Below, piece after piece: positions 1-64,000 of a DNA stretch of 64,000 nucleotides (position 1 is the stretch's first letter; every line of letters starts with the position of its first letter). The notes under the pieces are model-generated. The model worked only from the letters and a program-made list of their open reading frames with translations. It was not told where the DNA came from and ran no database searches. Source of the stretch: Bauldia litoralis (GTDB lineage Bacteria; Pseudomonadota; Alphaproteobacteria; Rhizobiales; Kaistiaceae). Both the position numbers and the translations under genes were made by a program. The DNA lies in assembly GCA_945882315.1 (NCBI GenBank), contig CAMCWB010000009.1, positions 1 through 64,000 on the forward strand, written 5' to 3'.

Positions 1-1
1 C

Positions 2-220
2 GTCGCAGAGCGCTTCATCCGAACCTTGAAGGAGAACCTGCTGTGGGTGCGGGCCTTCGACACCATCGAAGAGCTGCGAGCCGCCCTCGTCGAGTTTGCC
101 ACTCGCTACAACCAAACCTGGCTCGTCGCCCGGCACGGCTATCGTACCCCGACCCAGGTGCGGGCCGATCAATCCCGACTTGATCAGAACGCTACGGCCA
201 ATCTAAAGTTGGCCGCTTGA
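2..220 (+). CDS. IS transposase, C-terminal fragment (integrase core)
   Basis: The frame is open from the window edge and gives about 72 residues. It begins VAERFIRTLKENLLW and continues with a YNQTWLVARHGYRTP segment, typical of the last part of the rve/DDE integrase core of IS3/IS481-like transposases. The N-terminal part lies outside the window, so the family cannot be fixed. The IS end probably falls just after the stop, about 221-260, where the opposite-strand gene also ends abruptly. That suggests the IS inserted into or deleted part of that gene. Confidence 0.75.
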   Translation, partial: VAERFIRTLKENLLWVRAFDTIEELRAALVEFATRYNQTWLVARHGYRTPTQVRADQSRLDQNATANLKLAA

Positions 221-226
221 ATAGGC

Positions 227-868
227 TCAGCCGAGTGTCTCAAAACCGGGCCACAGTACACGCTTGGCCTTCGCCGCCTCGCTCATGTCCTCCGGGTTCA
301 GCCCCAGCGCACTGTCGATCATCGCGCGGAATGTCGATTTCGAGATCTTCCAGCCGATCGACTGGCCCTGCTCGTCGAGCTTGCCGCCCTGCACGGTGAA
401 ATTCTGCCAGAACTTGCGCCGGGCATGCGGGCCATCGGCAACGGTGAACTCGGCATGCCTCGTCCAGAAGCGATCCGCCTGGTTCAGGGCCTGCTACCAT
501 TCCCGCAGCGCACGCCGGTCGTGGGCGATCTGCTGGCGGCGGATCTCGATGGCGCGTTCAAAGCCCTCGCGCGACAATGTCCGCGTCGCGACCAGCGTCG
601 CGCCTTCGAGGTCCATGGCCACCGCGGCGGGCAGATGGAAGGGCAGTTGGGCCTGCGCCGCATCGGCGGCCTTTTCCGCCCTGACGCGCAGGGCACGTGC
701 CCGCCCATCAATCCGGCCGACGACCCCATCGATCCCGGCCAGATACTGACCATCGGGATCAATGTCGTCCCAGCGATCGACGGCAGCCTGCCGTTTGTTG
801 ATGGCGCGGCCGGCGATCACGTCGCCGACGATCTCGGCGACGACGTCATTCAGACGCATTATTCCCAT
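227..868 (-). pseudogene. Decayed ICE/phage-type gene with in-frame amber stop, truncated by the IS
   Basis: An ATG at 868 with a good AGGAG ribosome site opens a frame (MGIMRLNDVVAEIVG...) that runs to a TAG at 494-496. The same frame continues open (QALNQADRFWTRH...) down to a TGA at 227-229. The downstream part contains FTVADGPHARRKFWQNFTV and a SALGLNPEDMS-like segment. It resembles the C-terminal half of phage/ICE DUF669-like proteins, but I am unsure. The upstream part looks like a different, coiled ICE protein, so the reading frame may be a deletion fusion. The 5' end overlaps the preceding gene by about 20 nt. The 3' end falls next to the IS end. Function unknown. Confidence 0.45.
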
Positions 869-1682
869 GATGGGTCTCCTGTTCGTAAAGGCTGCTGAAT
901 CCGGTGAGCCAGGCCGCCGCGCGGCGGATCGGCACGGTGTCGATGGCGTGACGCGACGCGGGCGGGATGCGGCGCACGGCTTCCGCGCCATCGGGCTGTT
1001 CGCCGATGAGTTCGACGATCTCGTCGATCCGGGCGCAGATCGCCCGGTCCTCGACCGTGCCGAAGACCGCGACCTGGCGGGCACGCTCCTCCGGGCTCAG
1101 CGGCGATGCCTTCTCCGCCTCGAGACGCTGGACACTTTCCTGCGTGCGCTTGAGCCGATCGATCGACCGCTCCAGCCGTGCCTCGGCTGCACGTCGTAGC
1201 GCTGCCCGCGTCGGCTCCTCGCCCTGTTCAAGCCGCTCATCGAGGGTGCGGCGTACGATGCCAGGGTCGGCCGCCTCCGCATCGCGGATGATGCGGGCGT
1301 CGTGGATCTATTCGCGGCGTAGGCCGAGATCGGCCATCGACAGCTTGTTTGGGTCCGCAACATGCTGGTTGTCGGCCTGAGTACAAGCCTCACCACGCTG
1401 TTGCGCCATGTCGTATTCGTCCGCGAGCCGCCGCTTGGCCTCGGCTTCGATGGTCAGCGCATCGGCCTGTGCGCGATGGGCAGCGGCGATGAGTTCGTCA
1501 TGGGCGTTCTTTGCCTTGCACAACCGGGCCGTTCGCTTGGCGACGTCATAGGCGAGGGACGCGATCTCTCGCGCCTCGAGAACCTCCGCTGCCGATCGGG
1601 CATTGGCCAACGCCGCGGCCGCCTTCTCGACCAGCCGTGGAAGGGTCGAGCTGTCCCGGTCGTCGATGGTGAGCGTGTTCAT
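846..1682 (-). pseudogene. Conserved ICE-type protein of unknown function, interrupted by an in-frame TAG
   Basis: The ATG at 1682 overlaps the stop of the upstream gene as ATGA, so the two are translationally coupled. The frame is charged and helical, rich in Ala, Glu and Arg. It reads to a TAG at 1308-1310 inside a conserved-looking stretch (ADLGLRRE-stop-IHDARIIRDAEAADPG) and then stays open to a TGA at 846-848, for 279 codons in all. The clean continuation of coding-type sequence on both sides of the stop indicates a single nonsense mutation or a base error. No enzymatic motif is recognised. The neighbours are typical of rhizobial integrative elements. Confidence 0.5.
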
Positions 1683-2386
1683 GCGTCACCGTGGACGATG
1701 AGCTGGAAGGTCTCCTTGCCCGCATGCACGGTACCGTCGGCGATCACAAGCTGCCGCCATATGGCCTTGCGCTTGAACAGATCGATCAGCCGCATCGTTG
1801 CTGCATCGGCCTCTTCGAGCAGCTGCTTCCCGGCGAGCCAGGGATTTTCGGTATCGCTTGCGGCTTTCAACAGCCGAAGCACGGCTGCCTGTTTGGGGCC
1901 GAAATCGTGCCATTCATTGGCGACACGAACTCTGCCAAAATCCTCGCCATGCCAGACGTCGCTCGGTGTGGGTTTGCCGGGCTCGGTCGCCAATGCATGC
2001 GCCCGTTCAAAGCGGTCGCGCTCTTCGCGGGTGAGGATCAGGTCCTCCCGGCGCACGATCACCGCCGGCGCCCCTGATTTAAGATAAATGTATTGGTTCG
2101 GTCGCTCGGTCCGGAAGGAACGAACCTCCCCTTGTCCAGCGCGGAAGATCTCCAAAAGGCTCGCCCGCTGCAACGGCTGGGGGCCGGTTACAAACAGCAT
2201 GCCTTGCGGCGAGCGGGCGTTATTGTCGCCGAGCTCCCAGCCGTTTGTCTCCGCCGGCATATCGACCACGAATACCGAAAGCTGCAGTACCTCGTCGAGC
2301 GCATAGTCCTCTATGTCGCTCAGCGGCAGGTTCCAGCGCTTGGCGACATCGGCGATCCGATACCAGCGCTTCTGCGGCAGCGGCAT
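1679..2386 (-). CDS. Hypothetical ICE protein, possible DNA-binding domains
   Basis: The protein is 235 residues from the ATG at 2386, chosen because it has an AGGAG ribosome site; a longer frame from 2425 lacks one. The N-terminus (KRWYRIADVAKRWNLP) looks like a MerR/excisionase-type helix-turn-helix used to read a promoter or recombination site. The C-terminal 90 residues (EWHDFGPKQAAVLRLLKAA...) look like a winged-helix fold. I cannot assign a family. The stop overlaps the next gene's start (ATGA), so the two are probably co-translated. Confidence 0.6.
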   Translation of the reverse strand: MPLPQKRWYRIADVAKRWNLPLSDIEDYALDEVLQLSVFVVDMPAETNGWELGDNNARSPQGMLFVTGPQPLQRASLLEIFRAGQGEVRSFRTERPNQYIYLKSGAPAVIVRREDLILTREERDRFERAHALATEPGKPTPSDVWHGEDFGRVRVANEWHDFGPKQAAVLRLLKAASDTENPWLAGKQLLEEADAATMRLIDLFKRKAIWRQLVIADGTVHAGKETFQLIVHGDA

Positions 2387-2452
2387 GTCGCTTCTCCTTT
2401 CGCTTGAGCGCAAAATGCATAACACGACCGGCGCGACAGCGGCCTCGGGCGC

Positions 2453-3181
2453 CTAACCGACCAGTTCGTAACGATGCAGGCGGTACTCGATCAACGAGGC
2501 GAAAACGCCAAACCGCTCGGCCAGGTCGAGAAGCAGCTCCTCGACGCGCATCGGATCGGCCTTGGCGCGGAGCACCGGTTGACCCTCGCCGACATCCACC
2601 AGCGGCAACTTCAGAGAGATCGCCCGGCGAACCAGCTCCCGATGCAGCAGTGCGCGCGGTGCCAACAGCGCGCCCATGAACTCGTTGGCGCGAAATTCCC
2701 GCCAGTCGATTCCACCACGACCGCGCACCGGGGCCTCAAGATGCCCCTCGTCTGGCGTCACCATCGAGAACGCCGGCCGGCCGGTCTGGCGCAGCATCGA
2801 TGGGCCATCAAACAGCGCGTGGCCAAATTCATGCGCCAGCGTCGATCGCTTGAGGTAGTCCTGCTCCTCGAGCAGCTCGGCGTTCAGGCTGATCAGCACG
2901 ATCCCCGGCAAGGCCGGATCGGCCTCCGTCACGCCCAGCGCGGCTCGACCTTGTCCGTCGTGGACGCTGCGCTCGAAATCCCAGTGGGCGGCGATGGCGA
3001 TGCCGTTGACGAGCATGTTGCCGGCCGAACGGGTCAGCCGCTCAAGATCGAGACAGGGAACCTGGCTGCGCCGTGCAATTTGCCAGCGTACCTGCTCGGC
3101 GACGCTCCATATTTGCTGCGCCTTCATCGGGCGCGGTTCCAGGCTGGTGCGATAGAAGGGGTAGGCAACCTCGAGCGCCAT
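2453..3181 (-). CDS. ImmA/IrrE-family metallo-endopeptidase
   Basis: This is a 242-residue protein with the zinc-peptidase motif HEFGH at residues 117-121 (STLAHEFGHALFDG) and a downstream FRANEFMGALLAP stretch, as in the ImmA/IrrE (COG2856, DUF955) family. Known members cleave a partner XRE repressor and so release mobile-element genes after DNA damage. The ATG at 3181 shares one base with the stop of the upstream XRE gene (TGATG), so the pair is coupled. The paired regulator makes an ICE or phage induction switch likely. The specific target is inferred. Confidence 0.85.
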   Translation of the reverse strand: MALEVAYPFYRTSLEPRPMKAQQIWSVAEQVRWQIARRSQVPCLDLERLTRSAGNMLVNGIAIAAHWDFERSVHDGQGRAALGVTEADPALPGIVLISLNAELLEEQDYLKRSTLAHEFGHALFDGPSMLRQTGRPAFSMVTPDEGHLEAPVRGRGGIDWREFRANEFMGALLAPRALLHRELVRRAISLKLPLVDVGEGQPVLRAKADPMRVEELLLDLAERFGVFASLIEYRLHRYELVG

Positions 3182-3459
3182 CAACCCCTCCCGGCGGTCT
3201 GCTGCCGGTAAACGGCGATCACATCCTCTGTGCGGGCCCGCATATCCGGGGGCAGCAGTCTGGCGGCGGCGAACAGATCGTCCGCCGGCAAGCCAAGGGC
3301 GCTGGCCAGAGCCGATACCAGACGATCCAGCGGTGGGTTTTCCAGCTCGCGCTCGATGCGCGAGAGATAGGCGATGGAGACATCGACCCGCCGCGCCAGT
3401 TCGGTGAGCGTCATGCCGCGCTCCTCACGCTCGCGTCGGATGTATTTGCCAAAGGCCAT
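3181..3459 (-). CDS. XRE-family transcriptional regulator (ImmR-like partner of ImmA)
   Basis: This 92-residue protein carries one helix-turn-helix at about residues 10-65 (GMTLTELARRVDVSIAYLSRIE). It is short and has no oligomerisation domain, as is usual for mobile-element repressors. It is transcribed divergently from topoisomerase III, with 118 bp between the start codons. The ImmA-type protease follows it immediately. It probably represses the divergent promoter and is inactivated by that protease. The repeated TTATGTTC boxes at 3516-3534 are the obvious candidate operator. Confidence 0.85.
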   Translation of the reverse strand: MAFGKYIRREREERGMTLTELARRVDVSIAYLSRIERELENPPLDRLVSALASALGLPADDLFAAARLLPPDMRARTEDVIAVYRQQTAGRG

Positions 3460-3515
3460 ATGCTTTCTCCATTGCGGCTTGGCGTGAATACGTCAAACGA
3501 TGGCTTGCGACTCCC

Positions 3516-3534
3516 TTATGTTCACTTTATGTTC
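3516..3534 (+). promoter_or_regulatory. Direct repeat TTATGTTC x2, candidate operator of the XRE regulator
   Basis: Two identical 8-bp boxes (3516-3523 and 3527-3534) are spaced 11 bp start to start, one helical turn. They lie between the divergent XRE and topoisomerase genes. The repeats are seen directly; regulator binding is inferred from position. Confidence 0.45.
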
Positions 3535-3577
3535 TCACCGTTGCGCTGTCGAATCGAATCTTCAAAACGAGGCCGTC

Positions 3578-6004
3578 ATGGCCGATCAAATTGTCATCAC
3601 GGAGAAAACCAGCCAGGCGAAAGACGTCCGCGCCGCGGTGGGTTCTCGCTACGGAGACATCCTGCCGGCCGAGGGTCATTTGTTCGACTTGCTCGAGCCG
3701 GAGGACGTTGTGCCGGCGTGGAAGCGCTGGTCACCCATCCTTCTCAGGCCGGACGGCCTCTATGGCACCCGCCCGGCGGCTGGCGGTAACAAGGCGACAA
3801 AGCTCAAGGCGATTCGCGAGGCATTGCGCAGCGCCAGGCGGGTCTGGCTCGCCACCGACTGCGACCGCGAAGGCCAGCTGATCGGTCAGGAAATTCTCGA
3901 GCATTACAAATATCGCGGCGAGGTCATGCGGGTGCTGTTCACCGCACAGGACCCGCAAAGCATTCATGACGCTTTCGGTCGGGCAAGACCCAATTCGGAA
4001 TATGCCCGCCTTTACGCCGCCGCCGTCGCGCGCCGGCAGGCCGACCAGATCTACAACCTGTCACTGACCCGCACCGCGACCGTTATCCTCGGTCGGGGCG
4101 CGCGACGAGTCATCGGAGTCGGACGGGTGAAGACGCCGACGCTCGCCATCGTGTGCAAGCGCGAACTGGAAATCCGCAACTTCGTGCCAACAGCGTATTT
4201 TGAGGTCGTCGCCACCGCGAAAGTCGCGGGCGGTCAGTTCCAGATGCGGCATGCACCGCAAGAGCGAATTCTTAAACGCGAGATTGCCGAGACGGTCGTC
4301 AATGCCGCCGAGAACTTCGAGGGGCCACTTGGCGTCCGCGTCGAGGACAAGAAGCAAGGGCCGCCCAAACTGCACGATTTGCCGTCGCTGCAGAAGTTGT
4401 GCAGTTCGCGATTCGGCTGGCCGGCCAGCAAGACGCTGGAAGTGGCGCAGGAACTCTATGACGGCCAGGGCAAGAAGATCATCACTTATCCCCGCGCCGA
4501 GGTACGCTATCTCCCGCAGAGCCTGATACCGGATGTGCCGAAGATCGTGGCCGGGCTGCAGGTGGGACAATCGTTCGCCGCGATCCCGGTGCCCGTACCG
4601 CCAGTTGTTCGCAAAGGTGCCAGCGGTTCCTTCCACGACAAGGGGCTCGAGGGTGCAAGCCATCATGCGGTCATTCCCAACGTCAACACGGTCGACAAGC
4701 TTCGTGAGGTCTGGCCGCGCCTGTCGGCCGACGAGAAAAAACTGTTCGACGTCATCGCGCGGGCCTATCTCGCCGCCGTCATGCCCGACTTCCGTTACCG
4801 GCAGACAACCGCGACGCTCGACGTAAAAGGCTTTCCGTTCAAGGCAACCGGGCGCCAGCCGATCGATCTCGGCTGGCGCGCCGCATTCCCGGAATGGCAG
4901 CCGGCCGACGAAAAGGGAGCCGATGCGCAATTGCTCCCGCCGCTTCGCGACGGCGAGACCGCAAAACTGCAGGACCCGACCATCGAGGACAAGGAGACCC
5001 GTCCTCCGCCGCGCTACAACGAAGGCACGTTGATCGAGGCGATGCAGAATGCCTGGCGCTTTGTTGATGACGAGGTTCTGCGGGAACGCCTGAGGGAAGC
5101 CAAGGGCATTGGCACGCCGGCAACCCGGGCCGAGATCATCGGCGGTCTGAAGAAGCAGGGCTTTCTGATTATCGAGCGCAAGAACATCGTGCCGACCGAG
5201 ACCGGCCTGTCGCTGTTCGGCGTTCTCAGACAGGCTGATCCGGCACTGGTCGACCCGGGCGTAACGGCGCAGCTCGAATGCCTGCTCGACGATGTCGTGG
5301 TCGGCAAGCAGGAGATGATCGGCGCCATCGATGCCGTCTGCGATGTTGCCCAGCGGATCATCGGCAAGCTCACCGACGGCGCTGGAGGACCACACTTGCT
5401 TGGAGGCGCGGTTGGCAAAGATGGCGGAGGACCCCCGCCAACGCCGGCGATGACGCGCTATGCCGACAGTCTCGCCCGCCAGAAGCGCATCAAGCCACCA
5501 CCCGGCTACAGGACCTCGATGTCGGTCTGCCGGGAATTTCTCAATCAGCACGCGCCCGGGAAAGCCGCGGCAAAAGACGCCGGGAAGCGTGGGTCCAAAT
5601 CAGTTTTGCCAACGAACATCTTGCCAGCGGAGGACGTTGCGCAGGAACAGGGTGCTGGCATTCCTGAAGAGGCCGCGGCCAATTCTCCCACTATCTCCGA
5701 ACGGATTGAAACGAACCTCGGCACCAAGCGCCGCAAGCGCGAGCCGAAGTCGGGCAGCAAGCCCCGTAAACCGGCGGCGTCCGGATCGGCGGGAACACGG
5801 AAGCGATCGGGAAAACATCAAGCCGATGCAGTTATTGCTCCCGCAGCTGCCGCTCAGAAAAACGCGCTCACGGTTACGCCACTGCGGATCCCCTATGGCA
5901 ATAAGGATGTGGCCCTTCGCCTTGGCGCTCGCTATGGCTCGGCCGGATGGTATGCTCCGCCTGGTCTCGATCTTACGGTGTTCGGCGAGCGCGGATGGCT
6001 TTAA
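3578..6004 (+). CDS. topB: DNA topoisomerase III (type IA) with DUF5710 tail
   Basis: The enzyme is 808 residues from the ATG at 3578 (MADQIVITEKTSQAK), preceded by GAGG; an upstream in-frame ATG at 3500 would add an unlikely leader. Visible features are the TOPRIM acidic motif ATDCDREGQ (residues 92-100), GRVKTPTL, and the catalytic Tyr304 in ITYPRAE. Type IA enzymes pass single strands and resolve recombination or conjugation intermediates. The region after about residue 620 is Lys/Arg-rich and low complexity. The last 45 residues (IPYGNKDVALRLGARYG ... WYAPPGLDL) match the DUF5710 motif seen in mobile-element topoisomerases and TraC-type primases. This is an element-borne paralogue, not the chromosomal topA. 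Confidence 0.92.
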   Translation: MADQIVITEKTSQAKDVRAAVGSRYGDILPAEGHLFDLLEPEDVVPAWKRWSPILLRPDGLYGTRPAAGGNKATKLKAIREALRSARRVWLATDCDREGQLIGQEILEHYKYRGEVMRVLFTAQDPQSIHDAFGRARPNSEYARLYAAAVARRQADQIYNLSLTRTATVILGRGARRVIGVGRVKTPTLAIVCKRELEIRNFVPTAYFEVVATAKVAGGQFQMRHAPQERILKREIAETVVNAAENFEGPLGVRVEDKKQGPPKLHDLPSLQKLCSSRFGWPASKTLEVAQELYDGQGKKIITYPRAEVRYLPQSLIPDVPKIVAGLQVGQSFAAIPVPVPPVVRKGASGSFHDKGLEGASHHAVIPNVNTVDKLREVWPRLSADEKKLFDVIARAYLAAVMPDFRYRQTTATLDVKGFPFKATGRQPIDLGWRAAFPEWQPADEKGADAQLLPPLRDGETAKLQDPTIEDKETRPPPRYNEGTLIEAMQNAWRFVDDEVLRERLREAKGIGTPATRAEIIGGLKKQGFLIIERKNIVPTETGLSLFGVLRQADPALVDPGVTAQLECLLDDVVVGKQEMIGAIDAVCDVAQRIIGKLTDGAGGPHLLGGAVGKDGGGPPPTPAMTRYADSLARQKRIKPPPGYRTSMSVCREFLNQHAPGKAAAKDAGKRGSKSVLPTNILPAEDVAQEQGAGIPEEAAANSPTISERIETNLGTKRRKREPKSGSKPRKPAASGSAGTRKRSGKHQADAVIAPAAAAQKNALTVTPLRIPYGNKDVALRLGARYGSAGWYAPPGLDLTVFGERGWL

Positions 6005-6094
6005 CTTATCGTCATGAACATGTACCAGATCGGGAGAAAGACGAATACCCTCGCGATGGTGGTCCACTTTTCATTCGCCTTTGGAGAATCCAAA

Positions 6095-6538
6095 ATGAAA
6101 TCCTTTAAAATCGCACTCCTGTCCACTTTCGCCGCCGTCTTCCTGGCCGTCCCCCTGGCGCCCGCCCAAGAGAGCAGCGTCTATAAGAGTCTTCTCACGC
6201 CCCTTCTCCAGACCGGCGCCGATACTGTCGACCAGCCGGTCGTGTATCCCGACGGGACGCCGAAGATCACAGCAGCGATCGTTACCATCCCGCCTGGCGG
6301 TGAAACCGGCTGGCACAATCATGAGGTGCCGCTCTTTGTCTATATCCTCGAGGGTGAGGTGTCGGTCGACTACGGGGAGAAGGGAACCAAGGTCTATAAA
6401 CAGGGCGGCAGTTTCATGGAGGCCATGAACTCTGCCCACAATGCTACGAATAAGGGTACAACCCCGGTCCGCATAATGGCTGTCTATATGGGCGCCGAGG
6501 GCAAGCTCAATGCGGCGACAGCGGAGGCGCCAAAGTAG
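6095..6538 (+). CDS. Secreted cupin-domain protein
   Basis: The protein is 147 residues from the ATG at 6095, which has a GGAG ribosome site. It starts with a clear Sec signal peptide (MKSFKIALLSTFAAVFLAV, cut near APAQ). The remainder is a single cupin barrel: PPGGETGWHNHEVP gives the first metal-ligand motif, and GGSFMEAMNSAHNATN the second, with His in the expected place. Small periplasmic cupins of this kind are often metal-binding proteins without a known reaction. It lies alone downstream of topB, followed by a strong hairpin. Its role in the element is unknown. Confidence 0.85.
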   Translation: MKSFKIALLSTFAAVFLAVPLAPAQESSVYKSLLTPLLQTGADTVDQPVVYPDGTPKITAAIVTIPPGGETGWHNHEVPLFVYILEGEVSVDYGEKGTKVYKQGGSFMEAMNSAHNATNKGTTPVRIMAVYMGAEGKLNAATAEAPK

Positions 6539-6562
6539 ATCGCGACCCGGAAGTCCGCCGGC

Positions 6563-6590
6563 TGCTTCCTGCGCGACGGCGCAGGAAGCA
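6563..6590 (+). terminator. Perfect 12-bp hairpin after the cupin gene
   Basis: TGCTTCCTGCGC at 6563-6574 pairs exactly with 6579-6590 around a 4-nt loop (GACG). It is 24 nt after the cupin stop and lies between convergent genes. No long T run follows, so efficiency is uncertain. Confidence 0.5.
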
Positions 6591-6680
6591 TTGGCTGTCG
6601 TTTCTCGACGATGACCCGGCGGGGCGAATATTCGATCCCAGAAAACAACTATTGCTAGAGGCCTGCCCCTCGGCAGAGCT

Positions 6681-7124
6681 TCATTTGAGCGGTTGTAGTT
6701 TTGCGGTTGCCGAGAGCCAGTTCCGCCATGCGTTCGCAGCCAGCATGCCGACCAGCATTGCACCGACAAAAAGCAGAACCTTGGGCTCCAGAACTGTGAG
6801 GGCGGCGAGCGCCGGGCCTGGGCAGATGCCTGCCAGCCCCCAGCCCACACCGAACAGGGCCGAACCGCCGACAAGCGGCAGATCGATCTGGCGAAGGGTC
6901 GGGATATTGAATTTCTTCCCGACGACGGGCGCGCTTCGGGAGAGGGTTAGCCGATAGCCGGGGATCACGACGGCGAGAGCTCCGGCCATCACGAAGATCA
7001 GCGTCGGGTCCCAAGTGCCGGTGACGTCAAGGAAGTTGAGGACGCGCGCCGGGTTGACCATGTCGGAGATCGCAAGCCCGGCGCCGAAAATGATACCGGC
7101 CATGAGCGCAAAGACGATTGCCAT
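6681..7124 (-). CDS. YeeE/YedE-family sulfur transport protein (DUF6691/PmpB-like)
   Basis: This 147-residue membrane protein has about four hydrophobic segments. It shows the family's small-residue motifs: GAGLAISDMVNPARVLNFLD near the N-terminus and GWGLAGICPGPALAAL in the middle, where the Cys of the CPGPA motif is thought to handle sulfur. Family members move thiosulfate or sulfane-sulfur species across the inner membrane. It is the last gene of the operon with the other YeeE half and the MBL-rhodanese protein. The two short halves together correspond to one full YeeE channel. Confidence 0.85.
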   Translation of the reverse strand: MAIVFALMAGIIFGAGLAISDMVNPARVLNFLDVTGTWDPTLIFVMAGALAVVIPGYRLTLSRSAPVVGKKFNIPTLRQIDLPLVGGSALFGVGWGLAGICPGPALAALTVLEPKVLLFVGAMLVGMLAANAWRNWLSATAKLQPLK

Positions 7125-7134
7125 CTCCGCGCTC

Positions 7135-7560
7135 CTAGACCAGGTGCCGGACGACGAACACGGTTGCCGCGGCCGTCGTCATGAAGGTCACGGTGGCGAC
7201 GACCGAGCGCGCCGAGAACCGCGCAAGCCCGCAAACCGCGTGACCGCTGGTGCAGCCTGACCCGAAGGTCGCTCCAAATCCGACGATCAGGCCCGAGATC
7301 GCCATCACGGGCAAACTCCCCGCAAAGCTCACGTCGCTCCAGTCCTTGAAGCCAGCCGCCGTCACGAGGAACGCGCCAAGCGGCAATCCCGCGATGAAGG
7401 CTAATCGCCACCCCCGGCCGGCGGCGTCGCTCGCCACCATGGCATTCAGGACGATGCCGCACACGCCGGTGATCCGCCCGATTGTAAGCATCAATAGGAC
7501 TGCCGCCAGGCCGATCAGGGCCCCGCCTGCAAGACCCGGAACCGGAGCAAAGCTCGTCAT
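7135..7560 (-). CDS. YeeE/YedE-family sulfur transport protein (PmpA-like half)
   Basis: The ATG at 7560 overlaps the stop of the upstream MBL-rhodanese gene as ATGA and gives 141 residues with about four membrane segments. The family motif is FGATFGSGCTSGHAVCGLARFS, with the conserved GCTSGH cysteine. GRITGVCGI and similar Gly-rich segments line the channel in known homologues. It sits 10 nt upstream of the second half. The operon matches bigR/blh-type sulfide detoxification loci, where the channel pair exports or exchanges sulfur compounds while the enzyme oxidises persulfide. Confidence 0.87.
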   Translation of the reverse strand: MTSFAPVPGLAGGALIGLAAVLLMLTIGRITGVCGIVLNAMVASDAAGRGWRLAFIAGLPLGAFLVTAAGFKDWSDVSFAGSLPVMAISGLIVGFGATFGSGCTSGHAVCGLARFSARSVVATVTFMTTAAATVFVVRHLV

Positions 7561-8633
7561 GTTGTTCCCCCTTCCTGGATTTTCACGATCGCCCCCCCAG
7601 CCGCTTTCCACGCCGCAAGCCCCCCTTGGAGGTAACAGGCGGAGACGACGCCCGCTTCCTGTGCGGCCTGCACGGCCATCGCCGAGCGCTCGCCGTAAGC
7701 GCAGTAGAAGACGATGCGTTTTCCCGCGCCGAGCGCCTTGATGGCACCGTGCGGCCCGAGAGTGTCGGAAAGTCTCGTATAGGGCTCACTGAGCGCGTCG
7801 GGAATCGCGCCATGCCGCTCGCGCTCGCCCTTCTCGCGAAGGTCGACGAAGACAGCATCTTGCCGACCGAGAAGCGACATCGCCTCCTCGGCGCGGAGCG
7901 CCAAGCCTTTCTGCGCCACCGCATCCTGCGCGAGGCCGATCTTCATGTTCGCCGGCACCGCCACGTCCATCATTTTCGGGTTGGGCAGGTTCAAGCTGTT
8001 CATCAGGGCTACATACTCGTCGATCGATTTTACTTGGAGCCGCGGATTGTAGCGCTTCTCCTCGCCGATGGTGCTGACGGTGTCGCCCTTGTAGTCGTGC
8101 GCCGGGAAGACCAGCGTCTCCTCGGGCAGCCTCAGAAGTCGATTGAAGATCGAGTCATATTGCGATCGCGGATCGCCGTTCTGGAAGTCTGTCCGGCCCG
8201 TGCCGCGGATGAGCAGCGTGTCGCCCGTGAACACCCGGTCGTTGAGAGCGAAGGAATAGGAGTCGTCGGTATGGCCGGGCGTATAGATGACGTCCAGGCT
8301 GACATTCTCGATCTCGAGCTTGTCGCCATCGGCGAGTCGCATCGACACGACGTCGGCCTTGGTGTTCTCGCCCATAACCGTGACGCAGCGCGTCCGGTCG
8401 CGGAGCGCGCCGAGCCCTGTTACGTGATCGGCGTGCAGATGCGTGTCGACCGCCTTGACTAGGCGGAGGTCGAGTTCGTTCATCAGCTGAATGTAGCGGT
8501 CGACCTTTTCCAACACTGGGTCGATGATCAGCGCCTCGGCGCCTTTGCGGCTGGCGAGCACGTAGCTGTAGGTGCCCGACGTTGAATCGAAAAGTTGGCG
8601 GAAGTCTTGAACAGCCCTCTGATCTTCTCCCAC
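7557..8633 (-). CDS. MBL-fold persulfide dioxygenase fused to a rhodanese domain
   Basis: The protein is 358 residues. The N-terminal beta-lactamase fold carries THLHADH (residues 64-70), plus GHTDDS and FTGDTLLIRGTGRTDF, as in ETHE1/Blh persulfide dioxygenases that oxidise glutathione persulfide to sulfite. The C-terminal rhodanese domain has the active-site Cys311 in CAYGERS. The start is a GTG at 8633, inside the preceding small open frame, so it may depend on coupled translation. It heads the operon with two YeeE/YedE channels. The usual BigR regulator gene is not next to it in this window. Confidence 0.9.
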   Translation of the reverse strand: MGEDQRAVQDFRQLFDSTSGTYSYVLASRKGAEALIIDPVLEKVDRYIQLMNELDLRLVKAVDTHLHADHVTGLGALRDRTRCVTVMGENTKADVVSMRLADGDKLEIENVSLDVIYTPGHTDDSYSFALNDRVFTGDTLLIRGTGRTDFQNGDPRSQYDSIFNRLLRLPEETLVFPAHDYKGDTVSTIGEEKRYNPRLQVKSIDEYVALMNSLNLPNPKMMDVAVPANMKIGLAQDAVAQKGLALRAEEAMSLLGRQDAVFVDLREKGERERHGAIPDALSEPYTRLSDTLGPHGAIKALGAGKRIVFYCAYGERSAMAVQAAQEAGVVSACYLQGGLAAWKAAGGAIVKIQEGGTT

Positions 8634-8761
8634 GCCGACGCTGTGACAGGGTCATCGAAGTCCGCAAGCGCCCTTTCGAGCAGCTCAGCGATGCGCTGCC
8701 ACTCTTCAGACGTTAAAGCCGGGGGTTGCCCCCCGGCGATCAGTCTCAGAACGACGGCCAT
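8528..8761 (-). CDS. Small open frame of unknown function overlapping the MBL-rhodanese start
   Basis: The 77-codon frame begins MAVVLRLIAGGQPPALT and has a believable helical middle (EEWQRIAELLERALADFDDP). Its last 30 codons overlap the MBL gene in another frame and look non-native. The first 45 codons may be a real small gene, possibly frameshifted near 8640 so that it runs into the MBL frame. The overlap would let it couple translation of the MBL enzyme. No family is recognised. Confidence 0.35.
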   Translation of the reverse strand: MAVVLRLIAGGQPPALTSEEWQRIAELLERALADFDDPVTASAWEKIRGLFKTSANFSIQRRAPTATCSPAAKAPRR

Positions 8762-8830
8762 GTGGCCCTCCTCAGGTTACCTTGGCGATCAGCCCGTCCT
8801 TCGTGGTGACCGTGGCGAAGAACTCGCGCC

Positions 8831-8854
8831 TCCCTATCCGATCATCCATAGGGA
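8831..8854. promoter_or_regulatory. Inverted repeat TCCCTAT-N10-ATAGGGA, candidate operator
   Basis: A perfect 7-bp inverted repeat lies about 70 bp upstream of the sulfur operon's first start codon. The position suits an operator for an ArsR-type sulfur regulator such as BigR, but no regulator gene is visible nearby. Regulation is inferred only from position and symmetry. Confidence 0.3.
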
Positions 8855-9119
8855 TAGTTGCCACGTTCCCAGCGGCTGCATAGTCGCTTCTCGCATAATC
8901 GCATAGGCTAGACCGTCATCGCAGCTATCGGTCGCGAACGTAGGAGCGGGCTGACGGCAATTCCGATTTGGGCACGAATATCGGCGACACGGCGTCGTCA
9001 CTCTGCTTCGTATGTCCCCTTACGTGTCAGCTTGGTGTGAGAGCACTTCTGCGGTGATGGATTGCTGCCCTTCTGAATTCTTCGGCAAGAAATCTGTTCG
9101 GTGAGATTGGCGCTCGTTC

Positions 9120-9207
9120 ATGTCGCAAGGATGTCGCATGGAGCAGCCGGGACGCCTCGGGAATCGGCGGAAATGCTTGGTATTATGTCGCATAGCCGAC
9201 GCGACAT
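9120..9207. repeat. ATGTCGCA boxes (three direct, one inverted) beside the att site
   Basis: ATGTCGCA occurs at 9120-9127, 9131-9138 and 9185-9192, and its inverse core GCGACAT at 9201-9207. All four are within 160 bp of the tRNA fragment. Clustered short repeats next to an attachment core are typical arm-type sites for tyrosine integrase or excisionase. The rest of 8762-9278 holds no gene I can support. Confidence 0.45.
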
Positions 9208-9278
9208 GGCTTAGCTGATTGAAAACCTAAGTCATTGATTTGACGAATATTTCATATTCTTAGACATAGCGGGGCAAA

Positions 9279-9326
9279 CGGACTCTGACTCCGCCAGTCT
9301 AGGTTCGAATCCTAGCGCCCCAGCCA
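9279..9326 (+). other. 3' fragment of tRNA-Gln(CTG): attachment site of the integrative element
   Basis: The sequence has an anticodon stem-loop with loop CTCTGAC (anticodon CTG), a complete T arm (CTAGG-TTCGAAT-CCTAG at 9299-9315), the acceptor 3' strand CGCCCCA, a discriminator base and encoded CCA (9324-9326). The matching 5' acceptor strand (TGGGGCG) and the D arm are absent upstream. The homology begins at the anticodon stem, where tyrosine integrases commonly cross over. This is therefore the displaced att copy, with the intact tRNA expected at the other end of the element. Confidence 0.75.
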
Positions 9327-9454
9327 ACCTCATCGAATCCGCCCAAATCTCCCGCCCTCGCCCGTTGCCGCCTCCCCGATTTCCTGCAATGAAACAGGGC
9401 AAATCTCTTTTGGCCGCAGCCGCTAGGGCCCGGCCCGGGAAGGAACCGGAATCG

Positions 9455-10486
9455 ATGCTGACCGCGCTTTTGACCGCCCCCAGGACCTTCGAGATCGTCG
9501 AGCGGCCGAAGCCCACCGTCAAAGCGGGCGAGGTCCTGATCCGGACGGCGGCGACCGCCGTCTGTCACACCGACCTCGGCATGTATACCGGCCACGCCCC
9601 GGGCATCAAATATCCGTTGGTGCTCGGCCATGAATCGACCGGGACCGTCGAGGAGTTGGGCGCCGGCGTCACCGGCCTGGCGCCCGGCGACAAGGTCATC
9701 ATCAACCCGATCATCGCCTGCGGGCACTGCGATTCATGCCGGCGCGGCCGCAAGAATCTCTGCCGCAATGCCGGGCTTTTCGGCCGCGAGGTCGAAGGTT
9801 CGCTGAATCAGTATGTCAGCCTGCCGGCCGAATATGTCTTCCTGCTGCCGCCGAACGTCTCGCTCGCCGATGCGACGATCATCGAGACGCTGGCGACCGT
9901 CCGTCATGCGCAGGAGCGGGCGCAGATCAAGCCCGGCGAATCCGTCGTCGTCTTCGGCGGCGGCACCGCCGGCCTCCTGCATGTGCGGCTCGCCGTGCTC
10001 TCCGGCGCCGATCCGGTGATGGTCATCTCGCGGTCCAAGTGGAAGCTCGACATGGGCCTCGCCATGGGCGCCAAGCATGCGATCCAGAAGGATGCCGAGG
10101 CGGCCGTCGACGACGTCCTCAAATTCACCAATGGCGAAGGCGCCGACGTCATCATCGACACGGCCGGCACGGCCGACACTCTCCGCATCGGCATCGACAT
10201 GATGAAGCCGGGCGGCCGCTTCTCATCCTTCTCGCTCGGGCACGAGCCCTTCCAGGGTTTCAGCCCCTTCCCGATGTATTACAAGGAGCTGACGATCATC
10301 GGCTCGCGTGGCCTCACCGCCGAGGACATGCAGCCCTCGATCGACCTCGTCGCCTCGGGCAAGATCGACGTCGCCGGCTTCGTCTCCAACACCTACCCGC
10401 TGACCCAGGCCGACGCCGCCTTCAAGGAATATGAGAGCAATCCGGGCCGGATCCTTCGTCTCGTGATCGACTCCACGCAGACCTGA
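9455..10486 (+). CDS. Zinc-dependent alcohol dehydrogenase (MDR family)
   Basis: The ATG at 9455 follows an AAGGA ribosome site and gives 343 residues, the usual family length. The catalytic zinc ligands are seen in CHTDLG and GHEST, and the structural-zinc cysteine cluster in CGHCDSCRRGRKNLC. The nucleotide-binding loop is VVVFGGGTAGL. The enzyme oxidises an alcohol, or reduces an aldehyde, with NAD(P). The upstream in-frame extension reaches into the tRNA-fragment flank and is rejected. It is the first chromosomal gene beyond the att site. It is followed by an oxidoreductase and an acyl-CoA dehydrogenase on the same strand, suggesting a catabolic gene set. Confidence 0.9.
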   Translation: MLTALLTAPRTFEIVERPKPTVKAGEVLIRTAATAVCHTDLGMYTGHAPGIKYPLVLGHESTGTVEELGAGVTGLAPGDKVIINPIIACGHCDSCRRGRKNLCRNAGLFGREVEGSLNQYVSLPAEYVFLLPPNVSLADATIIETLATVRHAQERAQIKPGESVVVFGGGTAGLLHVRLAVLSGADPVMVISRSKWKLDMGLAMGAKHAIQKDAEAAVDDVLKFTNGEGADVIIDTAGTADTLRIGIDMMKPGGRFSSFSLGHEPFQGFSPFPMYYKELTIIGSRGLTAEDMQPSIDLVASGKIDVAGFVSNTYPLTQADAAFKEYESNPGRILRLVIDSTQT

Positions 10487-10659
10487 ACGGCGACCACGCC
10501 AGTCGCGCTTGTCCGGAATATGGACAAGCTGTTTGAAAGTTGTCATTCCATCCGGAAGCGTGCATAAAAACAAGATCGGCGCGCCGGGACCGTTCGACAA
10601 GAAACGGCAGGCGCAATCCCGCCAACGCCTACCGGCTAACGAAAATCCAGGGAGAGAAC

Positions 10660-11793
10660 GTGACCACACGAAAGCAACTCGGACTTGCCGTTGTCGGCTG
10701 CGGCGTCGTCGGACGGATGCGCGCGACGCTCGCCAAGGACTATCCCGGCATCGGCTGGATCGGCCTCACCGACATGAACGAGAAGGTCGGCAAGAAGCTG
10801 AAAGAGGATATCGGCGCCGACTATTACACGAATGATTTCCGTGAATTGATCGCGCGTCCCGAAGTCGACGCCGTGATCATCGCCACTTCGACCTGGGCCC
10901 ACGTTGAACCCACGCTCGCCGCCGTCGAGCGCGGCGTGCCGATCTTCATCGAGAAGCCGCTCGCCACCGACGCGCGCGAATCCTTCCAGGTGCTGGAAGC
11001 CATCCGCAAGGCCAAGGTCGACGCCGTCGTCGGCTACACGCAGCGCTTCCGCCGCCGCTTCCTCGTCGTCAAGAGCCGCATCGACTCCGGCCAGATCGGC
11101 GAGGTGACGGCCTGCGTCATCCGCGCCTTCATGAACCAGATGGCGCCAATCGGCGAAGTCCGCCTCACCCAGGACCGGCGCTTCCTGACGCCGATGGTGG
11201 TCTCCGGCACGCACAGCCTCGACATGGCGATGTGGATGCTCTCGGCACAGACCAAACCGGTCTCGGTCTATGCGCGCTCGAGCGACAAGATCATGAATGT
11301 GCACGGCACCAAGGATGCCACCATGGGCGTCTTCCAGCTCGACAATGGCGGCATCTGGAGCATGAATATCTGCTGGGCGCTGCCCAAGGTCTGGCCGGGC
11401 GCCGTGTACGGCCTCGAGATCGGCATCGTCGGCACCAAGGGCGCCATCGACATCGAGGATACGCATCGCGACGTCATCCTCGCTTCCGAACTCGGCCAGG
11501 GCGCCGGCTACCGGCCCGAGGGCCTCAGCTTCGAGACCACCCGCAACGTCGACTTCCTGACGAGCTTCCCGCCGGGCGACATGTATGGTGACGAATTATG
11601 GGGCCCGATGCGCGAGGAGACCATGACCTGGTTCAAGCGCATCTATCTCGGCAAGGACACGCCGCACGCCACCGCCGAGGACGGTCACCGCAATCTCATG
11701 CTGACGATGGCGATGGATCTCTCGGCCAAGCTCAAGAAAGAAATCGAACTGCCGATCGACCCCGACGAGCTCATGCACGGGCTGATCGACTAG
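10660..11793 (+). CDS. Gfo/Idh/MocA-family NAD(P)-dependent oxidoreductase
   Basis: The start is a GTG at 10660 right after AGGGAGA; upstream in-frame sequence is not protein-like. The protein is 377 residues. It has an N-terminal Rossmann fold (GLAVVGCGVVGRM) and the family's EKPLATD motif with the conserved Lys. The C-terminal beta-sheet domain has GTHSLDMAMW, where His is the usual catalytic-site residue. Family members oxidise sugars, inositols or related polyols. The substrate cannot be told. It lies 170 bp after the alcohol dehydrogenase and ends before a terminator-like hairpin. Confidence 0.88.
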   Translation: MTTRKQLGLAVVGCGVVGRMRATLAKDYPGIGWIGLTDMNEKVGKKLKEDIGADYYTNDFRELIARPEVDAVIIATSTWAHVEPTLAAVERGVPIFIEKPLATDARESFQVLEAIRKAKVDAVVGYTQRFRRRFLVVKSRIDSGQIGEVTACVIRAFMNQMAPIGEVRLTQDRRFLTPMVVSGTHSLDMAMWMLSAQTKPVSVYARSSDKIMNVHGTKDATMGVFQLDNGGIWSMNICWALPKVWPGAVYGLEIGIVGTKGAIDIEDTHRDVILASELGQGAGYRPEGLSFETTRNVDFLTSFPPGDMYGDELWGPMREETMTWFKRIYLGKDTPHATAEDGHRNLMLTMAMDLSAKLKKEIELPIDPDELMHGLID

Positions 11794-11798
11794 CAGAT

Positions 11799-11835
11799 AA
11801 TAAGCCGGCTAGAGATATTTATTAGCCAGCTTATT
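11799..11835 (+). terminator. Near-perfect 13-bp inverted repeat with T-rich end
   Basis: AATAAGCCGGCTA (11799-11811) and TAGCCAGCTTATT (11823-11835) pair with one mismatch around 11 nt and are followed by TTACTT. This fits a terminator for the Gfo/Idh/MocA gene. Because it is only 41 bp before the next start codon, it could also be an operator. Confidence 0.5.
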
Positions 11836-11875
11836 TTACTTAGGAAAACTGTAAAAGCCGGAACGGAACGCCTCC

Positions 11876-13060
11876 ATGGATGACATCTTCATCGTCAATG
11901 ACGAGCAGCGCGCGATCCTCGAAACCGTCAAGCGTTTCGTCGAAGAGGAAGTCAAGCCGCGCGCCGCGGCACTCGACGCCAATCCCGATCCGGAGGCGAG
12001 CTTCTCCTGGGAGATCGTCGAGCGCGCCCATGAGGTTGGCATCCGCCAGATGACGCTGTCGGAGGAGTATGGCGGCCTCGGCACGGATTCATTGACGACC
12101 TCGATGGTCATCGAAGAACTCGGCAAGGGCGATCTCGGCGTCTCGGTGATCTTCGCGCAGACGCTGAAAATCGCTCAGATCATGCAGCAGGCGCTGAACG
12201 ACGAGCAGAAATCTCGCGTCCTACCGAACTTCGCCGCCGATCCCCGCGGCATGCTGGGCATCGGCATCACCGAGCCGGACAACGCCTCGAATTATTTCAT
12301 TCCGTATCCGACCCCGTTCCGCACCAGCGCCGAGAAAACGGCAGGCGGCTGGATCGTCAACGGGATGAAGCACTTCATCTCGAACGGCAACCGCTCGACC
12401 TTCTATCTGCTCTTCGTCCAGACCGAGAAGGGCAAGCCGATGGCCGAAGGCGCCACCTGCTTCCTGCTCGAGCGCGGCCGGCCCGGTTTCACCATCGGCC
12501 GCGTCCACGACAAGATGGGCGAGCGTCTCGCCAACAATGCCGAGCTGGTTTTCCAGGATTGCTTCATCCCCGACGAGAACGTCGTCGGCGAGGTCGGCAA
12601 GGGTTTCGAGGTCCTCGGCAATTTCTTCCCGCAATCGAACGCCTATGCTGGCGCCTCGATCATCGGCGTCGCCGGCGCGCTGCACAAGAAGGCGATCGAC
12701 TGGGCGAGCGTCCGCGTCCAGGGCGGCAAGCCGCTCATCGAGCATGACGGCATCCGCGCCCAGCTCGCCGAGATGCAGATGCTGATCGACGCGTCGCGCT
12801 CCTACATCCACCGCGCCTGCTACCTCGCCGACAACCAGCATCACGGCTGGGACAAGACGCTCGGCGTCCTGCCCAAGGCGATGGCCTCGCAGGCAGCCTG
12901 GAAGATCGCCACCTGGACGATGGAGATCCATGGCGGACACGGCTACATGAAGGAATTCGGCGTCGAGAAGCTCGTCCGCGACGCGGCTGCCTTCCTTCAC
13001 TCCGACGGCGTCAACCGCACGCTGTTCCTGAAGGCCGCGAATTTCATGTTCAGGAAGTGA
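11876..13060 (+). CDS. Acyl-CoA dehydrogenase family protein
   Basis: The 394 residues cover the whole family length. The N-terminal helical domain includes EEYGGLGTDSL, followed by the FAD-binding beta domain with MLGIGITEPDNASNY. The C-terminal four-helix domain ends with the signature IHGGHGYMKEFGVEKLVRD. The enzyme transfers electrons from the alpha-beta bond of an acyl-CoA to electron-transfer flavoprotein. Chain specificity is not readable. The CoA-ligase and hydratase genes expected of a complete beta-oxidation set are not adjacent, so a dedicated catabolic role is only inferred. Confidence 0.9.
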   Translation: MDDIFIVNDEQRAILETVKRFVEEEVKPRAAALDANPDPEASFSWEIVERAHEVGIRQMTLSEEYGGLGTDSLTTSMVIEELGKGDLGVSVIFAQTLKIAQIMQQALNDEQKSRVLPNFAADPRGMLGIGITEPDNASNYFIPYPTPFRTSAEKTAGGWIVNGMKHFISNGNRSTFYLLFVQTEKGKPMAEGATCFLLERGRPGFTIGRVHDKMGERLANNAELVFQDCFIPDENVVGEVGKGFEVLGNFFPQSNAYAGASIIGVAGALHKKAIDWASVRVQGGKPLIEHDGIRAQLAEMQMLIDASRSYIHRACYLADNQHHGWDKTLGVLPKAMASQAAWKIATWTMEIHGGHGYMKEFGVEKLVRDAAAFLHSDGVNRTLFLKAANFMFRK

Positions 13061-13105
13061 AGGCACACGAAGGCCGCATCGTCATGTCGGCGCGGCAAAC
13101 TCTGT

Positions 13106-13309
13106 CCTCCCTCTCCCGTGGGGAGAGGACTCTTTCTCTTAGGAGCAGCAGAGCCGCGACTTAGAGAAAGATGGTGAGGGCGTATAGAGCCGATGGTGCG
13201 AGAGACGTGCCAAGAGCTACCTCAACATCCCCTCACCCTTCTCGCCTAATTCCCCCGGATCAGGTCCGGGGGTCATAAGGCTCGAAGCCCTCTCCCTGTA
13301 GGAGAGGGT
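13106..13309. repeat. Interspersed palindromic repeat, copy A
   Basis: An element of about 200 bp opens with CCTCTCCCGTGGGGAGAGG, contains an inner hairpin (CTTTCTCTTAGG ... CTTAGAGAAAG) and closes with CCCTCTCCCTGTAGGAGAGGG. A second, direct copy lies at 14363-14544. Its right end supplies the last codons of the ketopantoate-reductase-like gene (PSPTGRGLRAL). Confidence 0.7.
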
Positions 13310-14340
13310 CGCCACTTCACCGGCATCATCGCTTTCGCGATCTCCATATTCCCCGGCTCGGGCTTCAGTTCGCCGGCCTGGATGCGCCGCGAGATCTCGA
13401 CGATCGCGGCATTGGCCGGCGACGCCTTGCCGCGCTTGCGGTTCTCCTCGACGACGAGGCCGTTGATGATGTCGACTTCGCTGTAGCGGCCCTTGAGATG
13501 ATCCTGCAGCACACAGTCGCGCGCCTTCGGGCCGATATCGTGGTTGAGCTTGTCGAGGAGTTTTTCGAGGAGCTGGTTCGAGCCTTTGATGTCGTCTTGC
13601 GTCAGCCCGAAGATCGGCTCCAGCGAGTAGCCAAGATGCTGGCCGAGTTCGAGCGCCTCGGTGCCGGCGGCGAGCGCCAGCTCGCGCATGCCCTGAAGCT
13701 CGGCCTGCTCGGAAAGCTTCAGGCCCATCGCCGCGAACGGCCCGAGGCACATCGTGTTGACGACGAGCTTCATCCATTTGGCGGCGAGGATGTTCGGCTG
13801 GATCGTCACATTGCCGACATTGCGGAGCAGCGCCGCGATTTCCTCGAGCCGGCCTTCCGTCGAGGGATCGACGCTGCCCAGGCCGAACCAGGTCTTGTCG
13901 CGCGTCGTGTTGCGCTGGACGAGGCCGGGCGTGAAGATTTCCGAAGAGAGCTCGATGACGCAACCGAGCGTCCGCGACGACCCGACGATCTCGGAAATAT
14001 CCGCGACCGTCATCGCGTTCTGGATGCCGACCAGCATCCCGTCATCCTGGAGATAGGGCTTGATGAACTCGGCCGGCCAGCGCGTGTCGTAGGCCTTGGT
14101 CATCAGGAAGACGATGTCGTATTTTTCGTTGAGCGTGCAGACGTCGCAGAGATGATAGGCACGCACCTTGGTGCGCACCGTCTCGTTGGGCATCTCGATG
14201 GTCAACCCGTCCGCCCGCATCGCCTCGACATGGGCCGGCCACTGGTCGATGAGCACGGCGTCGAGCCCGGCATTAGTCAGATCGGCCGCCGTGCTGGAGC
14301 CATTGGCGCCGGTGCCGAGCACCGCGATTTTCTTGGACAT
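13273..14340 (-). CDS. Ketopantoate reductase-family protein (PanE/ApbA-like)
   Basis: The 355 residues start with a dinucleotide-binding motif (IAVLGTGANGSSTAADL). The conserved Lys of the C-terminal helical domain is in AAKWMKLVVNTMCL. True PanE reduces ketopantoate with NADPH, but catabolic paralogues act on other 2-oxo acids. Its position next to flavin monooxygenase genes suggests the latter. The final 13 or so residues (WRPSPTGRGLRAL) are encoded by the interspersed repeat and are not part of the fold. Repeat copies on both sides isolate this gene from its neighbours. Confidence 0.82.
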   Translation of the reverse strand: MSKKIAVLGTGANGSSTAADLTNAGLDAVLIDQWPAHVEAMRADGLTIEMPNETVRTKVRAYHLCDVCTLNEKYDIVFLMTKAYDTRWPAEFIKPYLQDDGMLVGIQNAMTVADISEIVGSSRTLGCVIELSSEIFTPGLVQRNTTRDKTWFGLGSVDPSTEGRLEEIAALLRNVGNVTIQPNILAAKWMKLVVNTMCLGPFAAMGLKLSEQAELQGMRELALAAGTEALELGQHLGYSLEPIFGLTQDDIKGSNQLLEKLLDKLNHDIGPKARDCVLQDHLKGRYSEVDIINGLVVEENRKRGKASPANAAIVEISRRIQAGELKPEPGNMEIAKAMMPVKWRPSPTGRGLRAL

Positions 14341-14362
14341 TTCGCTTCTCCCCCAACTCGGA

Positions 14363-14544
14363 CTCCCTCTCCATGGGGAGAGGACTCTTTCTCTTAGGAG
14401 CGGCGACGCCGCGACTTAGAGAAAGATGGTGAGGGGTACGAGGCTGATGATTGAGCACCAAATATCTGCTCCAGCCCCTCACCCTTCTCGCCTAAGCTCA
14501 CTTCGCTCGCTAAGGCTCAAAGCCCTCTCCCTATGGGAGAGGGT
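14363..14544. repeat. Interspersed palindromic repeat, copy B
   Basis: This is a direct copy of the element at 13106-13309, with the same opening (CTCCCTCTCCATGGGGAGAGG), the same CTTTCTCTTAGG/CTTAGAGAAAG inner stem, and the same closing (CCCTCTCCCTATGGGAGAGGG). The central 40-50 bp differ between copies. Confidence 0.7.
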
Positions 14545-14546
14545 AG

Positions 14547-15770
14547 CTATTCCGCAGCCGCCCGATATTCCGGCACGTCGAGGAGCGGCAGGACCTCGCG
14601 CATGAAGAGGTCGAGCTCTTCCAGCATGACCTCTGTCGGCACCTGCGCCCAATGGAAGATCAGGGTGACGTATTCGCACGGCGCGCGATCGAAAATGTCG
14701 CGCCAGACATCCTTGGTATCCTGCAGCGTCCCGCCGACGAAGAGGTCGCTCTTCTTCATGCCGTCGACCAGCGAAGCGTCGTCGCCCTGCGGCAGTTGCG
14801 GGAAGAACGGCCCGTAGAAATTCTTGTAGATGTCGAGATCGTATTTGCGGAGCCGATCGTCAAAATCCTCGCGGCTCGTGCCGATATGCGGATAGCGCAC
14901 CAGGTTCTGCTTCTCGCCTAGGCCGAAGGCAAAGCCGTTCTGGTTGGCGACGTTCTGGTAATGGCGGATGCTCTCGGCGACGGACTTTGTCGGCGAAAAA
15001 TAGGTCGGCGAGTAGCCGTTCTTCGCGCAGAACTCGACGCTTTCCTTGCTCTTGGTGGTCGCCACGAAAAGCGGCGGATGCGGGCGCTGATAGGGTTTTG
15101 GCACGACGCAGATGCGGGCGATGCGGCCGTCATCGTCGACCTCGCCCATGGCGCCCGCCGCCTTCGCCGTATGGGCGGCCGGATAGCCCTCGATACCCTT
15201 CAGCGGGAACGGCGCCTTGTAGGTGGCGCCGTCGAAGACGACGGACTCTTCTGTCCAGGCCGCGACGAGCTGCTCGACTCGCTCCTCGAAGATGTCGCGG
15301 TTCTTCTGGTCCGAGGCGCTGCCGTCCGACGAGCTTGCCACCGTGCCGGCATACTGGCCGAGCACATTCGCCCAGCGCGACTGGTAGCCGCGCGCCACGC
15401 CGACCCAGTAGCGGCCGTTGGTGAGATGGTCGAGGATCGCGGTCTCCTCGGCGACCCGGATCGGATCCTGCGTCGCCATCACATAGCCGATTGCGCCGAT
15501 ATGGATGGTCGTCGTCTTTGCCGCCCAGTAGGCGTTGAGGATGCCGGGATTGGGGCCGACCTCGTAGCCTTCCGAATGGAAGTGATGCTCGATGGTTGAA
15601 GCGCCCCAGACGCCCATCTTCTCGGCGGCGAGGATGATGTCGGTCCATTCATGGACGATGCGGTGATACATGTCGCGGTCGACGCCCATCGGCCGCCGGC
15701 GCTTGCGGTCCTCGAAGCCGTCGCTCGGGAACATCGGATAGAGTTGCAGGATGACTTTCGGCCGCGCCAT
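14547..15770 (-). CDS. LLM-class flavin-dependent oxidoreductase (two-component monooxygenase)
   Basis: The protein is 407 residues from the ATG at 15770 (MARPKVILQLYPMFP); the longer open frame upstream crosses into the reductase gene and is rejected. It has the bacterial-luciferase fold features: STIEHHFHSEGY near the N-terminus, DHLTNGRYWVGVARGY in the middle and PPLFVATTKSKES later. It uses reduced flavin and O2 to hydroxylate or cleave an organic substrate. The flavin reductase gene lies just upstream on the same strand (44-nt gap). The substrate is unknown. Confidence 0.88.
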   Translation of the reverse strand: MARPKVILQLYPMFPSDGFEDRKRRRPMGVDRDMYHRIVHEWTDIILAAEKMGVWGASTIEHHFHSEGYEVGPNPGILNAYWAAKTTTIHIGAIGYVMATQDPIRVAEETAILDHLTNGRYWVGVARGYQSRWANVLGQYAGTVASSSDGSASDQKNRDIFEERVEQLVAAWTEESVVFDGATYKAPFPLKGIEGYPAAHTAKAAGAMGEVDDDGRIARICVVPKPYQRPHPPLFVATTKSKESVEFCAKNGYSPTYFSPTKSVAESIRHYQNVANQNGFAFGLGEKQNLVRYPHIGTSREDFDDRLRKYDLDIYKNFYGPFFPQLPQGDDASLVDGMKKSDLFVGGTLQDTKDVWRDIFDRAPCEYVTLIFHWAQVPTEVMLEELDLFMREVLPLLDVPEYRAAAE

Positions 15771-15814
15771 GAGCGGTTCTCTCCCAATTTGAAATGGCGC
15801 GATCGGCGTCGCGC

Positions 15815-16387
15815 TCAGTCTTCGATTTTCTTCATCTGGCCTTGATGGAAGACCAGCGGTTTGCGATCGGGCCATTTCCGGCAGCGATCGACGCGTCCGA
15901 CGAAGATCACGTGATCCCCGCCCCAGTGGCGGTAGAGGCTGCGGCATTCGAACAGCGCTGCGACGTCCGGCAGCAGTGGCACGCCGCCCAGGCCCTCCTC
16001 GAGCTTCACGTCGCCGAAGCGGTCGATCCCCGACCGCGCGAATTGCCGGCAGAGATGCTCCTGCCCTTCGGCCAGTACATGAATGGCGAAATGGCCGGCC
16101 TCCATGAAGGACGAATAGGTGCCGGAGTGATTGGCAAGGCTCCACAGCACCAGCGGCGGATCGAGCGACAGCGAGCTGAAGGAATTGACCGTGACGCCAA
16201 AGGGCCGGCCGTCCTTGCCGCGCGCCGTGACGACCGTGACGCCGGTCGGAAACTGGCCGAGCGCATCGCGGAAGGCGCGCGGGTCGATATGCGGCCCGGC
16301 CGTTTCCGCTCTCGCGAAGGTCAGCCCCAGGAAAAGGTCTTCGTCACTGGTGCCCAGCATTGGCGGCCTCCACCGGCCGGTTTTCAT
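15815..16387 (-). CDS. Flavin reductase family protein (HpaC/RutF-like)
   Basis: The protein is at most 190 residues. A second ATG at 16360 (MLGTSDED) would give 181 and is equally possible. It has the FMN-binding split-barrel signature: FRDALGQFPTGVTVVTA, then FGVTVNSFSSLSLDPPLVLWSL and HFAIHVLAEGQ. These enzymes reduce FMN with NAD(P)H and hand it to a separate monooxygenase. The LLM enzyme is the next gene, so they form one two-component system. It is transcribed divergently from a LysR regulator, with a perfect palindrome between. Confidence 0.9.
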   Translation of the reverse strand: MKTGRWRPPMLGTSDEDLFLGLTFARAETAGPHIDPRAFRDALGQFPTGVTVVTARGKDGRPFGVTVNSFSSLSLDPPLVLWSLANHSGTYSSFMEAGHFAIHVLAEGQEHLCRQFARSGIDRFGDVKLEEGLGGVPLLPDVAALFECRSLYRHWGGDHVIFVGRVDRCRKWPDRKPLVFHQGQMKKIED

Positions 16388-16414
16388 CTCCGGCCAAGAA
16401 TATGGATTCCCAGC

Positions 16415-16434
16415 ACTTATAGAACCCTATAAGT
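16415..16434. promoter_or_regulatory. Palindrome ACTTATAG-N4-CTATAAGT, candidate LysR-regulator site
   Basis: A perfect 8-bp inverted repeat is centred between the divergent flavin reductase (start 16387) and LysR (start 16455) genes. This is the standard location and symmetry for a LysR-type recognition site. A half-site copy (CCTATAAGCACTT) lies at about 17386-17398 before the Mur-ligase gene. Binding is inferred. Confidence 0.55.
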
Positions 16435-16454
16435 AAAGATGTCAGCTATAGGTT

Positions 16455-17369
16455 ATGGATATAGGCATGGATATCCGCCAGATGACGGCCTTCATCGCCG
16501 TCTACGAATCCGGCAGCATCAACCGGGCGGCCCAGCGGCTCGGCATCGCCCAGCCGAGCGTCAGCGGCGTCATCCGCAATCTCGAAGCCGAACTCGCCAC
16601 CGCGCTTTTCGAACGCCAGGCGCGGGGCACCAAGCCGACGCCGGCCGGCGATGTCTTCTATCGCCACTGCCAGCGCGTGCTGGCCGAGGTCGATGCGGCC
16701 CGCAAAGCGGTCACCGGCAGCCCCGACCGGATCGGCGGCCCGGTCAATGTCGGACTGGCGCCGACCGCCGCGAAGGGATTGATGCCAAGTTTCCTCGGCA
16801 GCTATCTCGAGGAGCATCCCGACGTCGAACTGCAGATCGCCGAAGCCTTCTCCGGGCCGCTGACGGAATGGACTCTTTCCGGCCAGGTCGATTTCGCCGT
16901 GGTCGCCGTGCCGCCGGTCGACCGCCGGCTCGTGACGCGTCGCATCGCCTCGGAGCCGATCGTGCTCGTTTCGGCCCTCGGCCACGTCCAGCCGGCGGGA
17001 GAGCCGTACAAGATCGTCCTGCCCTCGCCCCGCAACGGCCTGCGCAGCGTCATCGACGGCTACATTCACCAGGCCAGGCTGCCGGTCGCCCGCACTGTCG
17101 AGCTCGACAGCCTGCACGGCATGATCGAATTCGTGCGTCGCAGCGATTGGGTGACGCTCCTGTCCGTGACCGGCATCGTCAACGAGCTCGAACGCGGCGA
17201 GATTTCTGTCCGCATGACCGATCCGCCCGTCGAACTCGGCTACTATCTGATCTATCCCGCAAGGCGCGCCCTGTCGGTGGCTGCGACCCGTTTCGTCGAA
17301 CGCCTCGAAGCCGGCTTCGCCGCATCACGGGAAGACTGGATGAGGCGCGTCGCCGCCCAGGCGTTGTGA
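16455..17369 (+). CDS. LysR-family transcriptional regulator
   Basis: The 304 residues have the N-terminal winged helix-turn-helix (MTAFIAVYESGSINRAAQRLGI, then QPSVSGVIRNLEAELATALFER). A periplasmic-binding-protein-like effector domain follows from about residue 95. A second ATG at 16467 (MDIRQM) is an equally good start. It is divergent from the flavin reductase/LLM monooxygenase pair and most probably controls them in response to the pathway substrate. Such regulators usually repress their own gene through the shared operator. Confidence 0.92.
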   Translation: MDIGMDIRQMTAFIAVYESGSINRAAQRLGIAQPSVSGVIRNLEAELATALFERQARGTKPTPAGDVFYRHCQRVLAEVDAARKAVTGSPDRIGGPVNVGLAPTAAKGLMPSFLGSYLEEHPDVELQIAEAFSGPLTEWTLSGQVDFAVVAVPPVDRRLVTRRIASEPIVLVSALGHVQPAGEPYKIVLPSPRNGLRSVIDGYIHQARLPVARTVELDSLHGMIEFVRRSDWVTLLSVTGIVNELERGEISVRMTDPPVELGYYLIYPARRALSVAATRFVERLEAGFAASREDWMRRVAAQAL

Positions 17370-17421
17370 CGGCGCCCTTGTCGACCCTATAAGCACTTCT
17401 GGTCCTTCGTGAGAGTTGCCA

Positions 17422-18597
17422 ATGCCAAACGCAAAGAAGCGCGAGGGCTTCGCAGGCGCCCTTCACAAGCTTCTCGACCCGATCTACGAGGCCAAGCGGA
17501 GCGCGCGCATCTCTCTCGCCGCCGCTCGGCGTCGGCGAAACACTGAAACCACCTTCATCGGCATAACCGGAAGCCACGGCAAATCGACGGCAACCGCGTT
17601 ACTCGGGGCAATTCTGACTGCCCACGCCCCGACCACGATCGGCCTCGAGAAAAACGCCTCAAGAAGCGCCGCTAAAACGATGCTGACGAAAGTCTCGCGT
17701 AGGGATCGCTATTGCGTCCAGGAGATAAGCGGCTCCCCCCCGAAAAATATCGACAAGGCCTTCAAGGCCCTTCAACCGCATGTCGGCATCATCACGGCGA
17801 TCGGCGGAGACCATCGCCAGATGTTTCGCACTTTCGCGGAAACCGCCGCCGAGAAATCCAAGCTCGTCCGTTTTCTGCAGCCGGATGGATTGGCCGTGCT
17901 CAATGCCGACGACCCATTGGTCGCGGCGATGGCCAAGGACTGCAGCTGCCGGGTCGTCTTCTATGGCCGCCAGGAAAACGCCGATCTGCGCCTGCTGGAC
18001 GCAATGTCCGTCTGGCCGAACCGTTTGACGCTGGAGGCGGCCTATCGCGGCAAGAGCTTCACCGTGAAGACGCACCTCGTCGGCGAACAATGGCAGGTCT
18101 CCGTTCTGGCAGCTCTTCTGACGGCGTTGGAACTGGGGATTCCCCTTGATGCCTGCCTCGCGGTCATCGAGGCATACGAGCCCCTTTTCAACAAGATGTC
18201 GGTTCATGCCACGCCGCAGGGCGCGTGGTACGTGCTCGATGGCGCCAAATTATCCTACTATGGGATGGAGGCCTGCCTGAGCTTCCTGAAGGATGCCAAG
18301 GCGCCGCGGCGCTCGGTTCTGCTGGGCACGATTTCCGACCATCCGGGCTCGGACCGGCCGCACTACGAGAGAGTGGCGAGACTGGCGCTGGCAGTCGCTG
18401 ACCGTGTCGTTTTCACCGGCCCGAACGCCATGCGGCCAAGGCGGCTCAAGACGGAATTTCAGGATCGTCTCGTGCTGATCGAGAACCGCCAGGAGGCGGT
18501 GGCGTTCTTGACTGGGGACCTGCTCCCCGACGAGATCGTCTACATCAAAGGTTCCCTCACCGAGAATTTTGCCCATCTGTTCAGCCTCAAACGATAG
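17422..18597 (+). CDS. Orphan Mur-ligase-family protein (MurF-like central and C-terminal domains)
   Basis: The protein is 391 residues from the ATG at 17422. It has an ATP-binding loop GITGSHGKST (residues 47-56). Mur-type central-domain features follow: VLNADDPLVAAMA, and GDHRQMFRTFAETAAEKSKL, which corresponds to the conserved His/Lys region. The C-terminal domain has KGSLTENFAHLF. The uridine-nucleotide N-terminal domain of real MurF is missing. Mur ligases join amino acids or amines to carboxylates with ATP. No dcw-cluster genes are nearby, so this is not cell-wall MurF in its usual setting. It probably ligates another acid, by inference only. Confidence 0.75.
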   Translation: MPNAKKREGFAGALHKLLDPIYEAKRSARISLAAARRRRNTETTFIGITGSHGKSTATALLGAILTAHAPTTIGLEKNASRSAAKTMLTKVSRRDRYCVQEISGSPPKNIDKAFKALQPHVGIITAIGGDHRQMFRTFAETAAEKSKLVRFLQPDGLAVLNADDPLVAAMAKDCSCRVVFYGRQENADLRLLDAMSVWPNRLTLEAAYRGKSFTVKTHLVGEQWQVSVLAALLTALELGIPLDACLAVIEAYEPLFNKMSVHATPQGAWYVLDGAKLSYYGMEACLSFLKDAKAPRRSVLLGTISDHPGSDRPHYERVARLALAVADRVVFTGPNAMRPRRLKTEFQDRLVLIENRQEAVAFLTGDLLPDEIVYIKGSLTENFAHLFSLKR

Positions 18598-18614
18598 GCG
18601 ACGATCGGTTTTCC

Positions 18615-19520
18615 TCAGAGATATTTCCGGTACCACGCCAGCGCCTCGCGCTTCTGGATCTCGTGGATGTCGGGCCTGCAGAAAGCATAGGATTCGTAGT
18701 GCTGCGACTTCGGCAGCCTGACGAGTTTCTTCGGTTCGCCGAGCGCCTCATAGACCGAACGCTGCTCCTCGAACGGCACCAGCATGTCGTCCTCCGCATA
18801 GACCATCAGCACCGGCCGCGGCGAGATGCGGTGCGCCACCCATTCCGGCTTGTAGCGCATGTTGGCCGCCGCACTTTCGCCGTCGTAGAGCGGATTGTAG
18901 AGGCCGCTCCTGGCGTGGAAGCCATCGATGACCGATTGCGTATGCGGATCGGTGAGCATCACCTCGGGCAACGGGATCATAGTCTTCTCGCCGGTCAGCA
19001 CGCGCTTCGTCTCGGCCTCTTCGATGCGCTTCTTGAAGGCCGCCCATTCATGCGGGCGACGGACCGAGCGCATCCAGCGCTCTCCGTCGGAGACCATCAC
19101 GGCGGAGACGATGACCTTGACGCGCTCGTCGAACGCGCCGCACCAGATCGCATGGCTGCCGCCATAGCTGGAGCCGTAATAGGCGATGCGCTCGGGGTCG
19201 ACCCCGTCGACGGTCTGGAGATAGGTGACGGCGTCATAGACGCTCTGCGCCTGCTCGAGCGGCCGGTGCCGGCCCCGTTCGCCCTCGCTGTCGCCGAAGC
19301 CCGGATAGTCATGCGACAGCACGAAATAGCCCGCCTCCCAGAGCCATTGCGGCACGTCCATGCCATAGACGGTCTTCATGCCGGTATAGCCGTGCAGGAC
19401 GACGACCCCCGGCCGCGGCGCATCGCCCGGCTTCCAGTCCTTTGGCCGATACAGCCAGGCGGCAATCTTCAAACCGTTGGAATAGAACGAGACTTCGTCC
19501 CAGACCTTGGGATAGTCCAT
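18615..19520 (-). CDS. Alpha/beta hydrolase
   Basis: The 301 residues show the alpha/beta hydrolase order: oxyanion-hole region VVLHGYTG, nucleophile elbow GSSYGG with Ser118, acid residue in YAEDDMLVPFEEQ, and catalytic His in KSQHYE near the C-terminus. It resembles the dienelactone hydrolase/acetyl-xylan-esterase-like group (S9-type). No signal peptide is seen, so it acts in the cytoplasm. The substrate is unknown. It is convergent with the Mur-ligase gene and divergent from the FAH-family gene. Confidence 0.85.
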   Translation of the reverse strand: MDYPKVWDEVSFYSNGLKIAAWLYRPKDWKPGDAPRPGVVVLHGYTGMKTVYGMDVPQWLWEAGYFVLSHDYPGFGDSEGERGRHRPLEQAQSVYDAVTYLQTVDGVDPERIAYYGSSYGGSHAIWCGAFDERVKVIVSAVMVSDGERWMRSVRRPHEWAAFKKRIEEAETKRVLTGEKTMIPLPEVMLTDPHTQSVIDGFHARSGLYNPLYDGESAAANMRYKPEWVAHRISPRPVLMVYAEDDMLVPFEEQRSVYEALGEPKKLVRLPKSQHYESYAFCRPDIHEIQKREALAWYRKYL

Positions 19521-19687
19521 GACCGCTCCCCCTCATTTTTTGCCGGCCTGCCGATCCCGGCAGACCACAGGCTTGCCGCCTTGTTGAAGCCAGCATAAGA
19601 CCTTGCCGGCGACTGACAATGGTGGGCCGATCCGCCTTTCAGCCGATGCCGCCGAAGCCTCGCCCGTCCTTCCACAGGAACTCAAAA

Positions 19688-20524
19688 ATGAAGCTCGTCA
19701 GTTACACCCACAAGAACACAGCCTCCTTCGGACTGGTAAAGGGCGACGGCATCGTCGACCTCAAGAAGCGCACCGGCAAAGCCTCGCTCCGCTACGTGCT
19801 CGAAGACACCGCGGCGCTGAAGAAATACGAGAGCGAAGCCGTCGATGTCGCGCTGAAGGATGTGACCCTCGATCCGGTCATTCCCGACCCGGACAAGATC
19901 CTCTGCCTCGGCCTCAACTATGCCGGCCATCTCAAGGAAACCGGCCGCGAGAAGCCCGCCTATCCGACCTTCTTCAGCCGCTTCAACAACACCCAGGTCG
20001 GCCAGAACGCGCCGCTCATCCGCCCGAAGGTCTCCGAGCGTTTCGACTTCGAAGGCGAGATGGCGTTGGTCATCGGCAAGCGCTGCCGGCACGTCAAGGA
20101 AGCCGACGCCTATTCGGTGATCGCCGGCTACTCGATCTACAATGACGCTTCGGTTCGCGACTGGCAGCGCCACACCATCCAGTGGCTGCCCGGCAAGAAT
20201 TTCGTCGGCACCGGAGCCTTCGGTCCTTACCTCGTCACGACCGACGAGGTGCCGAACATCCTCAACGCGACGCTGCGCACGCGCCTCAACGGCACCGAGA
20301 TGCAGCACACCGAGATCAACGATCTGATGTTCGATATCCCGGCCCAGATCGCCTACGCCTCGACCTTCACCGAGTTGGTCCCGGGCGACGTGATCGTCAC
20401 CGGCACCCCGGACGGCGTCGGCGCCTTTCGCGAGCCGCCGATCTGGATGAAGGCCGGCGACGTCGTCGAAGTCGAGATCGACGGCCTCGGCACCCTTCGC
20501 AATCCGATTGAAGACGAGAAGTAA
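19688..20524 (+). CDS. Fumarylacetoacetate hydrolase-family protein
   Basis: The protein is 278 residues from the ATG at 19688 (MKLVSYTHKN), with ACAGGAA upstream. The FAH fold features are CLGLNYAGHLKETG, FDFEGEMALVIGKRCR (metal-ligand Glu), SIYNDASVRDWQR and VTGTPDGVGAF. The family splits C-C bonds of 1,3-dicarbonyls or hydrates and decarboxylates 2-oxo acids in the degradation of aromatics. In this cluster it may act after the monooxygenase step. The reaction is not determinable. Confidence 0.9.
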   Translation: MKLVSYTHKNTASFGLVKGDGIVDLKKRTGKASLRYVLEDTAALKKYESEAVDVALKDVTLDPVIPDPDKILCLGLNYAGHLKETGREKPAYPTFFSRFNNTQVGQNAPLIRPKVSERFDFEGEMALVIGKRCRHVKEADAYSVIAGYSIYNDASVRDWQRHTIQWLPGKNFVGTGAFGPYLVTTDEVPNILNATLRTRLNGTEMQHTEINDLMFDIPAQIAYASTFTELVPGDVIVTGTPDGVGAFREPPIWMKAGDVVEVEIDGLGTLRNPIEDEK

Positions 20525-20531
20525 GCGACGC

Positions 20532-21731
20532 TCAGGCGGCCTCGGAACGACGGTTGCGTTTTTCCGAGGCATCTTCGGCGAGATAGGAAAGGGCGGCGGC
20601 AGCGCCGCCTTTTTTATGCGGAATGCCCGCCACGTCGAGCCCCATCTCGACCCCCGACAACGTGCCGGCCAGCATCAGATCGTTGAAGTCGCCGAGATGG
20701 CCGATGCGGAAAACCTTGTCGGCGATCTTCGAGAGGCCGTTGCCGAGCGACATGTCGAAGGTCTCCGCAACCACGCGACGGAAGCCATCGGCGCTCTGCC
20801 CCTCGGGCATCAGCACGGCGGTCAGCGAATTGGAAAACTGCCGCGGGTTCTTGCAGAAGACTTCGAGGTTCCAGGCATGGACCGCACGCCGCGTCGCCTC
20901 GCTGTGACGGGCATGCCGCGCGAAGACATTGTCGAGCCCTTCCTCGTGCATCATGTCGATCGCCTCGGCGAGGCCGTAAAGCAGATTGGTCGCCGGCGTA
21001 TAGGGGAAGTAGCCCTTCTCGTTCGCAGTCGCCATCTCGTCCCACGACCAGAAGGAGCGCGTCAGCTTGGCATTCTTCGAGGCGCGCAGCGCCTTCTCGC
21101 TGACCGCGTTGAAGGAGAGGCCGGGCGGCAGCATCAGGCCCTTCTGCGAGCCGCCGACGGTGACGTCGACGCCCCATTCGTCATGGCGAAAATCGATCGA
21201 GCCGAGCGACGAGATCGTGTCGACCATCAGGAGCGCGGGATGACCCGCGGCATCGATCGCCTTGCGGATTTCGTCGATGCGCGACGTGCAGCCGGTCGAG
21301 GTCTCGTTGTGGACGACGCAGACCGCCTTGATCGAATGGGCCTTGTCGTCGCGCAGCCGCGCTTCGATCGCCGCCGCATCGAGGCCGGCCCGCCAGTCGC
21401 CCTGGACAAATTCCGGATCGAGGCCGAGGCGCACCGCCATCGCCTTCCACAGCGAGGCGAAATGCCCGGTTTCGTACATCAGCACGTGATCGCCGGGCGA
21501 GAGTGTATTGACCAGCGCCGCTTCCCACGCGCCCGTGCCGGAGGCCGGATAGATGAAGACCGGGCCGGCGCATTTGAAGATCGACTTCGCGCCGTCGAGC
21601 ACGCGTTTTCCGAGCAGGCCGAAGGCCGGGCTGCGATGGTCCATGGTCGGCATGTCCATCGCCCGCAGGATACGGTCAGGAACGTTGGTCGGGCCCGGAA
21701 TTTGAAGGAAGTGACGGCCGGCCTGGCGCAT
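20532..21731 (-). CDS. Class V aminotransferase, serine--glyoxylate type
   Basis: The protein is 399 residues from the ATG at 21731 (MRQAGRHFLQIPGPTNVP). The PLP-binding Lys197 is in GGSQKGLML, with IPGPTNVPDRIL and HNETSTG as further family motifs. It is a fold-type-I enzyme that moves the amino group of serine (or alanine) to glyoxylate, giving glycine and hydroxypyruvate. It is transcribed divergently from the FAD/Fe-S hydroxyacid dehydrogenase, which fits a shared glyoxylate or hydroxypyruvate theme. Substrate choice among SGAT, AGAT and pyridoxamine-type enzymes cannot be settled. Confidence 0.88.
   Translation of the reverse strand: MRQAGRHFLQIPGPTNVPDRILRAMDMPTMDHRSPAFGLLGKRVLDGAKSIFKCAGPVFIYPASGTGAWEAALVNTLSPGDHVLMYETGHFASLWKAMAVRLGLDPEFVQGDWRAGLDAAAIEARLRDDKAHSIKAVCVVHNETSTGCTSRIDEIRKAIDAAGHPALLMVDTISSLGSIDFRHDEWGVDVTVGGSQKGLMLPPGLSFNAVSEKALRASKNAKLTRSFWSWDEMATANEKGYFPYTPATNLLYGLAEAIDMMHEEGLDNVFARHARHSEATRRAVHAWNLEVFCKNPRQFSNSLTAVLMPEGQSADGFRRVVAETFDMSLGNGLSKIADKVFRIGHLGDFNDLMLAGTLSGVEMGLDVAGIPHKKGGAAAALSYLAEDASEKRNRRSEAA
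20592..20615 (+). terminator. Rho-independent terminator for the FAH gene, inside the convergent aminotransferase
   Basis: GGCGGCG-GCAG-CGCCGCC (20592-20609) forms a 7-bp GC stem with a 4-nt loop and is followed by six T. It lies 68 nt after the FAH stop and within the last 30 codons of the opposite-strand aminotransferase. Confidence 0.75.
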
Positions 21732-21811
21732 GTGAATCTGTCCCCGTCGCCTGCCGGAGACGGCTGGCGCTTCTGAATGAATTATGCATTCATTATTCCT
21801 GTAGAGCCGCA

Positions 21812-24793
21812 ATGGCAATCCGGAAAGAACATATGCACAGCCGGCTCAAGGAGCCGCCGATAGCCGCAAAGCTTCGGCAGGCGATCACGGGCGAAGTCCG
21901 CTTCGACCGGTTTTCCCGTGGGCGCTACGCGACAGATGCCTCCTTCTATCAAGTTATTCCCGCCGGCATCGCGGCACCCCAGAATGCCGCGGAGATGGCG
22001 GCAGCCCTCGCCATCGCGCGCGCGGAAGGCGTCAAGGTGCTGGCCCGCGGCGGCGGCACCTCGCAGAGCGGCCAGACCGTCAATGACGCGCTCGTCCTCG
22101 ACACGACGCGCGGCTTCAACCGCATCATCGAGATCGACATCGCCGCCCGCCGCTGCGTTGTCGAACCGGGTATCGTCCTCGACGATCTCAACCGGGCCCT
22201 CAAGCCGCACGGCCTCTGGTTCCCGGTCGACGTATCGACGGCCTCGCGGGCGACCATCGGCGGCATGACCGGCAACAATTCCTGCGGCACGCGCTCGATC
22301 CGCTACGGCATCATGCGCGACAACGTCCTGTCGATCGATGCACTGCTCCCGGACGGGACGCCGCTGCATTTCGGCCCGGTCGACCGTGCCGCCGCGTCCG
22401 TCAATCCCGACGCGCCCGACCGCGGCCTCTTCCGCGACATGCTGGGCCTCGGCGAGCGGGAAGCGGCGGAAATCGAGGCGCGCTTCCCGAAGGTCCTCCG
22501 TCGCGTCGGCGGCTACAACATCGACGCGCTCACCCCGAACGGCGCGACGAACAACCTCGCCCATCTGCTGGTCGGCTCGGAAGGCACTCTCGCGCTGTCG
22601 ACCCGCATCGAGCTGAAGCTCTCGCCGGTGCTTGGCGCCAAGGCCGTCGGCGCCTGCCACTTCGCTCGTTTCTACGACGCGATGGATGCCGCCCGCCATC
22701 TCGTCACCCTCGGACCGACCGCCGTCGAACTGGTCGACCGGACGATGATCGAGCTTGCCCGCGATATCGACATCTTCCGCCCAACCGTCGAACGCTTCGT
22801 CACGGGCGAGCCCGACGCCGTACTGCTCGTCGAATTCGGCGAGACCGACCAGGCCGAGAATCTCCGGCGGCTGGCGCAGCTGGAAGAGATGATGGGCGAT
22901 CTCGGCTACGATTTCCGTCGCGACGGCCGCCATTGGGGCGGCGTCGTCCGCATCGAGGACGCCGGCTTGCAAGCGGCGATCACCGATGTCCGCCAGGCCG
23001 GCCTCAATATCATGATGTCGATGAAGGCGGCAGGAAAGCCGGTTTCCTTCGTCGAGGATTGCGCGGTGCCGCTGGAGCATCTCGCCGATTTCACCGACGG
23101 GCTGACGCAGATCTTCGAGAAGCATGGAACCCGCGGCACCTGGTATGCGCATGCCTCGGTCGGCTGCCTGCATGTCCGGCCGGTCCTCAACCTGAAGCTC
23201 GACAAGGACGTCAAGGCGATGCGGGCAATCGCCGAGGAAGCCTTCGACATGGTCCGCGCCTACAAGGGCTCGCATTCCGGCGAGCATGGCGACGGCATCG
23301 TGCGCTCGGAATTCCACAAGAAGATGTTCGGCCGCCGGATCGTGAAAGCCTTCGAGACGGTCAAGGACCGCTTCGATCCCGAGGGCGTTCTCAATCCGGG
23401 AAAAATCGTCCACGCGCCCGCCATGGATGACCGCCGGCTCTTCCGCTACGGGCCGGACTACGGGGTGCCGGCGCTGAAGCCGGCCCTCGACTGGTCGGCA
23501 TGGCCGGGCGGCGCCGGCGGGCTGCAGGGCGCCGTCGAGATGTGCAACAACAACGGCGCCTGCCGCGCCCGCGAGGGCGGCGTCATGTGTCCGTCCTACC
23601 GGGCAACGGAAAACGAGCGCGACGTGACCCGCGGCCGCGCCAACACGCTGCGCCTCGCTTTATCGGGCCAGCTCGGCCCGGATGCGTTTGCGTCGGACGA
23701 GATGATGGAGACGATGAAACTCTGCGTCTCCTGCAAGGCCTGCCGGCGCGAATGCCCGACCGGCGTCGACATGGCCCGCATGAAGATCGAGGTGCTCGCC
23801 GCCCGCGTCGCCAAGCACGGCCTGTCGGTCCGCGACAGGTTGGTCGCCTATCTGCCGCGCTTCGCGCCTTGGGCGGCGCGTCTGCACGGCATCGTGAATT
23901 TGCGCGACCGCATTCCCCTTCTCGCGGCGCTCTCGGAACGATGTCTCGGCTTCGCGAAGAGCCGCCCCCTGCCCGTCTGGCGGCGGGACATCTTCCGGCC
24001 GGCCGCCGCGACGGGCGCCGCCACCGGCAAGGAAGTGGTTCTCCTCGCCGATACCTTCAACACTTATTTCGAGCCGGAGAATCTGCGCGCCGCCGAGACC
24101 GTGTTGAGCGCCGCCGGCTATAGCGTGCATGTCGCGGCGCCAGTCACCGGCGGGAAAAGACCGCTCTGCTGCGGCCGCACCTTCCTGGCTGCCGGGCTTG
24201 TCGAAGAGGCAAGGACAGAGGCACGCCGGATGCTCGCCGCGCTCGGGCCTTTTGCGGCTCGCGGCGTGGCGATCGTCGGGCTCGAGCCGAGCTGCCTGCT
24301 GACGCTCCGCGACGAGCTGCCGGCCATGCTGCCGGGCGCCGAGGCCGCGGCAGTCGCCTCGCGGGCGGTGCTGTTCGAGGAGTTCCTTGCCGCCGAGGTG
24401 AAGAGCGGCAACTGGACGCCGGATCTCCGGCCTGTCGCGGACAAGGCCTATCTGCACGGCCACTGCCACCAGAAGGCATTCGGGGCGATGGGGGCGGTCG
24501 AGAAAGTCCTCCGCCTCGTCCCCGGCATGACCGTGAAAACGATCGCCTCGTCCTGCTGCGGCATGGCCGGCGCCTTTGGCTACCAGGCGGAAACCTTTGA
24601 CGTTTCAATGAAAATGGGTGAATTGTCGCTGCTTCCGGCGGTCCGTAAGGCGGAGCCCGATTCGATCATCGTGGCCGATGGGACATCCTGTCGCCATCAG
24701 ATTGAGCATGGAACCGGCCGTTCCGCGCTACATGTTGCCAGAGTGCTGGCACTGGCGCTGCCGCCTGAGCATGAGGCTTCGACACGGGCATGA
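21812..24793 (+). CDS. FAD-linked 2-hydroxyacid dehydrogenase fused to an Fe-S (GlcF/GlpC-like) domain
   Basis: This is a 993-residue fusion. Residues 1-480 are an FAD_binding_4 and FAD-oxidase C domain (LARGGGTSQSGQTVND, IGGMTGNNSCGTRSIRYG, SGEHGDGIVRSE). Residues 560-660 bind iron-sulfur clusters (CVSCKACRRECPTGVD). The rest is a CCG-domain region (RPLCCGRTFLA, SCCGMAGAFGYQ). Homologues are YdiJ-type D-2-hydroxyglutarate or D-lactate dehydrogenases that feed electrons to the respiratory chain. A start at 21833 (MHSRLKEPP) is possible. Its stop overlaps the GntR gene start (ATGA). Confidence 0.9.
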   Translation: MAIRKEHMHSRLKEPPIAAKLRQAITGEVRFDRFSRGRYATDASFYQVIPAGIAAPQNAAEMAAALAIARAEGVKVLARGGGTSQSGQTVNDALVLDTTRGFNRIIEIDIAARRCVVEPGIVLDDLNRALKPHGLWFPVDVSTASRATIGGMTGNNSCGTRSIRYGIMRDNVLSIDALLPDGTPLHFGPVDRAAASVNPDAPDRGLFRDMLGLGEREAAEIEARFPKVLRRVGGYNIDALTPNGATNNLAHLLVGSEGTLALSTRIELKLSPVLGAKAVGACHFARFYDAMDAARHLVTLGPTAVELVDRTMIELARDIDIFRPTVERFVTGEPDAVLLVEFGETDQAENLRRLAQLEEMMGDLGYDFRRDGRHWGGVVRIEDAGLQAAITDVRQAGLNIMMSMKAAGKPVSFVEDCAVPLEHLADFTDGLTQIFEKHGTRGTWYAHASVGCLHVRPVLNLKLDKDVKAMRAIAEEAFDMVRAYKGSHSGEHGDGIVRSEFHKKMFGRRIVKAFETVKDRFDPEGVLNPGKIVHAPAMDDRRLFRYGPDYGVPALKPALDWSAWPGGAGGLQGAVEMCNNNGACRAREGGVMCPSYRATENERDVTRGRANTLRLALSGQLGPDAFASDEMMETMKLCVSCKACRRECPTGVDMARMKIEVLAARVAKHGLSVRDRLVAYLPRFAPWAARLHGIVNLRDRIPLLAALSERCLGFAKSRPLPVWRRDIFRPAAATGAATGKEVVLLADTFNTYFEPENLRAAETVLSAAGYSVHVAAPVTGGKRPLCCGRTFLAAGLVEEARTEARRMLAALGPFAARGVAIVGLEPSCLLTLRDELPAMLPGAEAAAVASRAVLFEEFLAAEVKSGNWTPDLRPVADKAYLHGHCHQKAFGAMGAVEKVLRLVPGMTVKTIASSCCGMAGAFGYQAETFDVSMKMGELSLLPAVRKAEPDSIIVADGTSCRHQIEHGTGRSALHVARVLALALPPEHEASTRA

Positions 24794-25473
24794 ACGTAAA
24801 TCTTCTGACCTCGGACTCGATCCAGCGCCGGTCGTTGCATGACGAGTTGACCGACCGCCTGCGCGCTCTGATCACGCGCGGCGACCTCGCGCCGGGCGAA
24901 AAGGTCCCCGAAAAGGAGCTCTGCCTCCAGTTCGGTGTGTCGCGCACGCCGCTTCGCGAAGCCCTGAAGGTCCTTGCCTCCGAAGGCATCATCACGCTGC
25001 GGCCCAACCGCGGCGCCACCGTCACGGCGCTGACCGTGAAGGAGCTTGAAGAGGTCTTCCCGGTGATGGGGGCGCTCGAAGCGCTTTCAGGCGAAATCGC
25101 CTGCCAGCACATCACCGACCGCGAGGTCCACGCCATCCACAAGCTTCACGAGACGATGGTCGGCCATTGGAAAAAAGGCGAACTACAGCCCTACTTCCGG
25201 TTGAACCAGAAGATCCACGAAGCGATCCTCGAAGCAACCCGCAATGATTCGCTGAAGTCGATCTACCGCAGCCTGTCCGGACGAATCCTGTCTGCCCGTT
25301 ACATAGCCAACATGTCGCCTGAACGTTGGGCGAAGGCCGTCGAAGAGCACGAGGCAATCCTGAAAGCCCTCGACCAGCGCGACGGCGCCAAGCTCTCCAA
25401 GATTCTGAAGGCCCACCTCGCTAACAAGCTATCGACGGTCAAGGACTGGTTGACGGCGCAACTTCCGCGCTAA
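24790..25473 (+). CDS. GntR-family transcriptional regulator (FadR/FCD type)
   Basis: The 227 residues have an N-terminal winged helix (LRALITRGDLAPGEKV, FGVSRTPLREALKVLASEG) and an all-helical FCD effector domain with metal-ligand-type residues (RLNQKIHEAI, EEHEAILKAL). The start overlaps the preceding dehydrogenase stop as ATGA, so the enzyme and regulator are made together. This regulator most likely senses a hydroxy- or oxo-acid and controls this operon and perhaps the divergent aminotransferase. A 263-bp gap with AT-rich sequence and no gene follows. Confidence 0.92.
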   Translation: MNVNLLTSDSIQRRSLHDELTDRLRALITRGDLAPGEKVPEKELCLQFGVSRTPLREALKVLASEGIITLRPNRGATVTALTVKELEEVFPVMGALEALSGEIACQHITDREVHAIHKLHETMVGHWKKGELQPYFRLNQKIHEAILEATRNDSLKSIYRSLSGRILSARYIANMSPERWAKAVEEHEAILKALDQRDGAKLSKILKAHLANKLSTVKDWLTAQLPR

Positions 25474-25736
25474 GTAACAGAATAATTTCAGAATAAACTT
25501 CTTTTGTTTTTGCCGAAATGAAATAGCTACCCTGGCGGATTGACTGCGACCGACCTGCCGCCCAGGATGAAGCGATAGTTCTTCCCTGCCCCGAATTCCC
25601 CGTCCGACAACACAATCAACAGTCCTGACCCGTTGCCGGACTCGGAAACGTCGCCCGCGATTTGTGGGGGACGGGCCACAGGAGACCGGGGCCGCTGTCG
25701 TCCGCAGCGTTTCGCTCCGGTTTCCTGGTTGGCTTT

Positions 25737-26468
25737 CTACTCGACCGGCGGCCAGATACGGCGCCCGACGGTCGGCGAACCGGGGGCGTGAATCGTCCCC
25801 TGCACGATCCTTCCCGTCCACTCTTTCGGATCGAGCGCCAGTTCTTCGTGGCCATGCTCGAAATCGTTCATCCGCCCTTCCAGCGACGTGAACTCATAGA
25901 GGATGGAGTGCTTGGCCCATCCGACGACGCTGACCATCTTGCGCGCCGCGATGCAGGACGGCACATGCGCCATGAAGGGCAAACGGTACTGGGCATACCA
26001 GCAGCCGAGATCGATCTCCTGCTCCAGCGTGCCCATGGTGAATGCGCCCATCTGGATCGCCGGCCCGGGTGTCGTGCCGGGCGTGCGGAGATGCGCCGAA
26101 GGTCCGTTGACCCGCGTCTGCTCGGACAGGATGACGCTGCGCAATCCCTTCCGCTTGGCAAGCTGCGGCTGGAATTCGCTGCGCTTCTCGACGTCGTAGA
26201 TCAGCGGATTGAAGAACACTTGCGGCGTCGACGCCCCGACCAGCACGGCGAATTGGGTGGCGCTGCCGATATCCCCGCTCGCCCGCTGCACCCTGCCCCC
26301 GACCGTCTTCATGCCGGGTCCGCCGCCCATATCTTCGTAATGCGCGACCCAGGCGATGCCGGGAATCTGCTTCAGAAAGGGGAAGTAGGTCGAATGCAGC
26401 CAGTCATGCAGCTCGTGCCGCTGCGCCGGATCGACATCGTACCAGGTCGCCCAAATGCCCGTGTCCAT
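25737..26468 (-). CDS. Hypothetical protein, possible two-half dimeric alpha-beta-barrel fold
   Basis: The protein is 243 residues from the ATG at 26468 (MDTGIWATWYDVDPAQRHEL). No signal peptide or membrane segment is present. The first third (HDWLHSTYFPFLKQIPGIAW) and the region near residue 150 (CWYAQYRLPFMAHVP) have the look of EthD/antibiotic-monooxygenase-like ferredoxin folds. That is only a structural impression. It is a single-gene unit between the GntR gene and a secreted-protein pseudogene. Coding-type composition and length support a real gene. Confidence 0.7.
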   Translation of the reverse strand: MDTGIWATWYDVDPAQRHELHDWLHSTYFPFLKQIPGIAWVAHYEDMGGGPGMKTVGGRVQRASGDIGSATQFAVLVGASTPQVFFNPLIYDVEKRSEFQPQLAKRKGLRSVILSEQTRVNGPSAHLRTPGTTPGPAIQMGAFTMGTLEQEIDLGCWYAQYRLPFMAHVPSCIAARKMVSVVGWAKHSILYEFTSLEGRMNDFEHGHEELALDPKEWTGRIVQGTIHAPGSPTVGRRIWPPVE

Positions 26469-26640
26469 GCGCGTTTCCTCATTTTATTTTCTTCAAGGCC
26501 GGGCGCGATCGTGGCGCGCCCCACGAATTGGTAACACGCGTTCGCGACGGCTGTCCGCGGAAACGGCGCGTGGCAACGAAGAGCACGGATCAAGCTAGAA
26601 TCGGTGCGCAAGCGCCGGCAGCACCAAAGAGGCAGTCGCA

Positions 26641-26669
26641 AAAAACAGGGCGCCCGCAGGCGCCCTGTT
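26641..26669 (-). terminator. Rho-independent terminator of the secreted-protein pseudogene
   Basis: An 11-bp perfect stem (AACAGGGCGCC, 26644-26654, with 26659-26669) has a 4-nt loop. Read on the minus strand it is followed by a run of T, 24 nt after the stop codon. Confidence 0.8.
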
Positions 26670-26692
26670 CAACTGATTGGTAGGATCGAAGT

Positions 26693-27406
26693 TTAGTTGG
26701 TGATCAGGGCGTAGCGATTGGTCGCGCCGCCCTGGTTGATGACCTTGACGGTGAAGCCGCCGGTCCACTTCGGCGTAAAGCCGCAATAGGCGATGTCCGA
26801 ATAATCGGTGTCGGAGCAGATCAGGTTGCCGTTCTCGTCATAGACATAGAGGTCGAGATTGCTGGCGCCGCTGCCTTCGGCATAGACCTCGGCATACTCG
26901 CCGCCATTGAAGCTGACATTGTCGTAGTTGTCGGTCGTGTTGCCGGGCAGCGTCACGACATTGTAGCCGGGGCCGGCGGTCCTTCCCTTGGTCGCCGAGG
27001 CCTTGATGTCGTCGGCGAGCGCAACGATGGCTTCGTCGTCGCCCGACATCGACTTGGCTTCGTCGAGGATCGCATCGACGGTGAGCTCGGGGGTCTTGTC
27101 TTCCGCGGCGGCGGCGGCGCCTGCACCTTCGACGCTCGAAGGCTTGCGGTCGACTTCCGTCAGCGAGATCTGCTGGCGGATGTTCGCGGCAACGATCAGC
27201 GAGAGCGGATCGTTGTTCTTGCGGCCTTAGTCGACGAGATCGCGCGCCATCGAGTAGAGCTTGGCGGTCGCCGGCTCATCGGCCTTGGCAGCTTCTTCGC
27301 TGACATTGTTGCCCTGCTCCTGGGCGATCGCGGCCATGTGGCCGCCGATTGCCATGACGCCAGCAAGCCCCGCAGCGGCGACTATAGTCTTTATCCGGAG
27401 TGTCAT
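26693..27406 (-). pseudogene. Secreted protein of unknown function, interrupted by an in-frame TAA
   Basis: The ATG at 27406 opens a Sec signal peptide (MTLRIKTIVAAAGLAGVMA, cut near IAQ). The frame runs to a TAA at 27227-27229 (MARDLVD-stop-GRKNNDPLSL) and then stays open to 26693, for 238 codons. The C-terminal 90 residues (LYVYDENGNLICSDTDYSD, then FTVKVINQGGATNRYALITN) look like a beta-sandwich pre-peptidase-type domain with a Cys pair. The stop needs only one base change from a Tyr codon. The terminator is intact. The gene was probably recently functional, or the stop is a base error. Confidence 0.6.
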
Positions 27407-27711
27407 TGAAAACCTCTTGAGTGTTTCATCTCGTCCGCTCGGCAGGCTTCCGCCGGCTGCGCGAAATCTAGTCCCGCCTCCATGAGAGCCGCAACAGCAC
27501 CGCGATGACAGGGGCGTTCATGACGCGCTTATTCATCAACGCGGTTAAGTGCGACTCCTGACAGGAGGTCAGGCGGGACGATATTATCATTCTTATCAAT
27601 AGCATAACACAATTTTGCCGAACTCGTCTCAATGACGGGATTTGTCACGGGCATTCATTTCCGGCTTTTCCTATCTCCTGCTGAGCGCAATTCGCGCCAA
27701 GGCAACCAGTG
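27407..27711. other. Divergent intergenic region between pseudogene and HtrA gene
   Basis: This 305-bp stretch holds no supported gene. It is locally AT-rich (27580-27615) and should contain the divergent promoters. A small inverted repeat, CCTGAC-N5-GTCAGG, lies at 27557-27573. No recognised operator is seen. Confidence 0.5.
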
Positions 27712-29070
27712 ATGACCAGAAGTTTCCGTCGCGTCGCAGCCATCGCTCTGGCGACGTTTCTTTTGCCGGCTCAGTCGCTGGCGGGGATTGCACCGATGGA
27801 GCCCGCCTGCACCGACCTTTGCGCGGTCGAGGCCGCCCGCCGCGCCACCGTGACGATCCGCATTCCCGGCGTCGACGGCGAGGAAGAAGCCGTCGGCGCC
27901 GGCTTCATCCATCAGGCGACCGGCAAGATCGTCACCAACGCGCATGTCGTCGGCGACCTGGAGACCTTGCACATCGGGCTTGCCGACGGCCGCATCCTTA
28001 CGGCGCATGTCACCGCTCGCGACGCGGTTGCCGACATCGCCCTGATCGAGGCCGATCTCGACGGGCTGCCCGGCCTCGTTTTCTCCGAAACACCGGTCCA
28101 GGTCGGCGAAACCGTCCACGCGGTCGGCACACCCTTCGGCCTCGGCCAGACCGTGACCCGCGGCATCGTCTCGGCGCTCGACCGCGCCATCGACGCGACG
28201 ACGCCCTTCGGCATGATCCAGCACGACGCGGCGCTCAATCCCGGCTCGTCGGGCGGCCCCGTGATCGATGCCGCGGGCAAGGTCATCGGCATCAATGTCG
28301 CGATGCCCGACGGCTTCCGCCGCGACGTCGGTATCGCCTACGCGATTCCGGCCGATGTCGCCCAGCGCACCATCACGCGCCTCGCCGCCGGCCTCGCCAC
28401 CGCGGAACGGCGGATCGGGGTAACGCTCAGGGCGCTGACGCCACGCCTCGCCGATGCGATCGGCGTCGATTCCGGCGCCGGCGCATTGGTCGAATCGGTC
28501 CAGGCCCGCTCGCCCGCCGACACGGCCGGCATCATCGCCTCCGACATCATCGTCGGCGTCGGCACGCACAAGGTCACCGAGCTTCGCGACGTCGCGATCG
28601 GCATCGCCCAGGCCGACACGACGGCGCCACTCGCCATCGCGGTCCTGCGCGGTAAAGAGACGGTCACGCTACAACTGCCGCCAGCGCCGGCGCCGGTCGC
28701 GACCGCCGACGCCCGTCCCAAGCCCAAGAAGACCTTACTCGGCGGCCGGGCACCGGTCCCGGTATCTGAACTCGGCATCGTCATGGCCAGTGGCGACAAG
28801 GCCGAGATCATAAGCATCATCAAGGGCACACCGGCCGCAGCCGCCGGCCTGGCCGCCGGCGACATCGTCCTTGCGGTCGGCCGGACGCAGATTGCCAGCG
28901 CCGCCGAGGCTAAAAGTTTGATCGGGCCGGCCGTCGCCCGGCCCTTCGCGCTATTGCTTGCAGACGCCAACGGCGGCACCCGCTATGTCGTTGTCGATCC
29001 ATATGCCGGGGGCCTCGACGGCGACGGGCTCGGCGGTAACATGCGCAACCCGCGCAGCGTGTCCTATTGA
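27712..29070 (+). CDS. Periplasmic HtrA/DegP-type serine protease with two PDZ domains
   Basis: The protein is 452 residues from the ATG at 27712. A signal peptide (RRVAAIALATFLLPAQSLA) is followed by a trypsin-like domain with His78 (TNAHVV), Asp108 (ADIALIE) and Ser180 (NPGSSGGP). Two PDZ-like segments follow (about 235-310 and 340-430), separated by a Pro/Ala linker. Such proteases degrade or sense misfolded periplasmic proteins. It starts an apparent operon with a response regulator (26-nt gap) and histidine kinase, which suggests an envelope-stress circuit. Confidence 0.9.
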   Translation: MTRSFRRVAAIALATFLLPAQSLAGIAPMEPACTDLCAVEAARRATVTIRIPGVDGEEEAVGAGFIHQATGKIVTNAHVVGDLETLHIGLADGRILTAHVTARDAVADIALIEADLDGLPGLVFSETPVQVGETVHAVGTPFGLGQTVTRGIVSALDRAIDATTPFGMIQHDAALNPGSSGGPVIDAAGKVIGINVAMPDGFRRDVGIAYAIPADVAQRTITRLAAGLATAERRIGVTLRALTPRLADAIGVDSGAGALVESVQARSPADTAGIIASDIIVGVGTHKVTELRDVAIGIAQADTTAPLAIAVLRGKETVTLQLPPAPAPVATADARPKPKKTLLGGRAPVPVSELGIVMASGDKAEIISIIKGTPAAAAGLAAGDIVLAVGRTQIASAAEAKSLIGPAVARPFALLLADANGGTRYVVVDPYAGGLDGDGLGGNMRNPRSVSY

Positions 29071-29096
29071 CCGGGGGAGAGATGGGAGACCAGCCG

Positions 29097-29774
29097 ATGA
29101 ACGTCCTCATCATAGAAGACGACCACGCCACCGCGGCCGAGATCGGCCGCGTACTCGACGGCGCAGGCTTCGCCAGCGACCACGCCGCCACGCTGGACAG
29201 CGGCATCGCCCGGGCAACCGAGGGCAACTACCACCTCGTGCTGCTCGACCGGATGCTGCCCGGCGGCGACGGTCTCGACGTCATCGAGCGCATCCGCGCC
29301 AACGGCAAGCGCACTGGCGTCCTCGTCCTCTCGGCGCTCGGCCGCACGACCAACCGCGTCGAGGGCCTGGATCGCGGCGCCGACGATTATCTGGCAAAGC
29401 CATTCGAGGCCGACGAGCTGATCGCCCGTGCCCGCGCCGTGATCCGCCGTCTCGCCGCGGCACCCTCTCCGGAAATTCTATCCTTCGGCGACATCGAGAT
29501 TCACGCCAAGGCGCGCACCGTACATCGCGGCGGCAAGCACATCGCTTTGTCGCCTAAGGAATTCAAGCTGATGAAGACCTTCGCCGACCATGTCGGCGAG
29601 GTGCTGACGCGGACGATGCTCCTCGAAATGGTCTGGAACCTGCACTTCGATCCGCAAACCAATGTCGTCGACGTGCATGTTGGACGGCTGCGTCGCAAGC
29701 TCGAGGTGAACGGCCAGTCGCAAGTGATCCATACGGCGCGCGGCACCGGCTACATCTTCCGTCCGGCGACCTGA
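29097..29774 (+). CDS. OmpR-family response regulator
   Basis: The protein is 225 residues from the ATG at 29097, which follows GGGAGAGATGGGAGA. The receiver domain has acidic residues EDD (7-9), phospho-acceptor Asp51 ([11 protein letters not shown]) and Lys in [11 protein letters not shown]. The C-terminal winged helix carries [20 protein letters not shown] and the final GTGYIFRP. It is coupled to the sensor kinase by a TGATG junction. Targets may include the adjacent htrA or the neighbouring caspase/patatin genes; this is inference from position only. Confidence 0.94.
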
Positions 29775-31132
29775 TGCGGCGGCGCTCGGCATTCCTCCGG
29801 CTCACCGCTGGACTGGGACTGGCCTTCTTCCTGTCGACCCTCGCCATCCTGGCGATCGTCTATAGTCTCATCGCATCGCATCTCGACGAGCGCATGCGGA
29901 CCCTCGTCGCGTCCGACCTCACCGGCCTTGCCGATCTCTATGCCCAGCGGCGCCTGCCGGCGCTCCGCGAAGCGATCGAGACCCGGCTCGCCCGCGACGA
30001 CATCCTCGACGCCGTCTATCTCCTCCTCGACCGCGACGGAAAGACACTGGTCGGCAACGTTCCAAGCTGGCCCGCGGCGCTCCTGCCGGACGGCAACTGG
30101 CAGACCTTCCGCGCCACGCCGAATGGCGAGAAGGAGGCCGAATTCGTCGGCTCCGGCGTGACCTTGCCCGGCGGCTTCCGGCTTGCCGTCGGCCACGCCA
30201 CCACCGACAATCGCATCGTCCTCAACCGGCTGCTCTCGATGCTCGCCGCTGCCGGCCTCGCCACGCTGGTAATCGGCCTCGCCGGCGCCGCCCTGCTCAG
30301 CCGCTGGCTGGTGCGCCGCATCATCTCGGTCAACGAAGCCGCCGCCAAGGTTCGCGACGGCGATCTTGGCGCCCGCGCCCCCGGCGCCGAGCAACCCGAC
30401 GAATTCGGCGAGCTGGCCGGCAATTTCAACGTCATGCTCGACCGTATCGAGCGGCTCGTCAAAGGCATGCGCGAGGTCTCCGACCGCGTCGCCCATGAGC
30501 TGCGCACGCCCCTCACCCGCCTCCGCTCGCAGATCCTCAAGATCGAGGACGCGCCGGCCGGCTCAGGCGAGGCCGAACGCCTCCTGCATGAGATGAGCGG
30601 CGAGATCACGACGACCGTCGCGATGTTCGATGCGCTGCTCGATATCGCCACCACCGAGGCCGAAGCCGGCGACAACAGCCACCTGAAAACGGTCGATCTC
30701 GCCGAGGTCGTCGAGAGCGTCGTCGACCTTTACGACGCGGTCGCCGAGGAGCGCGAGATCGGCCTCGAAGTCCACGATTTGCCGGCGAAGCTGCTCGGCG
30801 ATCATGGCCTGCTCGTACGGATGCTGGCGAATGTCGTCGACAATGCCATCAAATTCTCGCCGGCCGGCGGCAAGGTCACGATCGACATCGCCACGAAGGG
30901 CAACAGCCACATCCTGACCGTCAGCGACGAAGGCCCCGGCCTGTCGGACGATATCCGCGAGCGCGCCTTCGAGCGTTTCGCCCGCGGCGCGGCGACGGCG
31001 CAGATTCCGGGTCATGGCCTCGGCCTGTCGCTGGTGCGAGCGATCGCCATCCGCCACGGCATCAGGATCAGCCTAGAGGACGCCGCACCGGGATTGCGCA
31101 TCGTCTTCACCGGCCCGGCGATGAACGCCTAG
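29774..31132 (+). CDS. Sensor histidine kinase
   Basis: The 452 residues have two membrane segments (about 10-33 and 155-178) flanking a periplasmic sensor domain of about 120 residues. A HAMP linker follows ([21 protein letters not shown]), then the H-box [13 protein letters not shown] with His241. ATPase motifs are [10 protein letters not shown] (N box), DEGPG (G1) and GHGLGLSLV (G2). It phosphorylates the partner regulator in response to an envelope signal. The stop codon TAG at 31130-31132 overlaps the opposite-strand stop of the CHAT gene. Confidence 0.94.
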
Positions 31133-32832
31133 CCTCCCTCACCGACCACGACGAAAGGCGCCCAGGCCGAAGGATGGGCGAGCGTCGGGTCGTTGCTGTC
31201 TTCCATGACCGAGAGCATGGCGCGCCGCAGCGCCTCGGCGCGGCCCATAGTCGGATCCTGCACGAGGTTGGCGAAGGCGTGAGTGGTGAGCGCCGCCGCC
31301 GCATCGTCGCGCACCGGCCAGTGCGACACGAGGATGGCGCGGGCGCCGGCATAGAGAAAGGCACGGGCAAGGCCCGAAAGGCCCTCGGCTCCCGGCGTGC
31401 CGTCGCCGGCCGCCGTGTTGCAGGCCGAAAGGACGACCCAGTCGGCGGCAAGGTTGAGCTGCGCCGCCTCGGAGGCGGTGAGCAATCCGTCATCCTTGTC
31501 GCTCGCCTCGGCCGGCGGCGTAAAGACCAGCGCCGGCTCGGCCAGGCCCATCAGCTCGCCGGTGACGAGGCCATGCGTCGCGAAGGCCAGGATGCGCGCA
31601 TTGGAGAGCGAAGCATCCTTCACGGCGGCCTCGGTCGCCGCATCGCCGATGGTCAGCGCCGCGCCCGGATCGGCGCCGAGCGCCTCGGCCATGTGGCGGA
31701 GCTCATTCTCGGTCTGCGGCAGCGGCTCGAGTTCGCGGACGGCATCGACATCGGCGTAGCGGCCACGGAAATAGGCGTTGGCGGAACGGACGCCACGGCT
31801 CGCGACCTCGACGCCTTCCGCCGCTTCAGCCCCGGCGCGGCCGAGCAGCGTCGGGCTGCCGAAGCCGCGGAACGGCTCGCTGCCCTCGGCCCGCTTCTGG
31901 AAGAGCCGCAGCGCCTTGAGGCTGGAGACAGCGGGCAGCGTCGTCAGCGCGTAGGAATTCATCAGCCAGGAAGTGGTACGGAGCGCCTCCGGATCGGCGT
32001 CGGAGCCTTCCGGTGGGGCCGTGACCAGAACCGACAGCGGCAGGCTGGTGAAGGCCCCATCCGGAATGATCAGCAGGCTTTCCTTGCCTTCGGTCACCTC
32101 GGCGAGCGGCGCCAGAAATTGCGTGTAAAGGTCATGCGCGGTGGTGCGGTCGAAAGGTGTGCCACCCTCCGCGAACTCGTCGCCGAAAGCGCCCTCGGCG
32201 CCGCGCAACGAACCGGTCGGGTCGAGCGTCGCGCGGAGCTTCTTGACGGACTCGGTCAGCGCATCTGCGCCGACCGCGACGCGCGTCCACGCCGCTTTGT
32301 CCGCGCCGATCGCCTAGACATAGCTCTCCTCGACGGTGACGAGGAACAGGATCATCGCCTCCTGCGGCTTCAGGAGTTGCTGCACGTCGGCGATGGTCAG
32401 CGGCTTCGGATTAGAAAGCTCCGCATATTCCGGAAACTGGGTTTCGAGATCGGCATCCAGCCCGGAAATCTGCGCGGCAATATCGGAAAGCTCCTGGCGG
32501 AGATTGGCGGAGAGCTGCTGGGCTTCGGCATCGCTTCGGCCGAGCGCATCGAGAAGCTGCTTGTCCTTGTTGCGCCAGGATTCGACGAGGTCCTGCCGGT
32601 TGCGGACCAGCGTCGCAAGACCATCATTACCGGCCGCGAAACGCGCCCCCATCTGCGCCAGCGCCTGGCCGGCCGAGGTGGTCAGCGCCCATTGCGCCGC
32701 CTGAAAGGCTTCGTCGCGGAGCGCCGCCGGGTCTTCGGCGGCACGGCCCGGCGCCGCGGTGACGAGAACGGCAAAAGCTGCCGCGACACACAGAAACCGG
32801 CGCATCCCCACAGAACCCCCGAACCCCGTCAT
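31129..32832 (-). pseudogene. CHAT-domain protease with N-terminal signal peptide, interrupted by an in-frame TAG
   Basis: The ATG at 32832 overlaps the TPR gene stop as ATGA. The frame encodes a signal peptide (RRFLCVAAAFAVLVTAAPG), a helical region and a CHAT domain, 567 codons in total. A TAG at 32314-32316 splits it inside LVTVEESYV-stop-AIGADKAAW, where a Trp codon (TGG) would be one change away. The caspase-fold catalytic residues lie after the stop: His in FATHGLV and Cys in VVLSACNTAAGDG. A TTG at 32208 could in principle restart the CHAT domain alone. It is the third gene of the caspase/TPR/CHAT operon. Confidence 0.75.
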
Positions 32833-34280
32833 TCCGCAGCAACCTCCCACGCGGCGGCGACCTTGACCACGATCCGCCGCTTGTCGCCGTCGACCGGCGT
32901 CGCTTCGTCCTCGGCCATCGCCCGCGCCGCGATCAGGCTTTCCGCCGCCTCGCGGGCCACCGCCAGCGCCCGGTCCGGCTGGCCCAAAGCGAGCAGCAGC
33001 CACGCCTGGTCGATCGCCGCAGTGGTAGCGACCGGATGGCCCGGCGGCAATGCCTGCAGGAAGACCTCGCGGGCATTGTCGAGCGAATTGACCCCGCCAC
33101 CGGTATCGCCCAGCGCATGCTGGGCGAGCGCCAGATTGACCGCCGCCCGCGCCGCGCCAACCTCGTCGCCCGACTTCTGCCGACGGTCGATGGCGCTCTG
33201 GAAAGCATCGCGCGCCGGTTCGATCTGGTTGTCCTGCATCAGCGCCAGGCCGAGATTGACCAGCGAGGTCGCGATCAGCGGATGATCGGCCGGCAGGAGC
33301 GCCAACCGCATGTCGAGCGCCCGCCGTCCGATCGGCCAGGCTTCCGCCGAACGGCCCTGCTCGGAAATCGACAGCGCCAACCCGTCAAGCGCGCTCGCCA
33401 GCACCGGGTGGCCGTCGGGGTAGAGCTTTTCGAGGTCGCCCGCGGCACGGCGGAAGAGCTGCTCGGCATCGCGATAGCGGAATTGCTGGCGAAGCACCGA
33501 GGCCATGTTGGAAATCAGGATGGCGCGACGCGTCAGGTCGTCGGGCGCGGTGTTGCTGAGCGCCGCATAAGCTAGACGGTAGAAGCGATCCGCGTCTGGC
33601 AGATTACCCTCGGCCGACCGGAAGCGCCCGACCGCCCAGAAGACATCGACGCGATCGGATTCGCCGAGCTGGTCGACCAGCGACAGCAACTGGTCGGTCA
33701 CGCGCTGTGCCTCTTCGAGATTGCCGTCCTCGGCCAGCATGCCAAGGAATTGCGAGAAGCCCTTGGTGACGTTGCCCGGCGGTGTGTTCGGATCGCTCGC
33801 CATGGCGAGCACCGCCTCGCGCATCAGGCCGCTCGCCTCGGCACGGCGGCCGAGGTCGCGGTGGATGGAGGCGAGCAGCGCCTGCGAGCTACCGAGAGCG
33901 AATTGCCCGGCGCCACCCTGCTGGCGGAGTTGCAGCGCCTCTTCCGCCATGGCGACGGCCTCCTTGAGGCGGCCAAGTTCGGACAATGCGGCGGCGAGAT
34001 TGTGCAGCGAGGCGGCGCGCATCAGGGCCTCGCCGGGAAAATACTGCTCGGTCCTGGCCAGCACGCCGCGAAAGACCGCTTCCGCCTCGATGAAGCGGCC
34101 AGCGGCAAAGAGCGCGCCGCCTTGCTGGCCCTGCGTGAATATCTCGGTCATCGCCGCTTCCTGTTCCTTGGTCATCTCCTGGGCGGAGAGCCGGGGAATC
34201 GAGGCCGCGACGGCGATGATCGCGATCAGGACGACCGAGACGGCCAGAAGCGTCGAATGGAGCGACCGGCGGCGATGCAT
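32829..34280 (-). CDS. Exported/anchored tetratricopeptide repeat (TPR) protein
   Basis: The protein is 483 residues from the ATG at 34280, which shares a base with the caspase gene stop (TGATG). One N-terminal hydrophobic segment (LLAVSVVLIAIIAVAASIP) acts as signal or anchor. At least eight TPR-like helix pairs follow, for example ASLHNLAAALSELGRLKEAVAMAEEAL and ASALDGLALSISEQGRSAEAW. TPRs bind proteins, and in many bacteria a TPR array is fused to CHAT. Here the array and CHAT are separate, coupled genes. It probably links the caspase-like and CHAT proteases in the periplasm. Confidence 0.85.
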   Translation of the reverse strand: MHRRRSLHSTLLAVSVVLIAIIAVAASIPRLSAQEMTKEQEAAMTEIFTQGQQGGALFAAGRFIEAEAVFRGVLARTEQYFPGEALMRAASLHNLAAALSELGRLKEAVAMAEEALQLRQQGGAGQFALGSSQALLASIHRDLGRRAEASGLMREAVLAMASDPNTPPGNVTKGFSQFLGMLAEDGNLEEAQRVTDQLLSLVDQLGESDRVDVFWAVGRFRSAEGNLPDADRFYRLAYAALSNTAPDDLTRRAILISNMASVLRQQFRYRDAEQLFRRAAGDLEKLYPDGHPVLASALDGLALSISEQGRSAEAWPIGRRALDMRLALLPADHPLIATSLVNLGLALMQDNQIEPARDAFQSAIDRRQKSGDEVGAARAAVNLALAQHALGDTGGGVNSLDNAREVFLQALPPGHPVATTAAIDQAWLLLALGQPDRALAVAREAAESLIAARAMAEDEATPVDGDKRRIVVKVAAAWEVAAE

Positions 34281-36550
34281 CACTCAGCCTCGCCGGGTGC
34301 CCTGACCCGCCAGCGGAACTGGACGACGCCAGCCTCGCCGATGCCGCCGACGCTCGCCGAGCGCTTGGCTCCCATGCCGAAGGCAGCGCCGTTGAGAAGC
34401 GCCCCCAGAGCCGAGTCGCCGAGGCTGCGGCTTGCCACCTTGGTGGCATCGGCCTGGGCGAGATAGCGGAAATCGGCCGGCACCGCGTCACGTCCCTGCT
34501 GAACGACGGCGAAGAACAGAAGCCGCTCGAAACCGATCGGCAGCGGCGCCTTCGACTTGCGGCTCCAGGTGACGATACGCACCGGCACGATGCGCGGCTG
34601 GTCGCCGGGCAGCAGACGCAGCCCCTCGCCGGGCCCCATATAGGCAATGCCGCCGGCGCCATCGACATAGAGCGGCGTTACGTCGATCGGGTTCTCGCCT
34701 TTGTTGCCGAGCTTGAAATAGACGACGTCGCAATGGCCGAGGTCGGGAGCGTCGAGGCCGCTTGCCGCGATCTCGGTGAAAGAAATCGCGCCGTCAGCGA
34801 TCTTGTCCTTCGGATAATCCGGGCAGTCGATATCGTCCGGCGCTTTCGCGGCCGCCGGTGTCGTCCCGAGTTCCGGCCGGTAGAGATAGGCATCGACCGT
34901 CAGCGCCTCGCGCACCGCCTTGTCGTCGATCGTGTCGGCGATGCGGATGAGGTTACGCGCCTTGGCAAGCGAGGTCAGCACCTGCTTGACGCGCGGCTCC
35001 GCCTTGGACGGATCGGCGAAGGCCGATAACGGCACCGAAGGCGTCCGGTCGCGTCCCTCGGTCACCGGCGGATCGCCGCCGGGCGCCAGCCACAGCCGGC
35101 CGTCCGAAACGAAGAGGCCGAGATCGGCTTCCGTCCCGGCATCGACGAGGTCGAAGGCAATGCCGGTATCGCCGGGCCCGTCCACCAGCTTGTCGAGGAC
35201 TTCGAGGATATTCCTGGCGCCGCGGTCGGTGGCAGTCGCCGGATCGGGCTTCGCCACGGTGAAGGTGAAGGCGACCGCGGGCTCGACCAGCGTCGCCACG
35301 ATCAGCCGCGAGCGGCCGAGCTTGGCAATGTCCGGCGCCTCGACCCCGTCACGCGCCACCGCCTCGATCGTCGAGGCGGCGGTGCCGACATCGGTTACCC
35401 GGGCATAGCCCTGGATCTCGCCCTTCTTGTCGTCGGCCCGCGCCAAAGCATAGACCGCGCCGACCGCGATGCCGTCGACGACGCCGCCTTCGATCGCCGG
35501 CTTGTCGCCCGTGACGTCGACCGCGTAGCGGCGCGGTCCGGTCGATTCCACCCCGAGCACCGGCCCGGCGAGGTCGCCCTCGAAAAGCGGCACCGGCGCC
35601 TGGGCGCCCCAGCTCTGGTAGCCGCTGAGCACTGCGAAGGCGAGATCGCGATAGGTCGACGAGCGACCCGAGCGGATCGCCTCGGCTAGCGCGAATGTGA
35701 GAATGCCGTGGGCGCGCTTCTCGACCGTCTTGGAGAAGGATTTCGGCAGGTTACGCTGGAGCGCAAGCTGGTCGGGATGGGCCGCATAGAAAGCGACATA
35801 GCCACCCTCGCCTTCGCCGGGCGTGCCGGCGCCCTCGACGGCGGTCTGCGGCTTGGACGGAGCGCCGCCCGAGCGGAGCTTCGGCGCCTTCGCCTCGGCC
35901 GCCGCGATCGCTTCGGCGGGAATGCCGAGCGCCCCCGGTTCGACCTTGCGCACCTGGTCGCCGTCTTCTCCGAGCCCGGATGCGCTCCGCGTCAACGTGC
36001 CGGAATGGCAGGCATCGACGATCAGCCAGACCGTCGCGCCGCGCGCCCGGATCGCGCGCACCGCCTCGCCGAGCTCGTCGTCGACCAGCGAGTTCTCTAC
36101 CGCCCCGACCGTGTCCGACCATTTGCCGATGTCGAGCGGCAGGAAAATCTCGTCGAGCCCGTCGACCTCCGGCGCCGCCTTCGCCTCGCTATGGCTCTCG
36201 GGTGACTGCGAGCCATGGCCGGACATGTAGACGATCGCCGTATCGCCGTCGCCAAGGTCGCCGGCGAGCCTGGCGAGCGCATCCATGATCGCCTGCTTCG
36301 TCGGCTCACCGTCGGCGGCGCGGTCGATCCAGGTCTCGGAGAGGCCGTCGGCGAGCACCGTCATCTGCTCGTCCGGAAGCCCCATGGTGCGCAGCGTCTC
36401 GATCATCAGGGCGACGTCGTTCTTGGGCCCGATGAGCTGCAGGTTGCCGACGCTCGCGGCCGGATAGTTCGAGACGCCGACGAGCAGCGCTTCGGTCCTG
36501 GCGGCTGCCGGCCCGGCCAGTAGGGAGGCGGCAATCGCGAGCCCGGCCAA
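34280..36550 (-). CDS. Exported caspase-family (C14) peptidase
   Basis: The protein is 756 residues from a TTG at 36550. The N-terminus is hydrophobic and ends GPAAARTEA, a probable signal peptide. The caspase p20 fold has the His112/Cys181 dyad (YMSGHGSQ and VDACHSGT). Residues 290-756 form an Asp/Gly-rich region and a C-terminal part that may resemble DUF4384 domains. A stronger ribosome site (GAGGGGAGAAG) precedes an ATT at 36628 in the same frame, which would give a longer Arg-rich signal peptide. The true start may therefore be a rare ATT or a mutated ATG. First gene of the TPR/CHAT operon, divergent from the patatin gene. Confidence 0.87.
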   Translation of the reverse strand: MAGLAIAASLLAGPAAARTEALLVGVSNYPAASVGNLQLIGPKNDVALMIETLRTMGLPDEQMTVLADGLSETWIDRAADGEPTKQAIMDALARLAGDLGDGDTAIVYMSGHGSQSPESHSEAKAAPEVDGLDEIFLPLDIGKWSDTVGAVENSLVDDELGEAVRAIRARGATVWLIVDACHSGTLTRSASGLGEDGDQVRKVEPGALGIPAEAIAAAEAKAPKLRSGGAPSKPQTAVEGAGTPGEGEGGYVAFYAAHPDQLALQRNLPKSFSKTVEKRAHGILTFALAEAIRSGRSSTYRDLAFAVLSGYQSWGAQAPVPLFEGDLAGPVLGVESTGPRRYAVDVTGDKPAIEGGVVDGIAVGAVYALARADDKKGEIQGYARVTDVGTAASTIEAVARDGVEAPDIAKLGRSRLIVATLVEPAVAFTFTVAKPDPATATDRGARNILEVLDKLVDGPGDTGIAFDLVDAGTEADLGLFVSDGRLWLAPGGDPPVTEGRDRTPSVPLSAFADPSKAEPRVKQVLTSLAKARNLIRIADTIDDKAVREALTVDAYLYRPELGTTPAAAKAPDDIDCPDYPKDKIADGAISFTEIAASGLDAPDLGHCDVVYFKLGNKGENPIDVTPLYVDGAGGIAYMGPGEGLRLLPGDQPRIVPVRIVTWSRKSKAPLPIGFERLLFFAVVQQGRDAVPADFRYLAQADATKVASRSLGDSALGALLNGAAFGMGAKRSASVGGIGEAGVVQFRWRVRAPGEAE

Positions 36551-36693
36551 CAGCCCGGCGGCCCGTTGCGGACGGCGCCAAATGCCGCGTTCGGCACTCT
36601 TTACCGTCGAACGCCTATATTCCGTAATCTTCTCCCCTCATCCGCAATGCCGCCGGCTTTCGCCATTATGACAAGAGCCGGCCGCATCGTGCG

Positions 36694-36708
36694 TGACAAT
36701 TATCGTCA
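36694..36708. promoter_or_regulatory. TGACAATTATCGTCA palindrome-like box, copy 1
   Basis: The 15-bp box is an imperfect palindrome (TGACAAT vs TGACGAT arms). It lies midway between the divergent caspase and patatin genes. A copy at 38375-38389, with 19 of 21 surrounding bases shared, precedes the membrane protein gene. The repetition is seen; a common regulator is inferred. Confidence 0.5.
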
Positions 36709-36782
36709 TTGGCAGCCCCGGAAAGCGCCTTTGATGGACTTGCCTTTTGCCATGACGCAAGATCGACCTTCATCACCCTGAA

Positions 36783-38288
36783 ATGCTGGAATCGTTGGAA
36801 ATCGTGCCGTTTTTCTCTTATCGCCGTCTGGTCCCGATCGCCGCCGCGCTGAGCCTTGCCGCCTGCGTGACGGTGACCAACGACCCGATCAACGAACTCT
36901 CGGTCTCCCAGACGAATCTGGTCGAGACGCTGCCGGAGAGCACCGATTCCGAGGACATAACGGTCATCGGGCTAGGCTTTTCGGGCGGCGGAACCCGGGC
37001 CGCGGCCTTTTCATACGGCTTGTTGCGAGAGCTCGAGGCGACGCCGATGCCCGGCGATCCGAACGGCCGCAGCATGCTCGACGCCGTCCGCTTCATCTCC
37101 GGCGTTTCGGGCGGCTCGGTCACCGCCGCCTATTACGGCCTCAAGGGCAAAGGCGGCTATCACGACTTCCGTGAGAAGTTCCTGATCCGCGACGCGGAAG
37201 TCGATATGCGCACCCGCGTCGGCCCGACCAACATCCTGCGCGCCATCGGCGGCGGCGTGAACGACAAGAGCTCCTTCGGAAGCTGGCTCGACAAGAATGT
37301 CTTCAATGGCGCCCGCTTCTCCGATCTCAATCGCCCGGGCACGCCGGTCGTCTGGATCAACGCCTCCGACCTCTACAACCGCACGCCGTTCATTTTCAAC
37401 GACGAGACCTTCTCGGCGCTCTGCAGCGATCTCGACAAGCTGCCGATCTCGGAAGCCGTCGCGGCCTCCGCCGCCGTGCCCGTGGTCTTCGCGCCGATCG
37501 TGCTCGAAGCCTACGGCAAGCGCTGCACCTATCACGAGCCCGGCTGGCTCCAGACGGCGCAGCAGAACCCCGCCTCGCCGTCGTCGCTCCGCGCCTTTGC
37601 CGGCGCGCTGCAATTCTATCGCGACGCGACCAAGCTCAAATATGTGAAGCTCGTCGACGGCGGCATCACCGACAATTTCGGCGTGACGGCGCTGACGCTC
37701 GCCCGTGCCCAGTCGCAGACCCCCTATGGCCCGCTGACGCCGCGCGAGGCGGTCAAGCTGAAGCGCATCATCTACCTGGTCGCCGACGCCGGCCGCGCGC
37801 CGGATGCCGAATGGGGTGCCACCGTCCAGGGACCGGGCGTCGTCGAGCTCATTTCGGCGGTCACGGATACCGCGATCTCGGCCTCGGTGCGCGACGGCTA
37901 TGACGCCTTCCGGCTGACCATGGAGCGCTGGCAGAAGGACCTGATCGACTATCGCTGCTCGTTGAAGCAAAGCGAGGTCAAGCGCCTGCGCGGTACCGTC
38001 TCGGGCTGGAACTGCCGCGACCTGAAATTCTTCGTCGGCGACGTCAGCTTCGCCGATGTCGAACCGGTGAAGCGCGGCCGCCTGCAGAGCATTGCGACCC
38101 GCCTGAAGCTGCCGACCGACCAGGTCGACCTCGCCATCGCTGGCGGCGCCGAAGCGCTCCGCAGCGACAGCACCTTCGCAGGTGCGCTCAGAAGCATGGC
38201 CGGCGCCGACACGGCCGGCAAGGACCGCATGATCCCCAGCGCACCGGCGGTAGTGACGCCGACACCCATGCCGATCAGCAGCAACTGA
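36783..38288 (+). CDS. Patatin-like phospholipase, predicted lipoprotein
   Basis: The 501 residues start with a lipoprotein signal (PIAAALSLAAC, lipidated Cys28; a GTG at 36804 is an alternative start). The patatin domain has oxyanion loop GFSGGGTRAAAF (residues 65-76), nucleophile Ser109 in GVSGG and Asp292 in DGGITDN. This Ser-Asp dyad hydrolyses acyl chains of membrane lipids. Lipidation places it at the envelope, probably in the outer-membrane inner leaflet. It is divergent from the caspase operon with a shared box between, which suggests joint control. Confidence 0.88.
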   Translation: MLESLEIVPFFSYRRLVPIAAALSLAACVTVTNDPINELSVSQTNLVETLPESTDSEDITVIGLGFSGGGTRAAAFSYGLLRELEATPMPGDPNGRSMLDAVRFISGVSGGSVTAAYYGLKGKGGYHDFREKFLIRDAEVDMRTRVGPTNILRAIGGGVNDKSSFGSWLDKNVFNGARFSDLNRPGTPVVWINASDLYNRTPFIFNDETFSALCSDLDKLPISEAVAASAAVPVVFAPIVLEAYGKRCTYHEPGWLQTAQQNPASPSSLRAFAGALQFYRDATKLKYVKLVDGGITDNFGVTALTLARAQSQTPYGPLTPREAVKLKRIIYLVADAGRAPDAEWGATVQGPGVVELISAVTDTAISASVRDGYDAFRLTMERWQKDLIDYRCSLKQSEVKRLRGTVSGWNCRDLKFFVGDVSFADVEPVKRGRLQSIATRLKLPTDQVDLAIAGGAEALRSDSTFAGALRSMAGADTAGKDRMIPSAPAVVTPTPMPISSN

Positions 38289-38304
38289 CCGGTCGGGGCC
38301 GTTA

Positions 38305-38336
38305 GGGTGGGCAAAGGCCGAAGGCCGTGCCCACCC
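38305..38336. terminator. Hairpin GGGTGGGCA ... TGCCCACCC after the patatin gene
   Basis: A perfect 9-bp stem (38305-38313 with 38328-38336) encloses a 14-nt loop that can itself pair (GGCC). It lies 16 nt after the patatin stop. There is no T run, so it may be a repeat-type hairpin, not a strong intrinsic terminator. Confidence 0.5.
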
Positions 38337-38374
38337 GTCCTCATCCGCTGACGCAAAGCGGTCGGCCATGCGAG

Positions 38375-38389
38375 TGACAATTACCGTCA
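38375..38389. promoter_or_regulatory. TGACAATTACCGTCA palindrome-like box, copy 2
   Basis: This is the second copy of the box found between the caspase and patatin genes, with one change in the 15-bp core. It lies 46 bp before the ATG of the small membrane protein gene. Confidence 0.5.
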
Positions 38390-38434
38390 TCGGCTTGCGC
38401 GACAGGCGGTCGTCATGATCGGATCGCCGGTACC

Positions 38435-39019
38435 ATGACCACCATCCGCTACGTCTTCCGCCCAAGCCTCTTCCACAAGGAGCGCACCCTTGTCGTCGAT
38501 GAGCGCGGCCTGATGCTGCGCGAGGGTGACGGCGACGAGCGCCGTGTCGGCTTCGACGAGATCGAGTCCATGCATATCGAGCCGGCTGTTGCCGGCGATG
38601 ACGACACGCCGCGCTGGCTGATCAATCTCGGCGTCCACAATGCCGGCCCGATCCAGATCGACAGCGTCTATGTCCGCGGCGCCAGCGACTTTGAGCACAA
38701 GACCGACGAATTCGTGAAAGTTATCGAGACACTGCACACTGCGCTTGCGCCGCGCGGCGATGCAGTTCGTTACACCGCCGGCACGCGGCGCGGCATCTTC
38801 ATCGCTTGGCGCATAGCCCTTCTGCTGTGTCTCGTCGCTGGCCTCATGGGCGCGGCCGCAGCGATCAACACCGGCGAATTCGAGGTGCTCTTCGGCGCTG
38901 TCGCGTTCATCGGGCTCGGCATCGTTGGTTTGCTGGCGCTACGCGGCAAACGCGGCCCGCGGAGCTACACGAACGCAATGCCCGTAGACGAGGCCGGCAA
39001 GAAGGGCGGCTCGAGCTAG
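38435..39019 (+). CDS. Small membrane protein of unknown function (beta-rich N-terminal domain plus two TM segments)
   Basis: The protein is 194 residues. Residues 1-105 are soluble and beta-rich (RPSLFHKERTLVVDERGLML, FDEIESMHIEP), reminiscent of bacterial PH-like domains. Two hydrophobic segments (about 121-142 and 151-169) and a short basic tail follow. There is no signal peptide, so the N-terminal domain faces the cytoplasm if the topology is simple. It shares an upstream box with the caspase/patatin promoters. Its function is unknown; a role in the same envelope response is a guess. Confidence 0.7.
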   Translation: MTTIRYVFRPSLFHKERTLVVDERGLMLREGDGDERRVGFDEIESMHIEPAVAGDDDTPRWLINLGVHNAGPIQIDSVYVRGASDFEHKTDEFVKVIETLHTALAPRGDAVRYTAGTRRGIFIAWRIALLLCLVAGLMGAAAAINTGEFEVLFGAVAFIGLGIVGLLALRGKRGPRSYTNAMPVDEAGKKGGSS

Positions 39020-40095
39020 GCCGCCTCCAGGCCGTCCAGCACGAGCACATCCTCGGGCGCGAAGATGACGGTGACCGTCTGGCCACGCGCCGGCGGAGGA
39101 AAATTCGGGCTGTTGAAGGTGTCCATCAGGATCGTGTTGTCGGTGAAGCGCACGCGGAGCCGCACCACCGAGCCGAGGAAACTGACATCCTCGATCGTGC
39201 CCCGCATCCGGTTCCGGCCGCCGCCGAGATCGACCAGCATCGCCGATTCCGGCCGCAGCGCCACCGACATGCTGTCCCCGGCCTTTGTCGCACCGAGACC
39301 GCGCGAGGCGACAATGTCCTGGCCGTCGATGGCGATCGTCCCCTTTGCCGGATCGGCGACCTTGCCGTTGAGGACATTGAGCGTCCCGACGAATGAGGCG
39401 ACGAAGCGCGTCTTCGGAAAATTGTAGATCTCGAAGGGTGCCCCGACCTGCTCCATGCGGCCCTGGCTCATCACCACGACGCGGTCGGAAATCGACAGCG
39501 CCTCCTCCTGGTCATGCGTCACGAAGATCGTCGTGATGCCGAGCTCTTTCTGGATGGAACGGATCTCGTCGCGCAGCGACACGCGCACTTTTGCGTCGAG
39601 CGCCGAGAGCGGCTCGTCGAGGAGCAGCACCCGCGGCTTCGGTGCGAGAGCGCGCGCCAGCGCCACGCGCTGCTGCTGGCCGCCGGAGAGCTGGTAGGGA
39701 TAGCGGTCGCCGAATTTCTGCAGCTTGATCAGTTCCAGCATCTCGGCAACGCGTCTTGCCGCCTCGGCCTTCGCCATGCCGGCGACCTTCAGCCCGAAGC
39801 CGATATTCTGTGCAACCGTCAGGTTTGGGAACAGCGCATAGGCCTGGAACACCATGCCGATATTGCGCTGGTTCGGCCGCAGATTGGTAACGTCCCGGTC
39901 GCCGATCGAGATCGTTCCCGAAGTCGGCTCCTCGAAGCCGGCGACGATGCGGAGCACCGTCGTCTTGCCGCAACCCGAGGGCCCGAGGAAGGAAACAAAT
40001 TCCCCGCGCCCGATGTCGAGATTGAAATCCTGCACCACGACATTCGGGCCGTAGGATTTCTGGACGCCCCGTATCGAAAGAAAAGTTTCGGCCAT
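39016..40095 (-). CDS. ABC importer ATP-binding protein (PotA/FbpC type)
   Basis: The protein is 359 residues from the ATG at 40095 (MAETFLSIRG). It has Walker A GPSGCGKTT, the Q-loop in VFQAYALFP, signature LSGGQQQRVALARAL, Walker B VLLLDEPLSALD and H-loop FVTHDQ. A C-terminal TOBE domain (VALRPESAMLV, APEDVLVLDG) marks it as a polyamine/Fe3+/phosphonate-type importer subunit. It is the last gene of the four-gene importer, 14 nt after the second permease. Its stop touches the convergent end of the membrane-protein gene. The substrate is unknown. Confidence 0.92.
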   Translation of the reverse strand: MAETFLSIRGVQKSYGPNVVVQDFNLDIGRGEFVSFLGPSGCGKTTVLRIVAGFEEPTSGTISIGDRDVTNLRPNQRNIGMVFQAYALFPNLTVAQNIGFGLKVAGMAKAEAARRVAEMLELIKLQKFGDRYPYQLSGGQQQRVALARALAPKPRVLLLDEPLSALDAKVRVSLRDEIRSIQKELGITTIFVTHDQEEALSISDRVVVMSQGRMEQVGAPFEIYNFPKTRFVASFVGTLNVLNGKVADPAKGTIAIDGQDIVASRGLGATKAGDSMSVALRPESAMLVDLGGGRNRMRGTIEDVSFLGSVVRLRVRFTDNTILMDTFNSPNFPPPARGQTVTVIFAPEDVLVLDGLEAA

Positions 40096-40109
40096 GGCTT
40101 GGGTTTCGC

Positions 40110-40901
40110 TCAACGGGGCTGATTTGCGGATTTGGGGGCGAAGCGCGACAGGATTTGGATGATCGACATGCACCCCCACGTTATTGCGAAGGCGATGATG
40201 GCCAGCGCCGAGGGTTCATAGGCGCGATTAGCACCAATATTCTGCAGATAGGGACCAAAGGCCGGACGGTTGAGCAGGCTCGCCATCGTGAATTCGCCGA
40301 TGACGATGGCAAAGGTCAGAAACGCGCCCGACAGGACGGCGATGAGCACATTCGGCAGGATCACGCGGATGACGATCCGTGTCCATCCAGCGCCAAGAAT
40401 CTGCGCGGCTTCGGTGAGCGTCCGGACATCGATCGTCGCCAGCCCCGTATCGACGGCGCGGTACATATAGGGCAGTGCCAGCGTCGCATAGCCGATGACC
40501 AAAAGCGCATCGGCGCCGCGCGTGCTCGCAAGGAACGGCAGCGGCGAGGACGAGCCGAACATCCTGATATAGCCGAAGACGATCACGATCGCCGGAATGA
40601 CCAGCGGCAGAAGCGTGATGAACTCGACGACCGGCCGGAAGCGCGGCATACGAAGCCGGATCCAGTAGGCCGTGGGCACCACGAGGAGCACACCGAGCAG
40701 GATCGTAAAGACGGCGACGAGCACCGAGTAGAAGAACGTCGCCTGGAAATAGGGGTCGCCCAGCACCGATCGATAGGCGTCGAAGGAATACACGCCGCGC
40801 CGCATGCGCAGCGAAAATTCGAAAGTCGCGATCAGCGGCAACAGGAAATAAGCCGCGCCGACGCCGAAAGTGATCCAAGCCCAGAGCCGGCTTGTCTTCA
40901 T
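40110..40901 (-). CDS. ABC importer permease (PotC-like)
   Basis: The protein is 263 residues from the ATG at 40901, which overlaps the preceding permease stop (ATGA). Six membrane segments are predicted. The cytoplasmic EAA loop is EAAQILGAGWTRIVIRVILPN, with the expected Gly. It belongs to the binding-protein-dependent permease family (BPD_transp_1) and pairs with the other permease to form the channel. The gene order SBP-permease-permease-ATPase is the standard pot/fbp arrangement. Confidence 0.92.
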   Translation of the reverse strand: MKTSRLWAWITFGVGAAYFLLPLIATFEFSLRMRRGVYSFDAYRSVLGDPYFQATFFYSVLVAVFTILLGVLLVVPTAYWIRLRMPRFRPVVEFITLLPLVIPAIVIVFGYIRMFGSSSPLPFLASTRGADALLVIGYATLALPYMYRAVDTGLATIDVRTLTEAAQILGAGWTRIVIRVILPNVLIAVLSGAFLTFAIVIGEFTMASLLNRPAFGPYLQNIGANRAYEPSALAIIAFAITWGCMSIIQILSRFAPKSANQPR

Positions 40902-41818
40902 TTCAGCCACCGATCACTGCGCGCCCGGAACCAGATGTAGAAGATGTTGGCGACGCCGGTGATGAAGATCATCCCGAAGGCCAGCGCATAACCGAGATGC
41001 GGGTTGTGCAGCACGTCGCCGCGGATTTGCGCGTAGAGGAGGATCGGCACGATATTGAGCTGCGAGCCGGTCAGCGCGTAGGCGGTGGCGATCGCGCCGA
41101 AGGCATTGGCGAAGAGGAGGAGAACCGTGCCGAGGAAGCTCGGCCAGAGAACCGGAATGACCACCATCCGCCAGTATTGCCAGGTCGTGGCGCCAAGCAT
41201 GGCGGCGGCCTCTCCCCACTCCTTCTTCAGGCCGTCGACGGCCGGCGTGATGATCACCAGCATCAGCGGAATCTGGAAATAGAGATAGGTCAGCGTCAGC
41301 CCCCAGAAGGACAGGAGGTTGAAGCCGAGGGAATAGATATTCACCCCGAGCCAGTTGTTGAGGAGCACGGTCAGCAGCCCCAGCCGGCCGAGTGTCGCGA
41401 TGAAGGCGAAGGCGAGCGGCACGCCGGCAAAATTCGAGGCGACGCCGGAGAATGTCACGGTCGCCGACCTCAGCCAGGGCGGCAGGCCGCCGCGCGAGAT
41501 CGCTACTGCCATGGCCAATCCGACCACACCGCCGAGGACCGCCGAAGCAAGGCTGATGCGGATCGAAATCCAATAGGCGCTGACGATCGATGGCGCCGAC
41601 AGCGCCAGGATATTGTCGAAGGTTATCTCGCCCTGATCGTTCTGGAAGGCGCCGACGACGAGATAGGTCGTCGGCAGGATCAGAAACATCAGCGCGAAGA
41701 TCAGGAACGGGACGACACCAAGCCAATCGAGCGGCAGCCGGTAGCGGCGCACTGGCGCCGGCGGCGCGTCCTGCATCGCCGAACCGTCGGCTAGGCTGAT
41801 CTCGGTCATTTGCCCCAC
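40898..41818 (-). CDS. ABC importer permease (PotB-like)
   Basis: The 306 residues start with a GTG at 41818 (an ATG at 41809 is an alternative). Six membrane segments surround the EAA loop (EAAAMLGATTWQYWRMVVIPVLWP). An extended cytoplasmic N-terminus of about 30 residues precedes the first segment. It is the first permease after the solute-binding protein gene, separated by 46 bp that contain a very stable hairpin. That hairpin may lower its expression relative to the binding protein. Confidence 0.92.
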   Translation of the reverse strand: MGQMTEISLADGSAMQDAPPAPVRRYRLPLDWLGVVPFLIFALMFLILPTTYLVVGAFQNDQGEITFDNILALSAPSIVSAYWISIRISLASAVLGGVVGLAMAVAISRGGLPPWLRSATVTFSGVASNFAGVPLAFAFIATLGRLGLLTVLLNNWLGVNIYSLGFNLLSFWGLTLTYLYFQIPLMLVIITPAVDGLKKEWGEAAAMLGATTWQYWRMVVIPVLWPSFLGTVLLLFANAFGAIATAYALTGSQLNIVPILLYAQIRGDVLHNPHLGYALAFGMIFITGVANIFYIWFRARSDRWLK

Positions 41819-41829
41819 GCGGTAAGAGG

Positions 41830-41853
41830 CCGGGCGGCGCGGACGCCGCCCGG
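41830..41853. terminator. Stable 10-bp hairpin between binding-protein and permease genes
   Basis: CCGGGCGGCG-CGGA-CGCCGCCCGG is a perfect stem. The T run lies on the plus-strand side, opposite to operon transcription. In the operon mRNA it is therefore more likely a partial attenuator or 3'-end stabiliser than a full stop. Confidence 0.6.
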
Positions 41854-41864
41854 TTTTTCGTCAA

Positions 41865-42968
41865 TTACTGGATGCTCGCACCGACGACGCTGTCCCATTG
41901 CTTGGTGATCACATCCTTGAAAGCGGCCTGCTCGTCGAGCGACGGGAACACCGCCTTCTCGTACGACGCTGCCGGCGGCAGCTTGTCGAGCAGATCCTGC
42001 GGGATCGCCTTCTTGGCCGCGAGATCGTTGAAGCGGATCGGGTGGCAATATCCCTTCAGCCAGAGAAGCTGGCCTTCGTCGGAATAGAGATATTCCATCC
42101 ACAGCTTGGCGGCGTTCGGATGCGGCGCGAAAGCGCTGATCGCCTGGACATAGACGCCGGCCACGACGCCCGAGGCCGGGACGATGACTTCGGCCTTCGG
42201 ATTATCGAGGAAACCGTCGCGCCAGGAGAGACCGTTATAGTCCCAGGCGATCGCGACCGGTGTGGCGCCCTGCGCGATCGGCGCCGCCTTGGCGGTGATC
42301 GGCACGAAGTTGCCTTTCGCGTTCAGCTCCTTGAAGAATTCGAGGCCCTTCGCGCCCGCGGTCGCCGCGTCCGTAGCGCCGGCTGCGAGACCGGCGGCAT
42401 AGACCGCCTGGATCCCCTGGTTGGACGTGCGCGGATCGCCGGCAAGCGCGACCGAATTGGCAAGTTCCGGCTTCAGGAGGTCGGCCCAGTCCTTGGGCAC
42501 TTCCGTGACGATGTCGGTGTTCACGACGAAAGACAGAACCCCGTAATAGTCGCCGTACCAGAAGCCGTCGGCATCCTTGGCGCTGTCCGGGATCGAGTTC
42601 CAGGTCGCCACCTTATAGGGCGCGATGAGCCCTTCGGCCTTGGCCGTCGGACCGAAGGACAGGCCGACGTCGATGACGTCCGGCGCCTGCGGGCCCTTGT
42701 TGTCCTTGTTCGCCTTGATGGCTTCGATCTCGTCGGCCGATCCGGCGTCGGGGTTGAGCTCGTTGATCGTGATCTCGGGATATTTGGCTTTGAAGCCGGC
42801 GATGACGTCCCCGTAGCCGCACCAGTTGTGCGGCAAGGCAATCGTGGTGAGCTGGCCTTCCGTCTTGGCGGCGGCGATCAGCTCAGCCGATTGGCTGAAC
42901 GCGACGCCGTTCGAAGCGGTAAGTGCCAGGGCAGTAATCGACACCGTGCATAACCAGGTGGCTTTCAT
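41865..42968 (-). CDS. ABC importer extracellular solute-binding protein
   Basis: The protein is 367 residues from the ATG at 42968. It has a Sec signal peptide (MKATWLCTVSITALALTAS, cut near VAFSQ). It is a type-II periplasmic binding protein (SBP_bac family 1/6-like: GVLSFVVNTDIVTEVPKDWADLLKPE, VAIAWDYNG). Homologues bind iron, polyamines, or organic acids and phosphonates. No ligand residue pattern is certain here. It heads the importer operon. A small inverted repeat about 100 bp upstream could be an operator. Confidence 0.9.
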   Translation of the reverse strand: MKATWLCTVSITALALTASNGVAFSQSAELIAAAKTEGQLTTIALPHNWCGYGDVIAGFKAKYPEITINELNPDAGSADEIEAIKANKDNKGPQAPDVIDVGLSFGPTAKAEGLIAPYKVATWNSIPDSAKDADGFWYGDYYGVLSFVVNTDIVTEVPKDWADLLKPELANSVALAGDPRTSNQGIQAVYAAGLAAGATDAATAGAKGLEFFKELNAKGNFVPITAKAAPIAQGATPVAIAWDYNGLSWRDGFLDNPKAEVIVPASGVVAGVYVQAISAFAPHPNAAKLWMEYLYSDEGQLLWLKGYCHPIRFNDLAAKKAIPQDLLDKLPPAASYEKAVFPSLDEQAAFKDVITKQWDSVVGASIQ

Positions 42969-43422
42969 GTTCGTTTTCCCTTGAGTGGAAGCTGAAGCTG
43001 TCAACGAAAATGTCAGGACGGCAGGACGTGGTGTTGTCGATATCGCGCCTTTGCGAAGGTTCCATGTCACTCTAGTTGTGACATTTTTGCGCCTCGCCGG
43101 CTACAGCACTCGTTACAGGATGAACTGGTTTTCTGGGGGCCGCCACTCCCCTGCGACTGCTCAATAGCCGGCAAACAAAAGCGACGCCGACCTCACGGCC
43201 GCGAACCGGTATCGGCGGATGGCGGGCGTCAGCGTTGGCCGAGCGAGCCCCCGGAAGCTTTCCGTTGCCGGTGACATATCTGTCTCGGGTTCGCGTCAGC
43301 CGCTCGATAGCGGCAAGTCCGGTGGCCTACGCTTTCCTCACAATTACTTTGAATAATCAATCAATTCGCGCCGGAAATTCAGGGCTTGTTTACGAAACCG
43401 GAGGACACTCGGGCAACTCGAA
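42969..43422. other. Intergenic region with inverted repeat ATGTCAC-N7-GTGACAT
   Basis: No supported gene lies in these 454 bp. A perfect 7-bp inverted repeat at 43064-43084 is followed by TTTT on the plus strand. It is 96 bp upstream of the binding-protein start, so it could be an operator or an upstream terminator. The remainder shows no recognised element. Confidence 0.45.
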
Positions 43423-43773
43423 ATGGGCGCTCATATCGGGGGCGCAATGGAAGAAAACTGGGAAAATCGACGTGTCGATCGACGCGTCCGGACGCTGAAG
43501 GGCGGACGGATCGTCTACAATGGCGGCTATGCGGTCGCCAATTGCACGGTCAAGAACCAGTCGGAAAGCGGCGCGATGCTGGAGACCGACGATATCCTCG
43601 GAATCCCGTCGGAATTCATCCTCTACATCAACCCCGAACGGGACGGCCGGCCCTGCCGGATTGCCTGGCGCGCCGGCCCCAAGATGGGCGTCGCCTTCAC
43701 CGGTCCGCCCATCATGCACCAGCAGACCGAAGCTCCGAAACGCGCCATCAAGCGCCGCGACCAAGGTTACTGA
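43423..43773 (+). CDS. PilZ-domain protein
   Basis: The protein is at most 116 residues. An ATG at 43447 (MEENWENRRVD) gives 108 and begins right before the domain, so it is a good alternative start. The c-di-GMP motifs are RRVDRRVR (RxxxR type) and NQSESG ([D/N]xSxxG). The domain fills almost the whole protein, as in single-domain adaptors that pass c-di-GMP signals to motility or polysaccharide machinery. It is a single-gene unit before the aldolase gene. Confidence 0.87.
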   Translation: MGAHIGGAMEENWENRRVDRRVRTLKGGRIVYNGGYAVANCTVKNQSESGAMLETDDILGIPSEFILYINPERDGRPCRIAWRAGPKMGVAFTGPPIMHQQTEAPKRAIKRRDQGY

Positions 43774-43893
43774 GGGCGGCATTTCATCGCTGCCCGGCTG
43801 TGTTTGCACGCCGACAAATCTGCTATTCCTCCTGGGTAACCGATTTTTGACGCTCCGCGAACGCTCGCGGACCCATGATCCCTGGAGAGATAG

Positions 43894-44805
43894 ATGGCGC
43901 GCGCATTTGCCGGACTTTGGCCCCCCGTTTGTACTGCTTTCGCTGACGACGGGTCCGTCGATAACAAACGTACCGTTCGCCACAGCAAGGCGCTCCTTGC
44001 CGACGGGGCCGAAGGTCTTGCCATTCTCGGCACGACCAGCGAGGCCAACTCGCTCTCCCTCGACGAGCGCCGCAAGCTCATCGACGCCCATCTCGAAGGC
44101 GGCATCGAAGCCGACCGCCTGATGCCCGGCACCGGCGCCTGCGCCGTCGACGACGTCGTCGCGCTGTCGAAGCATGCCTACGAGATCGGCGCCTCGGGCG
44201 TCCTCATGCTGCCGCCCTTCTATTACAAGAAGGTTCCGGACGACGGCGTCTACACCTTCTACGCGCGCGTCATCGACAAGCTCGGCGCCAAGGCGCCGCC
44301 GATCATGCTCTATCACATCCCGCCGATGGCGGCGGTCGGCTTCTCGCTCGAGTTGATCGGCCGGCTGACGGAAGCCTATCCCGAGATCATCCTCGGCATG
44401 AAGGACTCCTCCGGCGATGCCGAGAACACGCTTGCCGTGATCAAGGCTTTCCCGAAATTCGCAGTCTTCCCCGGCGCCGAGCTCTATCTCGTCCGCGCCA
44501 TGAAGGCCGGCGGCCGCGGCTGCATCTCGGCGACGGCCAACGTCAACGCCGCCGGCATCAGCAACCTCCTCAAGAAGTGGCAGAGCCCGGAGGCCGACGC
44601 GCTGCAGGAAGAGTTGAACCTCGTCCGCAAGGCGGTCGAAGCACGCGGCAACATTCCGGGTTGCAAGGCGATCCTCGCCGACCGCTACAACGACAAGGCC
44701 TGGAACAATGTCCGGCCGCCGCTCGTCTCGCTCGCCGAGAAGCCGACCGCCGAACTCCTCGCCGACCCGGCGATCAGGAAGCTGCAGGAATCCGTCGCGG
44801 CCTGA
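43894..44805 (+). CDS. Dihydrodipicolinate synthase-family aldolase (DapA-like)
   Basis: This is a 303-residue TIM-barrel protein. The Schiff-base Lys170 is in ILGMKDSSGD and the catalytic Tyr140 in LYHIPP. The substrate-binding loop is LGTTSEANSLS, where DapA proper has GTTGE. It condenses or cleaves pyruvate with an aldehyde. The changed loop suggests a catabolic paralogue (KDG or N-acetylneuraminate lyase-like), not lysine synthesis. A perfect hairpin ends the gene, and a PuuE-like gene faces it. Confidence 0.88.
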   Translation: MARAFAGLWPPVCTAFADDGSVDNKRTVRHSKALLADGAEGLAILGTTSEANSLSLDERRKLIDAHLEGGIEADRLMPGTGACAVDDVVALSKHAYEIGASGVLMLPPFYYKKVPDDGVYTFYARVIDKLGAKAPPIMLYHIPPMAAVGFSLELIGRLTEAYPEIILGMKDSSGDAENTLAVIKAFPKFAVFPGAELYLVRAMKAGGRGCISATANVNAAGISNLLKKWQSPEADALQEELNLVRKAVEARGNIPGCKAILADRYNDKAWNNVRPPLVSLAEKPTAELLADPAIRKLQESVAA

Positions 44806-44821
44806 CGCCCGACCGGAATCG

Positions 44822-44849
44822 GGCCTTCGCCGCCAATGCGGCGAAGGCC
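44822..44849. terminator. Perfect 12-bp hairpin between convergent genes
   Basis: GGCCTTCGCCGC-CAAT-GCGGCGAAGGCC lies 16 nt after the aldolase stop and 13 nt from the end of the opposite deacetylase gene. It can serve as a bidirectional terminator, although it lacks a long T run. Confidence 0.6.
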
Positions 44850-44862
44850 ATCCTTGCCCGCG

Positions 44863-45774
44863 TCACGCCGGCTTGTGGTGGGCGTGCCAGTGCCAGGCGA
44901 TATCCACCCGCCGCGGCAGCCAGACCTTGTCGTGGCTCGCGACATAATCGAGGAAGCGGGCAAGCGCCTGCGTCCGGTTCGGCCGGCCGGCGAGCCGGCA
45001 GTGTAGGCCGATCGACATCATCTTCGGGTTGCCCTTGCCGCCCTCGGCATAGAGATAGTCGAAGCCGTCCTTGAGATAATTGAAGAACTGGTCGCCGGCG
45101 CTGAAGCCGGACGGCGTCGCGAAGCGCATATCGTTGGCGTCGAGCGTGTAGGGAACGACCAGGAACGGATCCTTGGCGCCGCCGATCCAATAGGGCAAAT
45201 CGTCGGCATAGGCGTCGGACGAATAAAGGAAGCCGCCCTCCTCCACCGCCAGGTCGACGGAGTTCAGCGACGTCCTGCCCTGATACATGCCGAGCGGACG
45301 CGAGCCGGTCAGTTCGGTGTGGAGCCGTATCGCTTCCCTGATATGGCGGCGCTCCTCTTCCTTCGGCACGTCGCGATAGTCGATCCATTTGAGACCATGG
45401 CTGGCGATCTCCCAGTCGGCCTCCTTCATCGCCGCGACGATCTCGGCATTGCGTTGCAGCGCCATCGCAATCGCAAAAACGGTCACCGGCACGGCGCGGT
45501 CGGTGAACAGCCGCCACAGGCGCCAGAAGCCGGCGCGCGAGCCATATTCGTAGATCGATTCCATGTTCATGTGGCGCATGCCCGGCCAGGGTTGCGCACC
45601 CGGAATCTCCGACAGGAAGGCTTCCGACGCGGCGTCGCCATGCAGGATATTGTTCTCGCCGCCCTCCTCGTAATTGATCACGAATTGCACGGCGACACGG
45701 GCGTCGCCCGGCCATTTCGGATCGGGAGGATTGCGGCCGTAGCCGATCATGTCGCGCGGATAAGTGTCGTCCAT
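44863..45774 (-). CDS. puuE: PuuE-type allantoinase / polysaccharide-deacetylase-family protein
   Basis: The protein is 303 residues from the ATG at 45774 (MDDTYPRDMIGYGRNPPDP). This opening and VAVQFVINYEEGGENN are typical of the PuuE cofactor-independent allantoinase clade of NodB-fold proteins. Further family segments are HNMESIYEYGSRAGFWRLWRL-like, SHGLKWIDY and GLHCRLAGRPNR. Such enzymes open the allantoin ring in purine catabolism. No other ureide gene is adjacent, so the activity is assigned only by similarity to the clade. Confidence 0.82.
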   Translation of the reverse strand: MDDTYPRDMIGYGRNPPDPKWPGDARVAVQFVINYEEGGENNILHGDAASEAFLSEIPGAQPWPGMRHMNMESIYEYGSRAGFWRLWRLFTDRAVPVTVFAIAMALQRNAEIVAAMKEADWEIASHGLKWIDYRDVPKEEERRHIREAIRLHTELTGSRPLGMYQGRTSLNSVDLAVEEGGFLYSSDAYADDLPYWIGGAKDPFLVVPYTLDANDMRFATPSGFSAGDQFFNYLKDGFDYLYAEGGKGNPKMMSIGLHCRLAGRPNRTQALARFLDYVASHDKVWLPRRVDIAWHWHAHHKPA

Positions 45775-45939
45775 CAAGGCGCCCTTCTGACTTCCCGCGA
45801 AGTTTGCAGCGCACCAACCGCATTGCAAGCCCGCTTGGTCGAAACGAGACAGTCGCGTCCGTCAAGGAACTGTTAACCTTACGGGCGGAACCTTTGGGGA
45901 GGCTGGTGATTCTATAGGTTCGGCGATTGGGAGACTCCG

Positions 45940-46155
45940 ATGGCGGATCGACTGGAAAGCGACGCGGTCAGCGAGGACCTTTACGAAGGTCCCTGCTTCG
46001 ACCAGATCCTGGAACACCGGATCGAAGCGATGCATGACCTTCTCGACCGGATGGCTCCGGTGAGCGCGTCTGTCGCTTTGAAGACGCTGCGGGATACCTT
46101 TCCCGAGGCTTCGCTAGCCCAGCGCGTGCAGGCTCTCTCGGTGCGGCGCCACTAA
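45940..46155 (+). CDS. Small conserved-looking hypothetical protein
   Basis: The protein is 71 residues, acidic at the N-terminus and helical throughout (EHRIEAMHDLLDRMAP, LKTLRDTFPEASLAQRVQAL). The ATG at 45940 has a GGGAG site. There is no signal or membrane segment. It stands alone between the puuE and pssA ends. Its size and amphipathic helices suggest a small regulatory or adaptor protein, but no family is recognised. Confidence 0.6.
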   Translation: MADRLESDAVSEDLYEGPCFDQILEHRIEAMHDLLDRMAPVSASVALKTLRDTFPEASLAQRVQALSVRRH

Positions 46156-46229
46156 CAGCCGCGTCATTCACTCCCCTTCCACTCACCGGAAATCGCGATA
46201 GTCGGCAATCAGCCTGTGTGGGCCGCGGC

Positions 46230-47069
46230 CTATGGCTCCTTGTGAGGCGCCGCCTCGGGGCTCGTGGCCGGCGGCGTGGCGGCCAGGCGCCGGTGATAGG
46301 TCGACCACGAGACCGGCAGCAATCCGAGATAGATCAGCGTGCAGATCGCCAGCGTCTCGAAGGGGAAGCTCAGCAGCAGCGCGACATAGACCACGACCAG
46401 CACGAAGAACGGCAGCACGCTCTCGCGCGGGATGCGCCGGCCGACGAGCTTGCCCGACCAGGTCGGAAACTTGCTGATCATCAGCACGCCGATCGTCAGC
46501 GTATAGAAAAGCACCAGCGGCGCCGTCAGCAGCCCGTGCGGCACGCCGACCTGTTCCAGATAGAAGGGCAAGAGCACCGTCATCGCACCAGCCGGGGCGG
46601 GAATGCCGACGAAATAATTCGCCTGCCATTCCGGCCGGTTGGGATCATCCAGCGCCACGTTGAAGCGGGCCAGGCGCAGGGCGCCGCAGATCGCGAAAAT
46701 CATCGCCGCGATCCAGCCGAGCGAGCGAATCTCGTCGAGCGCCCAGACATAGATCAGGATAGCCGGCGCCACGCCGAAATTGAGGAAGTCGGTCAGCGAG
46801 TCGAGTTCAGCCCCGAAGCGCGAGGTCGACTTCAGGAAACGCGCTACCCGCCCGTCGATGCCGTCGAGGAAGGCCGCGATGAAGATCGCCGCAAAAGCCG
46901 CGTCGAAGCGTAGTTCGATGCTCATGCGGATCGAGGTCAGGCCGGCGCAGAGGGCCAGCAGCGTGACGAGATTGGGAACGATCGACCGGACGGGAATCGA
47001 GCGCAGCTGGTTGACGCGACGGCGGCGCGGTGAATCGTCGGGATCGAAGGGCGGGAAGATATTGGTCAT
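46230..47069 (-). CDS. pssA: CDP-diacylglycerol--serine O-phosphatidyltransferase
   Basis: The 279 residues have about eight membrane segments. The CDP-alcohol phosphotransferase motif DGxxAR-x8-G-x3-D-x3-D is complete at residues 72-94 (DGRVAR, G86, D90, D94). It makes phosphatidylserine from CDP-diacylglycerol and serine in the inner membrane. It lies 3 nt downstream of psd, whose product decarboxylates phosphatidylserine to phosphatidylethanolamine. The psd-pssA order is the usual alphaproteobacterial operon. Confidence 0.95.
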   Translation of the reverse strand: MTNIFPPFDPDDSPRRRRVNQLRSIPVRSIVPNLVTLLALCAGLTSIRMSIELRFDAAFAAIFIAAFLDGIDGRVARFLKSTSRFGAELDSLTDFLNFGVAPAILIYVWALDEIRSLGWIAAMIFAICGALRLARFNVALDDPNRPEWQANYFVGIPAPAGAMTVLLPFYLEQVGVPHGLLTAPLVLFYTLTIGVLMISKFPTWSGKLVGRRIPRESVLPFFVLVVVYVALLLSFPFETLAICTLIYLGLLPVSWSTYHRRLAATPPATSPEAAPHKEP

Positions 47070-47072
47070 GGA

Positions 47073-47774
47073 TCAGTCTATCCGGACACGCCGCTCGGAC
47101 GGCTCCTGGTCGAAGCTGGCCAGCACCGTTTCGCCGGCAATCGCCGTCTGGCCTTCGGAAACCAGAATCTGCGCGCTGAGCGGTAAATAAACATCGACCC
47201 GCGACCCGAAGCGGATCAGGCCGAAGCGCTGCCCCGGCGACAGGCTGTCATTCTCGCGGACGAAACAGAGGATGCGCCGGGCAACCAGCCCGGCGATCTG
47301 CACGACGCCGATGGGGCCATGCGCGCTCTCGACGACGAGGCCGTTGCGCTCATTGTCCTCGCTCGCCTTGTCGAGGTCGGCATTGAAGAACTTGCCGGGC
47401 GTATAGACGATTTTTGTAACCCGGCCGGCCAGCGGTGAACGGTTCACATGGCAGTCGAAGACGCTCATGAAGATCGACACGCGGCGGCGGGTCTGCTCGC
47501 CGAGGCCGAGCTCGCGCGGCGCCATGCCGACCGCCACCGCGATGACGCGGCCGTCGGCGGGGCTCACCACGAGCCCCGGCGCCAGAGGCGTGACGCGCGG
47601 CGGATCGCGGAAGAAACAGACGCACCAGATCGTCAGGATCAGGCCGATCCAGAAGATCGGCGCCCAGAACCAGCCGAAAAACAGCGTCACGAAGGCGAAG
47701 ATCGCGATGAAGGGGTAACCTTCGGGGCGGATCGGCACGAGCATCGAGCGCATCGAGTCGAGGATTGACGCCAT
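47073..47774 (-). CDS. psd: Phosphatidylserine decarboxylase (proenzyme)
   Basis: This is a 233-residue short (type II, PSD-A) form. Two N-terminal membrane segments are followed by the conserved [20 protein letters not shown] and the self-cleavage site at Gly190-Ser191 (RFGSRVDVY), which creates the pyruvoyl group. It converts phosphatidylserine to phosphatidylethanolamine. It is translated just ahead of pssA in one operon. Confidence 0.95.
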
Positions 47775-47884
47775 TCACTTCACCCGGCGGCAAGTCGAAT
47801 CGTGGAGCCGGCGGCCGCCTGCCCGCTCCGGCCGGTAAAAAGCATGGATCGGCCGGCAAGTGAAGGCGGCGGTGGCGCGGCCAT

Positions 47885-49855
47885 CTATTCGGCCGGCACC
47901 GCTTCTTCGCGGCCCTGCCGGCCGGCCAGGCGCCGGTCGTCTTCCTCGACTTCGCGCAGCACCTCAGCCGCCTGCGCCGCCTGCCGCTGCCGGTTCCACA
48001 TCGAGGCATAGAGCGCGCCCAGACGGATGAGGTCGTCATGCGTGCCGCGCTCGACGATCCTGCCGCCGTCGAGGACGATGATCTCGTCGGCATGGATGAC
48101 GGTCGACAGCCGATGCGCGATGATCAGCGTCGTCCGGCCCGACGACACCCGCTCCAGCGCCGCCTGGATCTCGCGCTCGGTGTGGATGTCGAGCGCCGAC
48201 GTCGCCTCGTCGAGGATCAGGATCGGCGGCGCCTTGAGCACGGTGCGGGCAATCGCGACGCGCTGCTTCTCGCCGCCGGAAAGCTTCAGCCCGCGTTCGC
48301 CGACCTGCGTCTCGTATTTGTCGGGCAGGATCTCGATGAACTCGCCGATCTGGGCCGTCGCGGCGGCCTGCCTGACCTCGTCGTCGCTCGCATCCGGGCG
48401 TCCATAGCGGATATTGTAGGCGATGGTATCGTTGAAGAGGACGGTATCCTGCGGGACCATGCCGATCGCCGTGCGGAGCGATTCCTGGGTCACGTCGCGG
48501 ATGTCCTGGCCGTCGATCAGGATCGCTCCCCCGGTCACCTCATAGAACCGGAACAGGAGCCGCGAGATCGTCGACTTACCTGCCCCCGACGGCCCGACGA
48601 TCGCCAGCGTCTTGCCCGACGGGATCTCGAAGCTGATGTCCTTCAGGATCGACCGCTCCGGATCGTAGTGGAAATCGACGTGATCGAAGCGGATGCCGGC
48701 GCCGGCAATCACCAGCTCCTTGGCGTTCGGACGGTCGACGATTTCCGGCTTCACGCCGAGAAGATCGAACATGGATTCGATGTCGATCAGCCCCTGCTTG
48801 ATCTCGCGATAGACGAAGCCGATGAAATTGAGCGGGATCGAAAGCTGCATGAGCAGCGCATTGATCAGCACGAAATCGCCGATCGTCTGCTCGCCGCGCA
48901 TGACCGCCGCACCCGACATCATCATGCAGATCGTCATGCCGACCGTGAAGATGATCGTCTGCCCGATATTCAGCCAGGACAGCGACGTCCAGATGCGGAT
49001 GGCGGCGCCTTCATAGCGCTCCATGGAGCGATCGAAGCGGCCGGCCTCCATCTTCTCGTTGCCGAAATATTTGACGGTCTCGAAATTGAGGAGGGAGTCG
49101 ATCGCCTTCGAATTCGCGTCGGTGTCGGAATCGTTCATCGTCCGGCGGATCTTGATCCGCCAGTCCGAAGCCTTCACCGTGAACCAGACATAGAGCCAGA
49201 CGGTGACGGCAATGACGACCAGATACACCCAGTCGAACTGGTAGGTGATGACGCCGGCCGCCAGGATGAATTCGAGGACCGTCGGCAGGCTGTTCAAGAC
49301 CGTGAAGCGGACGATCGTTTCGATGCCGGCGACGCCGCGTTCGATGATCCGGGTCAGCCCGCCTGTCCGCCGCTGCAGGTGGTAGCGGAGCGACAGGGCG
49401 TGCATGTGCACGAAGGTCTTGTAGGCGAGCTGCCGCACGGCATGCTGCCCGACCTTGGCGAACAACCCGTCGCGGAGGTTGTTGAAGGAGTTCATCAGGA
49501 TGCGGCCGACGCCGTTGGCGACCACCAGCATGATCGGCACGGTGAGCGCGATCGTCAGGCCGAGGCTGACGGCATCGGCCCTGCCGTCGACGCCGGGGGC
49601 GGTCAGCGCGTCGGTCGCCCATTTGTAGGTGTAGGGGACGAGGACCGTGATGACCTTCGCCGCCACCAGGATCGCAAGCGACACGACGACGCGCTGCTTG
49701 AGGTCGGGGCGACCCGCCGGCCACATATAGGGCCACAGGCTCGCCAGCGTCTTGAACATCGACTCCGGCTTGCGATCCGCGGCCTGTGCGTCGCTGCTGC
49801 TGGTCACGGCGTCGCGCCCGCGCAAGCTGCCTTGAGCGCGGCCGGATGGAGCCAT
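47885..49855 (-). CDS. Atm1-type ABC exporter (half transporter)
   Basis: The protein is 656 residues; a GTG at 49807 would remove a 16-residue unconserved start. A six-segment transmembrane domain (about 50-340) contains the family-typical RYHLQRRTGGLTRIIERG. The nucleotide-binding domain has Walker A GPSGAGKST, signature LSGGEKQR, Walker B ILILDEATSALD and IIAHRLST. Atm1/HMT1 proteins export glutathione-linked sulfur or metal compounds and affect Fe-S protein assembly. It is a homodimer by family. It shares direction with psd-pssA, separated by 110 bp. Confidence 0.92.
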   Translation of the reverse strand: MAPSGRAQGSLRGRDAVTSSSDAQAADRKPESMFKTLASLWPYMWPAGRPDLKQRVVVSLAILVAAKVITVLVPYTYKWATDALTAPGVDGRADAVSLGLTIALTVPIMLVVANGVGRILMNSFNNLRDGLFAKVGQHAVRQLAYKTFVHMHALSLRYHLQRRTGGLTRIIERGVAGIETIVRFTVLNSLPTVLEFILAAGVITYQFDWVYLVVIAVTVWLYVWFTVKASDWRIKIRRTMNDSDTDANSKAIDSLLNFETVKYFGNEKMEAGRFDRSMERYEGAAIRIWTSLSWLNIGQTIIFTVGMTICMMMSGAAVMRGEQTIGDFVLINALLMQLSIPLNFIGFVYREIKQGLIDIESMFDLLGVKPEIVDRPNAKELVIAGAGIRFDHVDFHYDPERSILKDISFEIPSGKTLAIVGPSGAGKSTISRLLFRFYEVTGGAILIDGQDIRDVTQESLRTAIGMVPQDTVLFNDTIAYNIRYGRPDASDDEVRQAAATAQIGEFIEILPDKYETQVGERGLKLSGGEKQRVAIARTVLKAPPILILDEATSALDIHTEREIQAALERVSSGRTTLIIAHRLSTVIHADEIIVLDGGRIVERGTHDDLIRLGALYASMWNRQRQAAQAAEVLREVEEDDRRLAGRQGREEAVPAE

Positions 49856-50124
49856 ATCTCGTATGGGAAGCCCGCCGTCTCCCCACGCCGCTCATCGACC
49901 CGGCAAAAAGCCGGGATGGAGCGCGCCGGAGGCGCGGCCGCCTGGATTTCGTTGTCTGGAGAGGGCATTGGCGTCTTTGTGGTTGCGGCTACTGCCATAT
50001 GGCCGTTCGTGGAGTGATTTCAACCTTCCTGCCTGGTGAAAGCAGGCAGCGATTGTCGTGAAAACGGCGCATCGAGGGCCGGTGAAACGGCAAATCCGGC
50101 AAGGTCTCCAGGGAGAAAAAGACG

Positions 50125-50817
50125 ATGGAACCGATGTCTTTCGGCATGTCGCTGGTCGAGATCACCTGGCTGAACGTGCTCCTGTCCGGCGACAATGCCC
50201 TGGTCATCGCGCTTGCCTGCCGCCGGTTGGAAGGCCGCCAGAGAAGGCTCGGCATCATCTTCGGCGCCGGAGCCGCGGTGCTCCTGCGCATCGTCTTCAC
50301 GGCCGGCGTGACGTTCATCCTGCGCTTTCCGTTCCTGCGTGCCGGCGGCGCCGTCCTCCTCCTCTGGATCGCCGTGAAGCTCCTCCTCGGCGAGGAAGGC
50401 GGCGACGACTCGGTCGCCGCGCCCAACTCCCTCTGGAAGGCCGTCTGGACCGTGGTCGTCGCCGACGTCGTCATGAGCCTCGACAATGTCCTGGCGATCG
50501 CCGCCGCCGCCCACGGCTCGACGTTGCTGATCGTCATCGGCCTCGCCATCTCGGTGCCGATCGTCGTGATGAGCTCGACGCTGATCGTCACTATCCTGAA
50601 CCGCCTGCCGATCCTGATCTGAATCGGCGCCGGCTTCCTCGGCTGGATCGCCGGCGAGATGCTCGCCGCCGACGAAGCCGTGATGTCCTATGTGCCGGTC
50701 GAAATCCCGGAAATTGTCGTCGCCGCCGCCTTCGCGGCCTTCGTGCTGGTCGCCGGCTGGGCGCTCAACCGGATGCACGGCAAGAAGGCCGAAGCCCCGG
50801 AGGACGCAGGCACCTAG
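50125..50817 (+). pseudogene. TerC/YjbE-family membrane protein, interrupted by an in-frame TGA
   Basis: The ATG at 50125 follows AGGGAGA. The first 165 codons hold five membrane segments with the TerC acidic motifs (LSGDNALVIALA and VVMSLDNVLAIAA). A TGA at 50620-50622 (LNRLPILI-stop-IGAGFLGWIAGEM) replaces what would be Trp (TGG) by one base. The frame stays open through two more membrane segments to a TAG at 50815-50817. TerC-family proteins are Mn2+ or metal exporters linked to tellurite resistance and exoprotein metalation. The truncated product would lack the last helices. Confidence 0.75.
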
Positions 50818-50856
50818 AGCTACCGGCGCCGCTCTCCCAACGAAGAGCGCCGACTC

Positions 50857-52452
50857 CTAGTTCTGCCAGCTCGTGTCGCCGGCCGGCAGCACCATGACCT
50901 GACCGGGATAGATCCGGTCGGGATTGCGGATCTGGTCGCGGTTGGCCTGATAGATGGTCGAATAGCGGATGCCCTTGCCGTAGAGCTCGCGCGAAATCCG
51001 CCAGAGATTGTCGCCGCGCTTGATGATCACGGTCATCGGCCCGGCAACGCTGCCCGACACTTCCGCCGACCCATCATCGCCGCTCTCACTCGATTGCTTC
51101 AGCGCGGCAACCTCGATCTCGCGCTCGAAGGGCACCTCGGCCCGGACGATCACCGCGCCGCTGCCCGCCTCGACTTGGTCGGCCCGGATCGTATAGTCGC
51201 CGGGCGCCACCTCGCGCTTGGTCTCGAGCAGCCAGGTGCCGCCGTCATTCGGCTCAGCCTCGCCGATCAGTTCGTCGTCGAGATAGACACGCACCGGATC
51301 CTTGGTCGTCGCGGTGCCCGCGACGAAGAGCGCGCCATCGGTCTCGGCCTCGACCGCCGCGACGCCGACCTGTGGCGCCGGTTTTGCAGGAGCTGTCTCT
51401 GCAGCCGGCGGTGTCGCCGGCGCCTCGGCTGCGGTTTCCGGCGCGGCCGGCCCGCTGCCCGGCGGGGCGGCTGCAGGCGCGCCGCCGGAGCTTTCTCCGC
51501 CGACAACCGGCGGCTCGGCCGTGGCGATTTCGCTTTCCGGCGTCGATCCGGCCGAAGGTGTTTCGCTTGATCCCGTTCCCGCCGGTGCTTCCGCCCTTGA
51601 CGGCGCCGAAGGTGCGGTCGACGGCGCGACGGCTGTCTCGATTTCCGCCGGCGCGGCAGAACCGTCGGGCGTGGCGGCGGTCTCGGGTGTCGAAGGCGTT
51701 GCGCCGGGCTCGGGCGAAGCCTCGGGCGCCAACGCGACATCGGCGCTTCCCGGCGCCTGCATCACCGCACTCGGCGCGTCCGGCGTGCTGAGCACGACCA
51801 GCGGCTGTTCCTTTTTGTCTTCCGGCACTGCGACCGCGACGCGCTGGTCGGACAGCGTCACCGTCGATTTGTCTGGCGAGGTGGTGCGGATGGCGAGGTC
51901 ATGCGAGCCCGGCGGCAGCGGCTTCTCGAGAACCAGCGCCCACTCGCCGCGTTCATTGGCTTCCGCGGTCGCCACCGCTTCCGGTCCGTCGAGGACCTCG
52001 ACCTTGGTGTTTGGCGCGGCGAGGCCGGCGATCACCGTCTCGCCCGACGGCTCGACGCGGACGATATCGAAGGTCGGCACGTCGCCGGCCGCAGGTGCTG
52101 CCGTTTTGCCTGAAGGCGTTTCGGCCGCCGATTCGGCGGAGGATGTCGTTGCATCGCTGCCGGCGGCGTCCGGCGCCGTTGCGCTCGATCCAGCGGTTTC
52201 TCCAGCCGGAGCCGTTACATCCGGTGCCGCGGCGGTCTCGCCCGCGCCGGTGCCGGCGCCCTCGGCGGCCACCGGCGCTTCGGCGGATTCCGCAGGCGTT
52301 TCAGCGGCTTGCTCGCTTTCGGCCGGTGTCGAGGCGTCTTCCGCCGTCGTGATGTCGCTGGCGATGCGGACCATGTCGTAGCCGTTCTGCACCAGCCACC
52401 ATGCGCCGAAGATCAGGGCGGCAAGCACGATCAGGCCGATAAGACGCCTCAT
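50857..52452 (-). CDS. LysM-domain protein with N-terminal anchor and long Ala/Pro/Ser-rich linker
   Basis: The protein is 531 residues. One N-terminal membrane segment (LIGLIVLAALIFGAWWLV) is followed by about 90 low-complexity residues, a beta-sandwich-like repeat (FDIVRVEPSGETVIAGLAAP), a second linker of about 150 residues and a second copy of that repeat near 365-440. The protein ends with a LysM domain (VIIKRGDNLWRISRELYGKG ... YPGQVMVLP). It would span the periplasm and bind peptidoglycan. Such proteins are conserved in Rhizobiales beside LOG-family genes. The role is not established here. Confidence 0.85.
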   Translation of the reverse strand: MRRLIGLIVLAALIFGAWWLVQNGYDMVRIASDITTAEDASTPAESEQAAETPAESAEAPVAAEGAGTGAGETAAAPDVTAPAGETAGSSATAPDAAGSDATTSSAESAAETPSGKTAAPAAGDVPTFDIVRVEPSGETVIAGLAAPNTKVEVLDGPEAVATAEANERGEWALVLEKPLPPGSHDLAIRTTSPDKSTVTLSDQRVAVAVPEDKKEQPLVVLSTPDAPSAVMQAPGSADVALAPEASPEPGATPSTPETAATPDGSAAPAEIETAVAPSTAPSAPSRAEAPAGTGSSETPSAGSTPESEIATAEPPVVGGESSGGAPAAAPPGSGPAAPETAAEAPATPPAAETAPAKPAPQVGVAAVEAETDGALFVAGTATTKDPVRVYLDDELIGEAEPNDGGTWLLETKREVAPGDYTIRADQVEAGSGAVIVRAEVPFEREIEVAALKQSSESGDDGSAEVSGSVAGPMTVIIKRGDNLWRISRELYGKGIRYSTIYQANRDQIRNPDRIYPGQVMVLPAGDTSWQN

Positions 52453-52583
52453 GGAGTTCGATCCTCAAAAATGTGGCACCGCACAAGCTTAGTCTTACAC
52501 GGGCTTTGAACCGCGCGACAAGGCGACGCTTTTGCCGCCTCCCTCGCTTGACGCCCGGCCGCCGACGATGCAACACCGGCCCC

Positions 52584-53198
52584 ATGGCTGAACTCAAAAG
52601 CATCTGCGTCTATTGCGGCTCCAACGCCGGAACCGACTCCGAATATCGCGACGCCGCCGAAAAGCTCGGACGCGCGATGGCGGCTGCCGATATCCGCCTC
52701 GTCTATGGCGGCGGCGCCGTCGGGCTGATGGGCATCATCGCCCGCACGGTCATGGCCAATGGCGGCAAGGTGACGGGCATCATCCCGCAATTCCTCAAGG
52801 ACCGCGAGGTCATGCTGAGGGAGGTCACCGAGCTTCAGGTCACCGCCGACATGCATGAGCGCAAGCGCTCCATGTTCGAGCAGTCGGACGCCTTCGTTGC
52901 GCTCCCCGGCGGCATCGGCACGCTGGAAGAGGTCGTCGAGATGATGACCTGGGCGCAGCTCGACCAGCACAAGAAGCCGATCCTCATCGCCAACATCAAC
53001 GGCTTCTGGGACACGCTCATCGCGCTGTTCCAGCGGATGACCGATGACGGCTTCCTGCACAAGGCCTTCCTCGGCAATCATGTCGACCTGCCGGTGCATT
53101 TCTGCGACACGGTCGAGGCGATCGTCCCGACCCTGAAGAAGGCCGTCGCCGGCGTCCCCCGCCCGGCGCTCGAAGCGGCGCCGCCGGCGGGCGTGTAG
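52584..53198 (+). CDS. LOG-family protein (TIGR00730; nucleoside-monophosphate phosphoribohydrolase)
   Basis: The protein is 204 residues from the ATG at 52584 (MAELKSICVYCGSNAG); the longer frame upstream overlaps the divergent promoter and is rejected. It has a Rossmann-like fold with YGGGAVGLMG and the catalytic PGGIGTLEE motif at residues 108-116. The family removes ribose 5'-phosphate from AMP or cytokinin nucleotides. It is divergent from the LysM gene. Its bacterial role is probably purine turnover. Confidence 0.9.
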   Translation: MAELKSICVYCGSNAGTDSEYRDAAEKLGRAMAAADIRLVYGGGAVGLMGIIARTVMANGGKVTGIIPQFLKDREVMLREVTELQVTADMHERKRSMFEQSDAFVALPGGIGTLEEVVEMMTWAQLDQHKKPILIANINGFWDTLIALFQRMTDDGFLHKAFLGNHVDLPVHFCDTVEAIVPTLKKAVAGVPRPALEAAPPAGV

Positions 53199-53208
53199 GC
53201 GCGGGCCG

Positions 53209-54807
53209 CTACGCGGCCCCGACGCCCGCCTTGACCAGCTTGTAGACGATCGAATCCGTCAGCGCCTCGAACGACGCGTCGACGATATTCTCCGATACGC
53301 CGACCGTGAACCAGCTGTCGCCCGATGCGTCCGAGCTCTCGATCAGGACGCGCGTCACCGCCGACGTGCCGCCATTGAGGATACGGACCTTGTAGTCGAC
53401 GAGGTCGAGGTCGGCGATCGTCTCCCGATAGACGCCGAGATCCTTGCGGAGCGCCCGGTCGAGCGCGTTGACCGGACCGTTGCCCTCTGCCGCCGAGATC
53501 AGCTCTTCGCCGGCAATGATCAGCTTGACCACGGCCAGGCTTACGGTGATCCGCTCGCCCATCGCATTAACCCGATGCTCGACATTCACGTCGAACTGCC
53601 GGACGTCGAAATAATCCGGCACGGTGCCGAGCGTCCGTCGCGCCAGGAGCTCGAAGGAGGCGACCGCGCCTTCATAGGAATAGCCCCTCGCCTCGCGCTC
53701 CTTCACCTCGCGGAGCAGCGTGTCGAGCCGTGGATCGTCCCTGGCCACCGACAGGCCCATCCGTTGCAGCTCGGAAAGAACATTCGCGCGGCCGGCCTGA
53801 TCCGACACCAGGATGTGGCGGCGGTTGCCGACCTTCTCCGGCGGCACATGCTCATAGGTCTTGGGATCGCGGACGATCGCCGAGGCATGGATGCCGGCCT
53901 TGGTTGCGAAGGCGCTGGCGCCGACATAGGGCGCCTGCCGGTTCGGCGCCCGGTTCACCAACTCGTCGAAGCGGCGCGAGATCCGCGTCAGGTCGGCAAG
54001 ACCGTCCTCGCTAACGCCGATCTCGAAGCGATCGGCGTAGGCAGGCTTCAACAGAAGCGTCGGGATCAGCGAGGTCAGATTGGCATTGCCGCAGCGCTCG
54101 CCGATGCCGTTCAGCGTGCCCTGGATATGGCGCACGCCGCCCCGCACCGCGGCCAGCGAATTGGCGACTGCCTGCTCGGTGTCGTTATGCGCGTGGATGC
54201 CGAGATGATCGCCTGGGATCACCTTCGCCACCTCGCGGACGATCGCCTCGACTTCCTCCGGCAGCGTGCCGCCATTGGTTTCGCAGAGCACGACCCAGCG
54301 CGCACCGGCATCGTAAGCCGCCTTGGCGCAAGAGAGCGCGTAGGCCGGGCTGTTCTTGTAGCCGTCGAAGAAATGCTCGCAATCGACCATGACTTCCTTG
54401 CCGGCGTCCCTTGCGGCTTTGACCGATTGGGTGATGCCGTCGAGATTCTCTTCGTTGCTGACGCCGAGCGCGACCTGCACCTGATAGTCCCAGCTTTTCG
54501 CAACGAAGCAGATCGCGTCGGACTTGGCGTCTATCAGGGCGCGGAGGCCCGGATCGTTGGAGGCACTGATGCCGGCCCGCTTCGTCATGCCGAAGGCCGT
54601 GAAGGCGGCGCGCTCGGTCCGCTTCTTGGTGAAGAAGGCGTCGTCGGTCGGGTTGGCGCCGGGATAGCCGCCCTCGACATAGTCGACGCCCAGCCGGTCG
54701 AGCATCTCGGCTACGAAGATCTTGTCCTCGAGCGTGAAGTCGACGCCGTTGGTCTGCGCGCCGTCGCGCAACGTGGTGTCGAAGAGATAAAGCCGTTCCT
54801 TGCTCAT
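53209..54807 (-). CDS. cimA: (R)-citramalate synthase
   Basis: The protein is 532 residues, the full length for CimA (TIGR00977). The DRE-TIM barrel starts with LYLFDTTLRDGAQTNGVDF (catalytic Arg and metal Asp). It has the conserved HNDTEQAVANSL metal His and GTLNGIGERCGNANL. A C-terminal LeuA dimer/regulatory domain spans about 390-520. It condenses pyruvate with acetyl-CoA to give citramalate, the threonine-independent route to isoleucine. The start codon overlaps the stop of a 40-codon upstream frame (ATGA), itself a duplicate of the first 14 codons of this gene. Confidence 0.93.
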   Translation of the reverse strand: MSKERLYLFDTTLRDGAQTNGVDFTLEDKIFVAEMLDRLGVDYVEGGYPGANPTDDAFFTKKRTERAAFTAFGMTKRAGISASNDPGLRALIDAKSDAICFVAKSWDYQVQVALGVSNEENLDGITQSVKAARDAGKEVMVDCEHFFDGYKNSPAYALSCAKAAYDAGARWVVLCETNGGTLPEEVEAIVREVAKVIPGDHLGIHAHNDTEQAVANSLAAVRGGVRHIQGTLNGIGERCGNANLTSLIPTLLLKPAYADRFEIGVSEDGLADLTRISRRFDELVNRAPNRQAPYVGASAFATKAGIHASAIVRDPKTYEHVPPEKVGNRRHILVSDQAGRANVLSELQRMGLSVARDDPRLDTLLREVKEREARGYSYEGAVASFELLARRTLGTVPDYFDVRQFDVNVEHRVNAMGERITVSLAVVKLIIAGEELISAAEGNGPVNALDRALRKDLGVYRETIADLDLVDYKVRILNGGTSAVTRVLIESSDASGDSWFTVGVSENIVDASFEALTDSIVYKLVKAGVGAA

Positions 54808-54926
54808 GACGTCGCTCCGCGGCGCGCGACGGCATGAGTTTTGTTTGTCCGTCCTCGACGTTTCGCGCCTGCGGGCGGACGGGTGCGCAATGTCGTGTCG
54901 AAGAGGTAAAGCCGTTCCTTACTCAT
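54804..54926 (-). CDS. Upstream reading frame created by duplication of the cimA 5' end
   Basis: The 40-codon frame has a GGAAACGAG ribosome site and an ATG at 54926. Its first 14 residues, MSKERLYLFDTTLR, are identical to the cimA N-terminus. The DNA copy (54888-54926 against 54770-54807) differs at only a few bases. The rest is Arg-rich filler. Its TGA overlaps the cimA ATG (ATGA), so ribosomes translating it would reach cimA directly. It is probably a partial tandem duplication that now acts as a leader. A regulatory role is speculative. Confidence 0.5.
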   Translation of the reverse strand: MSKERLYLFDTTLRTRPPAGAKRRGRTNKTHAVARRGATS

Positions 54927-54954
54927 AAAACTCGTTTCCGGCGCGGGCTCGCGC

Positions 54955-55443
54955 TCATAGTCTCGGTGGCCATTCGGCCGTGTCGTGATCGGGGTGCTGA
55001 TGGTTGCTTCGACGCACTGTGGCTGCGAGTTCGGGCTCATCGTCTTCGGTCGAGATGTCGCCCGGCAGCGAAGCCAGCTCGTCGAAGTAAGTAATTCGGC
55101 CCTCGATGCCGTCCTGGCCCAGCGGCTTGACGCGATCCGGCTCGTCGAGCGAGCCGATCGAAACGGAGATCCGATTTTTCGCGAGATAACGGAATGACAG
55201 CGGCGTGCCGCAATCGCGGCAGAAACCGCGCTCGACGATGTCGGAGCTTCTGAAGATCGACAGCTTGCCGCGCGTCACCTCGAACTTGTCGAGCGGCACA
55301 CCGGCGAGCGGCGCGAAAAAGGATCCGAAAGCCTTCTGGCACATCCGGCAATGGCAGATGGACGGCTCGGTCGGAATCGCGTGCAGGCGATAGCGGACTG
55401 CCCCACACTGGCAGCCACCGGTCAGAGCATGCGGGTCGGTCAT
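54955..55443 (-). CDS. GFA-family (glutathione-dependent formaldehyde-activating-like) zinc protein
   Basis: The 162 residues have the GFA/CENP-V zinc-cysteine pattern: GGCQCGAVRY, CHCRMCQK and FCRDCGTPL. The family includes glutathione-formaldehyde adduct enzymes, but most members have no proven reaction. The start overlaps the stop of the paralogous upstream gene (ATGA). The two share HPDHDT near their C-termini, pointing to a tandem duplication. It is cytoplasmic. Confidence 0.9.
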   Translation of the reverse strand: MTDPHALTGGCQCGAVRYRLHAIPTEPSICHCRMCQKAFGSFFAPLAGVPLDKFEVTRGKLSIFRSSDIVERGFCRDCGTPLSFRYLAKNRISVSIGSLDEPDRVKPLGQDGIEGRITYFDELASLPGDISTEDDEPELAATVRRSNHQHPDHDTAEWPPRL

Positions 55444-55919
55444 GGCTGTCCTCCGGTCCAGCTTTCGGTGTCGTGATCGGGATGCTGGTAGCTGAGGACG
55501 CTACGCTTCAGCGCCTCCTGCTGTGCACCTTCCTCCGGCGTTCGCATGGGCAAGGTCGGTATCGCATCGACGAAGGAAAGCTTGTCCTCCGGATTCACCT
55601 GGATCGTCGGCGCGGCCAGCGTCGGATCGTCGAACGCGCCGATGGCAAGCCCGATTGCCTCATCGTCGCCTTCATAGGTCAGCGGCGTGCCGCAATCCGC
55701 GCAGAAGCCGCGGCTCGCCTTGTTCGAACTCCGGAAGCGCTTGGGTTCGCCCCGCGTCCATTCAACCCCGAAGCCCGCCACCAGAGGCGCGTAGAAGGAG
55801 CCGAACTGCTTCTGGCACATGCGGCAATGGCAAAGTCCGCCGCGCCCGATGCGCTCGACACGAAAGCGCACGGCGCCGCACTGGCAGCCGCCAGTCAGGG
55901 TATTGTGTGCTTCCGCCAT
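55440..55919 (-). CDS. GFA-family zinc protein, paralogue of the following gene
   Basis: The 159 residues have the same zinc-binding cysteines (GGCQCGAVRF, CHCRMCQKQFGSFYAP, FCADCGTPLTY) and a C-terminal YQHPDHDTESW like that of its neighbour. The two are coupled by ATGA, so they may form a heteromeric pair. The reaction is unproven. The VOC-family gene lies 14 nt upstream on the same strand, suggesting an operon cysS-GNAT-VOC-GFA-GFA. Confidence 0.9.
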   Translation of the reverse strand: MAEAHNTLTGGCQCGAVRFRVERIGRGGLCHCRMCQKQFGSFYAPLVAGFGVEWTRGEPKRFRSSNKASRGFCADCGTPLTYEGDDEAIGLAIGAFDDPTLAAPTIQVNPEDKLSFVDAIPTLPMRTPEEGAQQEALKRSVLSYQHPDHDTESWTGGQP

Positions 55920-55933
55920 GACAACCTTCCCGC

Positions 55934-56329
55934 CTATTCGGGCTTGTGACAGACGACTTCGATATTGTGCCCGTCGGCATCGAGCACGAAGGCAGCGTAA
56001 TAGTCCGGGTGGTGCAGCGGCCTGAGGCCGGGACCACCATTGTCCGCGCCGCCGGCGGCAATCGCCGCCTTGTAGAATTCGTCGACCTGCGCCCGCGTTT
56101 CGGCGCGGAAGGCGACGTGGATGCGCGGCGTCGTCTTGCCGGCATCGGCGAGCCAGAGGAACGGCTTGCCGTCGGCGCCGAGGCCGCAGACATCGACATT
56201 GCCGGTCATGCTCGCCGGAAATTCCATCATGATCGCGACGCGGAGCGGCTTCAGCGCCGCCGCATAGAATGTCTTCGCCGCCGCATAGTCCGACACGCTG
56301 AGGCTGGTGTGGTCGATCTCAATTGTCAT
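55934..56329 (-). CDS. VOC-family (glyoxalase/bleomycin-resistance-like) protein
   Basis: The protein is 131 residues from the ATG at 56329 (MTIEIDHTSLSVSDYAAAK), overlapping the GNAT gene end by 11 nt. Two beta-alpha-beta-beta-beta modules carry the metal-ligand positions: His7 (IDHTSLSV), the HVAFRAETR region, and the final Glu in GHNIEVVCH. Single-domain VOC proteins act as glyoxalases, dioxygenases or drug-binding proteins. The specific role is unknown. Confidence 0.87.
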   Translation of the reverse strand: MTIEIDHTSLSVSDYAAAKTFYAAALKPLRVAIMMEFPASMTGNVDVCGLGADGKPFLWLADAGKTTPRIHVAFRAETRAQVDEFYKAAIAAGGADNGGPGLRPLHHPDYYAAFVLDADGHNIEVVCHKPE

Positions 56330-56840
56330 TGCTCGCTCCTCCCTGGCCGGTCGCCGCGGCAAGCGTCTTCACCATCGTCGTGTTGCTCAGCCATTCGCCG
56401 GCGCGCAACACCGAGTTGCGGCGATCCGGCTGATAGCCGCGCCCGGCGAAGAAATCCCGCGCCGTGTCGCTGGCATCGACCGTCAGCTTCTTGCCGCCGC
56501 GCGCGCCGGCAAGCTTCTCCAGCGCGTCGATCAGCATGGTCGCGACGCCCTGCCGCGCCGCTTCCGGGTGAACGTAAAGCATCTCGATATGGTCGCCTCC
56601 CTTGAGCGACGCGAAGGCGACCGGCTCCTCGGCCAGCGTGGCGACAAGCGTCAGCTGCGCCGCAAGCCTTGCGGCGAAAGCCGGAACATCCTCGGCTGAC
56701 GACATCCACGCCTTCTGCTGCTCGGCGCTGTAGTCGTCCTCGGTCAGCCCTTCGATGCTCGCACGAAAGATGTCCGCGAGCTGCGGCGCATCCGCCGGCA
56801 GCATCGGCCGCATCCGGTAAGGAGGACGCGCCTGCGCCAT
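56319..56840 (-). CDS. GNAT-family N-acetyltransferase
   Basis: The protein is 173 residues from the ATG at 56840, sharing a base with the cysS stop (TGATG). The acetyl-CoA binding motif A is IEMLYVHPEAARQGVATMLIDALE (Q/RxxGxG/A-type), followed by LTVDASDTARDFFAGRGYQ typical of motif B. The substrate is unknown. Tight coupling to cysS suggests co-expression, not a shared pathway. Confidence 0.88.
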   Translation of the reverse strand: MAQARPPYRMRPMLPADAPQLADIFRASIEGLTEDDYSAEQQKAWMSSAEDVPAFAARLAAQLTLVATLAEEPVAFASLKGGDHIEMLYVHPEAARQGVATMLIDALEKLAGARGGKKLTVDASDTARDFFAGRGYQPDRRNSVLRAGEWLSNTTMVKTLAAATGQGGASNDN

Positions 56841-58231
56841 CACCGCCGAACCTCCCAGGTCGTCACCAGTTCGCCGGTCTCAGGGTCCTTGGCATCCATC
56901 AGGATGATGCCGAGGGCTTCAATCTCGGCGCGGATACGGTCGGCCTCGGCGAAGTCCTTGGCCTTACGAGCCGCGACACGCGCGGCAACGAGCCCCGCGA
57001 CATCGCCGGCGCTCTCGGAGACCGCCTTGGTACGCCCCTCCTGCCATGAACGGAACTTGGCGGCCGAAATACCGAGAAGATCGAGTGCACCGGAAAGCTC
57101 TGCCGCGGCCTTCCTGCCGGCAAGCGCATGCAGTTCGGCTATCGCCCGCGGCGTATTGAGGTCGTCTTCCAAGGCGAGCCTGATCTCATCCGGCACGAGC
57201 GGCTCAGCGGCTTCGGCGGCGATTTCCGTCCAGTGGCTCAGCGAGCGTTCGCTCTCCTCCAGCGCCTTCACCGTCCAGTCGATCGGCTGGCGGTAATGGG
57301 TCTTCAGCATGCTCAGCCGCACCACCTCGCCCGGCCAGTCCTTCAGGACCTGATTGATCGTCACGAAATTCCCCAGGCTCTTGGACATCTTCTCGCCCTC
57401 GACCTGCAGGAAGCCGTTATGCAGCCAGTAATTCGCCAGCACGGCCGTGCCGTGGGCGCAGCGCGATTGCGCGATCTCGTTCTCATGATGCGGGAAGACG
57501 AGGTCGATGCCGCCGCCATGGATGTCGAATGTCTCGCCGAGCAGCGCACCGGCCATCGCCGAGCATTCGATATGCCAGCCCGGACGCCCCGCGCCCCAGG
57601 GTGACGGCCAGGCCGGCTCGCCGGGCTTCGACGGCTTCCACAGGACGAAGTCCATCGGGTCGCGCTTGTAGGGCGCGACATCGACGCGGGCGCCGGCGAC
57701 CATCTCGTCGAGCGTCCGGTTGGAGAGCTTGCCGTAGTCGCGCATCGACGGCACGTCGAAGAGCACATGGCCTTCGGCCGCATAGGCATTGCCGCGCTCG
57801 ATCAACTGCCCGATCAGCCGCAGCATGTCGGTCGGCGCCTCGGCCCGGCTGATATATTCCGTGGCGCGCGGTTGGAAGGTGGGATCGAGGCAACCGAGTG
57901 CAGCGACATCCTCGCGGAATTGCGTCTCGGTTTTCGTCGTGACTTCGCGGATCGCCTCGTTCAGCGGCAGATGCGGATATTCCTCCGCCGCCCGCGCGTT
58001 GATCTTGTCATCAACGTCCGTGATGTTGCGGACATAGGTGACGTGGCTCTCGCCATAGAGATGGCGGAGCAGGCGGAAGAGCACGTCGAAGACGATCAGC
58101 GGCCGCGCATTGCCGATATGGGCAAAGTCGTAGACCGTCGGCCCGCAGACATACATGCGTATGTTCGAAGGATCGATCGCGACGAAATCGTCTTTCGTCC
58201 GCGTCAGCGTATTGTGAAGGCGCAAGCCCAT
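56840..58231 (-). CDS. cysS: Cysteinyl-tRNA synthetase
   Basis: The 463 residues form a class Ia synthetase. The HIGH-type motif is FAHIGNAR, the zinc-ligand Cys is in [10 protein letters not shown], and the KMSKS loop is [19 protein letters not shown] is the further family motif holding the second zinc Cys. It charges tRNA-Cys. It is the first gene of a coupled run on the minus strand (GNAT, VOC, two GFA genes follow). Confidence 0.97.
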
Positions 58232-58383
58232 ACGAAACGTCCCTTGCCCGCCGGCCGGGGCGATCCTCGAATCTTTTGTCGGTGCAAAAAGAGGACGGCC
58301 TCAGCCAGCTTGAAAAGCTAGCCGGTAATAATCCCGAGGATGCAAATGGCGCGTGAACGCGTCGAAGCCGTCATGGCGCGGTC

Positions 58384-59139
58384 ATGGCCTATTTGTCCGC
58401 CCGCCGTCAAGCGTCTCGCTGGCTTCCGCCGCCGAAACCGGCGCCTCGCACAAGCCTTCCGGTATCGTATGCCCGCCCTATTTCAGAAGGGCGCGGCGGA
58501 GTTTGGAGGGGCGAAATCGGCAGAAAACCGGCATATCCCGGCCTATCCGGATGGATTTTCATCCTTCTGGCGATGCTGCTGGTCGCCTTCGCGACGGAGG
58601 GTGCGTCGGCGCGGCCGGTCGCCTTCGGTGACAGCAACACGGCCGGCGACGGTGTCGGCAAGAGCCACGCTTGGCCGGCCCTTGTCGAAAGGCTTCTCCG
58701 CGCCAAGGGCTACGACGTGACGATACGCAATGCCGGCGCCTCCGGCGACACCACGGCCGAGGCGCTTGCCCGTTTCGATCGCGCCTTTCCCGAGGGCACC
58801 GATGCGGCGATCGTGTTCCTCGGCCGCAACGACATGCGCTTCGACACCCCGGTTGCCCGCACCAACGCCAATATCGAGACGATCGTTTCCCGCCTCCGCC
58901 AGCGCGGCATCGAGGTTCTGCTGATCGGCTTCGAGCCCTACGACTTCTCGAAGATCGCCAAAGCGCAAGGCGCCGCCTACTACCCGGATTTCTTCGCCAG
59001 CGTGGCGCGGGACGGAAAAAAGCTGCGCCGCTATATCCTGCCGCTCGACCTCTTCCACCACCTGAATCCATCCGGCCATAAGGTCGTCGCCGAGCATCTT
59101 CTGCCGGCGGTCGAAGGGCTCGCCGAACAGCGCCGCTGA
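58384..59139 (+). CDS. SGNH/GDSL-family hydrolase (exported lipase/esterase)
   Basis: The SGNH blocks are complete: AFGDSNTAG (block I Ser), GASGDTT (block II Gly), GRNDM (block III Asn) and DLFHHLNPSGH (block V Asp-His). These enzymes split esters or acyl groups, often in the periplasm. The start is uncertain. The ATG at 58384 gives 251 residues with an odd 44-residue leader. The best ribosome site (GGAGGGG, 58505-58511) precedes an ATC at 58516, which would open a textbook signal peptide (GRKPAYPGLSGWIFILLAML). An ATG at 58573 is a third option. Confidence 0.82.
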   Translation: MAYLSARRQASRWLPPPKPAPRTSLPVSYARPISEGRGGVWRGEIGRKPAYPGLSGWIFILLAMLLVAFATEGASARPVAFGDSNTAGDGVGKSHAWPALVERLLRAKGYDVTIRNAGASGDTTAEALARFDRAFPEGTDAAIVFLGRNDMRFDTPVARTNANIETIVSRLRQRGIEVLLIGFEPYDFSKIAKAQGAAYYPDFFASVARDGKKLRRYILPLDLFHHLNPSGHKVVAEHLLPAVEGLAEQRR

Positions 59140-59176
59140 CTGAAATTTTATGGCTAACAATTCCCTAATCATTTCA

Positions 59177-59193
59177 TTCAGCTACGGTTCAGC
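59177..59193 (+). promoter_or_regulatory. TTCAGC-N5-TTCAGC direct repeat before a small membrane peptide
   Basis: Two identical TTCAGC boxes spaced 11 bp start to start are a common layout for OmpR-type response-regulator binding. They are 26-66 bp before the possible starts of the small open frame at 59219-59317. The regulator is unknown. Confidence 0.4.
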
Positions 59194-59218
59194 CGACGAC
59201 TCGTAAAACGCTCCTCAG

Positions 59219-59317
59219 ATGCGTTCTTATGGAGTTGAGGCCGTGGCCAACCGTTTTTATGCTTTCACCTTTCTCGCCCTTTTCGTCGGCATTGCGCTAA
59301 CGGAATTCGTGGCTTGA
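59219..59317 (+). CDS. Small single-span membrane peptide (24-32 residues)
   Basis: A short frame reads MRSYGVEAVANRFYAFTFLA... and ends LTEFVA. The GTG at 59243, preceded by TGGAGTTGAGG, gives a 24-residue peptide that is one membrane helix (FYAFTFLALFVGIALTEF). The ATG at 59219 has no ribosome site. Very short membrane peptides of this type are often missed. The direct-repeat box upstream supports an independent transcript. No homologue is recognised. Confidence 0.4.
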   Translation: MRSYGVEAVANRFYAFTFLALFVGIALTEFVA

Positions 59318-59393
59318 GAAACAGCGCCCCTGCCCTTGGAGCTTCGTCGTCATCCCGCTATGTCACGACGAACGCTCCACGGTCGGAACCGGC

Positions 59394-60632
59394 ATGACGG
59401 CAATCATCCAACTCGCAATCGCCCTCGCAGTCGCTCTTCTCGCCGGCAGCGCCGAAGCAGCTGTCGACAAGCGCGGCCTCGAACGCGCCTTCGGCCAATG
59501 GATCGAGAACGACATCCGGCCGGAGGCGAAAGCCGCCGGCGTTTCAAAGAAGACCTTCGATGCCGCCTTCAAGGGCGTCACGCTCGACTGGGAGATGCCG
59601 GAGCTTCATCCGCCCGGCGCTCCCGCCGACAAGCCGCGCCCCGAACATCAGTCGGAGTTCGGCAGCCCCGGCAATTATTTCAATGAGAAGCGGCTCGACG
59701 GGCTGGTCGCGCAGGGCCGCGCCCGCATCGCCAAATGGAAAGACACGCTCGACGGTATCGAGGCGCGCTATGGCGTGCCGGCCGGCATCGTCGTCGGCAT
59801 CTGGGCGCGCGAGTCGAGCTTCGGCGAAGCATCGATCCCGCATGCCGCGATCCGCACGCTCGCCACCCATGCCTTCATCGGCCGCCGGCCGGAGCTGTTC
59901 CGCAAGGAACTGATCGCCGCCCTGCAGATCCTGCAGAATGGCGACACCAGCGCCGCCAGGATGAAAAGCTCCTGGGCCGGCGCACTCGGCCAGCCGCAAT
60001 TCCTGCCCTCGCATTTCCTGAAATATGCCGTCGATTTCGACGGCGACGGCAAGCGCGACATCTGGAACTCGGTGCCGGACACACTTGCCTCGATCGCCCA
60101 TTACCTTCGCGAGGCCGGCTGGAACCCCGAGCGCGGCTGGGGCCTGGAAGCCAAGGTCCCGGCCGATGTCGCCTGCACGCTCGAAGGCCCCGAGCAGGGC
60201 AAGCCGATGGAGGAATGGGCCCGCCTCGGCGTCACGCAGATCGACGGCAAGCCCCTGCCCGCCAGGAACCAGCGCAAGAGCTTTCTCCTGATGCCGGCCG
60301 GCCGCTTCGGTCCGGCCTTCATGGTCAGCGAGAACTTCTACATCCTGAAGACCTACAATTTCTCGGATCTCTACGCGCTCTATATCGGCCACCTCGCCGA
60401 CCGCTTCGCCGACAACCGGAGCTTCGCCGCGACATGGGGCAAGGTCGGCGGCTTCACCCGCGCCGATGTCAGCCGCATGCAGCGAGGCTTCGAGGCGGAG
60501 GGCCACGATGTCGGCGGCTCCGACGGCCTGGTCGGCTTCAAGACCCGCATCGCCGTCGGCAAATGGCAGCGGAAGGCCGGCGCCAAGGTCACCTGCTTTC
60601 CCGATGCCGAGATGGGCCACGGCGTCCGCTAG
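59394..60632 (+). CDS. Lytic murein transglycosylase (MltB-like)
   Basis: The protein is 412 residues with a signal peptide (IIQLAIALAVALLAGSAEAA). The lysozyme-like fold has catalytic Glu140 in IWARESSFGEA, plus GALGQPQFLPSHF and FDGDGKRDIW as MltB-family motifs. A peptidoglycan-binding-type domain (about 340-395, SRMQRGFEAEGHDVGGSDGL) ends the protein. It cleaves the MurNAc-GlcNAc bond to give 1,6-anhydro ends. It is a single gene before the zinc-uptake operon. Confidence 0.93.
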   Translation: MTAIIQLAIALAVALLAGSAEAAVDKRGLERAFGQWIENDIRPEAKAAGVSKKTFDAAFKGVTLDWEMPELHPPGAPADKPRPEHQSEFGSPGNYFNEKRLDGLVAQGRARIAKWKDTLDGIEARYGVPAGIVVGIWARESSFGEASIPHAAIRTLATHAFIGRRPELFRKELIAALQILQNGDTSAARMKSSWAGALGQPQFLPSHFLKYAVDFDGDGKRDIWNSVPDTLASIAHYLREAGWNPERGWGLEAKVPADVACTLEGPEQGKPMEEWARLGVTQIDGKPLPARNQRKSFLLMPAGRFGPAFMVSENFYILKTYNFSDLYALYIGHLADRFADNRSFAATWGKVGGFTRADVSRMQRGFEAEGHDVGGSDGLVGFKTRIAVGKWQRKAGAKVTCFPDAEMGHGVR

Positions 60633-60680
60633 CGGCACGGAACAATCCTGCCGGATATGACGCGAACGGCTTGCCCCACG

Positions 60681-60701
60681 AAATGTTATGTTATAACGTT
60701 T
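60681..60701. promoter_or_regulatory. Zur box upstream of znuA
   Basis: The 21-bp near-palindrome AAATGTTATG-T-TATAACGTTT (8 of 10 positions symmetric) matches the GTTATnnnATAAC-type Zur operator of alphaproteobacteria. It ends 26 bp before the znuA ATG. Zinc-bound Zur would block the promoter there. Confidence 0.8.
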
Positions 60702-60727
60702 CGCTTGCACATAGACAGGAGCCGCGA

Positions 60728-61621
60728 ATGAAACGCTCGATCCTTGCCGCCGCTGTAGCCGCTTTCGCTTTCGCTTTCGCTTTCGCTTTCGCGTCCGGAC
60801 CGGCCTTCGCCGAAACACCGATCAGGATCCTCGCCGCGCAGAATTTCTACGCCGAGGTAGCGACCGCGATCGGCGGCGACCGGGTGAGCGTCGAGACCAT
60901 CGCCATGCCGGCCGGCGCCGACCCGCATGATTTCGAGCCGAGCCCGTCCGTCGCCCGCGCCGTCTCGGATGCCACGATCGTCCTCTTCAACGGCGCCGAC
61001 TATGATCACTGGATGGAGAATCTCCTGGAATCGACAGAGCGGCCGGACCGGACGGTCATCGAAGCCGCCAGCCTGATCGGCGCCAGGGAAGGCGACAATC
61101 CGCATGTCTGGTACGATCCGCGCACCCTTCCGGCCGTCGCCGACGCGGTCGCATCGACGCTTGCCAAGCTCGACCCGGCGGATGCCGCCGCTTTCGAAAC
61201 GCGGAAGGTAGCTTTCCTAGCGATGCTTGGCCCCATCCAGCAGAAGGTGGCATCGATCCGCCAGCGCTTCGCCGGCGCGCCGATCGCCGCTACCGAACCG
61301 GTCTTCGGCTATATGGCCGATGCGCTCGGGCTGACCACCGGCAACGCCGATTTCCAGGCCGCGATCATGAACGAGACTGAGCCTTCGACGAAGGATGTCG
61401 CGGCGCTTGAAAGCAACCTTCGCGACCACAACGTCAAGGCGCTGATCTACAACACCCAGGTTACCGACGCGATGACCGAACAGTTGCTGACGGTAGCCAA
61501 AGAGGCCGATATTCCCGTGGTCGGCGTCACCGAGACTAGGCCGGACGGCAAGACCTATCCGGAATGGATGCTCGACCAGCTCGATGCCCTCGACAAGGCC
61601 CTGGCCGGGCAGTCCTCTTGA
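60728..61621 (+). CDS. znuA: Zinc ABC importer substrate-binding protein
   Basis: The protein is 297 residues from the ATG at 60728. The signal peptide contains a run of Ala-Phe pairs encoded by a GCTTTC hexanucleotide repeat. It is a cluster A-I (ZnuA/TroA) metal-binding protein: ADPHDFEPSPSVARAVSDA, GDNPHVWYDP (metal His) and PVVGVTETRPDGKTYPEWM. The long His-rich loop of E. coli ZnuA is absent. Its stop overlaps the znuC TTG start. The Zur box upstream supports zinc as substrate. Confidence 0.92.
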   Translation: MKRSILAAAVAAFAFAFAFAFASGPAFAETPIRILAAQNFYAEVATAIGGDRVSVETIAMPAGADPHDFEPSPSVARAVSDATIVLFNGADYDHWMENLLESTERPDRTVIEAASLIGAREGDNPHVWYDPRTLPAVADAVASTLAKLDPADAAAFETRKVAFLAMLGPIQQKVASIRQRFAGAPIAATEPVFGYMADALGLTTGNADFQAAIMNETEPSTKDVAALESNLRDHNVKALIYNTQVTDAMTEQLLTVAKEADIPVVGVTETRPDGKTYPEWMLDQLDALDKALAGQSS

Positions 61622-62415
61622 ACGCAATCGCATTCGACAAGGCATCGCTCTCGGTCGGCGGCAGAAGCGTCCTTCGCGACGTGACTCTGGCCGTCGCCGA
61701 GGGCGAGTTCATCGGCGTGCTCGGCGCGAACGGCGCCGGCAAGACGACGCTGATGCGCGCCGTGCTGGGCCTGCTGCCTTTGTCCGCCGGCACGATCCGG
61801 ATTTTCGGACTGCCGGCGACGCGCGGCAATGCGGCGATCGGCTACCTGCCGCAGGCGAAAACGGCGGCTGCTTCGCTGCGGCTTCGCGGGCGTGACGTGC
61901 TGGCGGCCTCGATCGACGGCCACCGCTGGGGCATCCCTTCCCTTACCGGCGGCAAGAAAGCCGAGATCGACCGCTGCCTCGCCCTTGTCGGTGCGGGTGC
62001 CCTTGCCGCACGCCCGATGAACGAGCTTTCCGGCGGCGAACGGCAGCGCCTCCTGATCGCCGAGGCGCTGATCGGCGCGCCGAAAATCCTGCTTCTCGAC
62101 GAACCGCTCGCCAATCTCGACCCGCACCAGCAGCAGGTCGTGGTCGACCTCGTCCGCGAGCTGTCACGCAGCCTGAAGCTCACCGTCCTCTTCAGCGCCC
62201 ACGAGCTCAACCAGGTGATCGGCGCCGTCGACCGTATCCTTTATCTCGGCCAGGGCGAGGCCGCGATCGGTCCGGTGGATTCGGTCATCCAGCCTTCGGT
62301 CCTCTCCCGCCTCTACGGCGCCCCGATCGACGTCGTCCGGGCCAACGGGCATATCTTCGTCATGTCCGGCGGGGCCGTCGTCGAACGCGACCAGCATCAC
62401 GATCATGCTCACTGA
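61618..62415 (+). CDS. znuC: Zinc ABC importer ATP-binding protein
   Basis: The TTG at 61618 overlaps the znuA stop (TTGA) and begins NAIAFDKASLSVGG; a longer frame from 61564 runs inside znuA and is rejected. The protein is 265 residues. It has Walker A GANGAGKTT, signature LSGGERQR, Walker B ILLLDEPLANLD and FSAHELNQV. The C-terminus is His-rich (RDQHHDHAH), which may bind zinc. It powers import together with ZnuB, whose gene overlaps it by 11 nt. Confidence 0.92.
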   Translation: MNAIAFDKASLSVGGRSVLRDVTLAVAEGEFIGVLGANGAGKTTLMRAVLGLLPLSAGTIRIFGLPATRGNAAIGYLPQAKTAAASLRLRGRDVLAASIDGHRWGIPSLTGGKKAEIDRCLALVGAGALAARPMNELSGGERQRLLIAEALIGAPKILLLDEPLANLDPHQQQVVVDLVRELSRSLKLTVLFSAHELNQVIGAVDRILYLGQGEAAIGPVDSVIQPSVLSRLYGAPIDVVRANGHIFVMSGGAVVERDQHHDHAH

Positions 62416-63202
62416 CATCTTCGCCTACGACTTCATGCAGCGGGCTTTCGCGGCAAGCGGCATGGTCGCGATCGTCGCCGGCGCCGTCGGCTATTTTCTC
62501 GTGCTGCGCGGCCAGACCTTTGCCGGTCATGCGCTGTCCCATATCGGTTTTGCCGGCGCCACCGGGGCAGCCCTCCTCGGCCTGTCTCCGCTCGGCGGCA
62601 TGCTCGTCTTCATCGTGCTTGCCGGCATCGGCATGGGGGCTCTCGGCGAGCGCCTCAGCGGCCGCGATGTCGGGATCGGCATCGTGCTGGCGCTGGCGCT
62701 GGGCTTCGGCCTCCTTTTCATGAAGCTCTACCCCTCGAACGCCGCGCAGGTCACCAGCCTGCTCTTCGGCAATGTGCTTGCCGTCTCGAAATCGGTACTG
62801 GTCTCCCTCGCCGGTCTCGCCGCGCTAACCCTTGCCGGCCTCGCCGCGATCGGCCGGCCGCTTCTCTTCGCCAGTCTTCAGCCCGAACTCGCCGAGGCCC
62901 GCGGCGTGCGCGTGCGACTCGTCGGCATTCTGTTCCTGGCGATCGTCGCGGTCGCGGTTGCCCAGTCGGTTCAGATCGTCGGCGTCCTCCTGGTCTTCGC
63001 CCTGATGGTTGGCCCGCCGGCGACCGCCATGCTGCTGACGACACGGATCGGCGTCGGCATCGGGCTTTCCGCGCTCATCGCGCTGGCCGAGGCGTGGGGC
63101 GGCATCTTCATCGCCTTCCACACCGACTGGCCGACGAGCTTCTGCATCACGGCGCTTGCCGCCGCGGCTTACCTGGCGGTCCTGGCCTTGCGAAAAGGGT
63201 GA
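62405..63202 (+). CDS. znuB: Zinc ABC importer permease
   Basis: This is a 265-residue ABC-3-family permease with about eight membrane segments. Family motifs are FAGHALSHIGFAGATGA near the N-terminus, LPLLFASLQPELAEARGV-type coupling sequence in the middle (RPLLFASLQPELAEARG) and VLLVFALMVGPPATAMLL. It forms the inner-membrane channel as a dimer with ZnuC. It is the last gene of the znuACB operon. Confidence 0.93.
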   Translation: MLTDIFAYDFMQRAFAASGMVAIVAGAVGYFLVLRGQTFAGHALSHIGFAGATGAALLGLSPLGGMLVFIVLAGIGMGALGERLSGRDVGIGIVLALALGFGLLFMKLYPSNAAQVTSLLFGNVLAVSKSVLVSLAGLAALTLAGLAAIGRPLLFASLQPELAEARGVRVRLVGILFLAIVAVAVAQSVQIVGVLLVFALMVGPPATAMLLTTRIGVGIGLSALIALAEAWGGIFIAFHTDWPTSFCITALAAAAYLAVLALRKG

Positions 63203-63298
63203 GCAGGAGCCGCCCCTCGACGAGCGAAAGTCGGGGGACAAGGTCTGCGCCTTTCGCTATAGGCAGGAGCGAGAAGGCACGGAATTCCGGGGCGTAGG

Positions 63299-64000
63299 GT
63301 GGCGTTGGGGGGAGATCCGCCGAGATTTCTGGTTGTCGGCGCCGGGCTGTCGGGCGCCGTTCTGGCGCGGCAACTCGCCGAAAGTGGCTGTCCTTGCGAC
63401 GTCTACGAGGACCATCCCTACGCCGGCGGCCATTGCTACACCAAGCGCGATGCCGAGACCGGCATCATGGTCCATCGGCACGGCCCGCACACGCTCCATA
63501 CGGACGACGAGGCGATCTGGGCCTTCGTCGAGCGTTTCGCGACCATCTGGCCCTACAAGCATCTGAAGCGCGCCCATACGGGCGGCGAATTCTTCGTCTC
63601 GCCGATCAACCTCCAGACCATCAACCAGTTTTACCGCACGGCCCTCGGTCCCGACGAAGCCAGGGCCCTCGTCGCCCGCGAGGCCGCACCCTACGCCGCC
63701 GCGCTGACCGGCCCGCCGGCCAATTTCGAGGAAGCCGGGCTCGCTTTGATCGGCCGTCGCCTCTACGACGCCTTCTATCGCGGCTACACGATCAAGCAGT
63801 GGGGCATCGAACCCAGGAACCTGCCGGCGAGCGTCTTCGGCCGAGTCCCCATCCGCTTCGACTACAACGACAATTACTTCAAGCACAACCGGCAGGGCCA
63901 GCCGGTCGGCGGCTACTCGCAACTTGTCGAGCGCATTCTCGACCATGAGAATATCCGGCTGCATCTCGGCCGGGCCTTCTCGCCTCGCGACGATGGCGCC
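63299..64000 (+). CDS. glf: UDP-galactopyranose mutase (N-terminal part, cut by window end)
   Basis: The frame is open from a GTG at 63299 (or a TTG at 63305) to the window end, 234 codons. The FAD-binding motif is FLVVGAGLSGAVLARQLAESG. Family segments are HPYAGGHCYTKRD, HRHGPHTLHT, YRGYTIKQWGIEPRNLPAS and FDYNDNYF. The flavoenzyme converts UDP-galactopyranose to UDP-galactofuranose for surface glycans. It lies about 100 bp after znuB and is probably a separate transcript. The C-terminal third is missing. Confidence 0.88.
   Translation, partial: MALGGDPPRFLVVGAGLSGAVLARQLAESGCPCDVYEDHPYAGGHCYTKRDAETGIMVHRHGPHTLHTDDEAIWAFVERFATIWPYKHLKRAHTGGEFFVSPINLQTINQFYRTALGPDEARALVAREAAPYAAALTGPPANFEEAGLALIGRRLYDAFYRGYTIKQWGIEPRNLPASVFGRVPIRFDYNDNYFKHNRQGQPVGGYSQLVERILDHENIRLHLGRAFSPRDDGA

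Follow-up and report, generated by a model that had tools for sequence, protein, structure and literature searches.

What is half a tRNA gene doing on its own, next to a cluster of short repeated boxes, in the genome of Bauldia litoralis? The window analysed here comprises bases 1-64,000 of contig C9, in a genome of 162 contigs. Positions 9279-9326 of this window are the 3′ half of a tRNA-Gln(CTG) gene, comprising the anticodon stem-loop, the T arm, the acceptor 3′ strand and GCCA. The initial annotation had called a truncated tRNA-Gln(CTG), and the truncation is real: ARAGORN returned zero tRNA calls over the 64-kb window, and the 48 bp are an exact match to an intact gene elsewhere in the genome, with identity extending another 2 bp, to 9328. 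We consider it highly probable that the half tRNA is the right end of an element integrated in tRNA-Gln(CTG) and that the boxes are sites of a lambda-type integrase encoded on a second contig, C60. The features of this predicted right end are listed below, with distances measured from the anticodon loop.

1..9278, no strand assigned: right-hand part of the putative integrated element, on the element side of attR and continuing past the contig start
9120..9127, plus strand: putative outer arm box ATGTCGCA, 155 bp from the loop, in an 11-bp-spaced pair with the box at 9131
9131..9138, plus strand: putative outer arm box ATGTCGCA, 144 bp from the loop
9185..9192, plus strand: inner box ATGTCGCA of the putative P arm, 90 bp from the loop
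9200..9207, minus strand: inner box ATGTCGCG of the putative P arm, 75 bp from the loop, at the position of the inner pair of complete relatives
9228..9240, minus strand: perfect match (AATCAATGACTTA) to the IHF consensus WATCAANNNNTTR, 42 bp from the loop
9279..9328, plus strand: putative attR core, a 50-bp direct repeat of C60:2216-2265 at 100% identity
9283..9289, plus strand: anticodon loop CTCTGAC, the predicted crossover region, by the half-tRNA starts of about 90 relatives

Four boxes had been reported beside the half tRNA. Four are indeed present, within 88 bp, three of them exact copies of ATGTCGCA; the fourth, ATGTCGCG, is however inverted and carries one mismatch. The number of boxes is ordinary (three exact copies in 64 kb, against 2.8 expected). 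Their clustering is unusual, as three within 80 bp occurred in none of 200 simulated 64-kb sequences and an 11-bp-spaced pair in none of 40 simulated sequences. The feature had been drawn from position 8762, which is too far to the left: we found nothing specific at 8762-9100. GC content was tried as a mark of foreign DNA and rejected, being flat across the 9.3-kb boundary.

The check that had been proposed was to look for an intact tRNA-Gln(CTG) accompanied by an integrase gene and by a second copy of 9279-9326; contig C60 has all three. The intact gene lies at C60:2218-2291 on the minus strand and contains the exact partner (C60:2216-2265) of the half tRNA; the repeat spans 50 bp, from the anticodon stem to 2 bases beyond the tRNA. 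This is the only exact copy of the half tRNA elsewhere in the genome, the other match being the 3′ end of tRNA-Gln(TTG). At its 3′ end, the intact tRNA-Gln(CTG) is 56 bp away from the stop of a tyrosine integrase gene (C60:989-2161, PF00589), and none of the 14 other PF00589 matches in the genome has a box pair at its locus. Thus, the proposed mobile-element boundary at the half tRNA was borne out by a second copy that is an intact tRNA with an adjoining integrase. An attachment site also identifies the left 9.3 kb as an insertion, as had been claimed, although it does not date the event. Fragments of tRNA genes are frequent in genomes, and the half tRNA might be a decayed gene or a chance duplication with no element behind it. 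This is scarcely credible given 50 bp of perfect identity that ends at the anticodon stem, the integrase beside the intact copy, and the conserved arm architecture and locus synteny described below.

C60 runs 2.2 kb into the element and C9 begins 9.3 kb from its right end; the middle is absent from the assembly. The two ends, on separate contigs, would nevertheless belong to one element. In two genomes of the same family (G004 and G006), tRNA-Gln(CTG) stands between homologues of C9 genes (39-50 kb) and homologues of the GppA-like, RlmE-like and MFS genes of C60, in the gene order and orientation predicted by a one-locus model. Because these homologues flank the same tRNA in relatives, we place C60 and C9 at one chromosomal locus, which by synteny is split by the element. 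The C60 and C9 copies form a direct repeat, with an intact tRNA gene and a 3′ fragment in the same orientation, and this predicted orientation agrees with the synteny. In a third genome, both blocks flank tRNA-Gln, but the tRNA gene itself is inverted (G001:C2, L236 8238-8311).

Neither G004 nor G006 offers a clean empty site: between the tRNA and the C9-type genes, both carry 14-15 kb of unlike DNA. We found no orthologue (E < 1e-100) of the gene immediately right of attR (9455-10486) in 27 family genomes, and the synteny of genes farther out was therefore used as the marker. Window positions 9329 to ~39000 (9.3 to about 39 kb) have no counterpart beside the tRNA-Gln locus in G004 or G006, nor in G001; this block may be specific to the lineage or a separate acquisition of earlier date.

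The tRNA-Gln(CTG) gene is an integration hotspot in the genomes of this family. G012 carries an element with an unrelated integrase in the same gene (L051, G012:C16, 504-1731 and 18112). G013 carries an element in tRNA-Gln(CTG) with nothing nearby recognised as an integrase (L053, G013:C1, 1542-1615 and ~13751).

A complete relative of the Bauldia element is present in G005 (L052), where a single contig holds the intact tRNA-Gln(CTG), an integrase 61.5% identical to that of C60 and, 15.6 kb away, the half tRNA. Both ends of this element carry 11-bp-spaced box pairs. Its interior is prophage-like (phrog_684, phrog_992), unlike the cargo in the window, and its P arm deviates, with boxes at 101 and 158/169 bp and no good IHF match (2 mismatches). 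With two ends on different contigs, at a hotspot where the G012 and G013 elements have other integrases or none recognised, the Bauldia locus could also hold tandem elements in one tRNA gene, the C60 integrase coming from one and the right end on C9 from another. The half tRNA would then remain an attachment site, but for a different integrase. Such an arrangement needs a third copy of the tRNA 3′ half, which the assembly does not contain, and the C9 boxes match the C60 boxes in motif and 11-bp spacing, as the two ends of the G005 element match each other. We therefore regard tandem elements as unlikely and proceed with a single element, the integrase of which is the one on C60.

That protein has several features expected of a lambda-type integrase. 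R212, K247, H321, R324, H353 and Y363 (the catalytic R-K-H-R-H-Y) are invariant in 25 homologues. The structural model (mean pLDDT 84) gives a fold match over full-length lambda Int and also matches Tn1549 Int, the closest sequence with a solved structure. Arm-binding domains begin with three strands and a helix, and these are present at the N-terminus of the model at a pLDDT of about 85; the Pfam arm-binding domain PF14657 is matched below cut-off (E 0.039). The genome encodes both IHF subunits. The putative IHF sites in the arms are consensus matches at conserved distances, at which IHF would be expected to bend the DNA.

Scans for the integrase family yielded 80 genome loci and 80 viral contigs; the genome loci come nearly all from Hyphomicrobiales and other Alphaproteobacteria. 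A strict pair was defined as NTGTYGCR-NNN-NTGTYGCR (11-bp spacing) and sought within 400 bp of the integrase stop. It occurs there at 78 of the 115 loci for which 3′ flank is available, compared with 21 occurrences in the other 2.41 Mb, and is absent near the integrase in the remaining 37 relatives. Spacings of 8, 9, 10, 12 and 13-16 bp are found at no more than 3 of 115 loci. With the motif filter removed, the best score is 13-16 out of 16 positions at 82 of 115 loci, and none of 108 control windows exceeds 12. Within the box, the core TGT and the GC carry 1.8-2 bits and the flanks much less. The integrases of the family differ by 35-50%; therefore, shared ancestry alone cannot explain the retention of the boxes. 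No match to the family above 27% identity was detected among the isolated phage records searched, and the integrase family that shares the boxes is apparently large and uncharacterised. By their placement, the boxes are very probably integrase arm sites. This agrees with the initial annotation, which had read the locus as an attachment site with arm sites: 11-bp pairs also lie beside homologous integrases and at both ends of complete elements.

Several further loci were noted. In L064 (G321, 1115-1347), a 39%-identical integrase and the same kind of box pair, ATGTCGCATCGATGTCGCA, lie near an intact tRNA-Thr(CGT). At two Devosia loci (L091 and L090), about 700-900 bp separate the integrase stop from the tRNA half. 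Both repeat copies of L091 (integrase end, position 1591) seem to be without a normal 5′ half, and ARAGORN calls one of them tRNA-Phe.

Box pairs are also found in front of the integrase gene. A pair with 10-bp spacing lies just upstream of it on C60 (L019, 938-955) and in G005 (L052, 2689-2706), an arrangement that might let the integrase regulate its own expression. As a general signal of autoregulation, however, upstream pairs were rejected because they are rare (4-5 of 158). The C60 pair, with those in a few relatives, could alternatively indicate that the boxes are operators of a regulator encoded by the element, such as its XRE or a MerR-like gene, rather than arm sites. Operators would not be expected to track the integrase over about 100 loci with differing cargo, nor to form pairs at either end of the element with constant distances to the crossover, in steps near 11 bp, and promoter pairs are as rare as just stated. 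Arm sites near an integrase gene could autoregulate too, as Panis et al. (2010; PMC2951348) report for KplE1 IntS. Thus, operators are very unlikely, and arm sites remain our reading of the boxes.

The layout of the far arm was compared in relatives for which both ends could be seen (L081, L088, L090, L091, L121, L134, L196 and L224, with L075 and L129 less cleanly). Outward from the loop, the P arm has an IHF-like site at 42 or 53 bp in most of them; beyond it come an inner and an outer pair, which point in opposite directions and are about 68-70 bp apart where both exist. In L081, which uses the same tRNA target, the IHF site is at 42 bp, the inner pair at 76/86 bp and the outer pair at 144/156 bp from the loop. 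The right end in the window has the same parts at nearly the same distances (75/144 vs. 76/144 bp).

At the integrase end, the family uses two polarities. At about 90 loci a half tRNA follows the integrase in the same orientation and begins at the anticodon loop; the targets include tRNAs for Phe, Gln, Met/Ile, Arg, Thr, Cys, His, Pro and Lys, and the intact tRNA at the far end was seen in L081, L088, L121, L134, L196 and L224. By comparison with these relatives, the exact crossover point of the Bauldia element would also lie at its anticodon loop. The Bauldia element, that of G005 (L052) and L070 instead have an intact tRNA-Gln beside the integrase, in the opposite orientation. We treated these three as the flipped set (both ends seen in G005, only the integrase end in L070) and left out L107 and L064.

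In the common type, the gap between the P′ box pair and the loop is 39-40 bp in 65 of 71 cases, with exceptions at 38, 41, 51, 52 and 61 bp. The three flipped members have gaps of 84, 85 and 84 bp, with an IHF-like site at 41-42 bp. The P′ arm is thus 44 bp longer than in the common type, or four 11-bp steps; the common-type outliers at 51 and 52 bp are one such step away. In a FastTree phylogeny, the flipped members form one group (support 91, under the value of 95 that the tool stars), near tRNA-Gln users of common polarity. This could suggest that the polarity flip probably arose once within tRNA-Gln users, which the tree does not firmly support. The near-palindromic loop of tRNA-Gln(CTG) was considered as a cause of the flip and rejected, because the loops of Phe, Thr(TGT) and Arg(CCT) are equally symmetric. 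On balance, we favour the view that one integrase family uses the same tRNA-Gln loop in two polarities, a minority having a flipped core between otherwise unchanged arms, with helical phase kept. In that branch, the attachment site would have been rebuilt round an inverted core, keeping the P distances and adding 44 bp with an IHF-type site to P′.

Together, these observations suggest how the locus may have formed. The window would start inside an integrative element, with 9120-9328 as its right end (attR core and P arm). A lambda-type tyrosine integrase, built of a core-binding part and an N-terminal arm-binding part, would have joined attP to the anticodon loop of the tRNA. With a replacement 3′ half supplied by the element, the tRNA gene would have stayed whole next to the integrase, and the 3′ half that it had before would have been displaced to 9279-9326. 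The ATGTCGCA boxes would serve as sites for the N-terminal arm-binding domain: the integrase-side (P′) arm would have a single pair spaced by 11 bp, and the far (P) arm an outer pair with inner boxes. By bending each arm, IHF could allow arm-bound subunits to contact the core as well. Binding of these sites by the proteins, excision of the element and its present mobility would all be in keeping with this architecture.

A lambda-type attachment site in a tRNA gene is of a kind already known. Like the islands in Islander, in which 2083 anticodon-centred sites are counted among 3919 islands (PMC4383910), the Bauldia element combines an intact tRNA, a displaced 3′ fragment in the same orientation and an integrase at one end; unlike them, its ends are on separate contigs, and its length and interior fall outside the assembly. 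It shares with lambda Int and attP (PMC4880445) the core-binding and N-terminal arm-binding parts, arm sites that flank the core and IHF sites between them, whereas its arm motif is NTGTYGCR in 11-bp-spaced pairs and its core a tRNA anticodon loop. Mycobacteriophage integrases (PMC10865867) likewise have paired putative arm-type sites around a core with a tRNA 3′ half, and their integration regenerates the tRNA; the Bauldia integrase, in contrast, belongs to an alphaproteobacterial family. The C60 end falls in the "opposite, convergent" class of integrase-tRNA pairs, given as 438 of 1273 in the available text of Panis et al. (2010; PMC2951348), which does not describe an integrase family that has both polarities. 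Unlike the C60 end, most members of its integrase family have a half tRNA, not an intact one, beside the integrase. Neither the NTGTYGCR arm motif nor a family that combines the two polarities turned up in the limited literature that we searched, and the box grammar and the opposite polarity seem to be undescribed there.

The part of the element that lies in the window encodes the following genes.

1..220, plus strand: 3′ end of a gene at the contig edge, which by reading its translation by eye we take to encode a transposase
2453..3184, minus strand: ImmA/IrrE-type metallopeptidase (PF06114)
3181..3459, minus strand: XRE-type regulator (PF01381)
3575..6004, plus strand (longest ORF from 3500): plasmid-type DNA topoisomerase III (PF01131)
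6014..6538, plus strand: cupin-domain protein (PF07883)
6681..7124, minus strand: DUF6691 membrane protein, partner of the YeeE-like gene (PF20398)
7135..7611, minus strand: sulphur transport protein, YeeE/YedE-like (PF04143)
7557..8633, minus strand: metallo-beta-lactamase fold with rhodanese, persulfide dioxygenase-like (PF00753, PF00581; NCBIfam matches below cut-off)

Transposase copies are a frequent cause of assembly breaks, and C9 begins in such a fragment. The nearest relatives of the topoisomerase III are on Bradyrhizobium plasmids (79%). Of an integrative and conjugative element, for which relaxase and type IV secretion genes would be expected, the assembled parts show only this plasmid-type topoisomerase, the interior being absent from the assembly, and no virion family was detected among the genes searched in the 9.3 kb of C9 and the 2.2 kb of C60. 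The trio at 6681-8633, next to the element's end, resembles known sulphide/persulphide-handling operons and is likely involved in sulphide or persulphide handling.

Thus, one end is fixed for an acquired element that likely carries sulphide/persulphide-handling genes. For the alphaproteobacterial integrase family, the comparison provides a putative grammar of NTGTYGCR pairs at 11 bp, an IHF site and fixed distances to the loop, with which both ends of such elements can be found even in fragmented genomes. The flipped core would be a natural experiment in how arm spacing and helical phase constrain the intasome.
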